DNA from: Rhodococcus phenolicus
GTDB lineage: Bacteria; Actinomycetota; Actinomycetes; Mycobacteriales; Mycobacteriaceae
Assembly (NCBI RefSeq): GCF_001646785.1
Contig: NZ_LRRH01000031.1
Coordinates: 62,001 to 126,000, forward strand
Length of the DNA stretch: 64,000 nucleotides
Direction: 5' to 3'
A program made the translations under genes and the position numbers. The stretch's first letter is position 1. The number at the start of each line of letters is the position of its first letter. Shown one piece after another: positions 1 to 64,000 of this stretch. Below the pieces are notes generated by a model that was not told the DNA's origin, made no database searches, and worked only from the letters and a program-made list of their open reading frames with translations.

Positions 1-34
1 CGGACAGAACCGACCACCAGAAGGGATGTGCACG

Positions 35-889
35 GTGCGCACCACCAGTAACCCGGTGTTCCGCAACCTGCCCAAGCAAGAGGGCGGCGGATACGCCACG
101 TTCGGCTCTGCGACGGCGGGCGCCGCGCAGGTCACCCAGCAATTCGGTCAGCCGCAGTACCAGCAGCAGGACCCGTGGGCCCGGCCCGCGACCACGCGGG
201 CGATGACCATCGACGATGTCGTCACCAAGACCGGCATCACCCTCGCCGTGCTCACGGTCTCGGCGCTGGTCTCGTACTTCCTCGTCAACTCCAACGTGAA
301 CCTGGCTGCGCCGTTCGTCATCGGCGGTGGCCTGATCGGCCTGGTACTGGTCCTCGTCGCGACCTTCGGCCGCAAGATGGACAACCCGGCGATCGTCCTC
401 GCCTACGCCGTCGCCGAGGGCTTCTTCCTCGGTGCGCTGTCGTTCATGTTCACCGACATCACGTTCGGTGGCGCCGGCGGAGCGACGCTCATCGCCCAGG
501 CGGTGCTCGGCACGTTCGGTGTGTTCTTCGGCATGCTCGTCGTATACCGGACCGGCGCGATCCGTGTCACCCCGCGCCTGACCCGCATGATCGTCGGCGC
601 CCTCATCGGCGTGCTGGTCCTGGCCCTGGGCAACCTGGTCGCCGGGTTCTTCATCGACGGCGGTCTGGGCCTGCGTGACGGCGGCACCGTCGCGATCATC
701 TTCAGCCTCGTGTGCATCGGCATCGCCGCGTTCAGCTTCCTGCTGGACTTCGACGCCGCCGACCAGCTGATCCGCGCGCAGGCGCCGGAGAAGGCCGCAT
801 GGGGCGTCGCGTTCGGTCTGACCGTCACCCTGGTGTGGCTGTACGTCGAGATCCTGCGGCTGCTGAGCTACTTCCAGAGCGGTGACTAG
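35..889 (+). CDS. Bax inhibitor-1/YccA family membrane protein
   Basis: A protein of 284 residues with a polar, Gln/Pro-rich N-terminus (about 60 residues) followed by roughly seven hydrophobic segments. The last ones carry the family-like stretch DFDAADQLIRA and a C-terminal helix ending EILRLLSYF. Members of the BI-1/YccA family are integral membrane proteins, some acting as pH-sensitive ion leak channels; the role here is not known. I chose GTG at 35 because AGAAGGGA lies about 9 bases upstream. An in-frame ATG at 26 would sit inside that ribosome-binding site. The gene is single and is followed by a strong hairpin. Confidence 0.85.
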   Translation: MRTTSNPVFRNLPKQEGGGYATFGSATAGAAQVTQQFGQPQYQQQDPWARPATTRAMTIDDVVTKTGITLAVLTVSALVSYFLVNSNVNLAAPFVIGGGLIGLVLVLVATFGRKMDNPAIVLAYAVAEGFFLGALSFMFTDITFGGAGGATLIAQAVLGTFGVFFGMLVVYRTGAIRVTPRLTRMIVGALIGVLVLALGNLVAGFFIDGGLGLRDGGTVAIIFSLVCIGIAAFSFLLDFDAADQLIRAQAPEKAAWGVAFGLTVTLVWLYVEILRLLSYFQSGD

Positions 890-906
890 TCACTGCCCCG
901 AACCTT

Positions 907-950
907 CTGCCCGTTCGCGTAGTTTCGCTACCGAAAACGCGCACGGGCAG
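907..950. terminator. Hairpin terminator sharing an arm with a second element at 22107-22148
   Basis: The outer stem CTGCCCGT/ACGGGCAG is perfect and is extended by nearly paired inner bases (TCGCGT/ACGCGC and TTTCG/CGAAA). It lies 17 bases after the stop of the Bax-inhibitor gene. No T-tract follows, as is common in actinobacteria. Its right arm at 927-945 matches 18 of 19 bases of the right arm of the hairpin at 22130-22148. Confidence 0.65.
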
Positions 951-1030
951 CAGTGTTTCTGTCGTGTTTCTGCCGGGCCGGCGAGGTGGGCGCCAGGCCG
1001 GGCCACATCGTGAAATGAGAGCATAAACCC

Positions 1031-2416
1031 ATGCGCATCGCGGATACCGTCGTCGACCTCATCGGGAACACCCCCCTCGTCAAGCTCAACTCGGTCGTGA
1101 AGCCGGGTTCGGCACTCGTTGCGGCGAAAGTCGAATACCTCAATCCCGGCGGCAGCTCGAAGGACCGCATCGCGGTCAAGATGATCGACGCCGCCGAGGC
1201 GTCCGGCGAGCTGAAGCCCGGCGGCACCATCGTCGAGCCGACCTCCGGAAACACCGGCGTGGGCCTGGCCCTGGTCGCGCAGCAACGCGGATACAAGTGC
1301 GTGTTCGTGTGCCCCGACAAGGTGAGCGAGGACAAGCGCAACACCCTCCGGGCGTACGGCGCCGAGGTCGTGGTGTGCCCGACTGCGGTTCCGCCGGAGC
1401 ACCCGGACAGCTACTACACCGTCTCCGACCGGCTCGCGCGTGAGCTGCCCGGCGGCTGGAAGCCCAACCAGTACTCCAACCCGGGCGGCCCCGAGAGCCA
1501 CTACGAGACCACCGGCCCGGAGATCTGGCGCGACACCGAAGGCAAGGTCACCCACTTCGTCGCCGGCGTCGGCACCGGCGGCACCATCACCGGCACCGGC
1601 CGGTACCTCAAGGAGGTCTCCGGCGGGAAGGTCAAGGTCATCGGCGCCGACCCCGAGGGCTCGGTGTACTCGGGCGGCACCGGCCGCCCCTACCTCGTCG
1701 AAGGTGTGGGCGAGGACTTCTGGCCCAGCGCGTACGACCCGTCGATCCCGGACGAGATCATCGCCGTGTCCGACGCCGACTCGTTCGAGATGACCCGCCG
1801 CCTCGCCCGCGAGGAAGGCCTGCTCGTCGGCGGTTCCTGCGGTATGGCGGTCGTCGCCGCGCTGCAGGTGGCCGAGCGTGAAGGCCCCGACGCGGTGGTC
1901 GTGGTACTGCTCCCGGACGGTGGCCGCGGTTACCTGTCGAAGATCTTCAACGACAAGTGGATGGCGTCCTACGGCTTCCTGCGGTCGCCGCTCGACGGCA
2001 AGCCCGACGAATCCACCGTCGGCGACGTCGTGCGCGGCAAGTCCGGCGACCTGCCGGACCTCGTGCACACCCACCCGTCGGAGACCGTGCGCGACGCGAT
2101 CGAGATCCTCCGCGAGTACGGCGTCTCGCAGATGCCCGTCGTCGGTGCCGAGCCGCCCATCACCGCCGGTGAGGTCGCCGGATCCGTGAGCGAACGCGAG
2201 CTGCTCAGCGCCGTGTTCGAAGGCCGTGCGCAGCTCGCCGATCCGGTCGCGAAGCACATGAGCCCGGCGCTGCCGCTGATCGGTGTCGGCGAATCGATCA
2301 GCGCGGCGACCAAGGCGTTCGGCGACACCGACGCGCTCATGGTCGTCGACGACGGCAAGCCCGTCGGCGTGATCACCCGCCACGACCTGCTCGGCTTCAT
2401 CAGCGCAGGTTCCTGA
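1031..2416 (+). CDS. cbs: Cystathionine beta-synthase
   Basis: A 461-residue PLP enzyme of the beta-family that condenses serine (or an activated serine) with homocysteine to give cystathionine, the first step of reverse transsulfuration. The PLP lysine is K44 in GGSSKDR, the substrate loop is TSGNTG at 71-76, and the phosphate-binding glycine loop is GVGTGGT near residue 180. Two C-terminal CBS (Bateman) domains occupy about residues 335-461. There is no N-terminal heme domain. It is followed by cystathionine gamma-synthase after a terminator, the pairing seen in mycobacteria. Only a weak GAGAG precedes the ATG. Confidence 0.93.
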   Translation: MRIADTVVDLIGNTPLVKLNSVVKPGSALVAAKVEYLNPGGSSKDRIAVKMIDAAEASGELKPGGTIVEPTSGNTGVGLALVAQQRGYKCVFVCPDKVSEDKRNTLRAYGAEVVVCPTAVPPEHPDSYYTVSDRLARELPGGWKPNQYSNPGGPESHYETTGPEIWRDTEGKVTHFVAGVGTGGTITGTGRYLKEVSGGKVKVIGADPEGSVYSGGTGRPYLVEGVGEDFWPSAYDPSIPDEIIAVSDADSFEMTRRLAREEGLLVGGSCGMAVVAALQVAEREGPDAVVVVLLPDGGRGYLSKIFNDKWMASYGFLRSPLDGKPDESTVGDVVRGKSGDLPDLVHTHPSETVRDAIEILREYGVSQMPVVGAEPPITAGEVAGSVSERELLSAVFEGRAQLADPVAKHMSPALPLIGVGESISAATKAFGDTDALMVVDDGKPVGVITRHDLLGFISAGS

Positions 2417-2430
2417 CGAAAACCCGACCT

Positions 2431-2468
2431 CGCGGTCCGGTGACGTCCCCAGGCGTCACCGGACCGCG
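2431..2468 (+). terminator. Terminator hairpin after cbs
   Basis: A perfect 15-bp stem (CGCGGTCCGGTGACG and its complement) with an 8-base loop, starting 14 bases after the cbs stop. It separates cbs from the next gene, which has its own -10 hexamer. Confidence 0.75.
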
Positions 2469-2509
2469 ACGTCCCCGACGTCACAAGTCCACGGTGTATC
2501 CGATGCCGA

Positions 2510-2515
2510 TAGGCT
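2510..2515 (+). promoter_or_regulatory. Candidate -10 hexamer TAGGCT of a leaderless metB transcript
   Basis: TAGGCT fits the actinobacterial TANNNT -10 pattern and ends 7 bases before the ATG at 2523. That would place transcription start at the start codon. No Shine-Dalgarno is visible in the gap. Confidence 0.5.
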
Positions 2516-2522
2516 GGACCGC

Positions 2523-3674
2523 ATGAGTGAGCAGCACAGCCACGGATTTTCCACCCGAGCCGTCCATGCCGGATACGAACCCGACCCGCAGACCGGCGCG
2601 GTCAATGTGCCGATCTACGCGAGCTCCACGTTCGCGCAGGACGGCGTCGGCAACATGCGCAGCGGATTCGAGTACGCGCGCACCGGCCACCCGACGCGCC
2701 GGCCCCTCGAAGCGAACCTCGCCGCACTCGAAAACGGAACCTACGGACGGGCGTTCGGCTCCGGCATGGCCGCCACCGACTGCGTCCTGCGGTCGACGCT
2801 GCGTCCCGGCGACCACCTGGTGATCCCGAACGACGCGTACGGCGGCACGTTCCGCCTCATCGACAAGGTCTTCACCCAGTGGGGCATCGAGTACACCCCG
2901 GTCGCGGTCAACGACGCCGACGAGGTGCGCGCGGCGATCCGCCCGGAAACGAAGCTGGTGTGGCTCGAGACGCCGACCAACCCCCTGCTCAACGTCGGGG
3001 ACATCGCCGCGCTCGCCGAGGTCGCGCATGCCGGTGGCGCAAAGCTGGTGGTGGACAACACGTTCGCGTCGCCGTACCTGCAGCAGCCGTTGACGCTCGG
3101 CGCCGACATCGTGCTGCACTCGACGACGAAGTACATCGGCGGCCACTCCGATGTGGTCGGCGGCGCGCTCGTGACCGACGACGAGGAGCTCGACGCCGCG
3201 TTCGCGTTCCTGCAGAACGGTGCCGGTGCTGTGCCGGGCCCCTTCGACGCATACCTGACGCTGCGCGGCATCAAGACCCTCGCGCTGCGCATGGAGCGGC
3301 ACAGCGACAACGCCGAGCAGATCGTCGACCTGCTGTCCGGCCACAAGGCCGTGAGCCACGTCCTCTACCCGGGCCTCGAATCGCACCCCGGTCACGCGAT
3401 CGCGGCCAAGCAGATGCGCCGGTTCGGCGGCATGATCTCGGTGCGGCTGGCCGGCGGCCGGGAGGCTGCGCTGGACTTCTGCAAGCGCACCGAGATCTTC
3501 ACGCTCGCCGAATCCCTCGGCGGCGTCGAATCCCTCATCGAGCACCCGGGTGCGATGACGCACGCGTCGACCGCCGGTTCGGCGCTCGAGGTGCCGGAGG
3601 ACCTGGTTCGGCTGTCGGTCGGCATCGAGGACGCCGCCGACCTGCTCGCCGACATCGAACAGGCCCTGGGATAG
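2523..3674 (+). CDS. metB: Cystathionine gamma-synthase (Cys/Met metabolism PLP enzyme)
   Basis: A 383-residue fold-type I PLP enzyme of the Cys/Met metabolism family. The PLP lysine is K203 in HSTTKYIGGHSD. Other family marks are the YARTGHPTR loop near residue 51, the glycine loop GSGMAA at 79-84, and VDNTFASPYL near 177. It makes cystathionine from an O-acyl-homoserine and cysteine; a lyase activity (MetC/CGL-like) cannot be excluded from sequence. With cbs upstream it links the methionine and cysteine pools. Full length for the family. The start follows a -10-like TAGGCT with no leader. Confidence 0.9.
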   Translation: MSEQHSHGFSTRAVHAGYEPDPQTGAVNVPIYASSTFAQDGVGNMRSGFEYARTGHPTRRPLEANLAALENGTYGRAFGSGMAATDCVLRSTLRPGDHLVIPNDAYGGTFRLIDKVFTQWGIEYTPVAVNDADEVRAAIRPETKLVWLETPTNPLLNVGDIAALAEVAHAGGAKLVVDNTFASPYLQQPLTLGADIVLHSTTKYIGGHSDVVGGALVTDDEELDAAFAFLQNGAGAVPGPFDAYLTLRGIKTLALRMERHSDNAEQIVDLLSGHKAVSHVLYPGLESHPGHAIAAKQMRRFGGMISVRLAGGREAALDFCKRTEIFTLAESLGGVESLIEHPGAMTHASTAGSALEVPEDLVRLSVGIEDAADLLADIEQALG

Positions 3675-3724
3675 AAGTCGTGGTCCGCCGGTCGGCTGCG
3701 TCCTTCGGCCGGCCGGCGGACCCG

Positions 3725-3730
3725 TACGAT
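3725..3730 (+). promoter_or_regulatory. Candidate -10 hexamer TACGAT for the SEC-C gene
   Basis: TACGAT (TANNNT) ends 8 bases before the GTG at 3739, and no Shine-Dalgarno lies between. This suggests a leaderless transcript. Confidence 0.45.
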
Positions 3731-3738
3731 CGACGGTT

Positions 3739-5613
3739 GTGAGCACAGATCCCGACGCCCTCACCGACGCCGCACTCGACGTGCTCCGCCGGAACGGCCC
3801 GTTGACCGACGACGACCTCGCCGCCCATCTCGCAGCCGCCGGATTCGGTGACGCCGACGAGCTGGCGGACGCGATCGTCGACCTCGACCACCCCTATCTC
3901 GATCTGCTTCCCGACGGGCGCAACGTCGCGGTCGACACGATGCTCGAGGGACGAGTGTTCACCCATCGGCTCTCGGCCGCGGAGATCGCAGCGGACGCGG
4001 TCGGGGTCGACGAGATCGCTCCCGCGCTGATCCCCGCGTCCGGCGACCCGGACGACGACGGATTCGAGATCGTCGGCAACGACCCGGAGGACGAGCGACT
4101 CGCCGAGCGGGGGCTGTCCGACGGTGAACTTCCCGACTTCGAGATCGTGCTGCTGCCCCGCGGATCACTCGCCGGCCGGTCGGCGGGCGACGTGGTGGCG
4201 TTCGGTGTCACAGAGGGCCGGGTGCGATGGCACCACGTCGGGGGCGACCTCGCGGCCGGGCCCGACCTGGCCGCGCTCGTCCCGTCCGACGCCGACTTCC
4301 CGATTCTCCTCGAGGATCTGATCCTGAACCTTGCGGCGGACGACCCGGCCGCGTTCGCCGAACCGGTCGTTCCGCTGAACGAATGGATCGCCGCCGCCGG
4401 ATTCGAACGGTACCGGGACGTGATCGCCCCGAAGGATTTCGCGTTCGCGGAGTACGCGCGCGACCGCAGGTTCGCCGCCTACGCCGACGAACTCGAACTC
4501 GACCGGGAATCGGTCCCGGATGTCCTGACGTTCCTCGCGCTCGTCGAATCGTTCGAGGACGGTGTCGAACTCGACGCGCGGCTCGTCGACCACGGGGCCG
4601 CCCTGTACCAGGGGCTGGCCGATCCGTATGTCGCGTCCGTCGCGATGGGAGAGATCCTCGGCCGCGAACTCGGGCCCTCCTCGCTCGCGCAGGCGGCAGA
4701 AGTGTTGCTGTCCTTCGGATCCCACCGCATCGCTGCACCCGCCCACTGGTTCGCCGGGCGGGCCGCCGAGTTCGAGGGGCGGGTGCAGGACGCCGAGCGG
4801 CACTACGAACAGACCGTCGCCGCGGACGTCGACTTCGCACCGGCACTGGTTCAGCTGGCGCGGTACGCCTCCGATCGCGGTGACGCCGTGCGCGGCCTCA
4901 CCCTGCTCGACCGGGTCGACGGCGGCGCGGAGGAACCCCTGTACGAGGTATTGCAGTTCTTCCGGCCGGTGGACCGCCCGGACCTGGGACGCAACGACCG
5001 TTGCTGGTGCGGATCGGGACGCAAGTACAAGGTGTGCCACCTCGGCAAGGCGGACCACCCGCTGTCCGAGCGTGCCGCGTGGCTGTACCAGAAGGCCGCG
5101 ATGCACACCGAGCTACCCGAATGGAATTCGCTGCTGTTCGTGCTCGCCGAGGCACGCACCGCGCACGGCGACACCAGCGACGAGGCGTACTTCGCGGCGC
5201 TCGCCGATCCGCTGCTCACCGATCTCGCCCTGTTCGAATTCGGGGCGTTCGCGCAGTTCGTCGAGCAGCGCGGATACCTGCTGCCCGAGGACGAACTGGA
5301 GCTTGCCGGGCAGTGGCTGGCGGTGAAGCGTTCGCTGTTCGAGATCGACGAGGTGCAGCCGGGGGAGTCGGTGACCGTGCGGGACCTGCGCACCGACGAG
5401 AGCTTCGTGATCAGCGACCGGGTCGCGAGCCGGCAGGTGCGGGCGGGTGAGCTGCTGTGCACGCGTCTCGCGCCGACAGGCGACGACCGGCGGATCATCG
5501 GCGGTGCCGAGCGGGTCGCCGAGGAGCAGCGCGACGCGCTGCTCGAACTACTCGACGATCCGGATCTCGATCCGGGAGTGCTCCTCGACAGGCTGTCCGG
5601 CGGGACCGACTGA
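3739..5613 (+). CDS. SEC-C zinc-motif protein with helical repeat region
   Basis: A 624-residue cytosolic, acidic protein. The N-terminal 80 residues look like a winged-helix-type fold (alternating Leu/Ala helices, PLTDDDLAAHL). A SEC-C motif, CWCGSGRKYKVCH (CxC-x8-CH), sits near residues 422-434; in SecA and other proteins this motif binds zinc and can contact the ribosome. The region before it (about 320-400) has TPR-like helices (HYEQTVAADVDFAPALVQLAR). Function unknown; the motif suggests a nucleic-acid or ribosome-associated role. Its stop lies 14 bases from the reconstructed end of the convergent DUF305 gene. Confidence 0.75.
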   Translation: MSTDPDALTDAALDVLRRNGPLTDDDLAAHLAAAGFGDADELADAIVDLDHPYLDLLPDGRNVAVDTMLEGRVFTHRLSAAEIAADAVGVDEIAPALIPASGDPDDDGFEIVGNDPEDERLAERGLSDGELPDFEIVLLPRGSLAGRSAGDVVAFGVTEGRVRWHHVGGDLAAGPDLAALVPSDADFPILLEDLILNLAADDPAAFAEPVVPLNEWIAAAGFERYRDVIAPKDFAFAEYARDRRFAAYADELELDRESVPDVLTFLALVESFEDGVELDARLVDHGAALYQGLADPYVASVAMGEILGRELGPSSLAQAAEVLLSFGSHRIAAPAHWFAGRAAEFEGRVQDAERHYEQTVAADVDFAPALVQLARYASDRGDAVRGLTLLDRVDGGAEEPLYEVLQFFRPVDRPDLGRNDRCWCGSGRKYKVCHLGKADHPLSERAAWLYQKAAMHTELPEWNSLLFVLAEARTAHGDTSDEAYFAALADPLLTDLALFEFGAFAQFVEQRGYLLPEDELELAGQWLAVKRSLFEIDEVQPGESVTVRDLRTDESFVISDRVASRQVRAGELLCTRLAPTGDDRRIIGGAERVAEEQRDALLELLDDPDLDPGVLLDRLSGGTD

Positions 5614-5627
5614 AGCCGCCGCACCGG

Positions 5628-6232
5628 TCACGGACAGGGCAGGGCGGACGCTCCCCCACACATCCATCGACACCGCCGTCAGGGTGACCTCCTGCTGCTG
5701 TTCGTCGACGGTCGCGGTCGTGCGGGCACGCACCGCCGGAAGAGCGGTCGCGCGCCGTCTCCGCCGCCATGTCGATCCCGCCCTGATGGTGACGAATCAT
5801 CAACTGCAGGAACAGGGTTTCCTGTTCGGGGCCGGCCGCGTCGTGGAGGCGGGTCAGTTCCTCGTTCGACGCTGTGCCCGGCATGTCGTGACGGCCGGGA
5901 TCGGTGTGGGCCGCCGGCTGGAACGGTGCGCCCGCGAGTTCGAGCCAGCCGGTGAGGATTCCGATCTCCCGCCACTGGGAGGACCGGATCTGTGTGGCGA
6001 GAGCGCGCACATCCGGTGCGGCGCCGGGGCCCAGCATGTCGGTCATGCCGATCGCCTGCTGATGATGCATCGACATTTCCTGCGCGAAGGCGATGTCGCT
6101 GTCGGTGAGCGCCGCCGCCCCGGTGCCGGAGTCGGCGTCGGCGTCGGCGCAGACTCGCCCGAGCAGGACACCGATCACCAGGCACAGTGCGGCCACCGCG
6201 AGCGCCGGCATCGTTCGGCGTACCGTGCTCAT
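5628..6232 (-). pseudogene. DUF305 secreted protein, reading frame broken twice
   Basis: Starting at the ATG at 6232, the protein has a signal-like N-terminus (MSTVRRTMPALAVAALCLVI) and the two DUF305 histidine motifs MSMHHQQAIGM and MIRHHQGGIDMA. After MAAETA the frame loses family similarity. It resumes one base over as ALPAVRARTTATVDEQQQEV (a typical DUF305 segment, about 5690-5745), then again one base over after a GGGGG run near 5656, ending GGASALPCP and a stop at 5628. The original unshifted frame would instead run to 5495, into the SEC-C gene. This is either a sequencing indel pair or a genuine pseudogene. It is translationally coupled to the LVIVD gene by an ATGA overlap at 6229-6232. 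DUF305 proteins are ferritin-like four-helix proteins, with metal binding suspected. Confidence 0.65.
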
Positions 6233-7761
6233 CGCGGCGGATACACGGCCGGATGGACCCGCAGCGCCATGAAGCCGTTGTCCATGCACGTCACGTAGAG
6301 CTTGTCGCCGTGGAACTCCGGTGGAGACAGGCACCAGTCCGCCGACAGGTCTCCGCCGACGAGCCGGCTGCGGTCGTCGACGATGCCGTCGGTTCCGGTT
6401 TCGCCCTGCAGGATCGCGCGGGCAACGGCCAGCGTGCCGATGATCGGTGGTGCCGCGATCGACCCGAGCGTCGCGTGCAGTGAATTCGGCAACTGCAGGT
6501 TCTTCCCGGTCTGCGCCGGTGGATTGAAGTACGCGATCTCCCGGAACCGGTCCGGGTCGGTCACGTCGAACACGCGGATGCCCGATTGGATCCAGCCGCA
6601 GGCCATTGCGCGCGGATCGTCGTGCCGGTCGACGGTGCAATAGTGCGCGTCGTATCCGAATGCGCCGTTCGCCGCGCTGCTCGACGCCCACCGGTCCATG
6701 TTCTCCGGCAGGTTGATCGCGAGTTTCGCGCTGGTGCGCCAGCGTGGTGCGGCGGGCTCGGTGGCGTCGAACAGTTTCACACCGCCGGAGCCGCCTTCGT
6801 CGACGGTGAAGATGTGCGGCACACCGTCGTAGGTGACGTACACGCTGTGCTGGCTGAGCAGTCCGTCGGTCCAGAACTTCGACCCCAGGTGCGGCAGCGG
6901 ATGACCGATCACGGTGCGCGGCGGCCGATTCTGCACGGCCGAGATGTCGATCACCGTCATCCCGACCAGGTTCGACAGGAACATGGTGTTCCCGTCCGGT
7001 GTGAAGCCCATACCGTGGGCGGCGACGCCGGTGAGACCGCCCCACACCACCATCGGCTGTGTGGGATCGGTCAGGTCGACGGCGCTCACCCAGCCGGGCG
7101 CGATCCCCGAAGCCCAATACGTGTCGCCGTCGGGGGAGAACGCGCCCTCGTGGGTGGTGATGGGAACCGGCATGTTCGGCAGCGAACCGGTGGTCGTGTT
7201 CAGCAGGCGCGGATGTGCACAGTCCTCGGAGATGTCGTACACCGAGATGTAGCCGGCGCTTTCGACCAGCCCGACGCCGGTTCCGACGAGCAGACCGCGA
7301 CCCTCGTGGACCTTCAGCGATTCCCAGGTGCCCCCGACCATCGCCGGCTCGGCGAGCACCACCGTTCGCACCGGATTCGTGGGGTCGCTCACGTCGAGGA
7401 CCTGCACACCGGCGTCCTCGCCCAGCAGATTCGTGGGGAACGTCGACGCGATGTACGCACAGTCGCCGTAGGTGGGGCTGATCGGTCCGGCGCCCTGGCC
7501 CTGGTACTGCCCGATCAGGTCGATGTTGCAGTTGTATCCGTCCGTGCTGCGACCGGACGTGCGGTCGGCGAGGGGGACCTCGCCCTGGATCCCGGTCTCC
7601 ACCCCATCTCCGGGTCTGCAGGTCGCCGGGTCGACTGCCGTCGGCCACACACCGGTGAACTCGTCGAATCCAGCCGGTGGTTCCGCCCCGGCGACGGCGG
7701 ATCCGCCGAGCAGGACGGCCGTCGCGGCGAACGTGACCGCCGCCCGCGCCGCGCGGCTCAC
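6229..7761 (-). CDS. Secreted LVIVD-repeat protein
   Basis: A 510-residue protein with an N-terminal signal peptide (basic MSRAARAA then a hydrophobic run, cleavage expected after AVAGA near residue 27). The body is built of LVIVD-type repeats, a beta-propeller-like family of surface proteins. Examples are VQVLDVSDPTNPVRTV, VSAVDLTDPTQPMVV and IRVFDVTDPDRFREI, each a beta-strand followed by D-x-T/S-D-P. It begins with GTG, overlapping the stop of the upstream hydrolase by GTGA (7758-7761), and it overlaps the DUF305 gene downstream. Three genes therefore appear to be one translationally coupled operon. Substrate and role are unknown. Confidence 0.8.
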   Translation of the reverse strand: MSRAARAAVTFAATAVLLGGSAVAGAEPPAGFDEFTGVWPTAVDPATCRPGDGVETGIQGEVPLADRTSGRSTDGYNCNIDLIGQYQGQGAGPISPTYGDCAYIASTFPTNLLGEDAGVQVLDVSDPTNPVRTVVLAEPAMVGGTWESLKVHEGRGLLVGTGVGLVESAGYISVYDISEDCAHPRLLNTTTGSLPNMPVPITTHEGAFSPDGDTYWASGIAPGWVSAVDLTDPTQPMVVWGGLTGVAAHGMGFTPDGNTMFLSNLVGMTVIDISAVQNRPPRTVIGHPLPHLGSKFWTDGLLSQHSVYVTYDGVPHIFTVDEGGSGGVKLFDATEPAAPRWRTSAKLAINLPENMDRWASSSAANGAFGYDAHYCTVDRHDDPRAMACGWIQSGIRVFDVTDPDRFREIAYFNPPAQTGKNLQLPNSLHATLGSIAAPPIIGTLAVARAILQGETGTDGIVDDRSRLVGGDLSADWCLSPPEFHGDKLYVTCMDNGFMALRVHPAVYPPR

Positions 7762-9521
7762 CGGTGCGTCTCCAGCAGGTCCCGCAGTACCGCGGTGACC
7801 TCGTCCGGGCGTTCGAGCGGGCCGCAGTGCCCCGAATCGAGTTCGTGCAGGCCCAACGGGTGCTGCAGCCGCGCGGTGATCGCCCGCGACCGCGCGGGCG
7901 GGGCGATCCGGTCGTGGCGGCCCGCGATCACCACGGCCGGAACCGGAACGTGCGACGGGTCGACGTCGGTCACCATGTTCACCAGCAGTGCTCCGTAGCC
8001 GCCGCGTCCGCGGGCCGAGGTCGCGGCGAGGATCGCGTCGACCTCGCGTCCGATCGACGGATCCGCACCCGCGCCGACCGCGACGTGGGCGAGCAGGTGC
8101 CTGCGCAGCGGCAGGCGGCGTGGCAGGGGTACACGGGCCGCGGGCGCGACCGCACGTGCCACCCGGCGGCGCAGCACGAGGGTGCGTTCGGGACCGCGGA
8201 GGAACCGCACGTGGTCGACGACGGTCCCGGGCGTCGTGTTCACGAGCGCGACCGCCGACACCCGGGCGGCCGCGTCCGTCCGGTACTTCTGCGCCCAGCT
8301 CATCACCGCGATGCCGCCCATCGAATGCCCGGCGACAACGGCCTGCTGTCCGTCCGGGACGGTCGCGGCCAGCACCGACTGCAGGTCGTCGACGAGATGG
8401 TCGAGCTCGTAGCTGCCGCTGCGGGGGGCGTCGCTGCGGCCGTGCCCGCGATGGTCGTACGCGACGACCCGGTAGTCGTCGCGAAGGTCACGAATCTGGT
8501 TGCGCCAGAACTGTGTCGAGCACAAGATTCCGTGTGCCAGCACGATGGTCGGAGCCTCGTCGGGACCGTGGATCTCGGCGTGCAGGCGAGTGCCGTCGGT
8601 GCTGCGCACGTCGACGACCCGTGCGCCGGCCGTCGGCCGCGACCGCGCGTCGTGCTCCGCGCGGCGCAGTGCCCGCCGGGCCTGCGGGACCATCCGTATC
8701 GGACGGGGGAGTCGCGGCAGGACGGTGCGCGACACCGCGGCGAGCGTGCCGAAGGCGAGGTCGTGGTTCCGGCTCCAGCGCACGCCGAGCATCTCGCGCA
8801 GTTCGGCCGGCAGCAGACCGCCGGTGATCAGGGTGAGCACACGTCCGGCGATCGGTCGCGCGGTGTGGTTCCACAGGAAATGGTTGCCCAGCAACGGGTT
8901 CGGAGGCGGTTGCGGCGATCCGACGACCATCAGGACGCGATCGGTGACGTCCGACCGTTCCAGCCTCGTCGCCGTCATTTCCGAGAACCACGTGCGGAAG
9001 CTCGCCCAGTCGGCCGGCATGTCCTGCTCGCGGACTCCGTAGAGCCGGCCCACCTGCCGCATCTCCAGGTAGAACTGCTCGACCTCACCGGGCCGCCAGC
9101 CGCGACCGAGGAGCTTCTGCTGGGTGTACACGCCGTGCACGAGACTCGCGTGAACCCAGTGGAACGCTTCGGGATTCAGCGAACTCCAGCGTGATCCGTC
9201 GGAATTCGTGCCCTTGATGGGGCGGTGCAGGTCCCGGAGCCGGCGCGCGGTGGCGAGTGCCTCCTCCTGCCCGTAGACGACCCCCATGATCATGTCGAGG
9301 GTGCGTAGGGCGCGTCCGTACGGGTCGGATTCGAAGACCGAGAACTCGCGCACCCCCGTGGCGACGATCGGATGCGCGACGTCGAGCAGAAGCCGACGGG
9401 ACGCCCCGAGCACGAACGTCAGGTCGCCGAACACGGACCAGGCCACCGAGCCGGAGCCCAGCGGAGGCGGGTCGGCGGGCGAGGTGTCCGGATCGGGGCG
9501 TGACTCCACCGCGTGTGTCAT
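7758..9521 (-). CDS. Fusion of MpaB-type oxygenase (DUF2236) and alpha/beta hydrolase
   Basis: A 587-residue protein with two domains. Residues about 25-250 resemble the oxygenase MpaB/DUF2236 family (related to latex-clearing protein), including the histidine motifs DLHRPIKG and FHWVHASLVHG. Residues about 300-587 form an alpha/beta hydrolase: oxyanion-region HG at 330-331, nucleophile elbow GHSMGG with Ser400, an acid in AGRHDRIAPP, and the base in DSGHCGPLERP. No signal peptide is visible. It is first in an operon with an LVIVD protein and a DUF305 protein, and divergent from a TetR gene over a palindrome that overlaps its start codon. An oxygenase joined to an esterase-type hydrolase suggests sequential attack on a hydrophobic substrate; this is inference. 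Confidence 0.82.
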   Translation of the reverse strand: MTHAVESRPDPDTSPADPPPLGSGSVAWSVFGDLTFVLGASRRLLLDVAHPIVATGVREFSVFESDPYGRALRTLDMIMGVVYGQEEALATARRLRDLHRPIKGTNSDGSRWSSLNPEAFHWVHASLVHGVYTQQKLLGRGWRPGEVEQFYLEMRQVGRLYGVREQDMPADWASFRTWFSEMTATRLERSDVTDRVLMVVGSPQPPPNPLLGNHFLWNHTARPIAGRVLTLITGGLLPAELREMLGVRWSRNHDLAFGTLAAVSRTVLPRLPRPIRMVPQARRALRRAEHDARSRPTAGARVVDVRSTDGTRLHAEIHGPDEAPTIVLAHGILCSTQFWRNQIRDLRDDYRVVAYDHRGHGRSDAPRSGSYELDHLVDDLQSVLAATVPDGQQAVVAGHSMGGIAVMSWAQKYRTDAAARVSAVALVNTTPGTVVDHVRFLRGPERTLVLRRRVARAVAPAARVPLPRRLPLRRHLLAHVAVGAGADPSIGREVDAILAATSARGRGGYGALLVNMVTDVDPSHVPVPAVVIAGRHDRIAPPARSRAITARLQHPLGLHELDSGHCGPLERPDEVTAVLRDLLETHR

Positions 9522-9548
9522 GAGATTATTGGTATCAAAATAGTCTCA
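9521..9548. promoter_or_regulatory. Palindromic operator between the hydrolase operon and TetR gene
   Basis: TGAGATTATT (9521-9530) and AATAGTCTCA (9539-9548) form an inverted repeat with one mismatch in 10-base arms, separated by 8 bases. It lies in the 44-bp divergent gap and covers the start codon of the minus-strand operon. The size and position fit the binding site of the adjacent TetR-family regulator. Confidence 0.6.
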
Positions 9549-9565
9549 GGTGCGATAGTGGGCGG

Positions 9566-10204
9566 ATGACCCGTCCAGGTGCGCCGCTGCCCAGCCTCTT
9601 CGGGCGCGCGATCGAGCAGATGTCGTCGGCTCCCGAGGCGGACGACCGGGTGTTCGACGCCGCGCTCGCCGTGCTCGCCGAGCGAGGCACGAAGGCCGCG
9701 ACGATGGACGACGTGGCCGCGCGATCCGGGGTCAGCCGCGCGACGCTCTTCCGCCGGTTCGGCGGCAAGGACGCGGTGTTCGAGGCAGCGCTGGCACGCG
9801 CGCTGCGCGGATTCCTCACCGAGATCACCGCGACCTTCCTCGACGTCCCCGATCCGGTGGACCGCATCGAAGCGGCCTTCGTGGCGTGCCTTCGCTTCCG
9901 TCGCAGGTTCGTCGCGGGGAAGTCGGATCCGGCGCACGGCGCCGCGCTGGTGTCGATGCTCTCGGCCGGGGATCCGTCACCGCTCGAACTCGGACGCCGG
10001 TTCGTCGCAGCGCGCATCGTCGCCGGACAGTCGGAGGGTGCTCTGCCTGCCGCGGACGCGGACATCCAGGCCGACGCGATCATCAGGCTGACGCTCAGCT
10101 ATCTGGTGCTCCCGAGTGCCGTGTACGACCTGGACGACGTCGAGGTAGCCCGTTCCGTCGCCCGCCGGGCGATCGCGCCGATCGTCACCGGCATACCCCG
10201 CTGA
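9566..10204 (+). CDS. TetR/AcrR family transcriptional regulator
   Basis: A 212-residue protein with an N-terminal helix-turn-helix: about residues 22-75 contain TMDDVAARSGVSRATLFRRF followed by GGKDAVFEAAL, the TetR pattern. The C-terminal helical half is the expected ligand and dimer domain and is not conserved enough to name a ligand. It is transcribed away from the MpaB-hydrolase/LVIVD/DUF305 operon with an inverted repeat in the shared gap. It is therefore likely to repress that operon and itself. Confidence 0.88.
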   Translation: MTRPGAPLPSLFGRAIEQMSSAPEADDRVFDAALAVLAERGTKAATMDDVAARSGVSRATLFRRFGGKDAVFEAALARALRGFLTEITATFLDVPDPVDRIEAAFVACLRFRRRFVAGKSDPAHGAALVSMLSAGDPSPLELGRRFVAARIVAGQSEGALPAADADIQADAIIRLTLSYLVLPSAVYDLDDVEVARSVARRAIAPIVTGIPR

Positions 10205-10258
10205 GGCTCTGCGCGTTGTCGCGCGAACGTGTCGCCGGTCACTCCCGGCGAATTTTCT

Positions 10259-10273
10259 GTAACCTCTGGTAAC
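10259..10273 (+). promoter_or_regulatory. GTAAC direct repeat, possible response-regulator site
   Basis: GTAAC at 10259-10263 and 10269-10273 are direct repeats exactly one helical turn apart. Direct GTAAC-type repeats have been described for MtrA in some actinobacteria, and MtrA controls cell-wall hydrolases. The assignment is a guess from position and pattern. Confidence 0.3.
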
Positions 10274-10359
10274 GGAGATTGTTAGGGATCGCGGACATGA
10301 GTCGACTTACTGAAACACGTTCCTACATATATGTGATATGAACGTCGGGAAACGGCACC

Positions 10360-10375
10360 GGTGATCGACATCACA
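10360..10375. promoter_or_regulatory. Crp/GlxR-type binding site
   Basis: GGTGATCGACATCACA matches the TGTGA-N6-TCACA consensus except at the first base. It lies about 50 bases upstream of the ribosome-binding site of the peptidoglycan hydrolase gene. Cyclic-AMP regulators of this type are known to control resuscitation and wall-hydrolase genes in mycobacteria and corynebacteria. Confidence 0.5.
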
Positions 10376-10422
10376 ACGTACGGTGAAGTCGTTCCGGGAT
10401 ATGGATGGTGGGGAGTTCGCGT

Positions 10423-11781
10423 ATGTCAGTCGACGCGTCGGCCGTGATCGTTGCGGTGGCTACGGCCGCAAGCGCACTGGTACAGGGAGTCGATATTCCG
10501 ACGGAGATCAAGGAGCAGGTCACACAGGTCATCGAATCGTTCGAGGCGTCCGCGCCCGGCGTCGACCAGCAGGTGTCGGACATGATCGGAGCGCTTCCCG
10601 AGGCGGTGCAGCCGGCAGCACAGCAGGCGGTCACGGATGCCACGAACTCCGTGGCATCGGCGATCGAACCACACCTGCCGCCCGAAGCGGCCGCTGCCCT
10701 CGTGGCACCGCCCGAAGGCGGGGGACCACCGCCCGGACTTGCTCCGGCCGCGCCGGCGCCACGACCCAACCCGTTCTCGGTGACGCCGCCTCCGGCGGTC
10801 GCGACCGGCCCGGTCGCGCAGGCCCCGCCCGGTGTCACCATCGGCGGCATCACGCTGCCGTCCATCCCGGCGATCCTGCCCGGAACGAGCCTGGCCCCGA
10901 TCGGTGCCGTCGCGGTCTTCGCGCCGTGGCTCAAGAAGGCGGGTTCGCTGTGCGACGGGATCACCGCGCCGGTACTCGCCGCCCTGTACTCCGCCGAGAA
11001 CGGCTTCCGCTACGGGCCCACCGCGCCCGTGTCGTCGACCGGCGCGAAAGGTCCCGGCCAGTTCATGCCCGGCACATGGGACGCATACGGCAAGGACGCC
11101 GACGGCGACGGGATCGCCGACGTCCTCGGCATCGCCGATCCGGTGATGGCCTCCGGTGCGCTGCTGTGCGACAACTACAAGCTCATCGACGACTGGAAGA
11201 AGCGCGGCCTGGTCCACGGCGACACCCTCGATCTGACGATCGCCGCATACAACGCCGGTGTGGGTGCGGTCCGCCGCTCCGGCGGCATGCCGTCGGGCTC
11301 GCCCGACTACGAGAACCAGACCAAGCCGTACGTGGCGAAGATCCGGGCCACCGAAGCGGCCTTCGCCCGGCTGCTGTCGCCGTTCCTCGGCCTCGGCCTG
11401 CCCGGCGTCACCGAGACCGGCAACAAGGTCGTCGACCTCGCATTCCGCTTCCTCGGTCTGCCCTACGTGTGGGGCGGTGGCAACATCAACGGCCCGTCCG
11501 GCGGCGGCTTCGACTGCTCCGGTCTCACGTCCTACGCGGTGTACGCGGCGACCGGCATCGCACTGCCGCGCACATCGGAAACCCAGTGGCACATCGGCAC
11601 GGAGGTTCCGCTGGAGCTGGCCCGTCCGGGTGACCTGCTGTTCGGCAACTGGCAGGCGGGGGGACCGGGACACGTCGCCATCTACATCGGCGGTGGCCAG
11701 ATGGTGCACGCTCCCACCACCGGCGACGTCGTCCGTGTCGGCGCGGTCTTCCCCGACATGAAGGCCCGCAGGATCTTCTGA
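10423..11781 (+). CDS. Peptidoglycan hydrolase: lytic transglycosylase plus NlpC/P60
   Basis: A 452-residue two-domain wall hydrolase. After a Pro/Ala-rich linker, residues about 175-310 form a lytic-transglycosylase-like domain: catalytic-Glu region SAENGFRYG, then GAKGPGQFMPGTW and IAAYNAGVGAV. The C-terminal 115 residues are an NlpC/P60 endopeptidase, with Cys in GFDCSGLTSYAV and His in PGHVAIYIGGG. The enzyme should cut both glycan strands and stem peptides. No classical signal peptide is obvious, although the N-terminus (VDASAVIVAVATAASALV) is hydrophobic. I chose the ATG at 10423 because GGGGAG lies 7 bases upstream. A Crp/GlxR-like site precedes it. Confidence 0.85.
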   Translation: MSVDASAVIVAVATAASALVQGVDIPTEIKEQVTQVIESFEASAPGVDQQVSDMIGALPEAVQPAAQQAVTDATNSVASAIEPHLPPEAAAALVAPPEGGGPPPGLAPAAPAPRPNPFSVTPPPAVATGPVAQAPPGVTIGGITLPSIPAILPGTSLAPIGAVAVFAPWLKKAGSLCDGITAPVLAALYSAENGFRYGPTAPVSSTGAKGPGQFMPGTWDAYGKDADGDGIADVLGIADPVMASGALLCDNYKLIDDWKKRGLVHGDTLDLTIAAYNAGVGAVRRSGGMPSGSPDYENQTKPYVAKIRATEAAFARLLSPFLGLGLPGVTETGNKVVDLAFRFLGLPYVWGGGNINGPSGGGFDCSGLTSYAVYAATGIALPRTSETQWHIGTEVPLELARPGDLLFGNWQAGGPGHVAIYIGGGQMVHAPTTGDVVRVGAVFPDMKARRIF

Positions 11782-11790
11782 GAGAAGACG

Positions 11791-11828
11791 CGAGGAAGGC
11801 CCCGACCGAACGGTCGGGGCCTTCCTCG
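11791..11828. terminator. Bidirectional terminator hairpin
   Basis: An 18-bp perfect inverted repeat (CGAGGAAGGCCCCGACCG with its complement, AA at the centre) lies between the convergent wall-hydrolase gene and greA. Confidence 0.8.
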
Positions 11829-11855
11829 TAATCGCTGTGTCTCCGATCGGCAGTA

Positions 11856-11905
11856 CCGGATCAGCCGTGGTACGGCAGCGCCGGATCAGCCGTGGTACGG
11901 CTCTG
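11856..11905. repeat. 25-bp tandem duplication covering the greA 3' end
   Basis: CCGGATCAGCCGTGGTACGGC occurs at 11856-11876 and again at 11881-11901 (period 25). The second copy contains the last codons and stop of greA (AEPYHG-stop on the minus strand). The first is a free copy of the same stop region just downstream of the gene. Confidence 0.75.
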
Positions 11906-12380
11906 CACTGACGAGGGTCACCTTCATGGTGCCGCCGTTGGGCAGGGTGTATTCGCGCGTCTCGCCGACCTTCGCCTCCAGCAGCGCACCGCCGAGCGGG
12001 GAGTTGGGCGAGTAGATCTCGATCTCGTTGCTGCGCGCGCCCTCTTCGCGGGTCGCGATCAGGAACGTTTCCTTGTCGCTCTCGTCGCCGTCGTAGTACA
12101 CCGTGACGACCGATCCGGGCAGCGCGACACCGGAACGAGTGGGCGCAACACCGACCTTCGCGGCACTGAGCAGCTCCTGGAGCTGGCGAATCCGGGCCTC
12201 CTGCTGGCCCTGCTCCTCACGGGCGGCATGGTATCCGCCGTTCTCCTTGAGGTCTCCCTCCTCGCGGCGCTCGTTGATCTCGGCCGCGATAACCGGACGA
12301 TTCGCGATGAGCTGGTCGAGTTCTGCCTTGAGTCGGTCGTACGACTCCTGTGTCAGCCAGGTGCCCTGGGTCTCGGTCAT
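11886..12380 (-). CDS. greA: Transcription elongation factor GreA
   Basis: A 164-residue protein of full family length. The N-terminal coiled-coil carries [20 protein letters not shown] with the conserved acidic tip (D and E residues that reach the RNA polymerase active site). The C-terminal FKBP-like domain includes [19 protein letters not shown]. GreA stimulates transcript cleavage by backtracked RNA polymerase. The ATG has AGGAAG upstream. It is followed on the same strand orientation by DUF4307 and opposed by mca, as in mycobacteria. Confidence 0.95.
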
Positions 12381-12518
12381 CCTCGATCACTTCCTTCGGG
12401 TTGGAGCCCCCGGCTCCGTCGAGAGGCCGCGCACATGCAGCGACCACGACAGCATGGGCCCCTGATCGTTACCCCCACTGGGTGTGGTGAACGGAGCCGT
12501 ACTGCCTACTATGCAGCA

Positions 12519-12549
12519 ATACACGGCCCCAAAGGGTGGAACCGTGTAT
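12519..12549. promoter_or_regulatory. Inverted repeat in the greA upstream region
   Basis: ATACACGG (12519-12526) and CCGTGTAT (12542-12549) are perfect inverted 8-base arms 15 bases apart. They lie in the 221-bp gap between greA and the DUF4307 gene, upstream of greA. It could be an operator or an RNA hairpin; nothing else in the gap was recognised. Confidence 0.35.
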
Positions 12550-12601
12550 CCGCCCATTCTAGCACCAAAGCAGCTCCGGGCACGGAAAGCCGCTGCGTGC
12601 G

Positions 12602-13036
12602 TCAGCGCGGGTGCAGATATTCGGGGACGACGAAGCTGCAGCCGTAGATGTCGCCCATGCCGGGACGCTGCGAGGTCTTGACCGTGGATTTCAGGACGAC
12701 CGTCCCGGTGTCGGACGGCGGGACCAGCACCTCACGACGGCCCGTCTCCTGACCGTCCTTCGACCGCGCCCGGATCACGCACACCGCTTCCCGCGACGGA
12801 TCCTGACGGGTCACCGTGAACTGCAGATCGAGCGTCGAATCGTCCATGACCTCGAAGGTGATCACCTCGGATTCGATCTCCGACGAACCGAACTGCCGGA
12901 ACAGCACGAACGCCAGGATCGCCCCGAGAGCAACGCTGACCGCCGCGAGCACCCACCGCCGGGTGCGGCGCGGCGAACCGCCGCTCGTCGGGTAACGGTC
13001 GGCCGGGTACCTGTCGTTCACGGTGGTGTCGCTCAT
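12602..13036 (-). CDS. DUF4307 domain membrane-anchored protein
   Basis: A 144-residue protein with a short polar N-terminus, one transmembrane helix (about residues 28-48, [20 protein letters not shown]) and an extracytoplasmic beta-rich domain of about 90 residues. It matches the DUF4307 family by position (between greA and mca, like Rv1081c) and by the pattern of a TM helix plus [17 protein letters not shown]. Function unknown. The ATG at 13036 is preferred over an adjacent upstream GTG. Confidence 0.8.
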
Positions 13037-13188
13037 CACTTTTGCTTTCGTACCCGCTGCGCGGGCCCGGGGCCACGGCTGACGGAGGAGTTGTCAGGTG
13101 GAACTATAGGGGAAGGACCGACGCGCCCCGCCTGCGGTGCCGGGCGCGCGGCCGGACGAAGCACACAACGGTGAGGTGGAGGAAACAC

Positions 13189-14067
13189 GTGAGCGGACTA
13201 CGGCTCATGGCCGTGCATGCCCATCCCGATGACGAGTCGAGCAAGGGTGCCGCCACAACGGCCCGCTATGCGGCCGAGGGGAACGAGGTCCTGGTCGTCA
13301 CCCTGACCGGTGGCGAACGCGGCGACATCCTCAACCCGGCGATGGATGTCCCCGGAATCCGCGACCGCATGGAGGAGGTGCGCCGCGAGGAAATGGCCGA
13401 AGCGGCCCGGATCCTCGGTGTGCAACAGCGCTGGCTCGGGTTCGTCGACTCCGGACTGCCCGAGGGCGACCCCAAGCCGCCGCTGCCCGAAGGCTGCTTC
13501 GCGCTCGTTCCGCTCGAGGAATCCACCCGCAAGCTCGTCCAGGCCATCCGCGAGTTCCGCCCGCACGTGATGACCACCTACGACGAGAACGGCGGCTACC
13601 CGCACCCCGACCACATCCGCTGCCACGAGGTGTCGATGGCGGCGTACGACGCGGCCGCCGACCCCGATTACTTCCCGGAGGACGGCGAGCCGTGGAAGGT
13701 CCGCAAGCTGTACTACTCGCACGGCTTCATCCGCCGGCGCATCGAACTGTTCCGCGACGAGTACGAACGGCGCGGTGAGCGCTTCCCGATGGAGGAGTGG
13801 CTCAGCCGGTGGCGCACCGAGCAGGGCGACATCATGGCGCGCGTGACCACCCAGATCACCTGCGGCGACTACTTCCCGCAACGTGACGACGCGCTCCGCG
13901 CGCACGCGACGCAGATCGACCCCAACGGGTCGTTCTTCGCGATTCCCCTGGACATTCAGCAGAAGGTGTGGCCGACCGAAGAATTCGAGTTGGCCAAGAC
14001 CCGCGTGCACACCGTGATCCCCGAGTCGGATCTGTTCGCGGGCATCGAGAACGGACGAGTGCGATGA
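13189..14067 (+). CDS. mca: Mycothiol S-conjugate amidase
   Basis: A 292-residue zinc amidase of the LmbE/MshB fold. The metal motif [11 protein letters not shown] has H12 and D15, and the third ligand lies in [10 protein letters not shown]. Mca cleaves mycothiol conjugates of electrophiles to a mercapturic acid for export and glucosaminyl-inositol for reuse, a detoxification route limited to mycothiol-making actinobacteria. The GTG start at 13189 is preceded by GGAGGA at about 6 bases. Its stop overlaps the start of the next gene (ATGA), so the two are probably coupled. MshB is the main paralogue to exclude; gene order supports Mca. Confidence 0.92.
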
Positions 14068-14435
14068 CGGTTGGCATGCTGGCGGCGGACGTTCTCGCAC
14101 AGGACCCCGCAGGCCCCGAGTTCGGCAAGGCGTCGCCGGTCGGGCTGGCGCTGATCGTCATCCTGCTCGTCGCGACGGCGCTGCTGATCCGGAACATGAA
14201 CAAGCGACTCGGCAAGCTGCCGGAGACGTTCGAACCCGAACATCCCGAGGCCGACCAGGCCGCGGACGAGGGCACCGAACGGGGTGCAGCCGCCCCCGCC
14301 TCCGGTGCCGAAGCCCAGGGTGCCTCCGGCATCGAAGCCCAGGGTGCCTCCGGTGCCGAAGCCCAGGGTGCCTCCGGCACCGGGACCGAGGGTGCGGAGG
14401 CCGGCGGTACCGAGGTCAGGAGGTCCGAGAACTAG
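14064..14435 (+). CDS. Small single-pass membrane protein with Ala/Gly repeat tail
   Basis: A 123-residue protein. An N-terminal transmembrane segment lies near residues 27-45 ([16 protein letters not shown]), then a basic [10 protein letters not shown], and then an acidic low-complexity tail. The tail holds three 8-residue repeats ([24 protein letters not shown]). It overlaps mca by four bases (ATGA), the arrangement of Rv1082-Rv1083 in mycobacteria. Function unknown; the coupling suggests a link to mycothiol conjugate processing at the membrane. Confidence 0.75.
14304..14375 (+). repeat. Three tandem 24-bp repeats within the small membrane protein gene
   Basis: Three units begin at 14304, 14328 and 14352. 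Units 1 and 3 are identical and unit 2 differs at two bases. In frame they encode G(A/I)EAQGAS. A further partial unit follows. Confidence 0.85.
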
Positions 14436-14499
14436 AGGTCCGGCACGGACGGTTTCCCGTCTGACGACCCGACGGCGCGCGGCGTGGCAGGCTCGAACC

Positions 14500-16497
14500 A
14501 TGGCCGCGAACCGTCTCCGCCACAGCACCTCGCCGTACCTGCAGCAGCACGCCGGCAATCCCGTGCACTGGCGGGAATGGAACGACGAGGCGCTCGCCGA
14601 GGCGCGGGAGCGGGACGTGCCGATCCTGCTGTCCATCGGGTACGCGGCCTGCCACTGGTGTCACGTGATGGCGCACGAGTCGTTCGAGGACGACGCGACC
14701 GCGGCCGTCATGAACGAGAATTTCGTGTGCATCAAGGTCGATCGCGAGGAACGCCCCGACCTCGACGCGGTCTACATGAACGCCACCGTGGCCACCACCG
14801 GGCACGGCGGCTGGCCGATGACGTGCTTCCTCACCGCCGACGGTGCCCCCTTCTACTGCGGCACCTACTACCCGAAGGTCGCACGCAGTGGCGTGCCGTC
14901 GTTCACCGAACTGCTGCACGCCATCACCCACACGTGGCGGACCCGGCGCGACGACGTGGCCCGCGCCGCCGGGGCGGTCGTCGACGAACTGCAGCGCAGC
15001 AGCGCCGGGCTGCCGGCCGGGGCCCGTGCGGTTGACGCGGCACTGCTCGACGTCGCCGCTGCTGCCGTCGCGGCGGACGAGGACCGGACGCACGGAGGAT
15101 TCGGCGGGGCCCCCAAGTTCCCGCCGTCCGCGCTGCTCGAGGGCCTGCTCCGCAGCCACGAACGCAGCGGCTCCGCGGTTACCCTCGCCGTCGTCGAACG
15201 CACCGCCGACGCGATGGCGCGCGGCGGTATCCACGATCGGCTCGCCGGTGGATTCGCTCGCTACAGCGTCGACGCCGCCTGGGTGGTGCCGCACTTCGAG
15301 AAGATGCTCTATGACAACGCGCTGCTGCTCCGGGTGTACGCCCACCTCGCGCGCATCACCGGGTCGGACGCGACGCGGCGGATCGCCGAGGACACCGTCG
15401 GGTTCCTGCTGCGGGATCTGAGCACCGCCGAGGGCTGCTTCGCCTCCGCTCTGGACGCCGACACCGCCGGCGTCGAGGGGCTGACCTACGTGTGGACGCC
15501 GGCGCAGCTGATCGAGGTTCTCGGCCCGGCCGACGGCGCGTGGGCCGCGCAGCTCTTCGAGGTCACCGACACCGGGACGTTCGAGGACGGCGCGTCGGTG
15601 CTGCAACTGCCGTCCGACCCGGACGACGCGGAACGTGCCGAGCACGTCCGTGCCCGCCTGTTCGAGGCCCGGCGGTCCCGTCCCCAACCGGGGCGCGACG
15701 ACAAGGTCGTCACGGCCTGGAACGCGTTCGCGGTCACCGCCCTCGCGGAGGCCGGTGCCGCGTTCGGGCGCGCGGACTGGATCGAGGCCGCGGCGACCTG
15801 CGCGCGCCGCCTCCTGGACCTGCACCTCGTCGACGGCCGGCTGCGCCGCGCGTCGCTCGGCGGTGTCGTCGGCCTTCCGGCCGGCGTGCTCGAGGACCAC
15901 GGCGCGCTCGTCACCGCACTGCTCGCGCTGTATCAGGCGACCGGCGACGCGTCGTGGATCGGTCCGGCCCGCGAACTCGCCGACACCGCGCTCGACCGGT
16001 TCGCCGACCCGCAACGCACGGGCAGCTGGTTCGACACCGCCGACGACGCGGAGACACTCGTCGCCCGGCCGCGCGACCCGATCGACGGCGCCACCCCGTC
16101 CGGAGCCGCGCTCGTCACCGAAGCGCTGCTGACGTTGTCCGCTGTCGTCGAGGACGGCGGCCGTTACCGGGATGCCGCCGACGCCGCGCTCGGCACCGCG
16201 GCCGTCCTGCTCGAACGCGCACCCAGGTCGGCCGGGCACTGGCTGACGGTCGCCGAGGCCGCCGTGAGCGGGCCGATCCAGGTTGCCGTCGTGGGCGGGG
16301 GAGAGCTGCTCGGGGTCGCGCGGCGGAAGGCTCCGGGCGGGTCGCTCGTGGTGGGCGGGGCGCCCGGGTCATCGCCACTGTTCGCCGGTCGGGATCTGGT
16401 GGCCGGGTCGCCGGCCGCCTACGTGTGCCGCGGTTTCGTGTGCGACCTGCCGGTGACCTCGGCGGACAATCTCGTCGAGGCGCTGACCGCGTCCTGA
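14500..16497 (+). CDS. Thioredoxin-domain protein of the DUF255/YyaL family
   Basis: A 665-residue protein. The N-terminal 170 residues are a DUF255 thioredoxin-like domain (NPVHWREW, then the redox motif ACHWCHVMAHESF, then KVDREERPDLDAVYM). The remainder is an alpha/alpha-barrel like those of six-hairpin glycosidases (PHFEKMLYDNALLLRVYA). The family includes human SPATA20; its biochemical function is not established. It lies in the position of Rv1084. The ATG at 14500 begins the conserved MAANRLRHSTSPYLQQHA. A CAGGCT hexamer 6 bases upstream may be a -10. It converges on the TetR gene with 4 bases between stops. Confidence 0.85.
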   Translation: MAANRLRHSTSPYLQQHAGNPVHWREWNDEALAEARERDVPILLSIGYAACHWCHVMAHESFEDDATAAVMNENFVCIKVDREERPDLDAVYMNATVATTGHGGWPMTCFLTADGAPFYCGTYYPKVARSGVPSFTELLHAITHTWRTRRDDVARAAGAVVDELQRSSAGLPAGARAVDAALLDVAAAAVAADEDRTHGGFGGAPKFPPSALLEGLLRSHERSGSAVTLAVVERTADAMARGGIHDRLAGGFARYSVDAAWVVPHFEKMLYDNALLLRVYAHLARITGSDATRRIAEDTVGFLLRDLSTAEGCFASALDADTAGVEGLTYVWTPAQLIEVLGPADGAWAAQLFEVTDTGTFEDGASVLQLPSDPDDAERAEHVRARLFEARRSRPQPGRDDKVVTAWNAFAVTALAEAGAAFGRADWIEAAATCARRLLDLHLVDGRLRRASLGGVVGLPAGVLEDHGALVTALLALYQATGDASWIGPARELADTALDRFADPQRTGSWFDTADDAETLVARPRDPIDGATPSGAALVTEALLTLSAVVEDGGRYRDAADAALGTAAVLLERAPRSAGHWLTVAEAAVSGPIQVAVVGGGELLGVARRKAPGGSLVVGGAPGSSPLFAGRDLVAGSPAAYVCRGFVCDLPVTSADNLVEALTAS

Positions 16498-16501
16498 CCG
16501 C

Positions 16502-17164
16502 TCAGGCCCACGCAGACGCGCCGCGAGCGCTGAGGAAGTCGCCCGCGCTGGTGACCGGGGCTTCGAGCATGCCCGCACACGCGTCGATGAGGAAGTTGGC
16601 GAAGCCGGTCCAGTTGGGGTCGACGTGCTCCCGCTCGACGCGTTCCTCGTAGTCGGCACACGCGTCGACGACCAACCGTCCCAGCAGCCACGACCGCCCG
16701 GTGTACACCGTGTCGGGGAGTTCGGACACGTGTGCCCGGACCCGCTGGGTGAGGTCGTCGATGTCGGGGTTCGTGATGGTGTTCGCGGCGACGGTCGCGA
16801 CCATCGACGGCACCGTTCTCATCTGCTGGAGGAACCGTGCCCGCCAACTGGGAACGGCCAGTGAGGCGAGCTGGTCGGTGAAAGGAAGGACCAAGCAGCT
16901 CAACAGGTCCCGTAGTCCCGGCTCGGGTCCGAGCATGCCGACGAGTTCTCTGCGCCGAGCCCGGGCGTCCTCGGAATACCGCAGCAGAGTGGCGCGCACG
17001 AGTTCGTCCCGGCTCCCGAAGTGGTAGTTCACCGCGGAGTGGTTCGAGTTACCCGCGTGCTCGGCGATGCGCCGGTTCGACACCGCGTCGACCCCGAAGG
17101 TGGCGAACAGTTCTTCTGCGGAATCGAGCAGTGCTCGTCGTGCTTGGTCGCCGTAAGTGCCCAC
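16502..17164 (-). CDS. TetR/AcrR family transcriptional regulator
   Basis: A 220-residue protein with a TetR-type DNA-binding domain at residues 5-60 (FATFGVDAVSNRRIAEHAG, then NYHFGSRDELVRATLLR). The C-terminal half is helical with a Cys/Arg-rich end, and its ligand is unknown. The start is GTG. It is divergent from a duplicated integral membrane protein, so it probably controls that gene; TTTAAGWCA repeats lie in the shared gap. Confidence 0.87.
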   Translation of the reverse strand: MGTYGDQARRALLDSAEELFATFGVDAVSNRRIAEHAGNSNHSAVNYHFGSRDELVRATLLRYSEDARARRRELVGMLGPEPGLRDLLSCLVLPFTDQLASLAVPSWRARFLQQMRTVPSMVATVAANTITNPDIDDLTQRVRAHVSELPDTVYTGRSWLLGRLVVDACADYEERVEREHVDPNWTGFANFLIDACAGMLEAPVTSAGDFLSARGASAWA

Positions 17165-17253
17165 GGTGGTTCCCGCCGCCTTTCTCTCGCTCGGGTCACC
17201 AGTGTGCCCCGTGGCCGGGTGGGACGAAGGTCACCACGACTCGGCTTGATCAG

Positions 17254-17284
17254 TTTAAGACACCCGGCGTAACTTTTTAAGTCA
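17254..17284. promoter_or_regulatory. Candidate operator repeats upstream of the duplicated membrane protein
   Basis: TTTAAGACA (17254-17262) and TTTAAGTCA (17276-17284) are direct repeats 22 bases apart in an AT-rich patch of the TetR/membrane-protein divergent gap. Their role as promoter elements or regulator sites is inferred from position. Confidence 0.35.
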
Positions 17285-17361
17285 GTTAGCGTATTTCCCC
17301 TACGGCACCGGCACGGGGGAGCAGCCGGTCCGCCGCCCGAGGGCTATCGAGGAGTTCCGAA

Positions 17362-19443
17362 GTGACAGACACCATCGCGTCCGAGAAGAACAGCCCGCCG
17401 GGAGGTGAACCCACCGAGGCCGACCTCGACCGCGCGCGCAAGGAACACATCGGCCGCTACGTGGCGATGATCCTGCTGCCCTTCGTGATGGTCTCGATGA
17501 TGATCACCGGGTACCTGGCTGCGATGCACTCGCCGGCTCCCAACAACATGCCGATCGCGGTCGCCGGGCAGGTACAGCAGGCGGGTGGGTTCGCCCGGGC
17601 GCTCGAGGACGCGGATCCCGATGCCGTGGACGTCCGGGTCGTCGCGACCGACGCCGAGGTGCGCGACCTCGTGCTGGCACGCGAGGTCGCGGGCGCGGTC
17701 TCGTTCTCGGACAACGGCAAGGCCACGGTGTACACCGCGGGTGCTGCGGGGGCGTCGCAGGCGTCCATGGTCAACGGCCTGCTCGCCCCGCAGGTGATCG
17801 GACAGGGACTCGACCTCGTCGTCGAGGACCTCGCCCCGCTCCCGGAGCACGACACGGCCGGACTGGCGGCGATGTTCATGGCCACCGCCTTGATGCTCGC
17901 GGGATACATGCCCCTGAGCATCATGCTGTCGAACTCTCCGGAACTGTTGCGGATCCGCCGCGTCGTCCCGTTGCTGGCGGGCTGGTCGGCCCTGATCGCC
18001 GCACTCGTGTGGTTCGTCGCGGGCCCGGTTCTCGGTGCGATCGAGGGCAACACCGCGACCGTGCTGGGCATCTGCTGGCTCTCGGTGTTCGCGGTCGGAT
18101 CGGTGCAGTTGTTCCTCACCCGGATCCTGGGACCGATGGCCGTCCTGGTGGGCATGCTCTTCCTGATGGTGCTCGGCGTACCGGCATCCAACATGGGTAT
18201 GTCGGTGCACGCCCTCCCGTCGTTGTACGCGACGCTGCACGGCTTCCTGCCGACAGCGGCCGCGGGTGAATCGTTGCGCTCGGTGCTGTACTTCGACGGC
18301 AACGGTCTCGGCGGGCACCTCGTGGTCCTCGCCATCGGGGCCGTGCTCGCCCTCGCCGCAACCGTGGGCGTCGACGCCCTCAAGCGTCGCCGCAACCCCG
18401 ACGCCGGTGATCCCGAGGTGACACTGCCGTCGCTGACTGCGGGTCCGCGTCCCACGAGCAACCGCGTCCGCTACATCACCCTCGCGTTCTTCCCGCTGGG
18501 CATGGTCGTGATGATGCTGTCGGTCATGCTCGGCGCGATGTACCAGCCCGCCCCGCGGGACATGCCCGTCACCGTGGTCGCCGCGACGACCGAACAGGCC
18601 GAACAGGTTGTCGCCGGTCTCGAGCAGAACATGAGCGGGCTGTTCGACCTGCGCGCGTCCGACTCGATCGACGACGCACGTGCCGACGTCGAGGACCGCA
18701 CGGTCGTCGCCGCGTACGTCCTGCCCTCCGCGACGTCACCGACCGCGACCCTGATCACCAGCGAGGCGGCCGGCATGAGCCAGCAGCAGGTGGTGTCGAC
18801 GGTGTTCGGGCAGGTCGCGGCCGGCTCGCAGATGCCGCTCACCACCGAGAACATCACGCCGCTGCCGGGTTCCGACTCGATGGGCACGGTGACGCTCTAC
18901 GTCGCGATGGGCTGGATCATGTCCGGATTCATGCTCGTCGTCGTGGCCGGCAGCGCCCAGCCCGCCGCGATGCGCCTGCGCCGGTTGGTGCCCATCGCCG
19001 CCGGTTGGTCGGTCTTCATGTCCGCCGTGATCTGGCTGATCGCCGATCCGATCGTCGGTGCCGTCGACGGGCACTTCCTGCCGCTGTTCGGCACGGGAGT
19101 GGTCGCGATCTTCGCGACCGCGATGTTCACCGCGGTCCCGGCGCGGCTGTTCGGGCTGCTCGCGGTGCTTCCCGCCGTGGGCATCCTGATGTTCCTCGGT
19201 GTCCCGGCGTCGAACGGCGCGATGTCGATGTACATGACGCCGGAGATCTTCCGGTTCCTGCACGGCGTGCTCCCGATGCCGGCGGCGGTCGAGTCCGTCC
19301 GGTCGATCCTGTACTTCGGCGGCGACACGGTCGGCAGCCACCTGCTCACCCTCGCGATCTGGGGTCTGGTGTCGTTGCTGTGCGTCGCGGCGATCGACGC
19401 CGTGCGGGGCCGGAAGGAATCCGTGAAGGAGATCGACGCCTGA
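17362..19443 (+). CDS. Internally duplicated membrane protein, YhgE/Pip or ABC-2-like
   Basis: A 693-residue integral membrane protein made of two homologous halves (about 35-355 and 370-685). Each half has a TM helix, an extracytoplasmic domain opening AxxxxPAPxxMPxxV, then about five TM helices. Paired segments are GVPASNMGMSVHALPS with GVPASNGAMSMYMTPE, and GESLRSVLYFDG with VESVRSILYFGG. The layout resembles YhgE/Pip or ABC-2-type membrane proteins, which usually hold one such unit. No ATPase gene is adjacent, so energy coupling is unclear. GTG start at 17362 with GAGGAG upstream. Probably controlled by the divergent TetR; efflux is a guess. Confidence 0.75.
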   Translation: MTDTIASEKNSPPGGEPTEADLDRARKEHIGRYVAMILLPFVMVSMMITGYLAAMHSPAPNNMPIAVAGQVQQAGGFARALEDADPDAVDVRVVATDAEVRDLVLAREVAGAVSFSDNGKATVYTAGAAGASQASMVNGLLAPQVIGQGLDLVVEDLAPLPEHDTAGLAAMFMATALMLAGYMPLSIMLSNSPELLRIRRVVPLLAGWSALIAALVWFVAGPVLGAIEGNTATVLGICWLSVFAVGSVQLFLTRILGPMAVLVGMLFLMVLGVPASNMGMSVHALPSLYATLHGFLPTAAAGESLRSVLYFDGNGLGGHLVVLAIGAVLALAATVGVDALKRRRNPDAGDPEVTLPSLTAGPRPTSNRVRYITLAFFPLGMVVMMLSVMLGAMYQPAPRDMPVTVVAATTEQAEQVVAGLEQNMSGLFDLRASDSIDDARADVEDRTVVAAYVLPSATSPTATLITSEAAGMSQQQVVSTVFGQVAAGSQMPLTTENITPLPGSDSMGTVTLYVAMGWIMSGFMLVVVAGSAQPAAMRLRRLVPIAAGWSVFMSAVIWLIADPIVGAVDGHFLPLFGTGVVAIFATAMFTAVPARLFGLLAVLPAVGILMFLGVPASNGAMSMYMTPEIFRFLHGVLPMPAAVESVRSILYFGGDTVGSHLLTLAIWGLVSLLCVAAIDAVRGRKESVKEIDA

Positions 19444-19464
19444 TCCGAAGGGCCCCGACACCGA

Positions 19465-19501
19465 CTCACCCCGGCCGGCGCATCCCGCCGGCCGGGGTGA
19501 G
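19465..19501. terminator. Terminator hairpin between convergent genes
   Basis: A perfect 16-bp stem (CTCACCCCGGCCGGCG and complement) with a 5-base loop, between the duplicated membrane protein gene and the convergent MscS gene. Confidence 0.8.
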
Positions 19502-19513
19502 TGTGTCAGTGCT

Positions 19514-20431
19514 TCAGGACGAGTGGGCGGGAGCTGCCACCAGGGAGGGCGACTCGATGCCGTCGGATTCGAACGCCTCGAGTACCGCGCGGGTGAGGGT
19601 GCGGCGCACACCCCACTGTTTGCCGGCCCGCACGCGCACGGTCAGGCGCAGCGTCACGGAGCCGGCGGTGACGGAGTTGACGCCGAGCAACTCCGGCTCG
19701 TCGAGCACATCCGGCGCGATGTCGTCGGCTTCCACCCGGTCGAGCACCGCGCGCAGCGCCACCCGGCACGCCCGGTCGACGTTCGTCGTCGGAGCGATCG
19801 GAACGTCGACCACGGCCACGGCGTGGCCCTGGCTCATGTTGCCGACGCGCAGGATCTCACCGTTGCGGCAGTACCAGAGAGTGCCGTCGATGTCGCGGAT
19901 CGTGGTCACCCGCAGCCCGACCGATTCGACGGTGCCGACCGCGTCGCCGACGTCGACCACGTCGCCCACGCCGTACTGGTCCTCGAGCAGCATGAACATG
20001 CCGGAGATGAAGTCGCGGACCAGGTTCTGTGCGCCGAAACCGAGGGCGACACCGGCGATACCGGCCGAGGCGATGAACGGGGCGACGTTGAAGCCGAGCC
20101 GGTCGAGGGTCTGCAGGACCACCCAGATCAGCACGACGATCGAGACACCCGATTTGAGAACCGAGCCGATCGTCCGGGCTCGCTGGGCGCGACGTTCGCG
20201 CGCGGCCGGGTCGCCGTTGATCCTGCCGGTGCGGTCCTGCAGGGGACGCAGGATCGACCGTCTGGGCGGCCGGCCGGGATCGCGGGGCAGTGTCGCGCGG
20301 TCGATCAGCTTGTGCAGCGCGAATCTGAGCACGATCGCCACGGCGATGTAACTCGCGATCGCGAGCGGCTTGTGGATCAGCCACTCGCGATTCGTCTCGG
20401 TCAGTTCGAAGGCAAGAAGCGAGATGGACAT
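19514..20431 (-). CDS. mscS: Small-conductance mechanosensitive channel, MscS family
   Basis: A 305-residue membrane protein. It has TM segments near residues 20-38 and 95-112. The pore-lining TM3 and beta-domain junction carry the family signature (SAGIAGVALGFGAQNLVRDF, then GMFMLLEDQYGVGDVVDVG). The C-terminal cytoplasmic domain follows (VPIAPTTNVDRA). MscS channels release solutes on hypo-osmotic shock. I chose the ATG at 20431; the reading frame is open further upstream but runs antisense through trhA there. It is followed downstream by a terminator. Confidence 0.88.
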   Translation of the reverse strand: MSISLLAFELTETNREWLIHKPLAIASYIAVAIVLRFALHKLIDRATLPRDPGRPPRRSILRPLQDRTGRINGDPAARERRAQRARTIGSVLKSGVSIVVLIWVVLQTLDRLGFNVAPFIASAGIAGVALGFGAQNLVRDFISGMFMLLEDQYGVGDVVDVGDAVGTVESVGLRVTTIRDIDGTLWYCRNGEILRVGNMSQGHAVAVVDVPIAPTTNVDRACRVALRAVLDRVEADDIAPDVLDEPELLGVNSVTAGSVTLRLTVRVRAGKQWGVRRTLTRAVLEAFESDGIESPSLVAAPAHSS

Positions 20432-20496
20432 TGCCCGCGACGTTACCGAAATGTGTCTGTTCGCGGGCGATCCGGCAACCCGGCCTGTCGGGCGAA

Positions 20497-21165
20497 TCAG
20501 GCGAAGACGACAAGCCACACCGCGACGGCGTGGCACAGCGCGGCGAGCACGGTCGCGGCGTGGAAGAACTCGTGGTGACCGAACGTGTGCGGCCACGGGT
20601 TCGGCCATTTCGTCGCGTACAGCACCGCGCCGACGCTGTAGAGGATGCCGCCGATCAGCAGGAGCAGCATCGGGACGAGCCCGGCCTCGTCGACGACCGT
20701 GCCCGCGACCGGGACGATCGCCCAGCCGAGCAGCAGATACAGGGGCACGCCGACCCAGCGAGGTGCGGTCGGCCACAACATCTTCAGTGCCACACCGGCC
20801 AGGGCGCCCGACCACACGACGATCAGGAGCGTGCGGCCGGTGTCCGGTGGGAGGGCGAGGGTCGCGAACGGTGTGTAACTGCCGGCGATGAACAGGAAGA
20901 TCATCGAGTGGTCGGCGCGCTTCATCCACATGCGCGCCCGGGGATCGTGCCAGTGCACCCGGTGATAGAGCGCGCTGACCCCGAACACCCCGCACACCGT
21001 CAGGCTGTAGATCGCGGTGGCGATGCCCGCCGGCGGTTCGGCGACCGTTGCGGCGAGGGTGACCAGCACGATGCCGGCGACCACCGACACCGCGAACGCC
21101 CACAGGTGGATCCATCCGCGCATGCGCGGTTTGACCGGCAGTTCGTCGATCCCGAATACCGCCAT
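20497..21165 (-). CDS. trhA: Hemolysin III family / TrhA-type membrane protein
   Basis: A 222-residue protein with seven hydrophobic helices and the PAQR/HlyIII metal-site residues: SALYHRVHWHD, DHSMIFLFIAGSYTP, and HHEFFHAATV near the C-terminus. The family is widespread; a general role in membrane homeostasis has been proposed. The ATG at 21165 has a GGGGG tract upstream; an upstream alternative start lies at 21204. It occupies the position of Rv1085c, divergent from the isoprenyl transferase. Confidence 0.87.
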   Translation of the reverse strand: MAVFGIDELPVKPRMRGWIHLWAFAVSVVAGIVLVTLAATVAEPPAGIATAIYSLTVCGVFGVSALYHRVHWHDPRARMWMKRADHSMIFLFIAGSYTPFATLALPPDTGRTLLIVVWSGALAGVALKMLWPTAPRWVGVPLYLLLGWAIVPVAGTVVDEAGLVPMLLLLIGGILYSVGAVLYATKWPNPWPHTFGHHEFFHAATVLAALCHAVAVWLVVFA

Positions 21166-21325
21166 GAACCGGACCCCCTTCGTACCATTCGGTAACCTAC
21201 GCAACCGTAGGTTTCGGCTCGGGCGTCACGTTACCCCTGTGCCTCCCGCGACGGGTGTGGGTGTGACCACCGTCGCGACCGGAGCGTCGGGGGGCGCGTA
21301 GTGTGACTCCCGTGGTGATTTCGGG

Positions 21326-22093
21326 GTGAATGTGCGCGGGGTGTTGTACGAACTCTACGAACGGCGTCTACTGCGCCAACTCGACGGTGCACAGCACCCG
21401 CGGCACGTCGCCGTCATGTGCGACGGCAACCGCCGCTGGGCCCGGGAGAACGGCTTCACCGACGTCAGCCACGGTCACCGCGCCGGGGCCCGAAAGATCG
21501 CCGAACTGCTCCACTGGTGCGACGCGGCGGGTATCGAAACCGCGACGATCTACCTGCTGTCCACCGAGAACCTGCGCCGCGAACCCGAGGAACTCGAAGT
21601 CCTGCTCGAGATCATCACCGACGTCGTCGAGGAGATCTCCGGACCCGAGCAGAACTGGAGCGTCAAGATCGTCGGCACGCTGGAACTGCTGCCCGACGAA
21701 CAGGCACGCCGGCTCAGCGAGGCCGCGTGCCGCACTGCCGGGCGCACCGGCACCCACGTCAACGTCGCTGTCGGCTACGGCGGGCGGCAGGAGATCGTCG
21801 ACGCGGTCCAGTCGCTGCTGCGTGAGCGGCAGGTCGCCGGACTGTCCGGCGAGGACCTGATCGACGCCGTCACCGTCGATGCCGTCGACGGGCATCTCTA
21901 CACTTCCGGTCAGCCCGACCCCGATCTCGTCATCCGAACCTCGGGGGAGCAGCGGCTGTCCGGATTCCTGCTGTGGCAGAGCGCCTATTCGGAGATCTGG
22001 TTCACCGAGGCGTACTGGCCGGAGTTCCGCCGCGTCGACTTCCTGCGCGCGCTCCGCGATTTCGCCGCGCGTCACCGTCGCTTCGGGGCGTAG
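21326..22093 (+). CDS. Short-chain cis-isoprenyl diphosphate synthase (Rv1086-like)
   Basis: A 255-residue cis-prenyltransferase of the UppS family. The catalytic Asp is D33 in AVMCDGNRRWA. Further family blocks are YLLSTENLRREPEEL, VAVGYGGRQEIVDA and PDLVIRTSGEQRLSGFLLWQSAYSE. Position beside hemolysin III, and my recollection of the Rv1086 sequence, point to the Z-farnesyl diphosphate synthase branch, which feeds decaprenyl phosphate synthesis for the mycolyl-arabinogalactan wall. Chain length cannot be proved from sequence. The start is GTG at 21326. A perfect hairpin follows the stop. Confidence 0.88.
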   Translation: MNVRGVLYELYERRLLRQLDGAQHPRHVAVMCDGNRRWARENGFTDVSHGHRAGARKIAELLHWCDAAGIETATIYLLSTENLRREPEELEVLLEIITDVVEEISGPEQNWSVKIVGTLELLPDEQARRLSEAACRTAGRTGTHVNVAVGYGGRQEIVDAVQSLLRERQVAGLSGEDLIDAVTVDAVDGHLYTSGQPDPDLVIRTSGEQRLSGFLLWQSAYSEIWFTEAYWPEFRRVDFLRALRDFAARHRRFGA

Positions 22094-22106
22094 CCGCACC
22101 CGTGCC

Positions 22107-22148
22107 CGTGCGCGTTTCCGGTAGCAGCCGCTACCGGAAACGCGCACG
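22107..22148. terminator. Perfect 19-bp hairpin terminator, related to 907-950
   Basis: CGTGCGCGTTTCCGGTAGC and its exact complement flank the 4-base loop AGCC. It sits between the convergent isoprenyl transferase gene and coaA. The right arm (22130-22148) differs at one base from the right arm of the hairpin at 927-945. Confidence 0.85.
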
Positions 22149-22159
22149 AGGGCCGGGGG

Positions 22160-23092
22160 TCAGAGCTTGCGCAGGCGCAGCCGGTTGATCGCGTGATCGG
22201 CGTCCTTGCGCAGCACCAGCGTGGCGCGCGGACGGGTCGGCAGGATGTTCTCGACCAGATTCGGCAGGTTGATCGAGTGCCAGATCTCCTTGGCCGCGTT
22301 CACCGCATCGCGATCGGACAGGTTCGCGTAGTGGTGGAAGTGCGCGTCCGGATTCGCGAACGACGTGTTGCGCAGCGCGAGAAACCGGTCCACATACCAC
22401 TTCTCGATGTCCTCGATCCGGGCATCGACATAGATCGAGAAGTCGAACAGGTCCGAGACCATCAGCCGCGGACCGGTCTGCAGGACGTTGAGACCCTCGA
22501 TGATCAGGATGTCCGGCTGCCGGATCACGTGGTACTGCCCGGGAATCACGTCGTACGAGATGTGCGAGTACACCGGCGCCGCGACCTCCGCGGCTCCCGA
22601 CTTGACCTCGGTCACGAAGCGCAGCAGCTTCCTGCGGTCGTAGCTCTCCGGGAAACCCTTGCGGTGCATGATGTTCCGACGCATCAGTTCCTTCGTCGGA
22701 TACAGGAACCCGTCGGTGGTGACCAGGTCGACCCGTGGATGATGCTCCCACCGTGCCAGCAGCGCCTGCAGCACGCGGGCGGTGGTGGACTTGCCGACGG
22801 CGACCGATCCGGCGACCCCGATCACGAACGGCACCTGATGGTCGGGGTGCTTCTCCCCGAGGAACGTCGCGGTCGCGGCGAACAACCGCTGCCGGGCCGC
22901 GACCTGGAGGTGGATCAACCGCGACAGCGGCAGATACACCTCGGCGACCTCCGCGAGATCGATCTGCTCGCCGAGGCCGCGCAGGCCGATCAGTTCGTCC
23001 TCCGTGAGCACCAGCGGCGTCGACTTGCGCAGCGTCCGCCACTGCTTGCGGTCGAACTCGACGTACGGGCTCGGCTCGCTCAGACGTGCCAT
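22160..23092 (-). CDS. coaA: Type I pantothenate kinase
   Basis: A 310-residue enzyme that phosphorylates pantothenate in the first and controlling step of CoA synthesis. The P-loop is [12 protein letters not shown] (92-103, K101). Type I hallmarks include [21 protein letters not shown] and the C-terminal [15 protein letters not shown]. The start at 23092 gives [18 protein letters not shown], matching the mycobacterial CoaA N-terminus as I recall it. The frame is open upstream without family similarity. Confidence 0.95.
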
Positions 23093-23252
23093 CGGCACGA
23101 CCCTTCCGCGGCGAGCGAACCGGCGGCACAGCCCGGGAGCGGCTTGCGACGAAGGAAGTCCATGCACCGAATTGTGCGCGCTGCCACAGGGGCGCGTCCG
23201 CCCGGGTCCCGGATCGGAGTGTCCGCTCACGCCGCGTCGCAGCGTGAGCGAC

Positions 23253-23258
23253 TAATGT
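23253..23258 (+). promoter_or_regulatory. Candidate -10 hexamer TAATGT for the DUF885 gene
   Basis: TAATGT ends 8 bases before the ATG at 23267 and overlaps the alternative ATG at 23255. It therefore supports the later start and a leaderless transcript. Confidence 0.4.
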
Positions 23259-23266
23259 TCCGAGAC

Positions 23267-24457
23267 ATGGGATCGGACGGTTTCGTGCGTGAATATCTGC
23301 TGCTCGGGCTCGCTTTCGACCGGCTGGAGGAGGGCTTCGTCGACGCCTACACCGGCGACGCGGAGCTGCGTCGCCGGGTCGAGAACGCGCCGACACCGGA
23401 CCCTCGTGATCTATCCCACACCGCGAACCGGCTCCGCGGGGAGCTGGCGGGCGCCGGGCTGTCCGGCGAGCGCACCCGGTTCCTCGACGTGCACCTGCGC
23501 GCCATGGACTGCTCGGCGCGCAAATTCGCAGGTGAGGACATCGGATTCATCGACGAGGTCGAAGCGTACTTCGACGTGCGCATCGCTCCCGGCAACGAGG
23601 ACGACTACCGCGACGCACACCGTCGCCTGGACGCACTGCTCCCCGGATCGGGGCCGCTCGCCGACCGGCTGCAGGCCCACCGCAAGAGCGAGATCGTGCC
23701 CGCCGACCGGCTCGCCGGGTGCGTCGAGGCCTTCTCGAGTGCACTCCGCGACAAGGTGCGCGCGGTGTACCCGCTGCCCGAGACCGAGCGGATCGACTAC
23801 GAAGTGGTCGGCGACAAGCCGTGGTCCGGATTCAACTACTACCTGGGCGACTACCGCTCCCGCGTCGCCATCAACTCCGATCTCGAACAGCACATGTCGC
23901 ACCTGCCGCGCCTGATCGCACACGAGGCGTACCCGGGACACCACACCGAGCACTGCCGCAAGGAAGCAGGGCTGGTCGCGGGCGGGCAGGAGGAGCAGAC
24001 GCTGTTCCTGGTGAACACCCCGCAGTGCCTCATGGCGGAGGGCCTGGCCGACCTCGCGCTCGAGGCGATCGTCGGTCCCGGCTGGGGACGCTGGGCACAG
24101 GAGATCTACGCCGACCTCGGCCTGCGTTTCGACGGTGAGCTGGCCGAGCAGTTGCACGACGCGTCGGCGGGCCTGCTGTCGGTTCGTCAGGACGCCGCGC
24201 TGCTGCTGCACGACCGCGGACGCAGCCACGACGACGTCGCCGCGTTCCTGCAGCGCTGGTCGCTGGCGAGCCCGGAACGGGCCCGGCAGTCGCTGCGTTT
24301 CCTGTCGTCGCCGCTGTGGCGCGCCTACATCAGCACCTACGTGGAGGGATACCGGCTGCTCGGCGGATGGCTCGCGCAGGTCCCCGCCGGTGCCGAGCGC
24401 ACCGAACGGTTCGGCCGGCTGCTCGACGAACCGCTGGTGCCGAGTTCCCTGAGGTGA
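23267..24457 (+). CDS. DUF885 family protein (short form)
   Basis: A 396-residue protein with the DUF885 signature HEAYPGHH at 219-226, an HExxxxHH-type presumed metal site, plus [17 protein letters not shown] just upstream and ETALQ-like helices downstream. Typical DUF885 proteins are about 550-600 residues, so this is a short form lacking much of the N-terminal region. The family is thought to contain metallopeptidase-like hydrolases; activity is unproven. The start at 23267 is preferred because a -10-like hexamer overlaps the alternative ATG at 23255. Confidence 0.78.
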
Positions 24458-24476
24458 CCCCCGTCACGGCGGGGTC
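24456..24476 (+). terminator. Short hairpin after the DUF885 gene
   Basis: GACCCC and GGGGTC arms are separated by 9 bases, beginning within the stop codon. It is a weak terminator candidate before glyA. Confidence 0.4.
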
Positions 24477-24551
24477 CCGGGTTCCTGGAATCGGGATGCG
24501 CTTCGTAGACTGGAGGTCGTATCCTGCCGCCCCCAGCTTGGAGAATCCTCG

Positions 24552-25847
24552 ATGACCCCCGTGCCTGGCACCGACGTCAACACCGCCGCGCTCGCCGATC
24601 TCGACCCGGAAGTCGCGCAGGCGATGGCCGGTGAGCTGTCCCGTCAGCGCGACACCCTCGAGATGATCGCGTCGGAGAACTTCGTGCCGCGCGCCGTGCT
24701 GCAGGCGCAGGGCAGCGTGCTGACCAACAAGTACGCCGAGGGCTACCCGGGTCGCCGCTACTACGGCGGCTGCGAGAACGTCGACGTCATCGAGGACCTG
24801 GCGCGCACCCGCGCCAAGGAACTGTTCGGCGCGGAATTCGCAAACGTGCAGCCGCACTCGGGCGCGCAGGCCAACGCCGCGGTGCTCATGGCGCTGATGA
24901 CCCCGGGCGAGAAGCTGCTCGGCCTCGATCTCGCGCACGGCGGTCACCTCACGCACGGCATGAAGCTGAACTTCTCCGGCAAGCTGTACGACGTCGCGTC
25001 CTACGGGGTCAGCAAGGAAGACCACCGCATCGACATGGACGAGGTCCGCGACATCGCGCTGCGGGAGAAGCCGAAGGTCATCGTCGCCGGCTGGTCGGCG
25101 TACCCGCGTCACGAGGATTTCGCCGCGTTCCGCTCGATCGCGGACGAGGTCGGCGCGTACCTCTGGGTCGACATGGCGCACTTCGCGGGCCTGGTCGCCG
25201 CGGGCCTGCACCCGTCGCCGGTGCCCTACGCCGACGTCGTGTCCACCACCGTGCACAAGACCCTCGGCGGACCCCGCTCGGGTCTGATCCTGGCCAAGCA
25301 GGAGTGGGCGAAGAAGCTGAACTCGGCGGTGTTCCCCGGCCAGCAGGGCGGACCGCTCATGCACGCGATCGCCGCGAAGGCCGTGGCCCTGAAGATCGCC
25401 GCCGGTGAGGAGTTCAAGGACCGCCAGCAGCGCACCCTGTCGGGTGCCCGGATCCTCGCCGAGCGTCTCTCGCAGGCGGACGTCGCGGACAAGGGCATCT
25501 CGGTGCTCACCGGCGGCACCGACGTGCACTTGGTGCTCGTGGACCTGCGCAACTCGCAGCTCGACGGACAGCAGGGCGAGGACGCGCTGCACGAGGTCGG
25601 CATCACCGTCAACCGCAACGCCGTGCCGTTCGATCCGCGCCCGCCGATGGTCACCTCCGGCCTGCGCATCGGTACTCCGGCGCTCGCGACCCGCGGTTTC
25701 GGGGACGAGCAGTTCACCGAGGTCGCGGAGATCATCGCGCAGACCCTCATCGGTGGCGGCGACGTCGACGCGCTGCGCGCCCGGGTGAGCAAGCTGGCCC
25801 AGGACGTCCCGCTGTACCAGGGCCTGGAGGACTGGCCCCTCATCTAG
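24552..25847 (+). CDS. glyA: Serine hydroxymethyltransferase
   Basis: A 431-residue PLP enzyme interconverting serine and glycine with tetrahydrofolate, the main source of one-carbon units. The PLP lysine is K236 in [14 protein letters not shown]. Other marks are [10 protein letters not shown] (37-46), [15 protein letters not shown] (64-78) and [10 protein letters not shown]. Full length. The ATG has GGAGAA about 8 bases upstream. TAGACT at 24506-24511 may be the -10 box. A terminator follows at 25876-25916. Confidence 0.96.
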
Positions 25848-25875
25848 TCGCCCGCGTGCGTTAACGCATTCTTCA

Positions 25876-25916
25876 CCGACACGCCCCACGCTCTGCGAGC
25901 GTCCGGGGCGTGTCGG
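25876..25916 (+). terminator. Terminator hairpin after glyA
   Basis: A 12-bp outer stem (CCGACACGCCCC and complement) encloses an inner ACGCTC/GAGCGT stem. It begins 28 bases after the glyA stop. Confidence 0.75.
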
Positions 25917-25929
25917 CGTTAGCGTGACG

Positions 25930-25957
25930 GTGTGGTCGGCACAGGTGCCGGCTACAC
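25930..25957 (+). promoter_or_regulatory. RNA hairpin abutting the ribosome-binding site of the small ORF before phoH2
   Basis: GTGTGGTCGGCAC (25930-25942) can pair with GTGCCGGCTACAC (25945-25957) through 13 pairs, two of them G-U. The 3' arm ends immediately before GGGAGG (25958-25963), the ribosome-binding site of the 41-residue ORF. Two further small hairpins lie at 25991-26014 and 26014-26030. A regulatory leader is possible but unproven. Confidence 0.35.
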
Positions 25958-25971
25958 GGGAGGTCCTGGTC

Positions 25972-26097
25972 GTGGCTGAGGAATTCAGTGCGAGGGGCCG
26001 GCACCCGGCCCTCGTGTCCTGCACGGACACCCGGGACGACCGGCCCACCGAGAAAGACTCCTGCGTGGTGCCGCGCAGGACTAGGAGCCTCACGTGA
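25972..26097 (+). CDS. 41-residue ORF coupled to phoH2 (PhoAT-like candidate)
   Basis: GTG at 25972 lies 8 bases after a strong GGGAGG. The frame encodes 41 residues beginning [17 protein letters not shown], rich in charged residues, with two cysteines. It stops at 26095-26097, overlapping the phoH2 GTG start by GTGA. In mycobacteria phoH2 is reported to be preceded by a small gene, phoAT, forming a toxin-antitoxin-like pair. Position, coupling and ribosome-binding site support a counterpart here. I cannot align it to PhoAT from memory. In-frame GTG codons at 25924 and 25930 could extend it to about 57 residues. Confidence 0.55.
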
Positions 26098-27458
26098 CCG
26101 CAACACGCTCCGTCCCCGCTCGCACCGGACGTCGCTCCACGAAGTCCGCGGCGCAGCAGTCCGCCCTCCGCACGTACGTTCTGGACACCTCGGTGTTGCT
26201 CTCCGATCCGTGGGCGGTGACCCGCTTCGCGGAACACCGGGTGGTGCTGCCGCTCGTGGTGATCGGCGAACTCGAAGGCAAGCGGCATCATCACGAACTC
26301 GGCTGGTTCGCGCGCGAAGCCCTTCGTCTGCTCGACGACCTGCGGCTGCAGCACGGTCGTCTCGACCGGCCGATCCCCATCGGTGACGCCGGGGGCACCC
26401 TGCACGTGGAGTTGAACCACACCGATCCGTCGGTGCTGCCCGACGGGTTCCGCACCGGCGACAACGATTCGCGGATCCTGGCGTGCGCGCTCAATCTCGC
26501 GGCCGACGGGCAGGACGTGGTGCTGGTCAGCAAGGACATTCCGCTGCGGGTCAAGGCGGGTGCCGCGGGTCTGCCCGCCGACGAGTACCACGCCCAGGAC
26601 GTGGTGATCTCCGGCTGGACGGGCATGACCGAGCTCGACGTCGACCGCTCCGTGATCGACGATCTGTTCTCGGAGGGCGTCGTCGATCTGGACGAGGCGC
26701 GGGATCTTCCGTGCCACACCGGCATTCGACTGCTCGGTGGGGCGTCCAGCGCGCTGGGGCGGGTCACCCCGGACAAGCGGGTGCAACTGGTGCGCGGCGA
26801 CCGGGAGGCGTTCGGACTGCACGGCCGCTCCGCGGAGCAGCGGGTCGCACTGGACCTGCTGCTCGACGATTCGGTCGGCATCGTCTCGCTCGGGGGCAAG
26901 GCGGGCACGGGCAAGTCGGCGCTCGCGCTGACCGCCGGTCTGGAAGCGGTGCTCGAGCGTCGCACCCAGCGCAAGGTCGTGGTGTTCCGCCCGCTGTATG
27001 CGGTCGGCGGTCAGGAACTCGGCTACCTGCCGGGCAGCGAGAGCGAGAAGATGGGGCCGTGGGCACAGGCGGTGTTCGACACCCTCGACGGCCTCGCCAG
27101 TCCCGCGGTGATGGACGAGGTGATCAGCCGCGGCATGCTGGAAGTGCTGCCGCTCACGCATATTCGCGGCAGATCGCTGCACGACTCGTTCGTGATCGTC
27201 GACGAGGCGCAGTCCCTCGAACGCAACGTGCTGCTCACCGTGCTCTCGCGGCTGGGATCCGGTTCGCGGGTGGTGCTCACCCATGATGTCGCGCAGCGTG
27301 ACAACCTGCGGGTGGGCCGTCACGACGGTGTCGCCGCGGTCATCGAGAAGCTCAAGGGACACCCGCTGTTCGCGCACGTGACCCTCACCCGCAGCGAGCG
27401 GTCGCCGATCGCCGCGCTCGTCACCGAGATGCTCGAGGAATTCGCCCCCGGCGCCTGA
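26094..27458 (+). CDS. phoH2: PhoH2: PIN-domain RNase fused to PhoH ATPase
   Basis: A 454-residue fusion. Residues 25-165 are a PIN nuclease domain ([15 protein letters not shown] with Asp31; acidic residues in [14 protein letters not shown] and [12 protein letters not shown]). Residues 245-454 are a PhoH ATPase, with Walker [10 protein letters not shown] at 267-275, Walker B in [14 protein letters not shown], and a THD sensor in [14 protein letters not shown]. Mycobacterial PhoH2 has been described as a sequence-biased RNA helicase and RNase. The GTG start has AGGAG upstream and overlaps the stop of a 41-residue ORF. A 23-bp hairpin ends the unit. Confidence 0.93.
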
Positions 27459-27465
27459 ACCGGTT

Positions 27466-27516
27466 GGGTGATGGGACCATTCGTCCGGGCTGACCGGACG
27501 AATGGTCCCATCACCC
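27466..27516. terminator. Perfect 23-bp bidirectional terminator hairpin
   Basis: GGGTGATGGGACCATTCGTC followed by CGG pairs exactly with 27494-27516 across a 5-base loop. It sits between the phoH2 stop and the stop of the convergent decarboxylase-like gene. Confidence 0.85.
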
Positions 27517-27526
27517 TGCGGGTGGT

Positions 27527-27925
27527 TCAGGCCGGGCCGAGTTCGGCCTCCAGGACCTCCTGGGTGACGCGCATCGCCGCGAGCGCGGCGGGGGAGCCGC
27601 AGTAGGCGGCCGAATGGATGACCGCTTCGGTGATCTCGGTGCGCGTCAGACCGTTCCGGAGAGCCCCGCGGATGTGGCCGCGCAGCTCGTTCTCGGCGCG
27701 GAGGGCGATGAGCATGCCGATGTTGAGCAGGCTGCGGCTGCGGCGGTCGAGCCCGGGACGGGACCACACCGCGCCCCACGCGTGCTCGGTCACGAACTCC
27801 TGCAAGGCTTCCGAGTCGGTGCCTCGGGCCCGGTCGAAGGCACGCTCGACGAAGTCGTCGCCCATCACCTCCCGGCGGATCTCGAGTCCGGCCTCGAAAC
27901 CGGGGGTGTGCTCGGCGTCGCTCAT
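27527..27925 (-). CDS. Carboxymuconolactone decarboxylase family protein (PcaC-like)
   Basis: A 132-residue helical protein of the CMD family. It shows the PcaC-type blocks EHAWGAVWSRPGLDRRSRSL, GHIRGALRNGLTRTEITE and HSAAYCGSPAAL. PcaC decarboxylates gamma-carboxymuconolactone in the protocatechuate branch of the beta-ketoadipate pathway. No other pca gene is nearby, so a stand-alone CMD enzyme for another substrate is also possible. No AhpD-type CxxC is present. The ATG at 27925 has AGGAG 7 bases upstream. Confidence 0.82.
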   Translation of the reverse strand: MSDAEHTPGFEAGLEIRREVMGDDFVERAFDRARGTDSEALQEFVTEHAWGAVWSRPGLDRRSRSLLNIGMLIALRAENELRGHIRGALRNGLTRTEITEAVIHSAAYCGSPAALAAMRVTQEVLEAELGPA

Positions 27926-27973
27926 CGTGCTGCTCCTGTTCACGCCGCCGAACGGTTCGGCGGCGTGAGAATT

Positions 27974-28402
27974 CTACGACCGGCGCAGAAACGCCCGTGC
28001 GACTCCGGTCACGGTAGCTCCCAGGAACGTGGTCATGTCGTAGTGGTCGCGCCACACCCGGATCCGGCCGTCGTGCACCTCGAACGTGCCGCACACCCAG
28101 AACCGGGACGAGACCCGGCCCACCCGGAGCACGTCGGTGCGTTCGGTCAGCACCGCACCGTGCCCGTCGTCGGCGATGTGGTGCATGACCACCTCGAGCC
28201 CCACCGAAGGACGTGCCATTCCCTCGAGCACGCGACGCACCCGCGGGAGACCGCGCACCGTCGGCAGTCCCGTGTTGTACCAGGCGATGTCGGGATCGAG
28301 CAGGGCGACGGCGGCGGCGATGTCGGATGTGGTCAGGGCGTCGAGGAAGTTGCGTACCACCGCGACTGCGGACGCGGTGACGTCTGTCTCGGGTGTGGTC
28401 AT
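27974..28402 (-). CDS. Limonene-1,2-epoxide hydrolase family protein
   Basis: A 142-residue protein with the NTF2-like fold of limonene-epoxide hydrolases. The pattern of catalytic residues is kept: R88 and D90 in TERTDVLRVG, and D119 in RVWRDHYDMTTF. These enzymes add water to epoxides by a one-step Asp-Arg-Asp mechanism. The start ATG overlaps the stop of the upstream serine-hydrolase gene (ATGA, 28399-28402). The pair is likely one operon. The natural substrate is not evident; a SnoaL-like non-enzymatic member is the main alternative. Confidence 0.78.
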   Translation of the reverse strand: MTTPETDVTASAVAVVRNFLDALTTSDIAAAVALLDPDIAWYNTGLPTVRGLPRVRRVLEGMARPSVGLEVVMHHIADDGHGAVLTERTDVLRVGRVSSRFWVCGTFEVHDGRIRVWRDHYDMTTFLGATVTGVARAFLRRS

Positions 28403-30000
28403 GATGGTCCTTGTCGGGTGAAGGTCCCGAGACCGTCGGCGTTCCAGTACTCGAACGTGACCGCCTCGGGGGTGAACGTGGCTGTCGAGATCGTGCCGTC
28501 CGGGGCGTTCTCCCCGGTGAGTTCGAACGTGAACACGTCGCCGTCCCAGTGGCTCAGCGGGTAGGTCTGCGCCATCGGCCCGATCGAGAGGGTCAGTCCG
28601 CCCTCCCGTTCGTCGATGCGTGCCGGTCCGAAGTACGCATTGTCGTAGGTGCCGGTGTAGTCGCCGAGCGGCTTCGCCGGTGCCGGATCGGCGGGAGGCG
28701 CCCGGTCGACCAGTGAACCCTTCGGGTCGGAATAGGTCGAGTAGGCCTGCTCGTACAGCCCGGCCCAGTCCTCGCGGATCTCCCCGAACTGCACCAGGTC
28801 GACGAACTCGGCATTGAGCGTGTCGGGCACCCCGATCGGCGCGGCATTGGTGAGGGTGACGATCGCGACGTCGGCGGACGGCACCGCGGTGAACGCGGTG
28901 GCCGCGCCGAGTGCGAATGCCCCGGCGTGGCCGACCGAGGTGCGGCCCGACGCGAGTGTTCCGACGTTGAACCCGTAGCCGTAGAAACCGCCCCGGCTGT
29001 CCGGGGTCTGCGGAGCGCGCGACACCACCTGTGGGGACAACGCCGGCTGCAGCGCCGCGGCGTCGACGACGGTGCGGCCGTCGAACTGCCCGTCGGCGAG
29101 CAGCATGGTGAGCCATTTCGCCACGTCGTTCGCCGACGAGGAGATCCCGCCGGCCGGTGACTGCGCGTCCGGATCGCGGACCTCCCGTGCGACGTACTGC
29201 CCGTCCACCAGCATGTGTCCCGGTGCCCGGTTGTCCCGCGCGGCGAAGTCCTCGAATCGTGAACTGGTCGAGTTCATTCCGAGAGGTTCGTAGAGCACGC
29301 GCCGGGACAGGTCCGCCCAGTCCTCACCGGCCGCGTCCGCGACCGACTGCGCTGCAGCCGTCACACCGAAATTCGTGTAGTCGTAGGTGATCCGGAACGG
29401 TGACAGGGGAAGGAACCGCAGTCGTTCGATGACCTGTGCGCGGTCGTAGCCGAGATCCTCGAGGTCGTCGCCGGCGTGGTCGGGCAGTCCGGACCGATGC
29501 GCGTACAGGTCGCCGACGGTGGCGTGCTCGGTGACATAGGGGTCGGCGAGCGCGAACGTGGGCAGGTGCTCGATCACCGGAGTGTCCCAGCCGATGCTCC
29601 CCTCGCCGACCTGCTGGGCGACGACGGTCGCACCGACAGGTTTCGACATCGACGCGAGCTGGAACACGGTGTCCGCGTCGACCGGCTCGTCGGAACCGGC
29701 CGCGCGGACCCCGAAGCCCTTCGCGTACACGGTTTCCCCGCCGTGCACCACCGCGACCGCCATACCCGGGATGCCGGTACGGTCGAGGAGTTTCTGCGCG
29801 AGATCGTCCAGTCGCGCTACCGCATCGTCGATCTGCCCGTCCGGAATGGGAACTCCGGCAACCTGGTCGGGCGCGAGGTCGGCGGTCGCGGGCGGTGATG
29901 GGGGCCTGTCCCGATCACTCGTGTCCACCGAGACGCACGCGGCCGTCGATGCGGCGAGAGCGAGCACGGCACCGAGGGCGAAGCGATGGAATGCGCGCAT
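28399..30000 (-). CDS. Serine beta-lactamase-like lipoprotein (class C/esterase fold)
   Basis: A 533-residue predicted lipoprotein. It has an N-terminal signal with a lipobox-like STAAC (Cys22). The beta-lactamase fold carries SxxK at S117-K120 (SMSK), a Y-x-N in TYDYTNFGV, and HAGAF near the third motif. A C-terminal lipocalin-like domain (DYTGTYDNAYFGPARI) is typical of the extended class C-like hydrolases and D-aminopeptidases. The role may be peptidoglycan peptide or ester hydrolysis outside the membrane. The ATG at 30000 has GGAAAGG upstream. It overlaps the epoxide-hydrolase-like gene and is divergent from the LGFP lipoprotein. Confidence 0.83.
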   Translation of the reverse strand: MRAFHRFALGAVLALAASTAACVSVDTSDRDRPPSPPATADLAPDQVAGVPIPDGQIDDAVARLDDLAQKLLDRTGIPGMAVAVVHGGETVYAKGFGVRAAGSDEPVDADTVFQLASMSKPVGATVVAQQVGEGSIGWDTPVIEHLPTFALADPYVTEHATVGDLYAHRSGLPDHAGDDLEDLGYDRAQVIERLRFLPLSPFRITYDYTNFGVTAAAQSVADAAGEDWADLSRRVLYEPLGMNSTSSRFEDFAARDNRAPGHMLVDGQYVAREVRDPDAQSPAGGISSSANDVAKWLTMLLADGQFDGRTVVDAAALQPALSPQVVSRAPQTPDSRGGFYGYGFNVGTLASGRTSVGHAGAFALGAATAFTAVPSADVAIVTLTNAAPIGVPDTLNAEFVDLVQFGEIREDWAGLYEQAYSTYSDPKGSLVDRAPPADPAPAKPLGDYTGTYDNAYFGPARIDEREGGLTLSIGPMAQTYPLSHWDGDVFTFELTGENAPDGTISTATFTPEAVTFEYWNADGLGTFTRQGPS

Positions 30001-30195
30001 GTGCGACCTTTCCGTCCGTCGCATGATAGTCCCGCATGTGGCCGCCTGTCGGTGGAACCGCGGCCGACGGCGGGGAACCGCAACGATTCGGACGAATCTG
30101 CCGGGAACCGCGGCGAGGCATGCGACCGGGTGGCACCGTGCGAAGGGACGCACGCGTGGTCCCCGACCGCGTACTTCATCAGCGAGGAGACAATC

Positions 30196-30807
30196 ATGCA
30201 GCGAATACCACGCCGGGTCGCCACCGCAGCCGCCGCGTTCGCCACCGTCGGACTCGTGGTTGCGGGCTGCGGCGACGAGAACGACACCACCTCCGAAACG
30301 GTCTACAACAGCGAGACCAGTGCCGCCGAGGCCGCGCAGTCCGCCGCCGAGTCCGCGGCGGAGAACGCCCGATCCGGGGCCGAGGGGGCCGCCGAGAGCG
30401 CCGAGAGTGCCGCCGAGAGCGCCGGGAACGAGATCGCGGGCGATGCGACCACGGTGGTGCCCGGCCCCGACGGCCAGGAATACGAGATCAGCGGGGCGGT
30501 CCTCGACAAGTACAACGAGACCGGGGGAGCGTCCGGACCGCTCGGTCCGCCGACCGGCAGTCAGGAGAGCGTCGGCGACGGCAGCGTCGGCGAGTTCCAG
30601 GGCGGTGTCATCGCGTGGAGCCCGGACACCGGCGCCTACGTCGTCGGCGGCGAGATCCAGGTCGCGTGGGAGGCGGTCGGCGGCGCCGGCGGCGATCTCG
30701 GGTTCCCCATCAGCGACGAGCATCCCATCGAGGGTGGCGTGCAGAGCGATTTCGAGATGGGGCACATCACCTTCATCGACGGCCGGACCCAGGTCGTCAA
30801 CGACTAG
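30196..30807 (+). CDS. LGFP-repeat lipoprotein
   Basis: A 203-residue lipoprotein with signal and lipobox VVAGC near residue 24. An Ala/Glu/Ser-rich amphipathic helix follows (about 40-85, repeated SAAESAA-type units), then two LGFP-type repeats (SGPLGPPTGSQ and GGDLGFPISDE) with an aromatic segment GGVIAWSPDTGAYVV between them. LGFP repeats are found in mycolyltransferases and other wall proteins and are thought to anchor to the cell envelope. ATG at 30196 with GAGGAGA upstream. Divergent from the beta-lactamase-like gene. Confidence 0.83.
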   Translation: MQRIPRRVATAAAAFATVGLVVAGCGDENDTTSETVYNSETSAAEAAQSAAESAAENARSGAEGAAESAESAAESAGNEIAGDATTVVPGPDGQEYEISGAVLDKYNETGGASGPLGPPTGSQESVGDGSVGEFQGGVIAWSPDTGAYVVGGEIQVAWEAVGGAGGDLGFPISDEHPIEGGVQSDFEMGHITFIDGRTQVVND

Positions 30808-30901
30808 CGCGCCCGACGGGCCACCGCCTCGTCGCTTCGGTTCCGTGATTTCGGCAGACCGGATTCAATACACCGGGACACAACGGGTGCGGAGGAGGTG
30901 G

Positions 30902-31583
30902 ATGCCGGTGGGGGTCTTCGTGGGACTACGGGATGTTCGTCTCCGGGACGCCGGACGTGCGGACGCTGACGGCACGAACGAGGTCGTTGTCGGCGCGGTC
31001 CTCGACGACAACTCGCAAACCGTCGGTTTCCTGCAGGCCGGCCTCGGGTTCATCACAGGAGCGCCCATGGAGGACAAGAGTTTTCCGCTGCCGGGCACAC
31101 CGGAGGTCGCGGCGAACCGGCCTGTTCGGTGACGCGCCGAAGGTGTCGCCCGCCGGGTACGACCCGGGTGCCGCCCACCGGTGGCTCCATTACGACGAGG
31201 CCGGCACCGCGGCATCGCTGCCCGACGAGTCGCGCCACACGAATCCGGCCTCGGAGGTCACTTCGATTTCCGAACTGGCACGGAGCCTTTCGGAACCACC
31301 GCTGGATTTCACCGAACGGTACTTCCCGGCGAAATTGTCCTTCGACCTCGTGACGGATTCCCGGCGCACGGGGCATCTCCACCGGGACGGGGTGTCGCGG
31401 AACCCGGTCCTGACGCTGCGGGCCGGTGGGGGATCGGCGGTGCCCGAGAACCGCTACCCGAACGAACGGCTGGTGGACCTGCCGGGATACAACCACCTCG
31501 ATGTGCTCACCGCCGCAGCCGACCGGAACGACGGACGGCCCGAACGGGTGTCGCAGGAACCGGCCGCGTTCGCGACCGGCTGA
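30902..31583 (+). pseudogene. Remnant of an alpha/beta-hydrolase-like gene with a frameshift
   Basis: From the ATG at 30902 (GGAGGAGG just upstream) the frame reads VVGAVLDDNSQTVGFLQAGL and FPLPGTPEVAA, then stops at 31132. One base over, from about 31117, the text continues TGLFGDAPKVSPAGYDPGAA and runs to 31583, ending with the hydrolase-like C-terminus LVDLPGYNHLDVLTAA. Removing one A near 31115 joins the two parts smoothly. No nucleophile elbow is present, so the N-terminal part of the ancestral protein is missing. It may be a pseudogene, or a shorter gene with a sequencing indel. Confidence 0.5.
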
Positions 31584-31639
31584 GGCCGCACGGTGCCGCG
31601 GGACGTTTGACCGGCCGCGAGGGCGGGAAGACCGTCGTC

Positions 31640-31831
31640 ATGGCTACATACAGAGTGATCAACCCGGAGGGCGACGTCGTGGAGACCCGCGACATCGAGA
31701 GTGCAGAGGACGCGCACGCCTGGTTCGTCGATCAGCGCGCCGACAATGCCGAACTCGGCTGGCGGATGGAGGCCCGGCACGAGGACGGCACCTGGCATTT
31801 CTTCGACGACACCGAAGGCGCGGCGCAGTGA
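31640..31831 (+). CDS. Small conserved-looking hypothetical protein
   Basis: A 63-residue protein, MATYRVINPEGDVVETRDIE at the N-terminus, with a mixed beta-strand/helix pattern and acidic, aromatic-rich second half (WFVD, GWRME, GTWHFFDD). No family recognised. It is a compact soluble domain whose codon use resembles its neighbours. It ends 25 bases before the convergent fumC stop. Confidence 0.6.
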   Translation: MATYRVINPEGDVVETRDIESAEDAHAWFVDQRADNAELGWRMEARHEDGTWHFFDDTEGAAQ

Positions 31832-31856
31832 CGACCGCGCCGCGCCCCGCGGTCGG

Positions 31857-33266
31857 CTAGGACTCGCGCTCGACGTTCGTCATGGCGAGCACGTCGAGCC
31901 GGCGATCCAGTTCGGCCTCGGTCAGGCCGTCGCCGATCAGCCCCCGGTCGACGACGGTCTGCCGGATCGTCTTCTTCTCCTTCAGCGCCTGTTTGGCGAC
32001 GGCCGCGGCTTCCTCGTAGCCGATCGCCGAATTCAGCGGGGTCACGATCGAAGGCGACGATTCCGCCAGCGTCCGCAGACGGTCGACGTCGGCTTCCAGG
32101 CCGGTGATGCAGCGATCCGCGAACAATCGGGAGACGTTCGCGAGCAACCGCAGCGATTCGAGCAGGTTCCGCGCCATCACCGGGATGTACACGTTCAGTT
32201 CGAACGCGCCGGCCGCGCCGCCCCACGCGACCGTCGCATCGTTTCCGACGACCTGCGCCGCGACCTGCGTGACCGCTTCGGGCAGAACGGGATTGACCTT
32301 TCCGGGCATGATGGAGCTGCCGGGCTGCAGGTCAGGCAGCCGGATCTCACCGAGTCCGGTCAACGGCCCGGACCCCATCCACCGGATGTCGTTGGCGATC
32401 TTCGTCAGCGACACCGCGACCGTACGCAGCGCACCCGACGCCTCGACGAGCCCGTCACGCGCGGCCTGCGCTTCGAAACTGTCGCGGGCGGGTCGCAGGT
32501 CGTCGATACCCGTGGCCTTCACCAGTTCCGCGACGACGAGCGGCCCGAAACCGTCGGGAGCATTGAGCCCGGTGCCGACGGCGGTCCCCCCGATGGGGAG
32601 CTCGCCGAGCCGTGGCAGGCTCGCCCGCACCCGTTCGATGCCGGCCTCGACCTGACGGGCGTACCCACCGAACTCCTGTCCGAGCGTCACCGGCACGGCA
32701 TCCATCAGATGCGTGCGACCGGACTTGACGACGGTGCGCCACTCGGCGGCCTTCCCGGCCAGGGCCGCGTGCAGGTGTTCGAGCGCGGGAATCAGGTCGC
32801 GGACCGCGGCCTCGGTGGCGGCGACGTGCGTCGATGTCGGGAAGGTGTCGTTCGACGACTGCGACATGTTGACGTCGTCGTTGGGATGCACCGTGACGCC
32901 GTTGCGAGCGGCGATCGACGCGATGACCTCGTTGGCGTTCATGTTCGAGCTCGTGCCCGAACCGGTCTGGAAGACGTCGATGGGGAACTGGTCGTCGTGC
33001 TCACCGGCCGCGATCTCCTCGGCCGCGGCGATGATCGCGTCGGCCTTGCCCGCGTCGAGCAGGCCCAGATCCTTGTTGACCCGGGCACACGCGGCCTTGA
33101 GCAGGCCGAGCGCGCGGATCTGGGCGCGTTCGAGCCCGCGACCCGAGATGGGGAAGTTCTCCACCGCGCGCTGCGTCTGCGCGCGCCACAGGGCGTCGAC
33201 CGGGACCCGGACCTCGCCCATCGTGTCGTGTTCGATGCGGAACTGCGGTTCGCTGTTCTCAGTCAT
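31857..33266 (-). CDS. fumC: Class II fumarate hydratase
   Basis: A 469-residue enzyme of the fumarase/aspartase superfamily, interconverting fumarate and malate in the TCA cycle. The superfamily signature [11 protein letters not shown] is present near residue 325. Substrate-binding blocks are [14 protein letters not shown] (about 103), [11 protein letters not shown] (about 137) and [13 protein letters not shown]. It is oxygen-stable and iron-free by class. The ATG at 33266 begins [19 protein letters not shown]. It is the position of Rv1098c, with glpX upstream on the same strand. Confidence 0.95.
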
Positions 33267-33298
33267 GAACCTCAGCTTGCCACCGCGGCGGCTCCGCC

Positions 33299-33343
33299 GC
33301 CGGTGTGTCTGTGCGCATCTGGCCGCCACAAAGACACACCGGC
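33299..33343 (-). terminator. Hairpin between glpX and fumC
   Basis: GCCGGTGTGTCT (33299-33310) pairs with AGACACACCGGC (33332-33343) across about 21 bases that can form a smaller inner stem. It lies downstream of the glpX stop, so it could end the glpX transcript. Confidence 0.6.
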
Positions 33344-33356
33344 GCGCAGCGCACGA

Positions 33357-34391
33357 TCAGGGGAGCGGCGGCTGTGCTCCGTCGACGCCGGTGAAGTTGA
33401 TCGAGGAGAACTCGTGCAGCTTCTCGAGACGGTGGTAGGCCTCGATCATGCGGACGGTGCCGGACTTGCTGCGCATGACGATCGACTGCGTGGTCGCGCC
33501 GCCGCCGTAGTACCGCACGCCCTTGAGCAGATCGCCGTCGGTGACGCCGGTCGCGCAGAAGAAGATGTTCTCGCCGGTGACGAGTTCCCCGGTGGTCAGC
33601 ACACGGTCCAGGTCGTGGCCGGCGTCGAGGGCCTTCTGCCGCTCGGCGTCGTCCTTCGGTGCCAGCTTGCCCTGCAGCGCGCCACCCATGCAGCGCAGCG
33701 CCGCCGCGGCGATGATGCCCTCCGGGGTACCGCCGATGCCGAGCAGCATGTCGACACCCGAATCGGGGCGGGCGGTCGCGATCGCGCCGGCGACGTCCCC
33801 GTCGGAGATGAGGCGGATGCGCGCACCGGTCTCGCGGATCTCACGGATGATCTCGGCGTGCCGCGGACGATCCAGGATCGTGACGGTCGTGTCGGACACG
33901 GCGCGGTTCTTGGCCTTCGCGACGCGGCGGATGTTCTCGGCGACACCGGCGGACAGATCGATGACGTCGGCGGCCTCGGGGCCCACGGCGATCTTGTCCA
34001 TGTAGAACACGGCCGAGGGATCGAACATGGCTCCGCGTTCGGCGACCGCGAGGACCGCGATCGAACCGGGCGCACCCTTCGACATCAGCGTGGTGCCGTC
34101 GATCGGGTCGACGGCGACGTCGCACAGCGGTCCGTCGCCGTTGCCGACCTCCTCGCCGTTGTACAGCATCGGGGCTTCGTCCTTCTCGCCCTCGCCGATC
34201 ACCACGATGCCCTGCATCGACACCGAGCTGACCATGTGACGCATCGCGTCGACGGCGGCGCCGTCGCCGCCTTCCTTGTCGCCGCGGCCGACCCAGCGGC
34301 CTGCTGCCATCGCCGCGGCCTCCGTGACACGGACCAACTCGAGGGCGAGGTTACGGTCCGGAGCTTCGCGGCGCGATGGGGTGGCCGTCAT
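33357..34391 (-). CDS. glpX: Class II fructose-1,6-bisphosphatase
   Basis: A 344-residue GlpX-type phosphatase, the gluconeogenic FBPase of mycolic-acid actinobacteria. Metal and substrate motifs: [16 protein letters not shown] (about 35-50), [14 protein letters not shown] (about 63), [13 protein letters not shown] (about 94), and [11 protein letters not shown]. It removes the 1-phosphate of fructose 1,6-bisphosphate. Located as in Rv1099c, divergent from the DUF4245 gene. Confidence 0.95.
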
Positions 34392-34576
34392 GGGCTACTG
34401 CCTCCTGATGCTGTCGGTCGACGCGGTACGTCGGCACGAGGGACGGCCGCCGAGTCGTGGGGCCGCCGAATCCGATGGTGGTTCAGGTTCCAATTGTCTC
34501 ATCAGCGCCGGGTCGGTGGAGGCCGGGACCCGGACCGGTCGCTGCCCGAACGGGCGGAGGCTGTCAGACTGGACGC

Positions 34577-35146
34577 GTGGCTTCCGAGAAACCCCGCATC
34601 CTGAACGACGCCCGTGATATGGCCTGGTCGCTCATTCCGCTCGTCCTGGCCTGCCTCGTCATCGCTGCGATCGCAAGCCAGTGTTCGTTCAACCCGGGCG
34701 GTCCCACGGCCGGTCCGGTGCCGAGCTTCGACATCGACGCCGGTCTCCGGTACGACGCGAAGGAACTCGGATTCCCCGTCCGGCACCCCGAGGTCCCCGA
34801 GGACTGGCAGGCCAACTCCGGTAGCCGCAGCATCATCACCGGCCAGCAGGGAGGCGACTCGAGCACTGTCGGGTTCATCACCCCCGCCGGTCGCTACGTG
34901 CGGTTCACCCAATCCGACGCGGGAGTCGACGAGCTCGTGCGGTTCGTGGCGGGCTCGAGCCGGTTCGTCACCGGCACGGAGACCGTCGACGGCCGCGACT
35001 GGACGGTGTACGGCGAGGAGGGCTCCGAGCCGCTGTGGGTCTCGGATTTCGGTGACGTGCGCATCCTCATCGGCGGATCGGGCGACGAGGCCGAGTTCGC
35101 GACCCTCGCGGCCGCGGCGAACGTAGCGCAACCGCTCACCCCGTGA
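34577..35146 (+). CDS. DUF4245 domain membrane-anchored protein
   Basis: A 189-residue protein with one N-terminal TM helix (about 16-34, WSLIPLVLACLVIAAIASQ) and an extracytoplasmic domain ending in LIGGSGDEAEFATLAAA. It fits DUF4245 by architecture and by position beside glpX (Rv1100-like). Function unknown. GTG start at 34577 follows CAGACT by 6 bases with no Shine-Dalgarno, so it may be leaderless. It converges on xseB. Confidence 0.75.
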   Translation: MASEKPRILNDARDMAWSLIPLVLACLVIAAIASQCSFNPGGPTAGPVPSFDIDAGLRYDAKELGFPVRHPEVPEDWQANSGSRSIITGQQGGDSSTVGFITPAGRYVRFTQSDAGVDELVRFVAGSSRFVTGTETVDGRDWTVYGEEGSEPLWVSDFGDVRILIGGSGDEAEFATLAAAANVAQPLTP

Positions 35147-35165
35147 CCGGCGGGTGACCGGGCCG

Positions 35166-35396
35166 TCACTCGGTCCGGTCGTCGTCCTCGCCGTGCGACA
35201 GAGCGTTCTCGACGCGTTGCCGTGCACCTGCCAGGTGCTCCTCGCATCGCTTGGCCAGGGCTTCGCCACGCTCCCACAGCGCCAGCGACTCGTCCAGGTC
35301 CAGACCGCCCTGCTCGAGCATCTTCACGACGTTGACCAGTTCGTCGCGGGCCCGTTCGTAGCCGAGCTCCGCCACATCCGCGTTCGTGTCACTCAC
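35166..35396 (-). CDS. xseB: Exodeoxyribonuclease VII small subunit
   Basis: A 76-residue protein of normal XseB size with the family pattern [42 protein letters not shown] condensed over residues 9-50 (key parts [16 protein letters not shown]). It partners XseA in the nuclease that degrades single-stranded DNA. It lies 16 bases after xseA. Confidence 0.93.
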
Positions 35397-35412
35397 ACCG
35401 TCATCCTCGTCG

Positions 35413-36660
35413 TCATTTCTCTCGTCCCATCACAGCGGCCCGGGCGGCACCGTCGCCGACCCGCACCCGCAACTGGGTCCCCGGCGGCATCTCGTCGATC
35501 GACCGGACGACCTCGGGGTCGCCGTCGGGCACGATGCGCTGCACCACCGCGTAGCCGCGCGCCAGGGTCGCGGCCGGACCCAGCGTCGCCAGCCGGGCCC
35601 GCAGATGCTCGATCGTCGTGGACTGCGCGGCCAGGACCCGATCGATGTCACGGCGACCGGCCTGCCGCAATCGCTCGACCTCCTCGCCGCGCTGCTCGAC
35701 GGCACGCAACGGATCGGCCAGGACCGGCCGGCTCCGCAACTGCGCGACCACGTGTTCCTCGCGGCGCACCCAGTTGCGCAGCGCCGACGCGGCCCGCGCC
35801 CGCAGATCGTCGACGAGGTCCTGTTCGGCGACGGCGTCGGGGACCACGCGTTTGGCCGCGTCGGTCGGGGTGGCGGCCCGCAGATCGGCGACGTGATCGC
35901 ACAGCGGACTGTCCGGTTCGTGGCCGATCGCGCTGACCACCGGCGTCGTGCACGCGACGATCGCGCGGCACAGCGTCTCGTCGGAGAACGGCAGCAGATC
36001 TTCGACGCTGCCGCCGCCGCGGGCCAGGACGATCACGTCCACCGCGGGATCGGCGTCGAGTTCTTCGAGGGCCTCGAGGATCTGCGGGACCGCGGCCGGG
36101 CCCTGCACCGCGGTGTTGCGGATCTCGAACCGCACCGCGGGCCACCGTCGCTGCGCGACCGACACCACGTCGTGCTCGGCGGCGCCGCCGCGTCCGGTGA
36201 TCAGGCCGATCCGGCCGGGAAGGAACGGCAGCGGACGCTTGAGCCGCGGATCGAACAGACCTTCCGCGGCGAGCAGCGCGCGCAGTCGTTCGATGCGGGC
36301 GAGCAGTTCACCGATCCCGACCGCGCGGATCTCGGTGACCCGCAGCGAGACGCTGCCGCGCGTCGGCCAGAACGAGAGCTTCCCGAACATCACGACCCGC
36401 GCACCCTCGGTGAGGGTCACCGGCGAGTTGTGGATCAGCTGCGGCGAGCACGTCACCGACAGGGACATGTCCACCGACGGATCACGCAGCGTCAGATAGG
36501 CCGTACGCGTCCCCGGGCGCACGTTCATCTGGGTGATCTGACCTTCGACCCAGATCGTGCCGAGCCGATCGATCCAGCCCGCGACCTTCTGCGACACGGT
36601 GCGCACCGGCCACGGATTGTCCGCGGAGTTCGGTTGGGCAGAGGGATGTGCCGACGTCAC
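35413..36660 (-). CDS. xseA: Exodeoxyribonuclease VII large subunit
   Basis: A 415-residue catalytic subunit. The N-terminal OB-fold ([16 protein letters not shown]) is followed by the catalytic region with [37 protein letters not shown] and [13 protein letters not shown], then a long helical segment and a C-terminal GYAVVQR. The start is GTG at 36660, overlapping the lipid-droplet gene stop as GTGA. The open frame continues upstream but without family similarity. Confidence 0.94.
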
Positions 36661-37295
36661 TTCGCGCTGGCGGTCGTGATCCGGTTGGACAGCATCGTCA
36701 CGAACGGTGCCCGGGCCTTCGTCGCGTTCTCGTAGGCGAGCAGCGTCGTCAGGTCGTCCACCGACAGCGTGCGCAGCCGCGCCCGCAACTGTGCGAGGGT
36801 CAGCGAACCGTAGTCGAGGTACTCGGCGATCTCGGGTGTCTGGGCAGCCGGTGCGGATTCGGTGGGCGCCGCACCCTCGGCGGGTTTCGGCCCGTCGGGT
36901 TCCGTCGCGGCCTTCCGCGCCGGGGCCGGCTCCGCGGCCCCGGGCGGCTCGGCGTCGACCGCAGGTGGCATCGAGTAGAGGGCGAAGCGGCCGGGTGCGT
37001 CCGACGCCTCCGTGCCGTTGTTCGCGGGTCGCGAGTCCGCCGCCGCAGCGTCGTCCTCGTCGAACACCGCCCACGCCGGGGTTTCCTCCGCCGAGGCCCC
37101 GAGCGCCTCGAGCAACCGATCCCCCTTGATCGCGAGCGCGGTCATCGACTGCTGGACCCTCATCGTCGTCTGCAGAACCTGGCTGACCGTCGTCATCGGC
37201 AGCGCCAGGGCCGTCGACGGCAGCTTGAGGGTCTCTTCGTAGGCGGTGACGGCGACCCCGGCCGCCACCCGAGCCATGAACGGTGGACGGATCAT
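36657..37295 (-). CDS. Lipid-droplet-associated protein (Rv1109c/MLDS-like)
   Basis: A 212-residue protein. It has a hydrophobic/amphipathic N-terminal half ([18 protein letters not shown], then [20 protein letters not shown]), an Ala/Pro/Glu-rich disordered middle, and a C-terminal helical hairpin ([20 protein letters not shown]). Position between xseA and ispH matches Rv1109c, the relative of the Rhodococcus lipid-droplet protein MLDS, which governs triacylglycerol droplet size. Its coupling to xseA by GTGA is a conserved oddity rather than a clear functional link. Confidence 0.8.
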
Positions 37296-37383
37296 GCCCC
37301 CCAGAGTGCCTCACGAGCCCCGTGATTGGTAGCCGAGACGGGCCTGCCGGTGGCCGGGAAAGGCTCCGCCCTCCGACTCCCCG

Positions 37384-37389
37384 TACCCT
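37384..37389 (+). promoter_or_regulatory. Candidate -10 hexamer TACCCT for ispH
   Basis: TACCCT (TANNNT) ends 6 bases before the ATG at 37396. GGAGG is present but lies directly against the start codon, too close to act as a usual ribosome-binding site. Confidence 0.4.
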
Positions 37390-37395
37390 GGAGGC

Positions 37396-38394
37396 ATGTC
37401 TGCGCCTGTTCCACTCGAAGTCGGTATCACACGGTCGGCGGGAACCGCGTCGGCAGGTAAGCGGGTGCTGCTCGCCGAACCTCGCGGCTACTGTGCCGGC
37501 GTCGACCGTGCCGTCGAAACCGTGGAGAAGGCGCTCGAGAAGCACGGAGCGCCGATCTACGTGCGCAAGGAGATCGTCCACAACCGGCACGTCGTCGATA
37601 CGCTCGCCGAACGCGGCGTCGTGTTCGTCGACGAAACCGACGAGGTGCCTGTCGGCTCGGTACTGGTCTTCTCCGCGCACGGGGTTTCCCCTGCGGTCCA
37701 CGACGCGGCCGCCGCCCGCGACCTGCACACCATCGACGCGACCTGCCCGCTCGTGACCAAGGTCCACCAGGAAGCCAAGCGCTTCGCCCGCGACGACTAC
37801 GACATCCTGCTCATCGGGCACGAAGGCCACGAGGAGGTCGAGGGCACGGCCGGTGAGGCCCCCGACCACGTGCAGCTCGTCGACGGCCCCGACGCCGTCG
37901 ACGCCGTCCGGGTGCGCGACGAGGCGAAGGTGATCTGGCTCTCCCAGACGACCCTGAGCGTCGACGAGACGATGGAGACGGTCGACCGGCTGCGCAAGAA
38001 GTTCCCGCTGCTGCAGGACCCGCCGAGCGACGACATCTGCTACGCCACCCAGAACCGTCAGGTCGCGGTCAAGGCGATGGCTCCCGAATGCGATCTGGTG
38101 ATCGTGGTCGGCTCACGCAACTCGTCGAACTCGGTGCGTCTGGTCGAGGTCGCGCTCGGTGCCGGTGCGAAGGCCGCGTACCTGGTCGACTACGCCCGCG
38201 AGGTCGATCCCGCGTGGCTCGACGGGGTGGAGACCATCGGCATCACCTCGGGGGCGTCGGTGCCCGAGATCCTCGTGCGCGGGGTGCTCGACCTGCTCGC
38301 CGACAGCGGGTACCGCGACGTGCAGACCGTCACCACGGCCAACGAGACTCTGGTGTTCGCGCTGCCGCGCGAGCTGCGCGCGGCCCGGCGGTAG
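37396..38394 (+). CDS. ispH: 4-hydroxy-3-methylbut-2-enyl diphosphate reductase
   Basis: A 332-residue iron-sulfur enzyme catalysing the last step of the MEP pathway, giving IPP and DMAPP. The three cluster cysteines are C33 ([11 protein letters not shown]), C117 ([11 protein letters not shown]) and C215 ([11 protein letters not shown]). Substrate-site motifs include [18 protein letters not shown] and [11 protein letters not shown]. It feeds the isoprenyl transferase encoded elsewhere in the window. A short N-terminal extension of about 20 residues precedes the core. Rv1110 position. Confidence 0.96.
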
Positions 38395-38411
38395 GGCGGC
38401 TGCGCCGCCGA

Positions 38412-38440
38412 TGCGTCCGGTCGGAAGTCCGACGGACGCA
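38412..38440. terminator. Hairpin between ispH and the convergent DUF6542 gene
   Basis: TGCGTCCGGTCGGA and TCCGACGGACGCA pair with a single-base bulge and a very short central loop. Confidence 0.65.
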
Positions 38441-38457
38441 CGGGCGGGACGCTCGGT

Positions 38458-39399
38458 TCAGTCCTCGACGCGGTCGCGGTAGCGCACCGCGGGCGGCGGG
38501 TATGCGGGCGTGCTCACCTGCGGTCGCGGCGTCGCCCGTCGCGGTGCCTGTCGTTCGGGCCGGTCGTCGAAGTCGCGGCGGCGGGGGTCCGGGTCGCGAC
38601 GCGACACCGGTTCGGCTCGACGCGGGTACTCCTCGTCCGCCGGGCGGCGCCGCACGGCGGGATTGTCGCGGGTGTCGGCGACCTGACGCACCGATGCTTT
38701 CGTGGGAGCGGACGCCTCGCGTTCGCGGCGCACGCGGGCGGGTTTCTGCGGGGCACGGTCCGGTTTCTGCCGGGTGCGCGCCTGTGCCGCGGCTGCGCGT
38801 GGCCGCGCGGCCGCGTCGTCGACACGCTCGGCGCGGTCCCTGCGCGGGGCGGTCTCCCGGGCCGGCGTCTTCGTCGCCGGACGGTTCCGGTTCGCTGCCG
38901 TCTTTCTCGATGCGGACGGGCGGGACGACTTCGCTGCGGCCCGGCCCGGTCGGGCCGGTGCGCCTTCCTGCTGCGCCATGTAGATCCGGACGCCACCGAT
39001 GATCAGCACCGCCGCGGTCGCGACGAGCATCGCGGGGAACCGGTTCACCAGCGGGTACGCGACGTTCAGGGCGAGATCCCGCAACCCCGAGCCGCTCGAT
39101 TCGAAGAACAGCTTCTGGGTGAGGGGAATCGCCGCGACCAGCAGCAACGGGGGCTGTGCCATTGCCGTGAACACACCGCGATGCTGTACCGCGACGATCG
39201 CGGCGATGCATCCGAGCACGTAGAAGACGGAGAAGACCGTCGTCAGCTCGTCACCGCGGAAGGCATCGAGCGCGGCACCGAGAAATGTCGCCCCGGCGGC
39301 GATGACGATGGCACCCCACCAGGGCACTCCGGGCATGGTCGGAGCCAGCGAGCGCATGTCGAGCGGCACCGCCGAGCGAGCACGTTGGGATGCAGACAC
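38458..39399 (-). CDS. DUF6542-type membrane protein with basic disordered tail
   Basis: A 313-residue protein. Its N-terminal half holds about five hydrophobic segments (WWGAIVIAAGATFLGAAL; VFYVLGCIAAIVAVQ; PPLLLVAAIPL; FPAMLVATAAVLIIGGVRI). The C-terminal half of about 150 residues is Arg/Ala/Pro-rich, strongly basic and probably disordered. It occupies the Rv1111c position beside ispH. Function unknown. I chose GTG at 39399 (VSASQRARSAVPL); the open frame begins further upstream at 39492. Confidence 0.72.
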   Translation of the reverse strand: MSASQRARSAVPLDMRSLAPTMPGVPWWGAIVIAAGATFLGAALDAFRGDELTTVFSVFYVLGCIAAIVAVQHRGVFTAMAQPPLLLVAAIPLTQKLFFESSGSGLRDLALNVAYPLVNRFPAMLVATAAVLIIGGVRIYMAQQEGAPARPGRAAAKSSRPSASRKTAANRNRPATKTPARETAPRRDRAERVDDAAARPRAAAAQARTRQKPDRAPQKPARVRREREASAPTKASVRQVADTRDNPAVRRRPADEEYPRRAEPVSRRDPDPRRRDFDDRPERQAPRRATPRPQVSTPAYPPPAVRYRDRVED

Positions 39400-39421
39400 A
39401 CATAAACAGTAGACGGTCGAA

Positions 39422-40585
39422 TCAGATTGCTTCGTCGACCGGACCGGCCGAATCCGGCGTTTCGGTGAGTGTGGTGCGCCTCGGCCACGCATCGACCCGA
39501 TGCACCTCGGGCACGTCGCCGTCGAAGATCTCCAGCTCGCTGAGCTTGCGCGCCGTCACCCCGACCCGCGTTTCCATCGACGACACCGTCAGGTTGAACG
39601 AATCGACCGCCTTGCCGAGCTGCGTGCCGAGCCGGTCGAGGTGGCTGCCCACCGTGCCGAGCCGCTGATACAGCTCGCGGCCGAGCCGGTGGATCTGCGC
39701 GGCGTCCCGCGACAGGGCCTCCTGCCGCCAGGTGTGCGCGATCGTCCGCAGCAACGCCACCAGGGTCGTCGGTGTCGCGAGGATCACGTTCCGGCCGAAC
39801 GCGTACTCGAGCAGACCCGCGTCCGCTGTGAGCGCGGCATCGAGGAACGGATCGCCCGGCACGAACAGCACCACGAACTCGGGGGTCGGATCGAACGACT
39901 CCCAGTACGCCTTCGCGGACAACTGGTCGACGTGGGTGCGCAACTGCCGGGCGTGTCGCGCCAGGTGCCGATCCCGCTCGGCGACGTCCTCCTCCTGCGC
40001 CGCGTCGAGATACGCGGCGAACGGGACCTTCGCGTCGACGACGATCTGCTTGCCGCCCGCGAGATACACCAGCAGGTCCGGCCGCACCCCCTCGGCGACG
40101 ACCTGGGTGTCGAAATCGCAGTGCCGGACCATCCCGGCCAGTTCGACGACCCGCTCGAGCTGGATCTCACCCCAGCGGCCGCGCACCTGCGGTGCCCGCA
40201 GCGCGGTCACGAGCTGCTGGGTCTGCTGCGACAGCGACTGCGACGCCCGGTGCATGCCCTCCACCTGCTCGGTCAGCCCCGCATACGCGTGCACCCGGCT
40301 GCGTTCGACGTGCTCGACCTGCCGTGCCAGCGCCCCCACTGCGTCCTGCAGCGGCCCCACCAGCCGCGACACCTGCTCACCGATCGCGCCGGACTGCCTG
40401 CGCGCCGCATCCTCGCTCACCGCCCCGAGCGACTGCCGCAACTGCGCCTCGTTGTCGCGCAGCGCGGCGAGCTGGGCCTCGGCACGTGCGGCCCGGTCGC
40501 CGGTCCGCGACGCCTGCGCCAGCCATCCGAGCCCGAACCCGAGAACGAGCGCCACGATCAGCCCGAGTGCCGTGAGAGCAGTCAT
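39422..40585 (-). CDS. rmuC: DNA recombination protein RmuC
   Basis: A 387-residue protein with an N-terminal TM helix (about 7-25), a coiled-coil region (about 30-130) and a nuclease-fold core. The core carries RGRWGEIQLERVVELAGM, PDLLVYLAGGKQIVVDAKVPF (Asp and Lys of the PD-(D/E)xK type) and EFVVLFVPGDPFLDAAL. RmuC limits DNA inversions at short inverted repeats. It is divergent from sbcD, another DNA-structure nuclease, over 86 bases. Confidence 0.9.
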   Translation of the reverse strand: MTALTALGLIVALVLGFGLGWLAQASRTGDRAARAEAQLAALRDNEAQLRQSLGAVSEDAARRQSGAIGEQVSRLVGPLQDAVGALARQVEHVERSRVHAYAGLTEQVEGMHRASQSLSQQTQQLVTALRAPQVRGRWGEIQLERVVELAGMVRHCDFDTQVVAEGVRPDLLVYLAGGKQIVVDAKVPFAAYLDAAQEEDVAERDRHLARHARQLRTHVDQLSAKAYWESFDPTPEFVVLFVPGDPFLDAALTADAGLLEYAFGRNVILATPTTLVALLRTIAHTWRQEALSRDAAQIHRLGRELYQRLGTVGSHLDRLGTQLGKAVDSFNLTVSSMETRVGVTARKLSELEIFDGDVPEVHRVDAWPRRTTLTETPDSAGPVDEAI

Positions 40586-40658
40586 GGGGCGGATGATGCC
40601 GCACCGGACCGACATCCGGGCGCACTCACCCCGAACCGGACGTGTCGGTGCGGTCCTC

Positions 40659-40664
40659 TACGGT
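40659..40664 (+). promoter_or_regulatory. Candidate -10 hexamer TACGGT for sbcDC
   Basis: TACGGT ends 7 bases before the sbcD ATG at 40672, and no Shine-Dalgarno is visible. Confidence 0.45.
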
Positions 40665-40671
40665 CGACGCC

Positions 40672-41856
40672 ATGCGGATCCTGCACACCTCCGACTGGCA
40701 CATCGGCCGCACCTTCCACGGTGTGGACCTGCTGGGAGACCAGGCACGCGCACTGACCGCGATCGCCGACCTCGTCGCCGAACGCGGTGTCGACGTCGTC
40801 GTCGTGCCCGGCGACGTGTACGACCGGTCGATTCCCAGCTCCGACGCGGTCGCGGTGTGCAACGCCGGTCTCGAGGCGATCCGCGACGCCGGCGCGATCA
40901 TCGTCGCGACGTCCGGCAACCACGACTCGCCGGTGCGGCTCGGCGCCGGCGCAGCGTTCGCGGCCAAGGGCGGTCTGCACCTGATCACCAAGGTGTCCGA
41001 GCTGGACAGGCCGGTGATCCTGGACGACGACCACGGGCCGGTCGCGTTCTACGGCATCCCGTATCTCGAGCCGGAGATCACCCGCGCCGAGCTGGGCGTG
41101 CCGAAGGCCCGCTCGCATCAGGAAATCCTCGACGCCGCGATGGCGCGGGTCCGCGCCGACGCCGGGACGCGCGGCGCCCGGACGGTGCTGCTCGCGCACG
41201 CGTTCGTCGTCGGGGGAGAGGCCACGGGGTCGGAACGATCCATCTCGGTGGGGGGTGTCGAAACCGTGTCGGCATCCGCGTTCGACGCCATGGACTACGT
41301 CGCGCTCGGGCACCTGCATTCCCCGCAGACGGTCGCCGGGCACATCCGCTACTCGGGGTCGCCGCTGCCGTACTCGTTCGGTGAGCGCAGCCACCGCAAG
41401 GCCGTGTGGCTCGTCGATCTCGACGAGACCGGACTCGCATCCGTCGACCGGGTGGACCTGCCGATCGTGCGGGGCCTGAGCCAGCTGTCCGGGACGCTCG
41501 AGGATCTGCTCGCCGATCCCGTGCACGCGGGCGTCGAGGATCACTACGTGGCGGCGGAACTGACCGATGCGGTCCGCCCGCTCGACGCGATGCGGCGGCT
41601 GCAGGCGCGGTTTCCGCATGCGGTGCACGTGGTCTGGAAACGTCCCGACGCGACGCCGGGAACCACCTACCGGGAGAAGGTGCACGGGCGCGGCGATCTC
41701 GACGTCGCGTGCGCGTTCCTGTCGGATGTGCGCTCCGAGCCCTCGCCCCGGGAAGCCCGCTGGATCGAACAGGCGCTGCGGGAGGCGGACCGCGTCGGTG
41801 GCGACAGTGTCCCGGCCGCCGACGTCGCGTTCGGCGTGTCGGAGGTGCCGGCATGA
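40672..41856 (+). CDS. sbcD: Exonuclease SbcCD subunit D
   Basis: A 394-residue Mre11-type metallophosphoesterase. Metal motifs run in order: HTSDWHIGR (7-15), PGDVYDR (about 55), SGNHDSPVRL (about 86), LLAHAFVVGGE and GHLHSPQ. With SbcC it cleaves hairpin and double-strand ends. Its stop overlaps the sbcC start by ATGA. The start at 40672 begins MRILHTSDWHIG, as in the family. Confidence 0.95.
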   Translation: MRILHTSDWHIGRTFHGVDLLGDQARALTAIADLVAERGVDVVVVPGDVYDRSIPSSDAVAVCNAGLEAIRDAGAIIVATSGNHDSPVRLGAGAAFAAKGGLHLITKVSELDRPVILDDDHGPVAFYGIPYLEPEITRAELGVPKARSHQEILDAAMARVRADAGTRGARTVLLAHAFVVGGEATGSERSISVGGVETVSASAFDAMDYVALGHLHSPQTVAGHIRYSGSPLPYSFGERSHRKAVWLVDLDETGLASVDRVDLPIVRGLSQLSGTLEDLLADPVHAGVEDHYVAAELTDAVRPLDAMRRLQARFPHAVHVVWKRPDATPGTTYREKVHGRGDLDVACAFLSDVRSEPSPREARWIEQALREADRVGGDSVPAADVAFGVSEVPA

Positions 41857-44831
41857 GGCTGCACGTCCTCGAGGCCACCGCGTTCGGGCCGTTCGCCGAC
41901 ACCGTTCGGGTCGACTTCGACGAGCTCGGCGCGGACGGACTGTTCCTGCTGCACGGTCGCACCGGCGCCGGCAAGACGTCCATCCTCGACGCGGTCGCCT
42001 TCGCGCTGTACGGGACGGTGCCGGGGGCCCGCGCGGACGGCCGTCGCCTGCTGTCCGACCATGCGCGCGAGGGCGCGGTACCGCAGGTCACGCTCGAGGC
42101 GACCATCGCCGGACGCCGGCTGCGGATCGTTCGCAGCCCGGACTACGAACGCGCCAAGCTGCGGGGGACCGGAACCGTCAAGCAGAACGCCAAGGCGACG
42201 CTGACGTGGCTGGACGGATCCGGCCAGAACCTTTCGCGGATCCCCGACATCGGCGTCGTCGTCGGGGAGTTGCTCGGCATGAGCGCCGAACAGTTCTTCC
42301 AGGTGGTGCTGCTGCCGCAGGGCGAATTCGCGCAGTTCCTGCGCGCCGACAGCAAGGAACGCGGCAAGCTGCTCGAGCGCCTGTTCGACACCACCCGGTT
42401 CGGTGACGTCGAGAAATGGTTCCGGGAACGCGCGGCCACCGGCGCCCGGAAACTCGCCGAGCAGCAGAAGAAGGTGGACGTGCTCAGCGCGAAGGTCGAC
42501 GCGTCGGCCGGTATCGAGGCCGGGGCCGACGCCGATCCGGTCGGTTGGGCGCGCAAGCTGCGCGCGGATGCCGTCGACACCCGGGACAGCACCGTCGTCG
42601 CGCTCGACGCGGCCCGCGAAGCCGATCGCAGCGCCCGCGCTGCCCTCGAGGACGCGGTCGCGCTGGCGCGTCGCCTGGAGCGCCGCGCCGCCGCGCACGC
42701 GGAACTCGCGAAACTCGACGCGGCCGCGGACACGCGGGCCGTGCTCACCGCCGAGCGGGCGGCCGCGCTGCGGGCCGCCCCCGTCGCGATCAGCGGTGAG
42801 GAGTCCCGCCGCGCCGCGGCCACCGCCGAAGCGGCACTGCGGACGGCGGCCGATGCCGCCGCAGCGCTGGTCGGTGACGACGACGGGTGTGTGTTGCTCG
42901 ACGCACTGCCCGACCGTCCGGAGGACGGCGATCGCGATCGGATCCGGCCGCACGAACAGCGTTGGTCCGCGGAGATCGTCCGGCTCGACGACCTCATCGC
43001 GCAGCAGCGTCGCGTCGCGACCCTCGACGACGAACGGTCCCGGCTGGACGAACGTCGCCGTGCGCTCGCCGCGGATACCGAACGACTCACCGCGCAGCGG
43101 GAGACGCTGCCCGCCCGCCGCGCCGAGGCCGCCGCGGCCGTGCGCGGCGCGGAACAGGCCGCTGCATCGCTGCCCGGGCTCGCCGCGGCCCGCGACCGCA
43201 CCGCCGACGCGGTCGCCGCCGCGACCGAACTCGCCTCTCGCAGAGTCGAACTCGAACAGCGGGAGCAGCGCGTTGTGGAGTTGCGCAGCGCGCACCTCGA
43301 TGCCCGGTCCGCGCTGCTCGACATCCGGGAGCGGCGAATCGCCGGTATGGCAGCCGAACTGGCGGCCGAACTCGCCGACGGACAGGCGTGTGCCGTCTGC
43401 GGATCCACCGACCATCCCGCGCCGGCGCGGCCCGCGCCGGACACCGTCACCAAGGCGGACGAGGATGCGGCCCGCGAGAGCGAACAGCGAGCCGACACCG
43501 CGCTCGCCGACGCGACCGCTGCTGTCGCCGAGTCAGCGAATATCGTTGCGGCCCTGCGTCAGCGATGCGGCGACCGGCCGGTCGGCGAACTCACCGCCGA
43601 ACACGAGGCCGCCGCGTCCGCGCACGACACGGCGGCCGCGGAGGCCGCCGAGCTCGATCGGCGCCGCGCGCAGGTCGACACGCTCGAACGGCTCGACACC
43701 GACCTGCAGGAGCGGCTGCGCACCACGCAGACCGAAGCCGCCGAGGTCGCGCAGGCCGACGCGGTCGCGGCGGCCGAAGCGCACGAGATCCGGGCGCGCA
43801 TCCACGCCGCGGTCGGGGACGGGGGTTCGCTCGCCGATCGCCGTGCGCGGGTGGCGGCGCTCGCGTCCGCCGCGACCGAACTGCTCGACCGGAGGGTCGC
43901 CGCCGCCCGCGCCCGGACCTTCGCCGACGAGCGGGCCCGCGACGCCGCGCAGGCCGCCATCGACGCCGGATTCGACGACCTGGACACCGCGCTGGCCGCC
44001 GTCCGGCCCGACGCGCGGCTGGCCGAGATCGACACGGTCGTCCGTGCCGCGGACGAGACCCGGGCGGTGGCGGCGGCCACCCTCGCCGAACCCGGGATCG
44101 CGGCGCTCACCGGCGACGAGACGGCCGACGTCGCGGCGCGGCAGGACGCCGCGGCTGTCGCCGCCGCCGAACTGCACGCGGCGCTCGGCGCTGCCTCCGA
44201 GGCCGATCGGCGCCTCGCGGACATCGACAAGTACACGATGCGTCTCGAGCAGGAGGACGCGAAGCTGGCGCCGTTGCGTGCCGAACAGGACGAACTGGCC
44301 CGGCTGGCCGACGTGATCGCGGGGGGCGGGCAGAACTCCCGGAAGATGTCGCTGCGCTCGTATGTGCTCGCGGCGCGGCTCGAGGAGGTCGCGGAGGCGG
44401 CGTCGGCGCGACTGCGTCGAATGTCGGGCGGCCGCTACGAGTTCGTGCACTCCGACGCCGCGGGCAGCCACGGCAAACGCGGCGGGCTGGGCCTCGACAT
44501 CCACGACGAATACACCGGGGTCGTCCGGTCGACGAAGACGCTGTCCGGCGGTGAGTCGTTCCAGGCGTCGCTCGCGCTGGCCCTCGGGCTCGCCGACGTC
44601 GTCGCCGCCGAATCCGGGGGACTCGTGCTCGACACGATGTTCATCGACGAGGGGTTCGGCACGCTCGACGCCGACGCTCTCGACTCGGTGATGGGGGTGC
44701 TCGACGAACTGCGCGCCGGTGGCCGTGTCGTCGGTGTGGTCAGCCACGTCGACGAGATGCGCCAGCGCATCCCGAGCCGGCTGCACGTCGTCCGGGGCCG
44801 GGCCGGCTCGACCGTCGAGATCGCGAGCTGA
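41853..44831 (+). CDS. sbcC: Exonuclease SbcCD subunit C (SMC-like ATPase)
   Basis: A 992-residue Rad50-like ATPase. Walker A is GRTGAGKT at 35-42. Long Ala/Glu/Arg-rich coiled coils flank a zinc-hook CAVC (C513-C516). The ABC signature is TLSGGESFQASLALALG, followed by Walker B FIDEGFGTLD near residues 930-940. The hook joins two molecules, and the head drives SbcD nuclease. The ATG at 41853 overlaps sbcD; an open frame extends 5' but belongs to sbcD DNA. Confidence 0.95.
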   Translation: MRLHVLEATAFGPFADTVRVDFDELGADGLFLLHGRTGAGKTSILDAVAFALYGTVPGARADGRRLLSDHAREGAVPQVTLEATIAGRRLRIVRSPDYERAKLRGTGTVKQNAKATLTWLDGSGQNLSRIPDIGVVVGELLGMSAEQFFQVVLLPQGEFAQFLRADSKERGKLLERLFDTTRFGDVEKWFRERAATGARKLAEQQKKVDVLSAKVDASAGIEAGADADPVGWARKLRADAVDTRDSTVVALDAAREADRSARAALEDAVALARRLERRAAAHAELAKLDAAADTRAVLTAERAAALRAAPVAISGEESRRAAATAEAALRTAADAAAALVGDDDGCVLLDALPDRPEDGDRDRIRPHEQRWSAEIVRLDDLIAQQRRVATLDDERSRLDERRRALAADTERLTAQRETLPARRAEAAAAVRGAEQAAASLPGLAAARDRTADAVAAATELASRRVELEQREQRVVELRSAHLDARSALLDIRERRIAGMAAELAAELADGQACAVCGSTDHPAPARPAPDTVTKADEDAARESEQRADTALADATAAVAESANIVAALRQRCGDRPVGELTAEHEAAASAHDTAAAEAAELDRRRAQVDTLERLDTDLQERLRTTQTEAAEVAQADAVAAAEAHEIRARIHAAVGDGGSLADRRARVAALASAATELLDRRVAAARARTFADERARDAAQAAIDAGFDDLDTALAAVRPDARLAEIDTVVRAADETRAVAAATLAEPGIAALTGDETADVAARQDAAAVAAAELHAALGAASEADRRLADIDKYTMRLEQEDAKLAPLRAEQDELARLADVIAGGGQNSRKMSLRSYVLAARLEEVAEAASARLRRMSGGRYEFVHSDAAGSHGKRGGLGLDIHDEYTGVVRSTKTLSGGESFQASLALALGLADVVAAESGGLVLDTMFIDEGFGTLDADALDSVMGVLDELRAGGRVVGVVSHVDEMRQRIPSRLHVVRGRAGSTVEIAS

Positions 44832-44845
44832 GCCCGGCCGGGCTC
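44830..44845. terminator. GC palindrome between sbcC and the AI-2E transporter gene
   Basis: GAGCCCGGCCGGGCTC is a perfect 16-base palindrome between convergent stops. The 16-bp gap makes it a candidate shared terminator, though it lacks a proper loop. Confidence 0.4.
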
Positions 44846-44847
44846 GG

Positions 44848-46038
44848 TCAGCTCGGTTCGGGTGCCGAACCTTCCCCGGGAGCGGGCAGGGCGAGGGTCT
44901 CGTCCGTGTCCTTCCCGGCCGCTTCCTTGTTGATGGCTTCGACGCGTACGTCGATCTGTTCGCCGACGTAGCGGATCACCACTGCGGCGACCGCCGCGAC
45001 CGGCACCGCGAGGAACGCCCCGACGATGCCGAACAACGACGATCCGGCCGTCACCGCGAGCAGCACGATGACCGCGTGCAGGTGCATGCTGCGCGACTGC
45101 AGGACCGGCTGCAGTACGTTTCCTTCGAGCTGCTGCACCGCGATGATGATGACCAGCACGATGATCGCGGTGGTCAGGCCGTTCGCGACGAGTGCGACGA
45201 GCACCGCGAGAGCGCCGGCGACGAACGCGCCGACGATCGGGATGAACCCGCCGATGAACGTGATGATCGCCAGCACCGGGGCGAGCGGAACACCGAGGAT
45301 GACCAGCCCGAGCCCGATGAAGAACGCGTCGATGAAGCTCACCAGTGCCTGGGTGCGGATGAAGCCGCCGAGCGTGTCCCACATGCGGATGAGCACTTCT
45401 TCGAGGTGACGTCCCGCGCGGCCACCGCCGACGGCGTGCATCCACGGGATGAACCGCGGCCCGTCCTTGATGAAGAAGAACGTCAGGACCAGCACCAGAC
45501 CGAGGGTGACCAACAACGAGCCGGCCGTGCTGACCCCCGAGAACACACCGCTGGCGATGGACGCGGCGCTGCCCTGGACCTTCTCGACCACCACCTGGAC
45601 CGCGTTCTCGAGCTGCTCGTCGCGGAGGTTGAACGGTGGCCCCTGAATCCAGTCCTCCACCTTGTGGATGCCCTCGGTGGCCTTGTTGCCCAGCTCCGGG
45701 GCCTGGGACACCACCGACGGCACGATGCCGGCGATGATGCCGGCCACGACGGCGAAGAACACCAGAAGGGTGATCGACGCGGCCGCCGCGGGTGGGACAC
45801 GGCGTTTCATCAGTCCGCGGGTCGGCGGCCACAGGACCGTCGACACCACGATGGCGAGGGCGACCGGCAACACGACCACCCACATCTTCTCGATGATCCA
45901 GCCGAGGACGAGCGCGCCGGCTGCGATCAGCACGACGCACGCGGACACCTTGGCGAGCCAGATACCGCCGGCGCCGATGACCGCGCCCCGGTCGACGGGA
46001 CGTGCGGGTTTCTCGGGCGTGGACTTCGTCTCGCTCAA
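44848..46038 (-). CDS. AI-2E family transporter
   Basis: A 396-residue membrane protein of the AI-2 exporter/PerM superfamily. Hydrophobic pairs occur at about 28-70, with a long periplasmic-type segment (about 110-170), then FFIKDGPRFIPW, GLGLVILGVPLAPVLAIITFI, the conserved GFIPIVGAFVAG and QQLEGNVLQPVLQSRS. The family exports small molecules or sodium; the substrate here is unknown. It corresponds in name and neighbourhood to Rv1101c but is displaced downstream of sbcC. Confidence 0.87.
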   Translation of the reverse strand: MSETKSTPEKPARPVDRGAVIGAGGIWLAKVSACVVLIAAGALVLGWIIEKMWVVVLPVALAIVVSTVLWPPTRGLMKRRVPPAAAASITLLVFFAVVAGIIAGIVPSVVSQAPELGNKATEGIHKVEDWIQGPPFNLRDEQLENAVQVVVEKVQGSAASIASGVFSGVSTAGSLLVTLGLVLVLTFFFIKDGPRFIPWMHAVGGGRAGRHLEEVLIRMWDTLGGFIRTQALVSFIDAFFIGLGLVILGVPLAPVLAIITFIGGFIPIVGAFVAGALAVLVALVANGLTTAIIVLVIIIAVQQLEGNVLQPVLQSRSMHLHAVIVLLAVTAGSSLFGIVGAFLAVPVAAVAAVVIRYVGEQIDVRVEAINKEAAGKDTDETLALPAPGEGSAPEPS

Positions 46039-46223
46039 CGGTGATCCTTCCGACGGCCTGGTTCCGACAATCTAACGGAGTCGAGGCCCGGCGCGCGGTG
46101 CACGGGCGCGTTGCGTCGGACACGGATCCGCCGTCGGCAGGCCCGTAGGCTGCGGGTCTCGTACCTGCCGGAATTCGTCGATTTCCGCCGTTCGGCGGCG
46201 TGGCGCGTGGGACCCTCGACTGC

Positions 46224-46706
46224 ATGAGCACACCAAGCGTGGGATCCCGGTTCCGGAAGTCCGTGCCGGCCGCAGTGGCGGCGGTCGCGGTCGCATGCGC
46301 ACTGGCCGCGTGCAGCTCCGACGAGGACAACACCCCGGCGAGCGAGGAAGCGCAGTCGTCGCTCGGTGCGGTGGTGACGAGCGTCCGCGAGCAGGCCGAG
46401 GGCGCGGTGTCGTCGGTGCAGAGCGTCGCGTCGAGCGCCGCCGAACAGGCCGGTGAGGCGATCGATCAGGCGAAGCTGAGTGCGTTCGTCGGCACGTTCC
46501 GCACCGCCTACCCGAACCTGGCGGCCGACCGGGAGACCCAGTCGATCGAGAAGATCGTCACCGACACCTGCCCGATGATCGAGAACGGGTCGCCGCAGCA
46601 GGACATCAACGCGACCGTCCAGGAACTCGCAACCAACGGATCGGTCGTGCCGACCGACGACCAGGCGGCGCGGATCGCGCAGCTCGTGCAGGTCGCCTGC
46701 CCGTAG
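46224..46706 (+). CDS. Small putative lipoprotein with Ala/Ser/Glu-rich helix
   Basis: A 160-residue secreted protein with signal peptide and lipobox LAAC (about residue 30). An amphipathic stretch follows (SSLGAVVTSVREQAEGAVSS; SAAEQAGEAIDQ), then a compact C-terminal domain of about 75 residues with two Cys (TDTCPMIENG and VQVACP) that may form a disulfide. Family not recognised, but the layout resembles small actinobacterial DUF732-like secreted proteins. ATG at 46224. Confidence 0.65.
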   Translation: MSTPSVGSRFRKSVPAAVAAVAVACALAACSSDEDNTPASEEAQSSLGAVVTSVREQAEGAVSSVQSVASSAAEQAGEAIDQAKLSAFVGTFRTAYPNLAADRETQSIEKIVTDTCPMIENGSPQQDINATVQELATNGSVVPTDDQAARIAQLVQVACP

Positions 46707-46721
46707 CCGCTGCACCCTCGG

Positions 46722-46727
46722 TACGTT
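46722..46727 (+). promoter_or_regulatory. Candidate -10 hexamer TACGTT for the methyltransferase gene
   Basis: TACGTT ends 7 bases before the ATG at 46735, and no Shine-Dalgarno is visible. Confidence 0.4.
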
Positions 46728-46734
46728 CGGGTGC

Positions 46735-47331
46735 ATGAGCACCCGATGGCAGGCCGAACGCAGCGCCGACGACTCCCGCGCCTACATCGAACGGTTCAAC
46801 GGGCTCGAGGCGTCCGGCGCCGACATGCACGGTGAGGCCCGTTTCGTCGATGTCGTCCTCGCGCGCGGCAGCCGGGTGCTCGACGCCGGATGCGGCACCG
46901 GCAGGGTGGGCGCCGAACTGGCCCGGCGCGGTCACCGCGTCACCGCCGTCGACCTCGATCCGGTGCTGCTCGACGAAGCCCGCCGCCATCCCGAACTGTC
47001 CGTGCACCTCGCGGACCTGGCGACCCTGGACCTGCCCGGCGACCCGTTCGACGCGGTCGTCGCCGCCGGCAACGTCATGGTGTTCCTCGAACCGGGCAGC
47101 GAACGACGGGTGCTCGCTGCGATCGCCGCCTACCTGCGACCCGGAGGGGTGTTCGTCGCCGGGTTCACCACCCGTAGCGCCTACCGGCCGGAGCAGTTCG
47201 AATCGGACCTGATCGCTGCCGGAATGACGCTCGAGCAACGGTTCGCGACGTGGGATCTGCGTCCCTGGCACGACGACGCGGAGTGGTTCGTCGCCGTCGC
47301 ATGTCGTGCGGCTGACGGTGCCCGCGCGTAA
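46735..47331 (+). CDS. Class I SAM-dependent methyltransferase
   Basis: A 198-residue protein with the Rossmann-type SAM site: motif I VLDAGCGTGRVGAELARRGH (about 46-65), an acidic end of strand 2 in VTAVDLDPVLLDEAR, and motif IV DPFDAVVAAGNVMVF. No substrate-specific domain is present, so the acceptor is unknown. Single gene between a lipoprotein and ychF. Confidence 0.82.
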   Translation: MSTRWQAERSADDSRAYIERFNGLEASGADMHGEARFVDVVLARGSRVLDAGCGTGRVGAELARRGHRVTAVDLDPVLLDEARRHPELSVHLADLATLDLPGDPFDAVVAAGNVMVFLEPGSERRVLAAIAAYLRPGGVFVAGFTTRSAYRPEQFESDLIAAGMTLEQRFATWDLRPWHDDAEWFVAVACRAADGARA

Positions 47332-47336
47332 CCACG

Positions 47337-47342
47337 TAGAAT
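47337..47342 (+). promoter_or_regulatory. Candidate -10 hexamer TAGAAT for ychF
   Basis: TAGAAT closely matches the -10 consensus and ends 9 bases before the GTG at 47352, suggesting a leaderless or nearly leaderless transcript. Confidence 0.5.
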
Positions 47343-47351
47343 GCTGATTCC

Positions 47352-48431
47352 GTGAGCCTTACTCTCGGAATCGTCGGACTCCCCAACGTCGGCAAGTCGA
47401 CGCTCTTCAACGCGCTGACCCAGAACGATGTGCTGGCCGCGAACTACCCGTTCGCCACGATCGAGCCCAACGTCGGCCTGGTCGAGCTGCCGGACGAGCG
47501 GCTGGTCAAGCTGGCCGAGATCTTCGGGTCCGAGCGCATCCTGCCCGCCACCGTGTCGTTCGTCGACATCGCCGGCATCGTCAAGGGCGCGTCCGAGGGT
47601 GCCGGCCTGGGTAACAAGTTCCTCGCCAACATCCGCGAGGCCGACGCCATCTGTCAGGTGGTGCGCGTGTTCTCCGACGACGACGTCGTGCACGTCGACG
47701 GTCGCGTCGACCCGGCATCGGACATCGAGATCATCGAGACCGAACTCGTCCTCGCCGACATGCAGACCCTCGAGAAGGCGCTGCCGCGCCTCGAGAAGGA
47801 AGCGAAGAAGAACAAGGAACTCAAACCCCAGTACGAGGAGGCCGTCAAGGCTCAGGCCGTCCTCGAAGAGGGCAAGACCCTGTTCAGCGTCAAGGACACC
47901 CTGGACTTCGGTCTGCTGCGCGAGCTGCACCTGCTGACCACCAAGCCGTTCCTGTACGTCTTCAACGCCGACGAGGCGGTGCTCACCGACGAGGCGAAGG
48001 TCGCCGAGCTGCGCGCGTCCGTCGCCCCCGCCGACTCCGTGTTCCTCGACGCGAAGGTCGAGCAGGAGCTCCTCGAACTGGACGAGGAGGACCGGCAGGA
48101 GATGCTGGACTCGATCGGCCAGTCCGAGCCGGGCCTGCACGCGCTGGCCCGCACCGGCTTCCACACCCTCGGCCTGCAGACCTACCTGACGGCCGGTCCG
48201 AAGGAATCCCGGGCCTGGACGATCCACAAGGGCGACACCGCCCCGCAGGCCGCCGGCGTCATCCACACCGACTTCGAGCGCGGCTTCATCAAGGCCGAGA
48301 TCGTCTCCTTCGACGACCTCGCCGAGACGGGTTCCATGAACGCCGCCAAGGCCGCCGGCAAGGTGCGCATGGAGGGTAAGGACTACGTCATGCAGGACGG
48401 CGACGTCGTGGAGTTCCGCTTCAACGTCTGA
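47352..48431 (+). CDS. ychF: Redox-regulated ATPase YchF
   Basis: A 359-residue Obg-family P-loop protein. G1 is [14 protein letters not shown] (8-21), G2/G3 lie in [10 protein letters not shown] and [19 protein letters not shown], and the NxxE substitution typical of YchF (FNADEAV) replaces the GTP-selecting NKxD. This explains ATP preference. The coiled-coil and C-terminal TGS domain end in [13 protein letters not shown]. YchF associates with ribosomes and modulates stress responses. Rv1112 position. Confidence 0.95.
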
Positions 48432-48459
48432 GCCCCGCTGGGCACGAAGGTGCCGACAG

Positions 48460-48493
48460 GACAGCCGCGCGGTGCGGACACCGTGCGGCTGTC
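48460..48493 (+). terminator. Intrinsic terminator after ychF
   Basis: A 15-bp stem (GACAGCCGCGCGGTG with CACCGTGCGGCTGTC, one G-T pair) and a 4-base loop, followed by TTTCTC. It is one of few hairpins here with a T-rich tail. Confidence 0.8.
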
Positions 48494-48559
48494 TTTCTCG
48501 TCGGCGGCTGTGACCGATAACGATCTGTGGCCGAAGTGACCCGTGGTGCTTGTGCGGTC

Positions 48560-49546
48560 ATGGATACTTCACCGGTGATCGTGACCCCACGAACCTGCCT
48601 TTCCGCCCTGTGGACGGTGATGCTCGTTGTCGCGGGCCTGCTGGTCGCGGCTCCGGGGAACGCCGGCGCCGCACCGCCCGGCTGGCGATACACGATGGTG
48701 GCGTTCAGCAACACCTCCGACCGCGACCTGGACGTCTACGAGTCGGGGGACGGCACGGACTTCCAGCCCGTCCGGCTGTCGGCGTATCGGCCCCCGTCGG
48801 GGGTGGTGCGCGATCCGAGCATCTTCCGGCACACGGACGGCTTCTACTACCTCACCTACACGACGGTCGACGGGGCGAACATCGGATTCGCCCGCAGCAG
48901 CGACCGCGTCGACTGGACGTTCCTGGGAGTCTGGCCGGTCCCGTTCTGCTGCGCACTCATGCCGGGCACGGGCGACGGTAAGGGTCCTGTGAGCCCGCCG
49001 GGCTTCTCGGGGTCGGCAGGGTTCCGGGACGGGCCGTCGCTCTCCCCGTTCACCACCAAGGCCTGGGCACCCGAATGGTTCGTGGACGGCGACCGTGTGC
49101 ATGTCATCCTGTCGATGTCGACCGGTGGCGGGTTCGTGCCGTATCTGATGACCGCGCTGGAACCGTCGCTGCGCATCTGGGGGCCGCCTGTTCCGCTCGC
49201 CGGGATCGGCGCGGACCATATCGACACCACCGTGGTCAAGGTGGGCTCGACGTATCACGCGTTCACCAAGAACGAGCACAAAAAGATCGTCGAGCATGCG
49301 GTCGCGTCGTCGTTGGCCGGACCCTATTCGTTCGTGCCGGCCGGAGATTGGGGAGCGATGCGCGAGGGGCCGGCGGTGGTGCAGTTGCCGGACGGCACGT
49401 GGCGGATCTACCTCGACGCCTATACCGAAGGAAGATATCTCTACTCCGACAGCACGGACGGGCTGAACACCTGGTCGCCCGTGCGGGAGCTTCCCGGCCT
49501 GTCCGGGACGGTGCGCCATTTCGGCGTGATACGCGAGCCAGCCTGA
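48560..49546 (+). CDS. Secreted GH43-like beta-propeller protein
   Basis: A 328-residue secreted protein. The signal peptide runs to about residue 38 (hydrophobic WTVMLVVAGLLVAAPG, cleavage near NAGAA). The remainder resembles the five-bladed propeller of GH43/GH117-like glycosidases: VVRDPSIFRHTDGFYYLTYT carries the usual catalytic-base Asp context, and later blades show KAWAPEWFVDGDRVHVI and REGPAVVQLPDGTWRIYLD. A substrate cannot be named. A start at GTG 48527 is possible, but the ATG at 48560 gives a better signal peptide. Confidence 0.75.
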   Translation: MDTSPVIVTPRTCLSALWTVMLVVAGLLVAAPGNAGAAPPGWRYTMVAFSNTSDRDLDVYESGDGTDFQPVRLSAYRPPSGVVRDPSIFRHTDGFYYLTYTTVDGANIGFARSSDRVDWTFLGVWPVPFCCALMPGTGDGKGPVSPPGFSGSAGFRDGPSLSPFTTKAWAPEWFVDGDRVHVILSMSTGGGFVPYLMTALEPSLRIWGPPVPLAGIGADHIDTTVVKVGSTYHAFTKNEHKKIVEHAVASSLAGPYSFVPAGDWGAMREGPAVVQLPDGTWRIYLDAYTEGRYLYSDSTDGLNTWSPVRELPGLSGTVRHFGVIREPA

Positions 49547-49598
49547 CGATCGGCGCACATCGGCCGCCTGCCTCGTCTGCGGCTGGGATCGGGCCCGT

Positions 49599-50573
49599 TC
49601 AGCGCTCCGGCAGGGGCGCTTCGCTCAGTGTCCGCCGGGTGACGAACCGCCGCGCCGTCCCCGACAGGGGATCGGTGAATTCCAGTTCCCGCGCGAGCAA
49701 TTGGAGCGGGAGGGAATGATCGTCCGGTGCCTCGGGCAGCAGTTCGGGATACCAGCGGTCACCGAGGATTCCGAGGCCGAGTGCTGCCAGATGCACCCGC
49801 AGCTGGTGCATCCGTCCGGTGTGGGGACGCAGGATCGTGTGCAGCACAGCATGTCCGGATCCGCTCACGCCGGTGCCTCGTAACTCGATCACGGTTTCGG
49901 AGTTGGGGTCACGTGAATCGTCGACGACGACCCGTAGCTCGCCGCGGCGCGACTCGATGTGGTTGCGGTACACGAACGGAAACGTCTGCCCGCCGAGTGC
50001 CGGTGCGTCCGGGGCCCATTCGGGCGGCAGCGCAGACACCGCCTCGTAGACCTTCGTCACGTGCCGCTTCTCGAACAGTGACTGGTACGCGCCCCGCGTG
50101 GAGGGGCGAGCCGAGAACATCACCAGTCCGGCGGTGGCGCGGTCGAGTCGATGGATCGGCGTCAGGTCCGGGTTGCCGAGACGGGTCCGCAACCGGACGA
50201 GCGCGGACTCGCGCAGGTAGCGCCCGCCCGGGGTGGTGGGCAGGAAGTGCGGCTTGTCGACGACCACGAGATCGTCGTCGGCATACAGGATCTCCTCGCG
50301 GAACGGCACGGGTTCTTCCGCGGGCAGATCGCGGTAGTACCAGATGAACGGGTGCGTTCCCAACGTGGTGTCGCGACGGATCGGACTGCCGTCGGCACTC
50401 ACGATCTCGCCGGCGTCGAACCGTCGGTGCAGGTCGTCGGCGTCCAGGTGGTCGAATCTCGCCACGACGTATTCGGCGACCGTCGCCCACGGGCCGGACG
50501 CCGGGACGCGCAGTCGCGTCGCTCCGACTCCGTTCCGGACGGGAAGAGGTGAGGGCATCGGCACGCTCGTCAT
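49599..50573 (-). CDS. RluA-family RNA pseudouridine synthase
   Basis: A 324-residue protein. An S4-like N-terminal segment (AEYVVARFDHLDADDLHRRF) precedes the pseudouridine synthase core, with the catalytic Asp in TPIHRLDRATAGLVMF, plus DDDLVVVDKPHFLPT and the C-terminal GRMHQLRVHLAALGLGILGD. It isomerises uridine in rRNA or tRNA; the target base cannot be told from sequence. Several in-frame ATGs exist (50576, 50573, 50561) and the choice is uncertain. Confidence 0.87.
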   Translation of the reverse strand: MTSVPMPSPLPVRNGVGATRLRVPASGPWATVAEYVVARFDHLDADDLHRRFDAGEIVSADGSPIRRDTTLGTHPFIWYYRDLPAEEPVPFREEILYADDDLVVVDKPHFLPTTPGGRYLRESALVRLRTRLGNPDLTPIHRLDRATAGLVMFSARPSTRGAYQSLFEKRHVTKVYEAVSALPPEWAPDAPALGGQTFPFVYRNHIESRRGELRVVVDDSRDPNSETVIELRGTGVSGSGHAVLHTILRPHTGRMHQLRVHLAALGLGILGDRWYPELLPEAPDDHSLPLQLLARELEFTDPLSGTARRFVTRRTLSEAPLPER

Positions 50574-50611
50574 CATCCCCCTATCCGGCCGCCGCCCGTG
50601 AACGGCATCGT

Positions 50612-51049
50612 TCATGCCTCCACGGTGACGTCCTTCACGGATCCGTCTTCGCCGAACCGCACTGCGGGCCAGTGTCCGTGGAGAAAATGTGTGCGGCACG
50701 AGTCGTCGAGGTGCAGCACGAGGTCCCCTCCGGGATGAGCTTCCACAGTGGTCAGGACGAGATCGGTCTCGGCATCGGCGAGTTCGGCCGGGGTCGGAAT
50801 GCCGTCGCCGAATCGTGTGACGACCGCGTCCGTGGCGCGCCGGTGCCACGCTGCCCGCTCGGCGAAGAAGGCGGCGAGGTGTGGGAGCAGACCCTTCGCC
50901 TCGGTGGCATCGGCGGTGCGGAGCAGGAGTTCGGGGTCGCCGTCCGCGACGTACCAGTCGTGGATCAGGACCTCACTGTCGGTCAGCGTGGTGGAGGCAC
51001 GGCCGAACACACCCCAGCCGGAACGGACGGCCGGAAAATCGTGGGACAC
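50612..51049 (-). CDS. Hypothetical protein, possibly DUF2262-like
   Basis: A 145-residue soluble protein with a helical middle (GLLPHLAAFFAERAAWHRRATDAVVTRF) flanked by beta-strands (STTLTDSEVLIHDWYVADGD and DLVLHLDDSCRTHFLHGHW). The ending resembles DUF2262-type domains, but I cannot confirm this. GTG start. It lies alone between the pseudouridine synthase and a hydrolase gene on the same strand. Confidence 0.6.
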   Translation of the reverse strand: MSHDFPAVRSGWGVFGRASTTLTDSEVLIHDWYVADGDPELLLRTADATEAKGLLPHLAAFFAERAAWHRRATDAVVTRFGDGIPTPAELADAETDLVLTTVEAHPGGDLVLHLDDSCRTHFLHGHWPAVRFGEDGSVKDVTVEA

Positions 51050-51100
51050 CGGACGATCGTAACGAGACGTCGCGGGGTCGGCGGGCCACGAGCGTCGTGC

Positions 51101-51880
51101 CTAACCGTGCCGTGCCACGTCCGTGCACAGGATGCTCGGCCAGCGGGCGAGATCGGCTGGCGTGCGGGCCACCTCCAGCGTGGCGTCGGGCAGGAGGTCC
51201 AACAGCGCCTCGGCGGTGGACACCGGGTGCCCCGGGTCGTCGGTCCACGCGAGAATGGTTGTGGGAATGCCGATTCCGGCGACCTCGCACGGGTCGGGCA
51301 GGTCGCTCAGTGCGGCTCCGCGGAACAGCGACGGCAGCAGATGTTCGACGACGTCCGGCACGGTCTCGGGGGTCCCGGCGGTTGCCGGTGGTCGCGGTAG
51401 GGCGAGGTCGGCCCCGAGGAACGCGTCGAGCCCCTGTTCTTCGATGACGACCGCGTTGCGCCGGTAGATCTCGGCCTTGGCGGCGCGTGTACCCCAGGCG
51501 GTCGCGGGCACCAGCAGGGTCAGGCCACTGAACCGCTCCGGGTCACGTACGGCGGCGTGCAGCAGGGTTCCGGCACCCATCGACGGGCCGACGCCGTGCA
51601 CCCGTTCACCGGGGAACCAGTGGTCGAGCAGTCGCAGCAGGTCGTCGGCGAGAACCTGCCAGCGGTAGTCCTCGGGCACCGCGCGCCCGGTCGAACGGCC
51701 GTGTCCGCGAGCGTCGTACCGGAGGAGCCGGGTCCCGCTGAGCCCACGTCCGAGGTCGAGATCCATCAGGCGGTCGCGATGGCGGCTGGACGTGAGTCCG
51801 TGGAGTTGCACGACCGGGTGGCCACCCTCGTCGCTCAGCTCCACGTCCAGTTCGGCTCCCGGAACACTGAAGGTCGGCAC
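51101..51880 (-). CDS. Alpha/beta hydrolase
   Basis: A 259-residue hydrolase. Family marks are VVQLHGLTSSRHRD (oxyanion HG), LLRYDARGHGRS, and a nucleophile elbow GPSMGAG in which Ser is preceded by Pro instead of the usual His. An Asp lies in ILAWTDDPGHPVS. A conventional C-terminal catalytic His is not obvious. GTG start at 51880 with AGGAG 5 bases upstream. Divergent from the condensation/GNAT fusion with 66 bases between, so they may share control. Substrate unknown. Confidence 0.8.
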   Translation of the reverse strand: MPTFSVPGAELDVELSDEGGHPVVQLHGLTSSRHRDRLMDLDLGRGLSGTRLLRYDARGHGRSTGRAVPEDYRWQVLADDLLRLLDHWFPGERVHGVGPSMGAGTLLHAAVRDPERFSGLTLLVPATAWGTRAAKAEIYRRNAVVIEEQGLDAFLGADLALPRPPATAGTPETVPDVVEHLLPSLFRGAALSDLPDPCEVAGIGIPTTILAWTDDPGHPVSTAEALLDLLPDATLEVARTPADLARWPSILCTDVARHG

Positions 51881-51934
51881 GGCGGCTCCTGGTGGGTGTC
51901 GGCGCTGAGGTCGGTCCTCGCTGAGGAAGGCGCC

Positions 51935-51940
51935 TAGGAT
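51935..51940 (+). promoter_or_regulatory. Candidate -10 hexamer TAGGAT for the condensation/GNAT gene
   Basis: TAGGAT ends 6 bases before the ATG at 51947, a leaderless arrangement. Confidence 0.45.
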
Positions 51941-51946
51941 ACCGGC

Positions 51947-53713
51947 ATGCGGCTCACCAACGTCGCGCACCTGCGCCTGCCCTTCGGTCGGCTGCTCGGC
52001 TACGACGTGACCGGCGGGCACCCGGGCCGACCCCTTCCCGTCTCTTTCGACCAGCGACGCCACGTCGGGGCCGGTGACCGTGCCGGTTCCTGGATGGCCT
52101 TGTCGTTCCGGCTGTCCGAGCCGGTGCCGCCCGGCGATCTCGCGGCCGCGTGGCTCGCGGTGATCGCGCGGCACGGCACCCTGCGGTCGGTCTTCGTGCC
52201 CGGCGACGACGGTGAGCCGCGGTTGTACGAGGTCGACATCGCCCCCGGTGGCTGGGTCGAGCACCCGATCGCACCCGGACAGGCGGTCAACGATGCCCTG
52301 CGGGACGTGCTCGATCGTGCGTGCTCGCCCTATCGCCGTCCGTCGCACCGGCTGTGCATGCTCGAGACTGCGGACGGACCGACGGTGGTGATCGCCGCCG
52401 ACCATTCGCATGTCGACATGTGGTCCATGCTGCTGATCGCCCGCGACCTGCTCGCGGCACTGGGTGCGGTACGGGAGCGACGGGCACCGTCGTTGCCGCC
52501 CGCACCCGCGTTCGCCGAGCACACCCGCGCGCTCCGGGACCGCCCGCCCGCACCCGAGGAGGTGCGGCGCCGCTGGGCCGAGATCCTGGCCGCCTGCGGC
52601 GACGTGATGCCCCGGTTCCCGCTGCCGCTGGGCACGGCGGCGCCGCACCTGGAACGTGTGGAGGTGCGCGACGCCCTCGACGTCGACGACAGTGCCGCGT
52701 TCTCGGCGCAGGCCCGCGGCGACGGCGTCTCGACCCTCGCGTTGGTGGTGGCGGCGATGACCGAAGTGACCCGTGAACTGGCCGGCATCCCGTTGCGGGC
52801 GGTGTTTCCGGTACACAGCCGGTACGAGGCCGCCTGGCACGAGTCCGCAGGCTGGTTCATCACGAATTCGGTGCTCGAGTCGGCCGTCGCCGAGCCCGGT
52901 GCCGCCGCGGAGGCGGTCAAGGAAGCGGTGCGGATGGGCTCGTGGCCCCTCGAGGACGTGCTGCGCCCGTGGGGCGGAATGCCCGAGGCGCCGGGCATGT
53001 TCGCGATCTCGTGGCTGGACCTGCGCCGGTTGCCCATCCGGATCGACGCCACCGGGCTCCAGGCGCAGTACGTCGGTGCGACGATCCGGACGGACGGGGT
53101 GATGCTGTGGTTCATCCTCGACGAGTCCGGCCTGCACCTGCGCTGCCGCTACCCCGACACCCCCGAGGCCAGGATGAACGTCGGCAACTGGCTCGATACG
53201 CTCATCGCCCGCCTGCGGTCTCGCGCACGGGCATCGGTCGGTGGGCGGCTGAGCGTCGGCGACCGGACCTATCGGGTGCAGCGTGCCGGGCGGGGCGACG
53301 TGCCGGCACTGGTGGCCCTGCTGTCCGACGACGAGATCGGCCGCGACCGTGAGAGCGGCGAGATCGCCCGGTACGAGGAGGCGTACGACGCGATCGCCCG
53401 GGACTCCTCGCACTACCTGGCCGTGGTGCGCGACGAGGATGATCGGGTCGTCGGCACCATGCAGCTCACCATCGTTCCGGGATTGTCGCGCGGGGGCGCC
53501 ACCCGCCTGCAGATCGAGGGGGTACGGGTGGCAGCGTCCGAACGTTCCCGGGGCGTCGGCGCCGCCATGCTCGAGTGGGCGCACGGTCACGGCCGACAAC
53601 GCGGCGCGACGCTCGCGCAGGTCACCACCGACCGGGTCCGCGATCGGGCCCGTGCCTTCTACGTCCGGCTCGGGTACGAGGACACCCACGTCGGGTTGAA
53701 GCGGATGCTCTGA
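51947..53713 (+). CDS. Condensation-like acyltransferase fused to GNAT acetyltransferase
   Basis: A 588-residue fusion. Residues about 1-420 resemble the CoA-dependent acyltransferase/NRPS condensation superfamily (PapA-, WES- or C-domain-like), with the active-site HxxxD in ADHSHVDMWS (H153, D157) and a DFGW-region-like VGATIRTDGVMLWF later. The first His of the usual HHxxxD is Asp152. Residues about 440-588 are a GNAT domain: RVQRAGRGDVPALVALL, then the acetyl-CoA loop RSRGVGAAMLEWAH, then ARAFYVRLGYE. Two acyl-transfer domains in one chain, with no carrier protein or adenylation domain nearby, suggest tailoring of a small molecule. Function unknown. Confidence 0.78.
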   Translation: MRLTNVAHLRLPFGRLLGYDVTGGHPGRPLPVSFDQRRHVGAGDRAGSWMALSFRLSEPVPPGDLAAAWLAVIARHGTLRSVFVPGDDGEPRLYEVDIAPGGWVEHPIAPGQAVNDALRDVLDRACSPYRRPSHRLCMLETADGPTVVIAADHSHVDMWSMLLIARDLLAALGAVRERRAPSLPPAPAFAEHTRALRDRPPAPEEVRRRWAEILAACGDVMPRFPLPLGTAAPHLERVEVRDALDVDDSAAFSAQARGDGVSTLALVVAAMTEVTRELAGIPLRAVFPVHSRYEAAWHESAGWFITNSVLESAVAEPGAAAEAVKEAVRMGSWPLEDVLRPWGGMPEAPGMFAISWLDLRRLPIRIDATGLQAQYVGATIRTDGVMLWFILDESGLHLRCRYPDTPEARMNVGNWLDTLIARLRSRARASVGGRLSVGDRTYRVQRAGRGDVPALVALLSDDEIGRDRESGEIARYEEAYDAIARDSSHYLAVVRDEDDRVVGTMQLTIVPGLSRGGATRLQIEGVRVAASERSRGVGAAMLEWAHGHGRQRGATLAQVTTDRVRDRARAFYVRLGYEDTHVGLKRML

Positions 53714-53769
53714 CGCGACAGCGGTCCCGCGCGCTCCGGGTCGCCGGATCGGCCCGGTAGAAAGGGACG

Positions 53770-54111
53770 ATGCACTCGTCGTTCTTCGATGCACTCGATG
53801 CGCTGGCAGGTTCGGCCGTGGTCCGGATCGACCGTCCGAAAGGTACTGCGCATCCGCGTTTCCCGGGCGTGATATATCCGCTGGACTACGGGTATCTGGA
53901 CGGCACCGTCGCCGCGGACGGCGCCGGGGTCGACGTGTTCCGCGGCAGTGGCCCGGCTGCCGTGATCTCCGCTGTCGTGCTGACCGTCGATGCGGGTAAG
54001 CGCGATGTCGAGGTCAAGGTGCTGCTCGGCTGCACTCCGGCCGAGATCGCCGCCGTGGCTGCTTTTCTCTCGGAGCGGCTCGGGCTCGGAACGACCGTGG
54101 TGCATCGCTGA
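53770..54111 (+). CDS. Short inorganic pyrophosphatase-like protein, probably inactive
   Basis: A 113-residue protein resembling the central part of family I pyrophosphatases: IDRPKGTAHPRFPG, YPLDYGYLDGT and DGAGVDVFRGS. Normal enzymes have about 160-175 residues and a DGDPxDV metal motif. Here the middle Asp is Ala52 (D50-G-A-G-V-D55), and the later DExxxD metal segment is missing. It may be a non-catalytic relative or use another mechanism. AAAGGGA precedes the ATG. Confidence 0.7.
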   Translation: MHSSFFDALDALAGSAVVRIDRPKGTAHPRFPGVIYPLDYGYLDGTVAADGAGVDVFRGSGPAAVISAVVLTVDAGKRDVEVKVLLGCTPAEIAAVAAFLSERLGLGTTVVHR

Positions 54112-54150
54112 CCGTTCCACGTCCGGCATTGCGCCCCGCGGTGAGAATCT

Positions 54151-54171
54151 GATTATCTTGAACGGATAGTC
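54151..54171. promoter_or_regulatory. Inverted repeat upstream of the LLM oxidoreductase gene
   Basis: GATTATC (54151-54157) and GATAGTC (54165-54171) form an imperfect inverted repeat (one mismatch) in an AT-rich patch of the 137-bp gap before the LLM gene. The half-sites GATTAT and ATAGTC also occur in the operator at 9521-9548, with a spacing different by one base. Confidence 0.35.
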
Positions 54172-54248
54172 TTATTTCCATATCGACGAACCTCGAAGGT
54201 CCGGGTTCGGTGCAGGCGGGTGGCGGCTCGCCGGAGAGGTGCGCGCTG

Positions 54249-55154
54249 GTGACGTTGCGGTTCATCTTCCACTATCCCGAGATCAACGGGCCCGACGGTG
54301 ACGTGCTGGACCCGGGCCCCGTCCGCGACGTGGCGGTCACCGCCGAGTGCGCCGGTTTCGACGCCTTCTCGTTCAGCGAACATCCCGCGCCCGGGGCGCG
54401 CTGGCTCTCCGCCGGAGGGCACCAGACCCTCGATCCGTTCGTCGCGCTCGGGTACGTCGCCGGCGCGACCGAGCGGCTCCGCCTGCTGACCTACCTGGCG
54501 GTCGCGCCCTACCGGAACCCGTTCCTGCTCGCCAAGGCGGCCGCGTCCCTCGACAAGATCTCCGGCGGACGGTTCACGCTGGGAATCGGCACCGGCTACC
54601 AGAAGAGTGAATTCCATGCTCTCGGAGTCGATTTCGACGAACGCAACGCACTGTTCGACGAGGCCCTCGAGGTCCTGCCGCTGCATTGGAGCGGCGAACC
54701 CTTCAGCTACGACGGCCGCCACTTCAGCGCACACAACATCATCGCGCGGCCGCGACCGGTCCAGAACCCCATCCCCGTCTGGATCGGAGGGAACTCCAAG
54801 CTCACCCGTCGCCGCGTCGCGCAACGCGCACAGGGCTGGATGCCCATGTCGGGCGGCGCGCAGCTCAGCACCACCGCCCGCACCCGGGCGCTGGGCCCGA
54901 TCGACGAACTCGCCGGGCAGATCACCGAACTGCGCGAGGCGGCGGTCGCGGCGGGACGCACCGACCACATCGACGTGGTCTACTCCTACAGCAGCGAAAT
55001 CGGCTCACCCACCGTCGATCCCGATCGTCATCGCGAAGTGTTCGCGGAACTGGAGAAAGCGGGCGTCGACTGGGTCACCGTCTCGTGCCCCATCGTGGGA
55101 CTGTCGGCGACCGTCGACTTCCTCGAATCCTTCGGCTCCACCTACCTGGCGTGA
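54249..55154 (+). CDS. LLM-class F420-dependent oxidoreductase
   Basis: A 301-residue TIM-barrel flavin/F420 oxidoreductase of the luciferase-like family: FDAFSFSEHPAPG, GATERLRLLTYLAVAPYRNP, LDKISGGRFTLGIGTGYQKSEF and PIPVWIGGNSKLTRRR. The glycine-rich SGGRFTLGIGTG and the short length fit F420-type members of actinobacteria. Substrate unknown. GTG start at 54249 with GGAGAGG about 9 bases upstream. It is followed by an SDR after 13 bases, probably one operon. Confidence 0.85.
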   Translation: MTLRFIFHYPEINGPDGDVLDPGPVRDVAVTAECAGFDAFSFSEHPAPGARWLSAGGHQTLDPFVALGYVAGATERLRLLTYLAVAPYRNPFLLAKAAASLDKISGGRFTLGIGTGYQKSEFHALGVDFDERNALFDEALEVLPLHWSGEPFSYDGRHFSAHNIIARPRPVQNPIPVWIGGNSKLTRRRVAQRAQGWMPMSGGAQLSTTARTRALGPIDELAGQITELREAAVAAGRTDHIDVVYSYSSEIGSPTVDPDRHREVFAELEKAGVDWVTVSCPIVGLSATVDFLESFGSTYLA

Positions 55155-55167
55155 AAGGGGCGCTGTC

Positions 55168-56040
55168 GTGACCGGATGGTTCGAGGAGCGCGGCGGCCTG
55201 GCCGGGTCGGTCGCCGTGATCACCGGGGGCGCAGGGGGACTGGGCGAGGCGATCGTGCGCGATCTCGCCGCGAACGGTGTGCGGCCGGCCGTGATCGACA
55301 TCGATCGCGACGCCGTGGCGGCGCTGGACTCGTCGCTGCAAGAGCAGGGAGCCGACGCGATCGTGCGGCACGGCGACGCCCGCGATCCCGACGCGCTGTC
55401 GGCGTTGTTCGACGACGTCGACGCACGCTGGGGCAGGCTCGACACGTTGGTGAACATCGTGGGCGGCACCTTCCGGTCGCCGTTCGTCGACACCAAACCG
55501 AAGGGCTGGGACGCGATCGTGCGTACCAACCTCTCGCACGTGCTGCACGCGTGTTCGCTCGCGGTGCCCCGGATGAAGGACGGAGGCCGGGGCGGCAGCA
55601 TCGTCAACCTCACGACCATCGAAGCGCACCGGGCCGCACCCGGTTTCGCGGTGTACTCCGCCGCGAAAGCCGCGGTGGAACAGTTCGCCCGCACCCTTGC
55701 GGTGGAGGTCGCACCCGACCGGATCCGGGTGAACAACGTCGCACCCGACTTCGTTCCGACGCCGAACCTCGAACGGCTCGCGGTGGGCGAGCACGCGCTG
55801 GCCGATCCGCGCAGTGCGGCGATCGCGATTCCGATGGGGCGCGTCGGCCACGTCCACGACGTCTCGAACTGTGTCGTCTTCCTGGCTTCGGGCCTGTCGT
55901 CGTTCATCACCGGAACGACGCTGCACCCGGACGGTGGCACGCTCGCCTCATCCGGATGGTTCAACTGGCCCGGCCACGGCTGGGCGAACTATGCCCCGGA
56001 GAGCGCGCTGGAAAGGGTCGCATCACATCCCGACGGATAA
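55168..56040 (+). CDS. SDR family oxidoreductase
   Basis: A 290-residue short-chain dehydrogenase. Cofactor loop VITGGAGGLGEAI (TGxxxGxG) is present, and an Asp ends strand 2 (VIDIDRDAV), which favours NAD(H). Active-site Tyr and Lys are in VYSAAKAAVEQ. The usual catalytic Ser position reads NLTTIEAHR, so Thr may replace Ser. An extended C-terminus (ASSGWFNWPGHGWANYAPES) is unusual. GTG start with AAAGGGG upstream, behind the LLM oxidoreductase, so the two probably act in the same oxidation pathway. Confidence 0.86.
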   Translation: MTGWFEERGGLAGSVAVITGGAGGLGEAIVRDLAANGVRPAVIDIDRDAVAALDSSLQEQGADAIVRHGDARDPDALSALFDDVDARWGRLDTLVNIVGGTFRSPFVDTKPKGWDAIVRTNLSHVLHACSLAVPRMKDGGRGGSIVNLTTIEAHRAAPGFAVYSAAKAAVEQFARTLAVEVAPDRIRVNNVAPDFVPTPNLERLAVGEHALADPRSAAIAIPMGRVGHVHDVSNCVVFLASGLSSFITGTTLHPDGGTLASSGWFNWPGHGWANYAPESALERVASHPDG

Positions 56041-56061
56041 GGGCGCAGTCCGCCCGGGGTC

Positions 56062-57342
56062 TCACGGGCGTCCAGCGGGACCCGAGGAGTGTGCCCTCGT
56101 CGGCTCCGGGGCACGCCGGACGTCGAGGCCGCGGGGTCCGATGCCCCGGTCCAGTGCGAGAAGCAGAACCGCGCAACCGATCCCCGACAGGACGACGCTC
56201 GCGCCGAACAGGGCCGGATAGCCGAGCAGATCACCGACCGCACCGGCCGCGAAACCCGCGAGGCCCTGGACCACGACGATCGCGCACGCCATCAGGGTGT
56301 AGTCGCTGCCCGCATGGTCGCGGTCGGCCGCATCCATCATGAGGGTGAACACCGCTACGGTCGCGGCACCGCCGAGGACGTGCTCGGCCAGGCTCGCCGA
56401 CACGATCAAACCGAATCCCCCCACCCCGAGCGACGCGAACAGGTAGAGGGCCAGGCTCGCGGTCTGGGTCACGCCGCCGATGAGCAGCGCGCGTCGCCGA
56501 CCCCACCGTGAGCACATCCACGCACCCAGACCCGCACCCGCGAGCGCGCCCACGGACGACAGGGCGCCCTTGACCAGGGCGATCTGCCCGACGGACAGGC
56601 CCGCGTCCGACATGAAGGGGCCGACCATCGCCGACCCCATCGAGTCGCCGAATTTGAAACCGCCGATGAGCAGGATGAACGTAACCATTCCGGGACGCCG
56701 CAGACGCGTCCACCATCCGGCTGCCAGCCGCGCCGGCGTCGTCGGTTCCCGGACACTGCGCAACGACCTCTGCCGCATCGTCCAGACCGGGATCGTGGTG
56801 ACCAGCAGCAGCGCGGCCATCGCGACGAACAGGGCCCGCCATCCGGCGATCGAGAACAACCACAGCAGAGCGCCGCCACCCACGATCATGCCGATCCGGT
56901 AGGCGCCGGCCTGAATACCGTTGCCGACACCTCGTTGTCGTGGTCCGAGCAGTTGAACGGCCAGCCCGTCGGTGGCGATGTCCTGGGTCGCCGATATCGC
57001 ATTGACGACCGCGATCCCGACCAGCAGCCAGCGCAGTGACGACCCGAGGTCGAGCGTGGCCAATCCGAGTGTCACCGCTGCCGAGAGCAACTGCAGAGTC
57101 AGCAGCCATCGACGGCGGGTGCCGTAGTGGTCGACGTACGGCGCCCACAGGAACTTCAGGGCCCACGGTGCGAACAGGACCCCCGTCGCGCTGATTGCGA
57201 TCAGCGAGAACCCGGATTCGCGCAGCACCACCGGCAACGCCTGGGTGAAGAATCCGAACGGAAGGCCCTGCGCGAAATACAGGGCGACGAGCAGTACCGC
57301 CGTGGACACAGGGATCGTGCCCGGCCGGGCCGCTGGCGTCAT
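56062..57342 (-). CDS. MFS transporter, AmpG-like
   Basis: A 426-residue protein with about 12 TM segments. N-terminal LYFAQGLPFGFFTQALPVVLR and KFLWAPYVDHYGTRRRWLL, plus ATQDIATDGLAVQLL, are typical of the AmpG/PAT branch, whose best known member imports anhydro-muropeptides. No beta-lactamase regulon is next to it, so a muropeptide role is only suggested by family. A GTG two codons upstream is possible. AGGAT precedes the chosen ATG. Convergent with the SDR gene and divergent from FmdB. Confidence 0.83.
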   Translation of the reverse strand: MTPAARPGTIPVSTAVLLVALYFAQGLPFGFFTQALPVVLRESGFSLIAISATGVLFAPWALKFLWAPYVDHYGTRRRWLLTLQLLSAAVTLGLATLDLGSSLRWLLVGIAVVNAISATQDIATDGLAVQLLGPRQRGVGNGIQAGAYRIGMIVGGGALLWLFSIAGWRALFVAMAALLLVTTIPVWTMRQRSLRSVREPTTPARLAAGWWTRLRRPGMVTFILLIGGFKFGDSMGSAMVGPFMSDAGLSVGQIALVKGALSSVGALAGAGLGAWMCSRWGRRRALLIGGVTQTASLALYLFASLGVGGFGLIVSASLAEHVLGGAATVAVFTLMMDAADRDHAGSDYTLMACAIVVVQGLAGFAAGAVGDLLGYPALFGASVVLSGIGCAVLLLALDRGIGPRGLDVRRAPEPTRAHSSGPAGRP

Positions 57343-57503
57343 GAGCACATCCTGGCAGACGGTACGGGCAGGTCACCGCGGCGGGCCGTCGCGTGGACCC
57401 GGTGGGAAAGGTTGCCTCGCCGTTACGACTTTCGCCGACACCCGGCACGGGCGCGGGTGGTCGGATACGGTCGGGTCACCCGAAATGCGAGGAACGGATG
57501 CCG

Positions 57504-57794
57504 ATGCCGCTGTACGAATTCCGATGCACCGACTGTGGTTCGTTCGACCTGTCGATGTCGATGAGCGCAGTCGGCGCGGCCACACCGTGTCCCCGTTGCT
57601 CCCGGTCGGCTCCCCGGGTCCTCGGCGTACCGCGCCTCGGACGCGGAGCGTCGGCGGCAATGCGCATGCACGATGCGGCAGCGCGCACCGCGTCCGAGCC
57701 CGGTGTCGTGTCGGGTGCGTTGCCGGGGACCCCGCGAGGACCGTCGCGGCCCGTCACGACGGATCCCAGGCACCGCTCGCTTCCTCGTCCCTGA
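57504..57794 (+). CDS. fmdB: FmdB-type zinc-ribbon protein
   Basis: A 96-residue protein. The N-terminal 40 residues are a zinc ribbon (MPLYEFRCTDCGSFD, then TPCPRCSRSAPRV), giving two CxxC pairs. The rest is a low-complexity tail. FmdB-like ribbons commonly sit beside formamidase/acetamidase genes, and here the amidase starts 22 bases downstream. The ATG at 57504 gives the usual MPLYE start with GAGGA about 10 bases upstream; an ATG two codons earlier is possible. Confidence 0.82.
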   Translation: MPLYEFRCTDCGSFDLSMSMSAVGAATPCPRCSRSAPRVLGVPRLGRGASAAMRMHDAAARTASEPGVVSGALPGTPRGPSRPVTTDPRHRSLPRP

Positions 57795-57816
57795 AGTCGC
57801 ACATCCAGGAGGTTTC

Positions 57817-59070
57817 GTGCCCGACGTCGTCTTCCCGCTCGATTCGACCCGCCGCTTCACCGATCAGGACAAGATCGGTCACAACCGCTGGCACCCCGAC
57901 ATCCCGCCCGTCGCGACCGTCAAACCCGGGGATTCCTTCCGGGTGCACTGCCGGGAATGGTTCGACGGGGCGATCCACAACGACGATTCGGCCGACGACA
58001 TCCGCAATGCGCCGCTGCACACCGTGCATGCCCTGTCGGGCCCGTTCGCGGTCGAAGGGGCCAAGCCGGGCGATCTGCTGATCGTCGACATTCTCGACCT
58101 GGGCCCGATCCCGCAGGAGGACTCGGGTCCGCTCGCCGGTCAGGGCTGGGGTTACACGGGGATCTTCGCCAAGCCCAACGGGGGCGGCTTCCTCACCGAC
58201 CAGTTCCCGGACGCATACAAGGCGATCTGGGACTTCTCGGGACAGACGGCGACGAGCCGGCACATCCCGCACGTCTCGTTCACCGGCATCGTGCATCCGG
58301 GATTGATGGGGACCGCCCCGTCGCACGACCTGCTCTCGACGTGGAACACCCGTGAGGCCGCACTGATCGCGACCGATCCGGACCGGGTGCCGCCGTTGGC
58401 ATTGCCACCCGAGCCGAACGGAGCGATCCTCGGCAGCCTGACCGGCGCGGACTTCGACCGGGTCGCGGCAGAGGGAGCACGGACCGCGCCGCCGCGGGAG
58501 AACGGCGGCAACCAGGACATCAAGAACCTGACGAAGGGCAGCAGGATCTTCTATCCCGTGTTCGTCGACGGCGCGAACCTGTCGGTGGGCGACCTGCACT
58601 TCTCGCAGGGTGACGGCGAGATCACGTTCTGCGGTGCCATCGAGATGGGTGGGTTCATCGATCTGCGCGTCGACATCATCCGAGGTGGCATGGACACCTA
58701 CGGTGTCAGCGAGAACGCGATCTTCATGCCGGGCACCACCGATCCGCGCTTCTCGGAGTGGCTCGCCTTCTCCGGCACGTCGGTGACACTCGACGGCGAA
58801 CAGCGCTATCTCGATTCGCAACTGGCGTACCAGCGGGCGTGCCTGCACGCCATCGAATACCTGACGAAGTTCGGCTACAGCCCGGAACAGGCATATCTTC
58901 TGCTCGGGGCGGCGCCGATCGAAGGCCGGTTGTCGGGGGTCGTCGACATCCCCAACTCCTGTGCGACCGTCTACATTCCGACGTCGATCTTCGACTTCCC
59001 GGTGACGCCCACGGCGGACGGCCCGGTGCGGATCGACCCGGGTGCGGGGGCGCCGCGCTCGCCTGCCTGA
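57817..59070 (+). CDS. fmdA: Formamidase / acetamidase family amidohydrolase
   Basis: A 417-residue member of the FmdA_AmdA family, which hydrolyses formamide or short amides to ammonia and acid. Family segments: HTVHALSGPFAVEGAKPGDL, GPLAGQGWGYTGIFAK, PHVSFTGIVHPGLMG, GGNQDIKNLTKGSRIFYPV and GDLHFSQGDGEITFCGAIE, the last including metal- and active-site residues of the fold. GTG start with AGGAGG 5 bases upstream. It pairs with the FmdB ribbon protein and would release nitrogen from simple amides. Confidence 0.92.
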   Translation: MPDVVFPLDSTRRFTDQDKIGHNRWHPDIPPVATVKPGDSFRVHCREWFDGAIHNDDSADDIRNAPLHTVHALSGPFAVEGAKPGDLLIVDILDLGPIPQEDSGPLAGQGWGYTGIFAKPNGGGFLTDQFPDAYKAIWDFSGQTATSRHIPHVSFTGIVHPGLMGTAPSHDLLSTWNTREAALIATDPDRVPPLALPPEPNGAILGSLTGADFDRVAAEGARTAPPRENGGNQDIKNLTKGSRIFYPVFVDGANLSVGDLHFSQGDGEITFCGAIEMGGFIDLRVDIIRGGMDTYGVSENAIFMPGTTDPRFSEWLAFSGTSVTLDGEQRYLDSQLAYQRACLHAIEYLTKFGYSPEQAYLLLGAAPIEGRLSGVVDIPNSCATVYIPTSIFDFPVTPTADGPVRIDPGAGAPRSPA

Positions 59071-59076
59071 CGGCGG

Positions 59077-59454
59077 TCAGAGAAAAGCCGGCGGATCGTA
59101 GCGCGGCTGGAACAGCAGAATGTCGTCGGCGCCGGGTACCGCGACCTCGACGGTGAGGCCGTACCCGTCGTCGCGCACATTTCGGGTGAATCGCGCACCC
59201 TTCGAGGACAATTCGGCCATCGTCGTGTCCAGGTCGTCGCACATCAGCGAGATCGTGTGCTGCCGCGGCGAGGTGTACTCGACGCCCTCGTGCACGCCCG
59301 TCGTCGGGTGCACGCCGAGTTCGGACGGTCCGGTGCGGAAGATGAGCCATCCACCGCCGGTGTCGGTGAAGGTGAACCCCAGCACGTCGCGGAAGAACGC
59401 GCGGGTTGCGTCGGGGTCGTCGGAGTAGACCAGGGTGTGCATGCCGGTGATCAT
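59077..59454 (-). CDS. VOC superfamily (glyoxalase/dioxygenase-like) protein
   Basis: A 125-residue protein with two beta-alpha-beta-beta-beta units (MITGMHTLVYSDDPDATRAF; VLGFTFTDTGGGWLIFRTG; HTISLMCDDLDTTMAELSS; ILLFQPRYDPP). His and Glu positions (H6, H65 and others) could bind a metal, but substrate is not evident. I chose the ATG at 59454; a GTG at 59523 would add 23 residues of low similarity. Convergent with the formamidase gene with 6 bases between stops. Confidence 0.75.
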   Translation of the reverse strand: MITGMHTLVYSDDPDATRAFFRDVLGFTFTDTGGGWLIFRTGPSELGVHPTTGVHEGVEYTSPRQHTISLMCDDLDTTMAELSSKGARFTRNVRDDGYGLTVEVAVPGADDILLFQPRYDPPAFL

Positions 59455-59574
59455 CGGCTCACGGTACGTCCGGTAGTGCGCTCCCGGCGGCGGAAACGCG
59501 TACCGCATGCGAATGTCGTCCACCCGATGCGCCGGCGGGCGTCGGCGAGCCGCGCGTGGTCGGTGGCGGGGGTT

Positions 59575-59844
59575 TCAGTCGGCCGTCGACGCCGAGCGCG
59601 TTCTCCACCAGGACCACAGGGCGGTCACGATGATCGCACCGGCGATCGAGCCGATGATGCCGCTGGGGCGCAGCGCGAGCCCGTCGCCGGCGAGCAGGCT
59701 GATGACCAGGCCCCCGACAAAAGAACCGATCACGCCGGCGACGAACGCCAGGGTCCAATCGATTCCGGTACCGGACTTGCCCACGAGGAGCTGGGCGATC
59801 GCGCCGGCGAGCAATCCGAACAGGATGATCCCGATGATCAGCAT
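59575..59844 (-). CDS. GlsB/YeaQ/YmgE family stress-response membrane protein
   Basis: An 89-residue protein with three TM helices (MLIIGIILFGLLAGAIAQLL; LAFVAGVIGSFVGGLVISLL; PSGIIGSIAGAIIVTALW) and the glycine-rich loops of the transglycosylase-associated (GlsB) family. Members are small stress-induced membrane proteins of unknown mechanism. The gap of 262 bases that follows holds the promoter of the CoA-transferase operon. Confidence 0.88.
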   Translation of the reverse strand: MLIIGIILFGLLAGAIAQLLVGKSGTGIDWTLAFVAGVIGSFVGGLVISLLAGDGLALRPSGIIGSIAGAIIVTALWSWWRTRSASTAD

Positions 59845-59962
59845 GCCGGGAGTATAGGCAGCAATTCCCCTGCAGGACCGGCTTTACCGCGGTGGTCGGG
59901 TACGTCGCGTGCCGAAAGGACCGGTGTCGGAGACCTCGGGACGACGGAGTTCCAGAACACTC

Positions 59963-60033
59963 TTGACGCACCTCTATGGCGTACGCCACAATCCTTAACG
60001 ATGCTAACAATTAGTTTGAATAACTTAGTTGGC
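59963..60033 (+). promoter_or_regulatory. Promoter/operator region of the CoA-transferase operon
   Basis: TTGACG (59963-59968) and CACAAT (59987-59992) are spaced 18 bases and could be the -35 and -10. A perfect palindrome GGCGTACGCC (59978-59987) lies between them, as expected for a repressor site. Downstream, 60003-60033 is strikingly AT-rich with direct repeats TTAGTTTG (60011) and TTAGTTGG (60025), 14 bases apart. Confidence 0.45.
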
Positions 60034-60106
60034 AGCCTTCTCGCCTGGCCCTGCGGAACTCTGCGATCCGGTCGGTGCCCCTTGCGCCGTCCTCAGAAAG
60101 GAAGCC

Positions 60107-62473
60107 ATGTCCGGTCCTCTGGATGGTCTCGTCGTCGTCGATGCGAGTTGGGGAATGCCCACGGCGCTGGCCGGAATGATCCTCGCCGACTACGGCGCCA
60201 CGGTGATCAAGGTCGAGCGACCCGGGGACGGGTCCACCGTCAACCCCAACCTGCGGAAGATCCTCGATCGCGGAAAGTGGAGCGTCGAGCTCGACGTCCG
60301 TACCGATGAAGGCAGGAAGAGCCTGCTCGGCCTGCTGCAGAATGCCGATGTCTTCCTCGAGTCCTTCGGATCCGGGCGCGCCGAGGCGCTGGGCTTCGGC
60401 TACGAGCAGGTCCGTACGTCGTGCCCGGACCTCGTCCACACCTCGGTCACCGGCTACGGGAACGTCGGGCCGCTGGCCGACCGTCCCGGATACGAGGCGC
60501 TCCTCAACGCGCGACTCGGCCAGACCGCCGAGCAGCGCGGCCATCGCGACGGCCCCATCTTCCTGGGTCATCCCACCGTCTCGTACGGCACCGCCTTCCT
60601 CACCGTCATCGGCATCCTGTCCGCCTTGCGCGCACGGCATTTCACGGGTGCCGGGCAGCACGTGGACACCTCGCTCCTCGACGGCATGCTCACCATCTCG
60701 TCGATGAGCTGGTGGTGGAACGAGAAGGACATCTCCTACCTGGCCCGCAGCGGCAAGCACGCCGGGTTCGGCAACACCCGGCTGATCACCGATCCGTTCG
60801 AGTGCTCCGACGGTGAATGGATCGTCCCACACACCGGTGGCCCGGGCTCCTACAAGAAGCTCATGGACCTGCTCGGATTCGGCGACGTCACCCCCGCGAT
60901 CGACGGCCCGGAGATGTCGGTTCCGTTGAGCGAGGAAGAGTACGTGATCGCGCGGGAGAAAGTCCCCGCCGTCTTCGCCACCCGACCCCGCCAGGAATGG
61001 CTCGACCTGCTGCATGCCAACGACATCGCCGCTCTGCCGGTTCTGCAACCGGAACAGACCCTGCGGGACGAACAGGTCGAACATGCCGATCTCGTCGTGG
61101 ATCTCGAGGACGACGAGCACGGCACCATCAAGGTCCTCGGACCGGTGATCCGCCTGGCGGAGACGCCGCCGGCGAAGCCACGACGCGCACCCCGCGTCGG
61201 TGAACACAACGACCGCGTGGGCGCGGTCCGGCGCGCCGGCAAGTGGACGCGGACCACGCAGGGCGAACCGGCACCGTCGTCGGCATTGAGCGGCATCAAG
61301 ATCGTCGACTTCAGTTCGTTCTTCGCGACCGGATTCGGTGCCCGGCTGCTGTGCGATCAGGGCGCCGACGTCATCAAGGTCGAACCACTGGTCGGGGACC
61401 AGATGCGACCGCTCGGAGACCTGTTCGAGGCATCCCAGCGGGGCAAGCGCAATCTCGCGATCGACCTGCGCACCCCCGAAGGGCGAGAGGTCGCGCACAA
61501 ACTCGTCGCGGACGCCGACATCGTGCTGGTCAACTACCGGCCGGGCAAGGCGGAGAAGATCGGCCTCGGTTACGAACAGCTCAAGGCGATCAACCCGAAT
61601 CTGATCTACGCGTACCTGCCCGGATTCGGGTCCAGCGGACCGAAGTCGAAGCTCAAAAGTTTCGCGCCGCTGCAGTCGGCGCTCGTGGGCCTGCCGTTCA
61701 TCGGCGCCGGTGAAGGCAACCGGCCGATCCGCCGGGTGCTCGGCAACGAAGACCTCTACAACGGATTCCTCGGTGCCACAGCGGTGCTGCTCGCTCTCGT
61801 GCACCGCACCTTCACCGGCGAAGGCCAGTACGTGGAGAGCCCGCAGCTGCACTCGAGCCTCTTCGTCCGCAGTGAGTTCGCGGTCGGCGCCGACGGGGAA
61901 CCGGTGCGCGGACATCAGCTCGACGCGACGCAGTCCGGGCTCTCACCGCTCTACCGGTTGTACCGCACGGCCGATGGATGGGTGATGATCGCGGTGTTCG
62001 GTGACTCGAAGTTCACCGCCCTCACCGACGCACTACGCTCGGGGGACCTGGCGACCGACCCGCGATTCCGGGACCGCGCCGCGCGCGCCGCCCACGCGGC
62101 CGAACTCACCGCCGAGCTGGAGCAGCGCTTCGCGACCCTCGACACAGCCACCGCCTTCGACCTGCTCGACAAAGCGGGTGTCCCGGTGGAGATCCCGTCG
62201 GATCACCCGGTGATGCCGGAACTGCTGTGGGAGGAATGGGCCACCGAATCCGGACGCGTCGTCGAACACCATCACCCGGAGTACGGCTGGTGCCGGGAGA
62301 TCGCAGTGACGCTGCGACTGTCCGGGACACCCGCGACATTCCGCGGGCCGAGCGCCGGACTCGGCGAACACACCCGCGAAATCCTTTCCGAGATCGGTTA
62401 TTCCGATCAACAGATCGACGACATGCTCGACACCGTTTGCCGCACCCGGCATGTCACCGCCACCACGCGCTGA
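60107..62473 (+). CDS. Tandem two-domain CaiB/BaiF (class III) CoA-transferase
   Basis: A 788-residue protein with two class III CoA-transferase domains in one chain (about 1-370 and 392-788). Both start with the family pattern (GLVVVDASWGMPTALAGMIL; GIKIVDFSSFFATGFGARLL), then GADVIKVE-type strands. The catalytic Asp region is kept in the second copy (D549 in NEDLYNGFLGA). In the first, the aligned DxxxG position appears to be Thr157 (HPTVSYGTAF), so that half may be inactive or structural. It would move CoA onto a carboxylic acid for catabolism. The ATG at 60107 has AAAGGAAG upstream; an SDR and a quinone-oxidoreductase-like gene follow. Confidence 0.85.
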   Translation: MSGPLDGLVVVDASWGMPTALAGMILADYGATVIKVERPGDGSTVNPNLRKILDRGKWSVELDVRTDEGRKSLLGLLQNADVFLESFGSGRAEALGFGYEQVRTSCPDLVHTSVTGYGNVGPLADRPGYEALLNARLGQTAEQRGHRDGPIFLGHPTVSYGTAFLTVIGILSALRARHFTGAGQHVDTSLLDGMLTISSMSWWWNEKDISYLARSGKHAGFGNTRLITDPFECSDGEWIVPHTGGPGSYKKLMDLLGFGDVTPAIDGPEMSVPLSEEEYVIAREKVPAVFATRPRQEWLDLLHANDIAALPVLQPEQTLRDEQVEHADLVVDLEDDEHGTIKVLGPVIRLAETPPAKPRRAPRVGEHNDRVGAVRRAGKWTRTTQGEPAPSSALSGIKIVDFSSFFATGFGARLLCDQGADVIKVEPLVGDQMRPLGDLFEASQRGKRNLAIDLRTPEGREVAHKLVADADIVLVNYRPGKAEKIGLGYEQLKAINPNLIYAYLPGFGSSGPKSKLKSFAPLQSALVGLPFIGAGEGNRPIRRVLGNEDLYNGFLGATAVLLALVHRTFTGEGQYVESPQLHSSLFVRSEFAVGADGEPVRGHQLDATQSGLSPLYRLYRTADGWVMIAVFGDSKFTALTDALRSGDLATDPRFRDRAARAAHAAELTAELEQRFATLDTATAFDLLDKAGVPVEIPSDHPVMPELLWEEWATESGRVVEHHHPEYGWCREIAVTLRLSGTPATFRGPSAGLGEHTREILSEIGYSDQQIDDMLDTVCRTRHVTATTR

Positions 62474-62504
62474 GCACCGGCACATTCGCACGGAAGGAAA
62501 CAAC

Positions 62505-63296
62505 ATGAGTACTCGTGGACGACTCGAGGGCAAGACCGCGATCATCACCGGAGCCGGTTCGGGACTGGGCCTGGCCTCCGCCGTGCGCTTCGCGGAGGAG
62601 GGCGCATCCGTCGCCGTCGTGGATCTCGATCTCGCCGCTGCCGAAGCGGTGGCCGACAAGCTGACCGCCCTCGGCGCCCGGGCGTTCGCACTCCGGGTGG
62701 ACGTCACGTCCGGTGCGGCCTGCGACGACATGGTCGCGCAGACCATCGGACGGTTCGGTCATGTCGATGTCCTGTTCTCCAACGCCGGTATCACCGGAAA
62801 CGGTTCCGCCGACGACATCACCGAGGACCACTGGGATCGCGTCATCGCGGTGAACCTCAAGAGCGTGTGGTTGTGCGCCAAGGCCGTTCTCCCGCACATG
62901 ATCGAGCGCAGATCCGGTTCGATCATCAACCAGGCCAGCATGGCGGCGCTGATCGGCATCAACGGGATCTTCCCGTACACGGCCGCCAAGGGCGGCGTGA
63001 CCGCCATGACGAAGCAGATGGCCGTGACCTACGGGCCCGACAACATCCGGGTCAACGCGATCTGCCCCGGCACGGTTCCCGGGCCGTTCGTCTACAAGTC
63101 GCGGGCCGAACGCGGTGACGCTCCGGTGGACGGCAACGAGGAGATCAAGAACAACGAGATCGCGCAGCGGTTCCCGCTCAGGCGGCTCGGCAAGCCCGAG
63201 GACATCGCCAACATGGCGGTCTATCTCGCGAGCGACGAATCCAACTGGACGACCGGTGGCATCTTCGCAGTGGACGGCGGACGCAGCGCCGCATGA
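62505..63296 (+). CDS. SDR family oxidoreductase
   Basis: A 263-residue classical short-chain dehydrogenase. Cofactor loop IITGAGSGLGLASA, acidic VVDLDLAAAEA (NAD preference), NAG in LFSNAGITGNG, Ser in INQASMAAL, and Tyr/Lys in PYTAAKGGVTAMT. The end TGGIFAVDGGRSAA is typical. GGAAGGAAA lies 7 bases before the ATG. Its stop overlaps the next start (ATGA). Probably oxidises a hydroxyl group of the operon's substrate, free or CoA-bound. Confidence 0.9.
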   Translation: MSTRGRLEGKTAIITGAGSGLGLASAVRFAEEGASVAVVDLDLAAAEAVADKLTALGARAFALRVDVTSGAACDDMVAQTIGRFGHVDVLFSNAGITGNGSADDITEDHWDRVIAVNLKSVWLCAKAVLPHMIERRSGSIINQASMAALIGINGIFPYTAAKGGVTAMTKQMAVTYGPDNIRVNAICPGTVPGPFVYKSRAERGDAPVDGNEEIKNNEIAQRFPLRRLGKPEDIANMAVYLASDESNWTTGGIFAVDGGRSAA

Positions 63297-64000
63297 AAGC
63301 CCTGCTCGTCACCGAATACGCCGCGCCCGAACACCTGCGGATCCACGATGTCCCGGAACCCGATTCGATCGGAAAGGTTCTCGTGGACGTCCGGGCGACC
63401 GGTGTGTCCTATCCGGATCTGCTCATCGCCCGCGGCCGCTATCAGTTCCGTCCGGAACCGCCGTTCGTGCTCGGAGCGGAGGTCGCCGGCGTCGTCCTCA
63501 CCGCGCCCGACGGCAGCGGGTTCGCGGTGGGCGACCGGGTGACGTCGACGACCACTCTGGGCGGCTACGCCGAACGGGTGGCGATCGAGCCGTCGCGGGT
63601 CGCCCGCCTGCCCGACGAGCTCACGTTCGAGCAGGGCGCGGCGATCACGATGAATTACCGGACGATGGAATTCGTCCTGGGGTTCCGTGCAGCGCTGGTC
63701 CCGGAGGAGACCGTCGTGGTGCTGGGCGCGGCAGGCGGAATCGGCACCGCCGCGATCCAGATCGCAAAGGCGCACGGCGCCACGGTGATCGCGGTGGTTC
63801 GCCGGGAGGGGACCGAGGAGCACCTGCGCGCGATCGGAGCGGACCACGTCGTCGCACTGCGAGACGGCTGGCACGAGCGCATCCGCGGACTCGCGGGCGT
63901 CGATCGGGTGGACATCGTCGTCGACCCGATCGGCGGCAGCGCATTCGACGATGCGGTGCGGTTGCTCGCACCCGGTGGCCGTCTCGCGGTCGTGGGGTTC
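63293..64000 (+). CDS. Quinone oxidoreductase-like MDR protein (cut by window end)
   Basis: The first 236 residues of a medium-chain dehydrogenase/reductase of the zinc-free quinone oxidoreductase type: VRATGVSYPDLLIARGRYQ, FVLGAEVAGVV, VGDRV, then the nucleotide-binding GAAGGIGTAAIQIAKAHG and DPIGGSAFDDAVRLLAPGGR. No structural zinc cysteines are seen. Starts inside the SDR stop (ATGA). In acyl-CoA pathways such enzymes can act as enoyl reductases, but the substrate is unknown. The gene continues past base 64000. Confidence 0.87.
   Translation, partial: MKALLVTEYAAPEHLRIHDVPEPDSIGKVLVDVRATGVSYPDLLIARGRYQFRPEPPFVLGAEVAGVVLTAPDGSGFAVGDRVTSTTTLGGYAERVAIEPSRVARLPDELTFEQGAAITMNYRTMEFVLGFRAALVPEETVVVLGAAGGIGTAAIQIAKAHGATVIAVVRREGTEEHLRAIGADHVVALRDGWHERIRGLAGVDRVDIVVDPIGGSAFDDAVRLLAPGGRLAVVGF

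Follow-up and report, generated by a model that had tools for sequence, protein, structure and literature searches.

A small open reading frame upstream of phoH2 in Rhodococcus phenolicus as a probable part of a conserved, folded phoH2 leader

We analysed a 64,000-nucleotide stretch of Rhodococcus phenolicus DNA (hereafter the window), in which a 41-codon open reading frame (ORF) runs into the start of phoH2. Based on comparison with phoH2 upstream regions of related genomes, this ORF is probably the form that a short upstream ORF (uORF) takes in this Rhodococcus lineage inside a conserved, folded phoH2 leader, rather than an antitoxin gene similar to mycobacterial phoAT, as the initial annotation had suggested. 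Our best reading of the whole is a uORF-bearing cis-regulatory leader of phoH2, for which we infer both translation of the uORF and regulation of the gene.

The phoH2 locus and its leader RNA

The gene at 26094-27458 is phoH2, as its product carries the Pfam domains PIN_4 and PhoH and matches the NCBIfam entry "RNA 5'-3' helicase PhoH2" with 799 bits (cut-off 680). Upstream of it, the GGGAGG Shine-Dalgarno (SD) sequence, the proper spacing (8 nt from SD to GTG), the GTG start and the four-base overlap with phoH2 that had been claimed for the small ORF are all present, the overlap being a GTGA that joins the phoH2 GTG (26094-26096) to the TGA of the ORF. The 41-aa product gave no match when searched against Pfam and NCBIfam up to an E-value of 1. 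ORFs of this size are common, with 48 of at least 30 aa in the ORF list overlapping 6 kb of the window, so the case for the 41-codon ORF rests on comparison; mechanically, its frame is open already from a GTG further upstream (25924, giving 57 aa). What stands above chance is the retention of the SD and start codon in relatives together with the RNA structure, while a mere open frame is not unusual.

For this comparison, phoH2 upstream regions were taken from 61 related genomes (30 loci), from 80 named genome contigs (the best 80 of more), from 61 genomes of the order (29 new loci) and from 40 genomes of genus g50 (38 with phoH2, 27 new loci). Genus g50 appears to be Mycobacterium and genus g1 Rhodococcus, judging from matching leaders or contigs: the leader of g50 locus L177 reads the same as that of L122 ([Mycobacterium] manitobense), and L007/L066 and L009/L067 match likewise. 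Among the 166 loci with a phoH2 upstream region, 165 were parsed (the PIN motif of L174 was not readable) and 134 non-redundant ones were kept. The uORF counts use 105 of these 134, the other 29 being g50 loci that were analysed separately (as 31 loci, not deduplicated). Alignment A2 consists of 52 of the 134 leaders, which we chose for having CGGGAGGT and an alignable length, and covariance model R1 was built on these 52; leaders of Gordonia, Williamsia, Tsukamurella, g50 and other families were left out of A2 and partly used as test loci. A DNA pattern (GGGAGGT...GTG...CGAGGG) was too unspecific, occurring in 233 of 251 genomes with many chance places, and was not used for counts. Two leaders are out of keeping with their labels: that of L081 (Kitasatospora arboriphila), which is likely mislabelled or contaminated, reads the same as that of Williamsia muralis L083 over the part displayed, and that of L089 (R. 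ruber) resembles that of Rhodococcoides fascians L095.

The features of the locus are as follows.

25920..25925, + strand: -10-like box TAGCGT (a TAnnnT box stands in 52/52 aligned leaders)
25927..26089, + strand: conserved structured 5' leader RNA of phoH2 (covariance model R1, covariation, fold z)
25931..25956, + strand: hairpin A, 10 bp, at the leader 5' end (covariation)
25958-25963, + strand: uORF SD GGGAGG (columns invariant in A2, whose rows were picked for having CGGGAGGT)
25971..25992, + strand: hairpin B around the start codon, weakly supported (pairing in alignment)
25972..26097, + strand: 41-codon uORF (GTG 25972-25974, stop TGA 26095-26097)
25994..25997, + strand: run of four G (one base more in 45/52 A2 rows, column 76)
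25994..26012, + strand: hairpin C, over the RGPAPGP codons of relatives (pairing in alignment)
26014..26030, + strand: hairpin D, GTGTCC-loop-GGACAC (sequences and fold)
26038..26051, + strand: conserved GACCGGCCCACCGA element (alignment and MFE)
26059..26080, + strand: hairpin E, adjoining the phoH2 ribosome site (covariation)
26083..26087, + strand: phoH2 SD AGGAG (sequence and alignment A2)
26094..27458, + strand: phoH2, PIN RNase and PhoH helicase, 454 aa (Pfam and NCBIfam)

The window leader scores 140 bits against R1 (E 6.4e-22), the window sequence itself being part of the model, and folds alone with a z of -3.31 (-3.93 with flanks). Its parts follow one order in A2, namely hairpin A, CGGGAGGT, B, C, a variable part, GACCGG(C/T)CC, E and the phoH2 SD. 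RNAalifold run on the 52 aligned leaders returned 36 pairs, 21 of them with compensatory change. For a 41-pair structure over the same leaders, 94.4% of cells are paired and two-sided changes occur in 22 pairs (199 cells); none of 500 shuffles reached this structure on any of five measures, and slid versions of it were only 37-43% paired. Placed on the phoH2 tree, it shows 53 two-sided pair-keeping changes (29 in E, 19 in A, 2 in C, 2 in P1 and 1 in B), whereas 200 random re-pairings averaged 4.9 and never exceeded 18; the total of 51 breaks is not below that of the re-pairings (mean 52.4).

In this leader helices A and E covary and helix C is well paired. It is in A and E that the covarying secondary structure looked for in a cis-acting structured leader is present: two-sided changes are found in 9 of the 10 pairs of hairpin A and in 8 of the 10 pairs of hairpin E. 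Hairpin C is paired in 100% of cells, with mostly one-sided changes and no breaks on the tree. Helices B and P1 are weak, with few two-sided changes and 13-15 breaks; hairpin B pairs in 90.1% of cells, yet the tree gives it one two-sided change and 13 breaks. Hairpin D differs between species (L006-L008 keep the stem and vary in the loop). In an alternative MFE fold, the CCGGCCC of the GACCGGCCCACCGA element could take the 5' strand of hairpin C as its partner; this alternative helix is 96.2% paired, with covariation not above that of shuffles. A kissing interaction between the loops of C and E was considered by eye as a further candidate contact.

Searches against Rfam gave no match inside the leader, either for the window up to an E-value of 5 or for eight relatives at gathering scores, and a known riboswitch or Rfam family was set aside as a reading. 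Outside the leader and near phoH2, the Rfam ASdes sRNA family matches in 7 of the 8 relatives scanned (L116:6639-6706, L095:6821-6888, L148:812-879, L176:797-863, L021:260-327, L101:2084-2151 and L123:2202-2269). A terminator within the leader was likewise discarded, as the coding (+) strand of 25800-26150 has no terminator-like site and the opposite strand has one.

The flanks of the leader hold further elements. All 52 aligned leaders carry a TAnnnT box at 26-52 nt on the 5' side of the SD (TAGCGT in 31, TACCGT in 11), and the TAGCGT at 25920..25925 is a putative promoter element; a sigma-70 consensus scan of the leader region gave no promoter match. Between this box and the end (25847) of the upstream ORF, which we take by eye to resemble glyA, lies an inverted repeat (25876-25916, CCGACACGCCCC...GGGGCGTGTCGG) that is similar in L007, L008, L018 and L019 and may be read as a terminator or an operator. 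Right after phoH2 and ahead of a convergent ORF (27527-27943, - strand), a long near-perfect inverted repeat at 27466-27516, for which Rfam gave chance-level matches only, is probably a two-way terminator.

Across the genomes searched, the leader is tied to phoH2. R1 has a single match in the window genome at E<=1 and, with strict filters and E<=0.001, matches 11 of 61 genomes of the order; all 11 places lie directly upstream of phoH2 by coordinates, and 8 of them belong to families (f4, f7 and f14) absent from model training. The other 50 genomes, four of which belong to the PhoAT-type genus, all have phoH2 and gave no R1 match at E<=0.001. A set of 119 genomes of the phylum yielded two matches, both within the family. 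Among 54 loci outside the training set, R1 matches 32 at E<=0.01, every one of them placed at the leader by its coordinates; at the same cut-off it matches 7 of the 19 g50 loci given to it. Three loci (L103, L179 and L188) have phoH2 with most of the leader missing and no R1 match, so the leader is not indispensable.

The uORF frame in relatives and its shift in the window lineage

In 67 of the 105 upstream regions, drawn from several families of the order, the first start codon downstream of the SD opens a frame that contains GP(A/V)P codons, and this holds over ten classes of start-to-GPxP spacing (6, 15, 18, 21, 24, 36, 39, 45, 48 and 54 nt). The count takes the nearest SD, and its 38 regions not in phase include 13 without an SD/helix C pair found by pattern, one more without a start, and L011, L014 and L016-L019, which have their second GTG in phase. 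Six loci of families f2, f5, f7 and f8, found by a pattern for the helix C sequence, have this sequence and read it in other frames. In some loci the uORF start codon has changed from GTG to ATG or TTG. The ORF ends before phoH2 in 65 of the 105 regions (39 of them at exactly 17 codons), overlaps it in 14 and stays open past its start in 13, with 11 regions lacking an SD or start and 2 classed as other. Where the frame is kept, the peptide mostly terminates ahead of helix E and phoH2. The commonest product in relatives has 17 codons (M..RGPAPGPR..*) and ends before phoH2; typical examples are MTELLSTRGPAPGPRGG (Nocardia), MTELVSARGPVPGPRVT (Rhodococcoides fascians), MVCTSNARGPAPVLVHLG (Gordonia), MTRLIVARGPAPVLVVGA (Tsukamurella) and MAVTQRTAKPFKHTRGPAPGPRGRVT (L159, family f14).

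Judging from codon changes, this peptide is constrained over RGPAPGP only. Pairwise codon differences over RGPAPGP in Nocardia comprise 48 synonymous and 7 non-synonymous ones, compared with 0/42 and 6/42 in the other frames, which corresponds to a synonymous share of 0.87 (8 distinct sequences) vs. 0.00 and 0.12 in the other frames and a neutral value of 0.32. Constraint is absent from codons 2-7 in Nocardia (share 0.13 vs. a neutral 0.24) and slight over codons 2-17 taken together (0.32 vs. a neutral 0.28). Rhodococcus-type leaders, counted with the out-of-phase rows L066 and L067 excluded, behave similarly over RGPAPGP, with 57/22 synonymous to non-synonymous differences vs. 0/71 and 19/64 in the other frames (share 0.72 for 9 distinct sequences vs. 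0.00 and 0.23).

The window lineage departs from this pattern through a G run that is one base shorter, by which the uORF frame is shifted, the early stop is lost and the ORF ends on the phoH2 start. The window product opens with MAEEFSARG like its relatives; the DNA then has four G where the run is longer in those relatives, and the product continues as RHPALVS... without the early stop, the distance from start to GPxP codon being 23 nt in the window vs. 24 nt in 51 regions. Two other loci (L023 and L025) also have four G, with another length upstream, and keep GPAPGPR. Altogether, the GPxP phase is absent from the window lineage (5/5), from L020, from R. spelaei and from five Williamsia loci, which, like the six distant-family loci above, speaks against a general role of the peptide. 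A short ORF of the kind looked for in a leader-peptide attenuator is seen in the 67 in-phase regions, with constraint on RGPAPGP only, and is absent in the window lineage.

The 41-codon frame and the PhoAT position

The 41-codon frame itself gives a different picture. When the window is compared with its nearest relatives L007 and L008, the ORF has 0 synonymous and 6 non-synonymous codon changes and 0 and 5, respectively, and L007 vs. L008 has 2 and 4, whereas the 400 codons of phoH2 give 95/13, 80/12 and 82/12 in the same three pairs. These codon numbers are small and, as sequence comparisons go, compatible with neutrality or weak constraint of the ORF, yet unlike phoH2. Among L011-L018 the synonymous share of the 41-codon frame is 0.28 vs. 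0.30 under neutrality (6 distinct sequences). From L006 to L008, the base of hairpin E changes from T...A to A...T, which preserves the pair while replacing two amino acids. Purifying selection on the 41-aa protein sequence was accordingly not found.

A stop that overlaps the next start, as in translational coupling, is present in the window and recurs. Within the genus, 13 of the 17 genomes with a leader locus keep an ORF of 40-41 codons and the four-base overlap; an eighteenth (G005) has a fragmentary phoH2 and no locus counted. Stops or frameshifts in close relatives had been named beforehand as grounds for giving up the ORF, and this result was obtained in part: in L009 (R. ruber by its contig) and L010 the ORF stops 12 nt short of phoH2, an indel that sets L019 apart from the close L018 changes the frame so that the L019 ORF runs on into phoH2, and in L020 the ORF lies in another frame. 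GTGA coupling in the window and in the 13 genus members is plausible from the sequences. In L011-L018, the first GTG is followed two bases on by another, from which the RGPAP frame is read in frame into phoH2, and an N-terminally extended PhoH2 is possible there.

The g50 ORF begins, in the 31 loci, with an ATG at a distance of 13-15 nt from where the -10-like box starts, and its product reads MASDMLC(C/Y).GGT... in many; this ORF ends in a GTGA overlap with phoH2 in 15 of the 31. Helix C, present in 28 of these loci, is read in phase 1 in 20, in phase 0 in 3 and in phase 2 in 5; ORF lengths extend from 13 codons to open, and synonymous vs. non-synonymous changes over 62 pairs are, as raw counts, 44/79 in codons 2-12 and 88/193 in codons 13-25. 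Passages of two papers describe PhoAT as a gene that "overlaps" phoH2 (PMC12038028) and as a "short, upstream gene" (PMC7390352), and from these passages the position of the g50 ORF appears to be the PhoAT position, in this same leader. For mycobacteria, Andrews and Arcus (2015; cited in PMC4826407 and PMC7390352) reportedly found that PhoAT binds PhoH2 and lifts growth inhibition, the PhoAT-PhoH2 pair is counted in one such passage among toxin-antitoxin systems (PMC8165232), and PhoH2 is described as unwinding and cutting RNA (PMC7390352).

Alternative readings and comparison with known systems

Were the 41-aa product a PhoAT-like type II antitoxin, restraining PhoH2 by binding and co-made with it via translational coupling, this would suit the strong SD, the GTGA overlap kept in 13/17 genus members and 15/31 g50 loci, the same helix C phase in 20/28 g50 loci and the binding and relief of growth inhibition ascribed to mycobacterial PhoAT (PMC4826407, PMC7390352). 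A small overlapping ORF upstream is indeed there, but similarity to a known family was not found in Pfam or NCBIfam, and the codon changes in the three close pairs (0/6, 0/5 and 2/4) are far from those of phoH2, while the share in L011-L018 is near neutral. Frame, length and stop vary within the genus, the commonest product of relatives has 17 aa, three loci keep phoH2 without most of the leader, and the g50 ORFs show all three phases, widely differing lengths and more non-synonymous than synonymous changes. We rejected the antitoxin as best reading on the codon changes and the unstable frame, length and stop, and consider it very improbable. Of the PhoAT-like pair put forward for this genus, the arrangement holds up (13/17), while an antitoxin protein does not, its sequence, frame and stop not being conserved. 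The 13/17 retention of the overlap is, however, also predicted by an antitoxin or a coupling model, and this is a point against our best reading.

That the leader acts as RNA alone (by way of its stability, of pausing, or of a ligand or protein that binds it), with the window ORF open by chance and not functionally translated, is a reading we find unlikely: it agrees with the covariation in the leader, with the neutral-like codon changes of the 41-codon ORF and with the helix C sequence read in other frames in six distant-family loci, but it does not account for an SD and start that are kept even where GTG has become ATG or TTG, for a GPxP frame kept over ten spacing classes, or for the mostly synonymous variation of RGPAPGP in relatives. 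PhoH2 could also feed back on the leader, its helicase and RNase opening or cutting its own 5'UTR, much as RNase E acts on the rne 5'UTR. The leader matches at phoH2 only in the genomes searched, and double-stranded helices adjoin the phoH2 ribosome site. PhoH2 is reported, moreover, to unwind and cut RNA (PMC7390352). Its target 5'-AC[AU][AU][GC] is nevertheless not enriched in the leaders (31 in 52 leaders vs. a shuffle mean of 30.9), and feedback leaves the conserved peptide frame unexplained; we hold it to be quite improbable.

Under the reading we prefer, a uORF-bearing cis-regulatory leader, a ribosome would load at 25958-25974 and translate across helices B and C, and its passage or pause would set the partner of the helix C 5' strand, either its own 3' strand or the downstream CCGGCCC. 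This choice would determine whether transcription and translation continue into phoH2 (leader-peptide attenuation). In the window lineage, by contrast, translation of the longer uORF would unfold the entire leader and pass ribosomes to phoH2 via the four-base coupling. As for a ribosome-controlled terminator or alternative fold, the + strand has no terminator, and the alternative helix is possible, without covariation beyond that of shuffles. Further results that weigh against the preferred reading are the weakness of helices B and P1 and a total of breaks no lower than in random re-pairings, the restriction of peptide constraint to RGPAPGP, the lost GPxP phase of the window lineage and of the other out-of-phase loci, the 50 order genomes in which R1 found nothing at E<=0.001, and the PhoH2 binding reported for PhoAT (PMC4826407, PMC7390352). 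In M. tuberculosis, the phoH2 5'UTR of 210 nt is listed with UTR/CDS read ratios of 4.7 in exponential and 11.9 in stationary phase (PMC3207917, Table 8), and the authors take high ratios there as pointing to additional riboswitch candidates among the entries of the table. This read excess fits premature ending; a passage of another study puts most short M. tuberculosis transcripts down to paused polymerase (PMC10937400). A more far-reaching version, which we advance only tentatively, is that phoH2 in this order is under the control of a previously undescribed leader RNA, in which ribosome pausing over helix C, brought about by the (R)GP(A/V)P peptide, fixes how much of the RNase-helicase is made, that PhoAT is the uORF of this leader and acts in cis via the RNA, and that the window lineage made its uORF a coupled one by a one-base change. 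If the small ORF belongs to a regulatory leader, the PhoAT antitoxin label needs re-examination. The evolution of uORF control can be tested on this leader RNA, which goes with a single RNase-helicase gene in several families and whose peptide frame survived indels before shifting in one lineage.

Our searches found no literature on phoH2 in Rhodococcus, a mycobacterial phoH2 uORF, Rv1095 ribosome profiling or actinobacterial phoH cis-regulatory RNA, and the passages available from the non-subscription phoH2, phoAT and Rv1095 literature contained no description of a leader structure or RGPAP peptide. With mycobacterial PhoAT-PhoH2, as described in such passages, the window shares a short ORF that immediately precedes phoH2, overlaps it and lies with it in one leader; the g50 ORF (mostly MASDMLC..GGT...) starts near the 5' end of a leader that R1 finds in 7/19 g50 loci. 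The two differ in that the g50 start is an ATG close to the -10-like box, whereas here the start is an SD-led GTG, and no peptide sequence was seen in common between the g50 ORF at the PhoAT position and the 41-aa product, the latter being without protein constraint.

Arrest peptides of the RAPP/RGPP/RAGP type (SecM, ApdA and ApdP; passages of PMC12992588 and PMC10951233) likewise combine a short upstream ORF with an Arg-Gly-Pro motif, as many relatives do here. The relatives, however, have RGPAP or RGPVP and not RGPP, in about 17 aa, and in the window the motif is out of frame (ARGRHP); "RGPAP" and "RAPAP" have no occurrence in the main text of PMC12992588. A RAPP-type arrest motif was set aside because the core RAPP/RGPP/RAGP is not present, leaving only a resemblance that is retained as a lead. 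Actinobacterial leader uORFs known for the M-box (PMC12810186), B12 (PMC11260477) and ilvB-II (PMC10272879) share, in the parts of these papers concerned, a conserved small ORF, a structured 5' leader and, as proposed here, control of the downstream gene; they differ in genes and structures, the phoH2 leader having no known ligand or amino-acid run. A further comparison is with the M. tuberculosis phoH2 5'UTR, whose reads exceed those of the coding part; section 12 part 1 of PMC3207917 gives no structure, uORF or conservation analysis of it, and if the leader described here acts as we propose, that read excess could gain a structural explanation.
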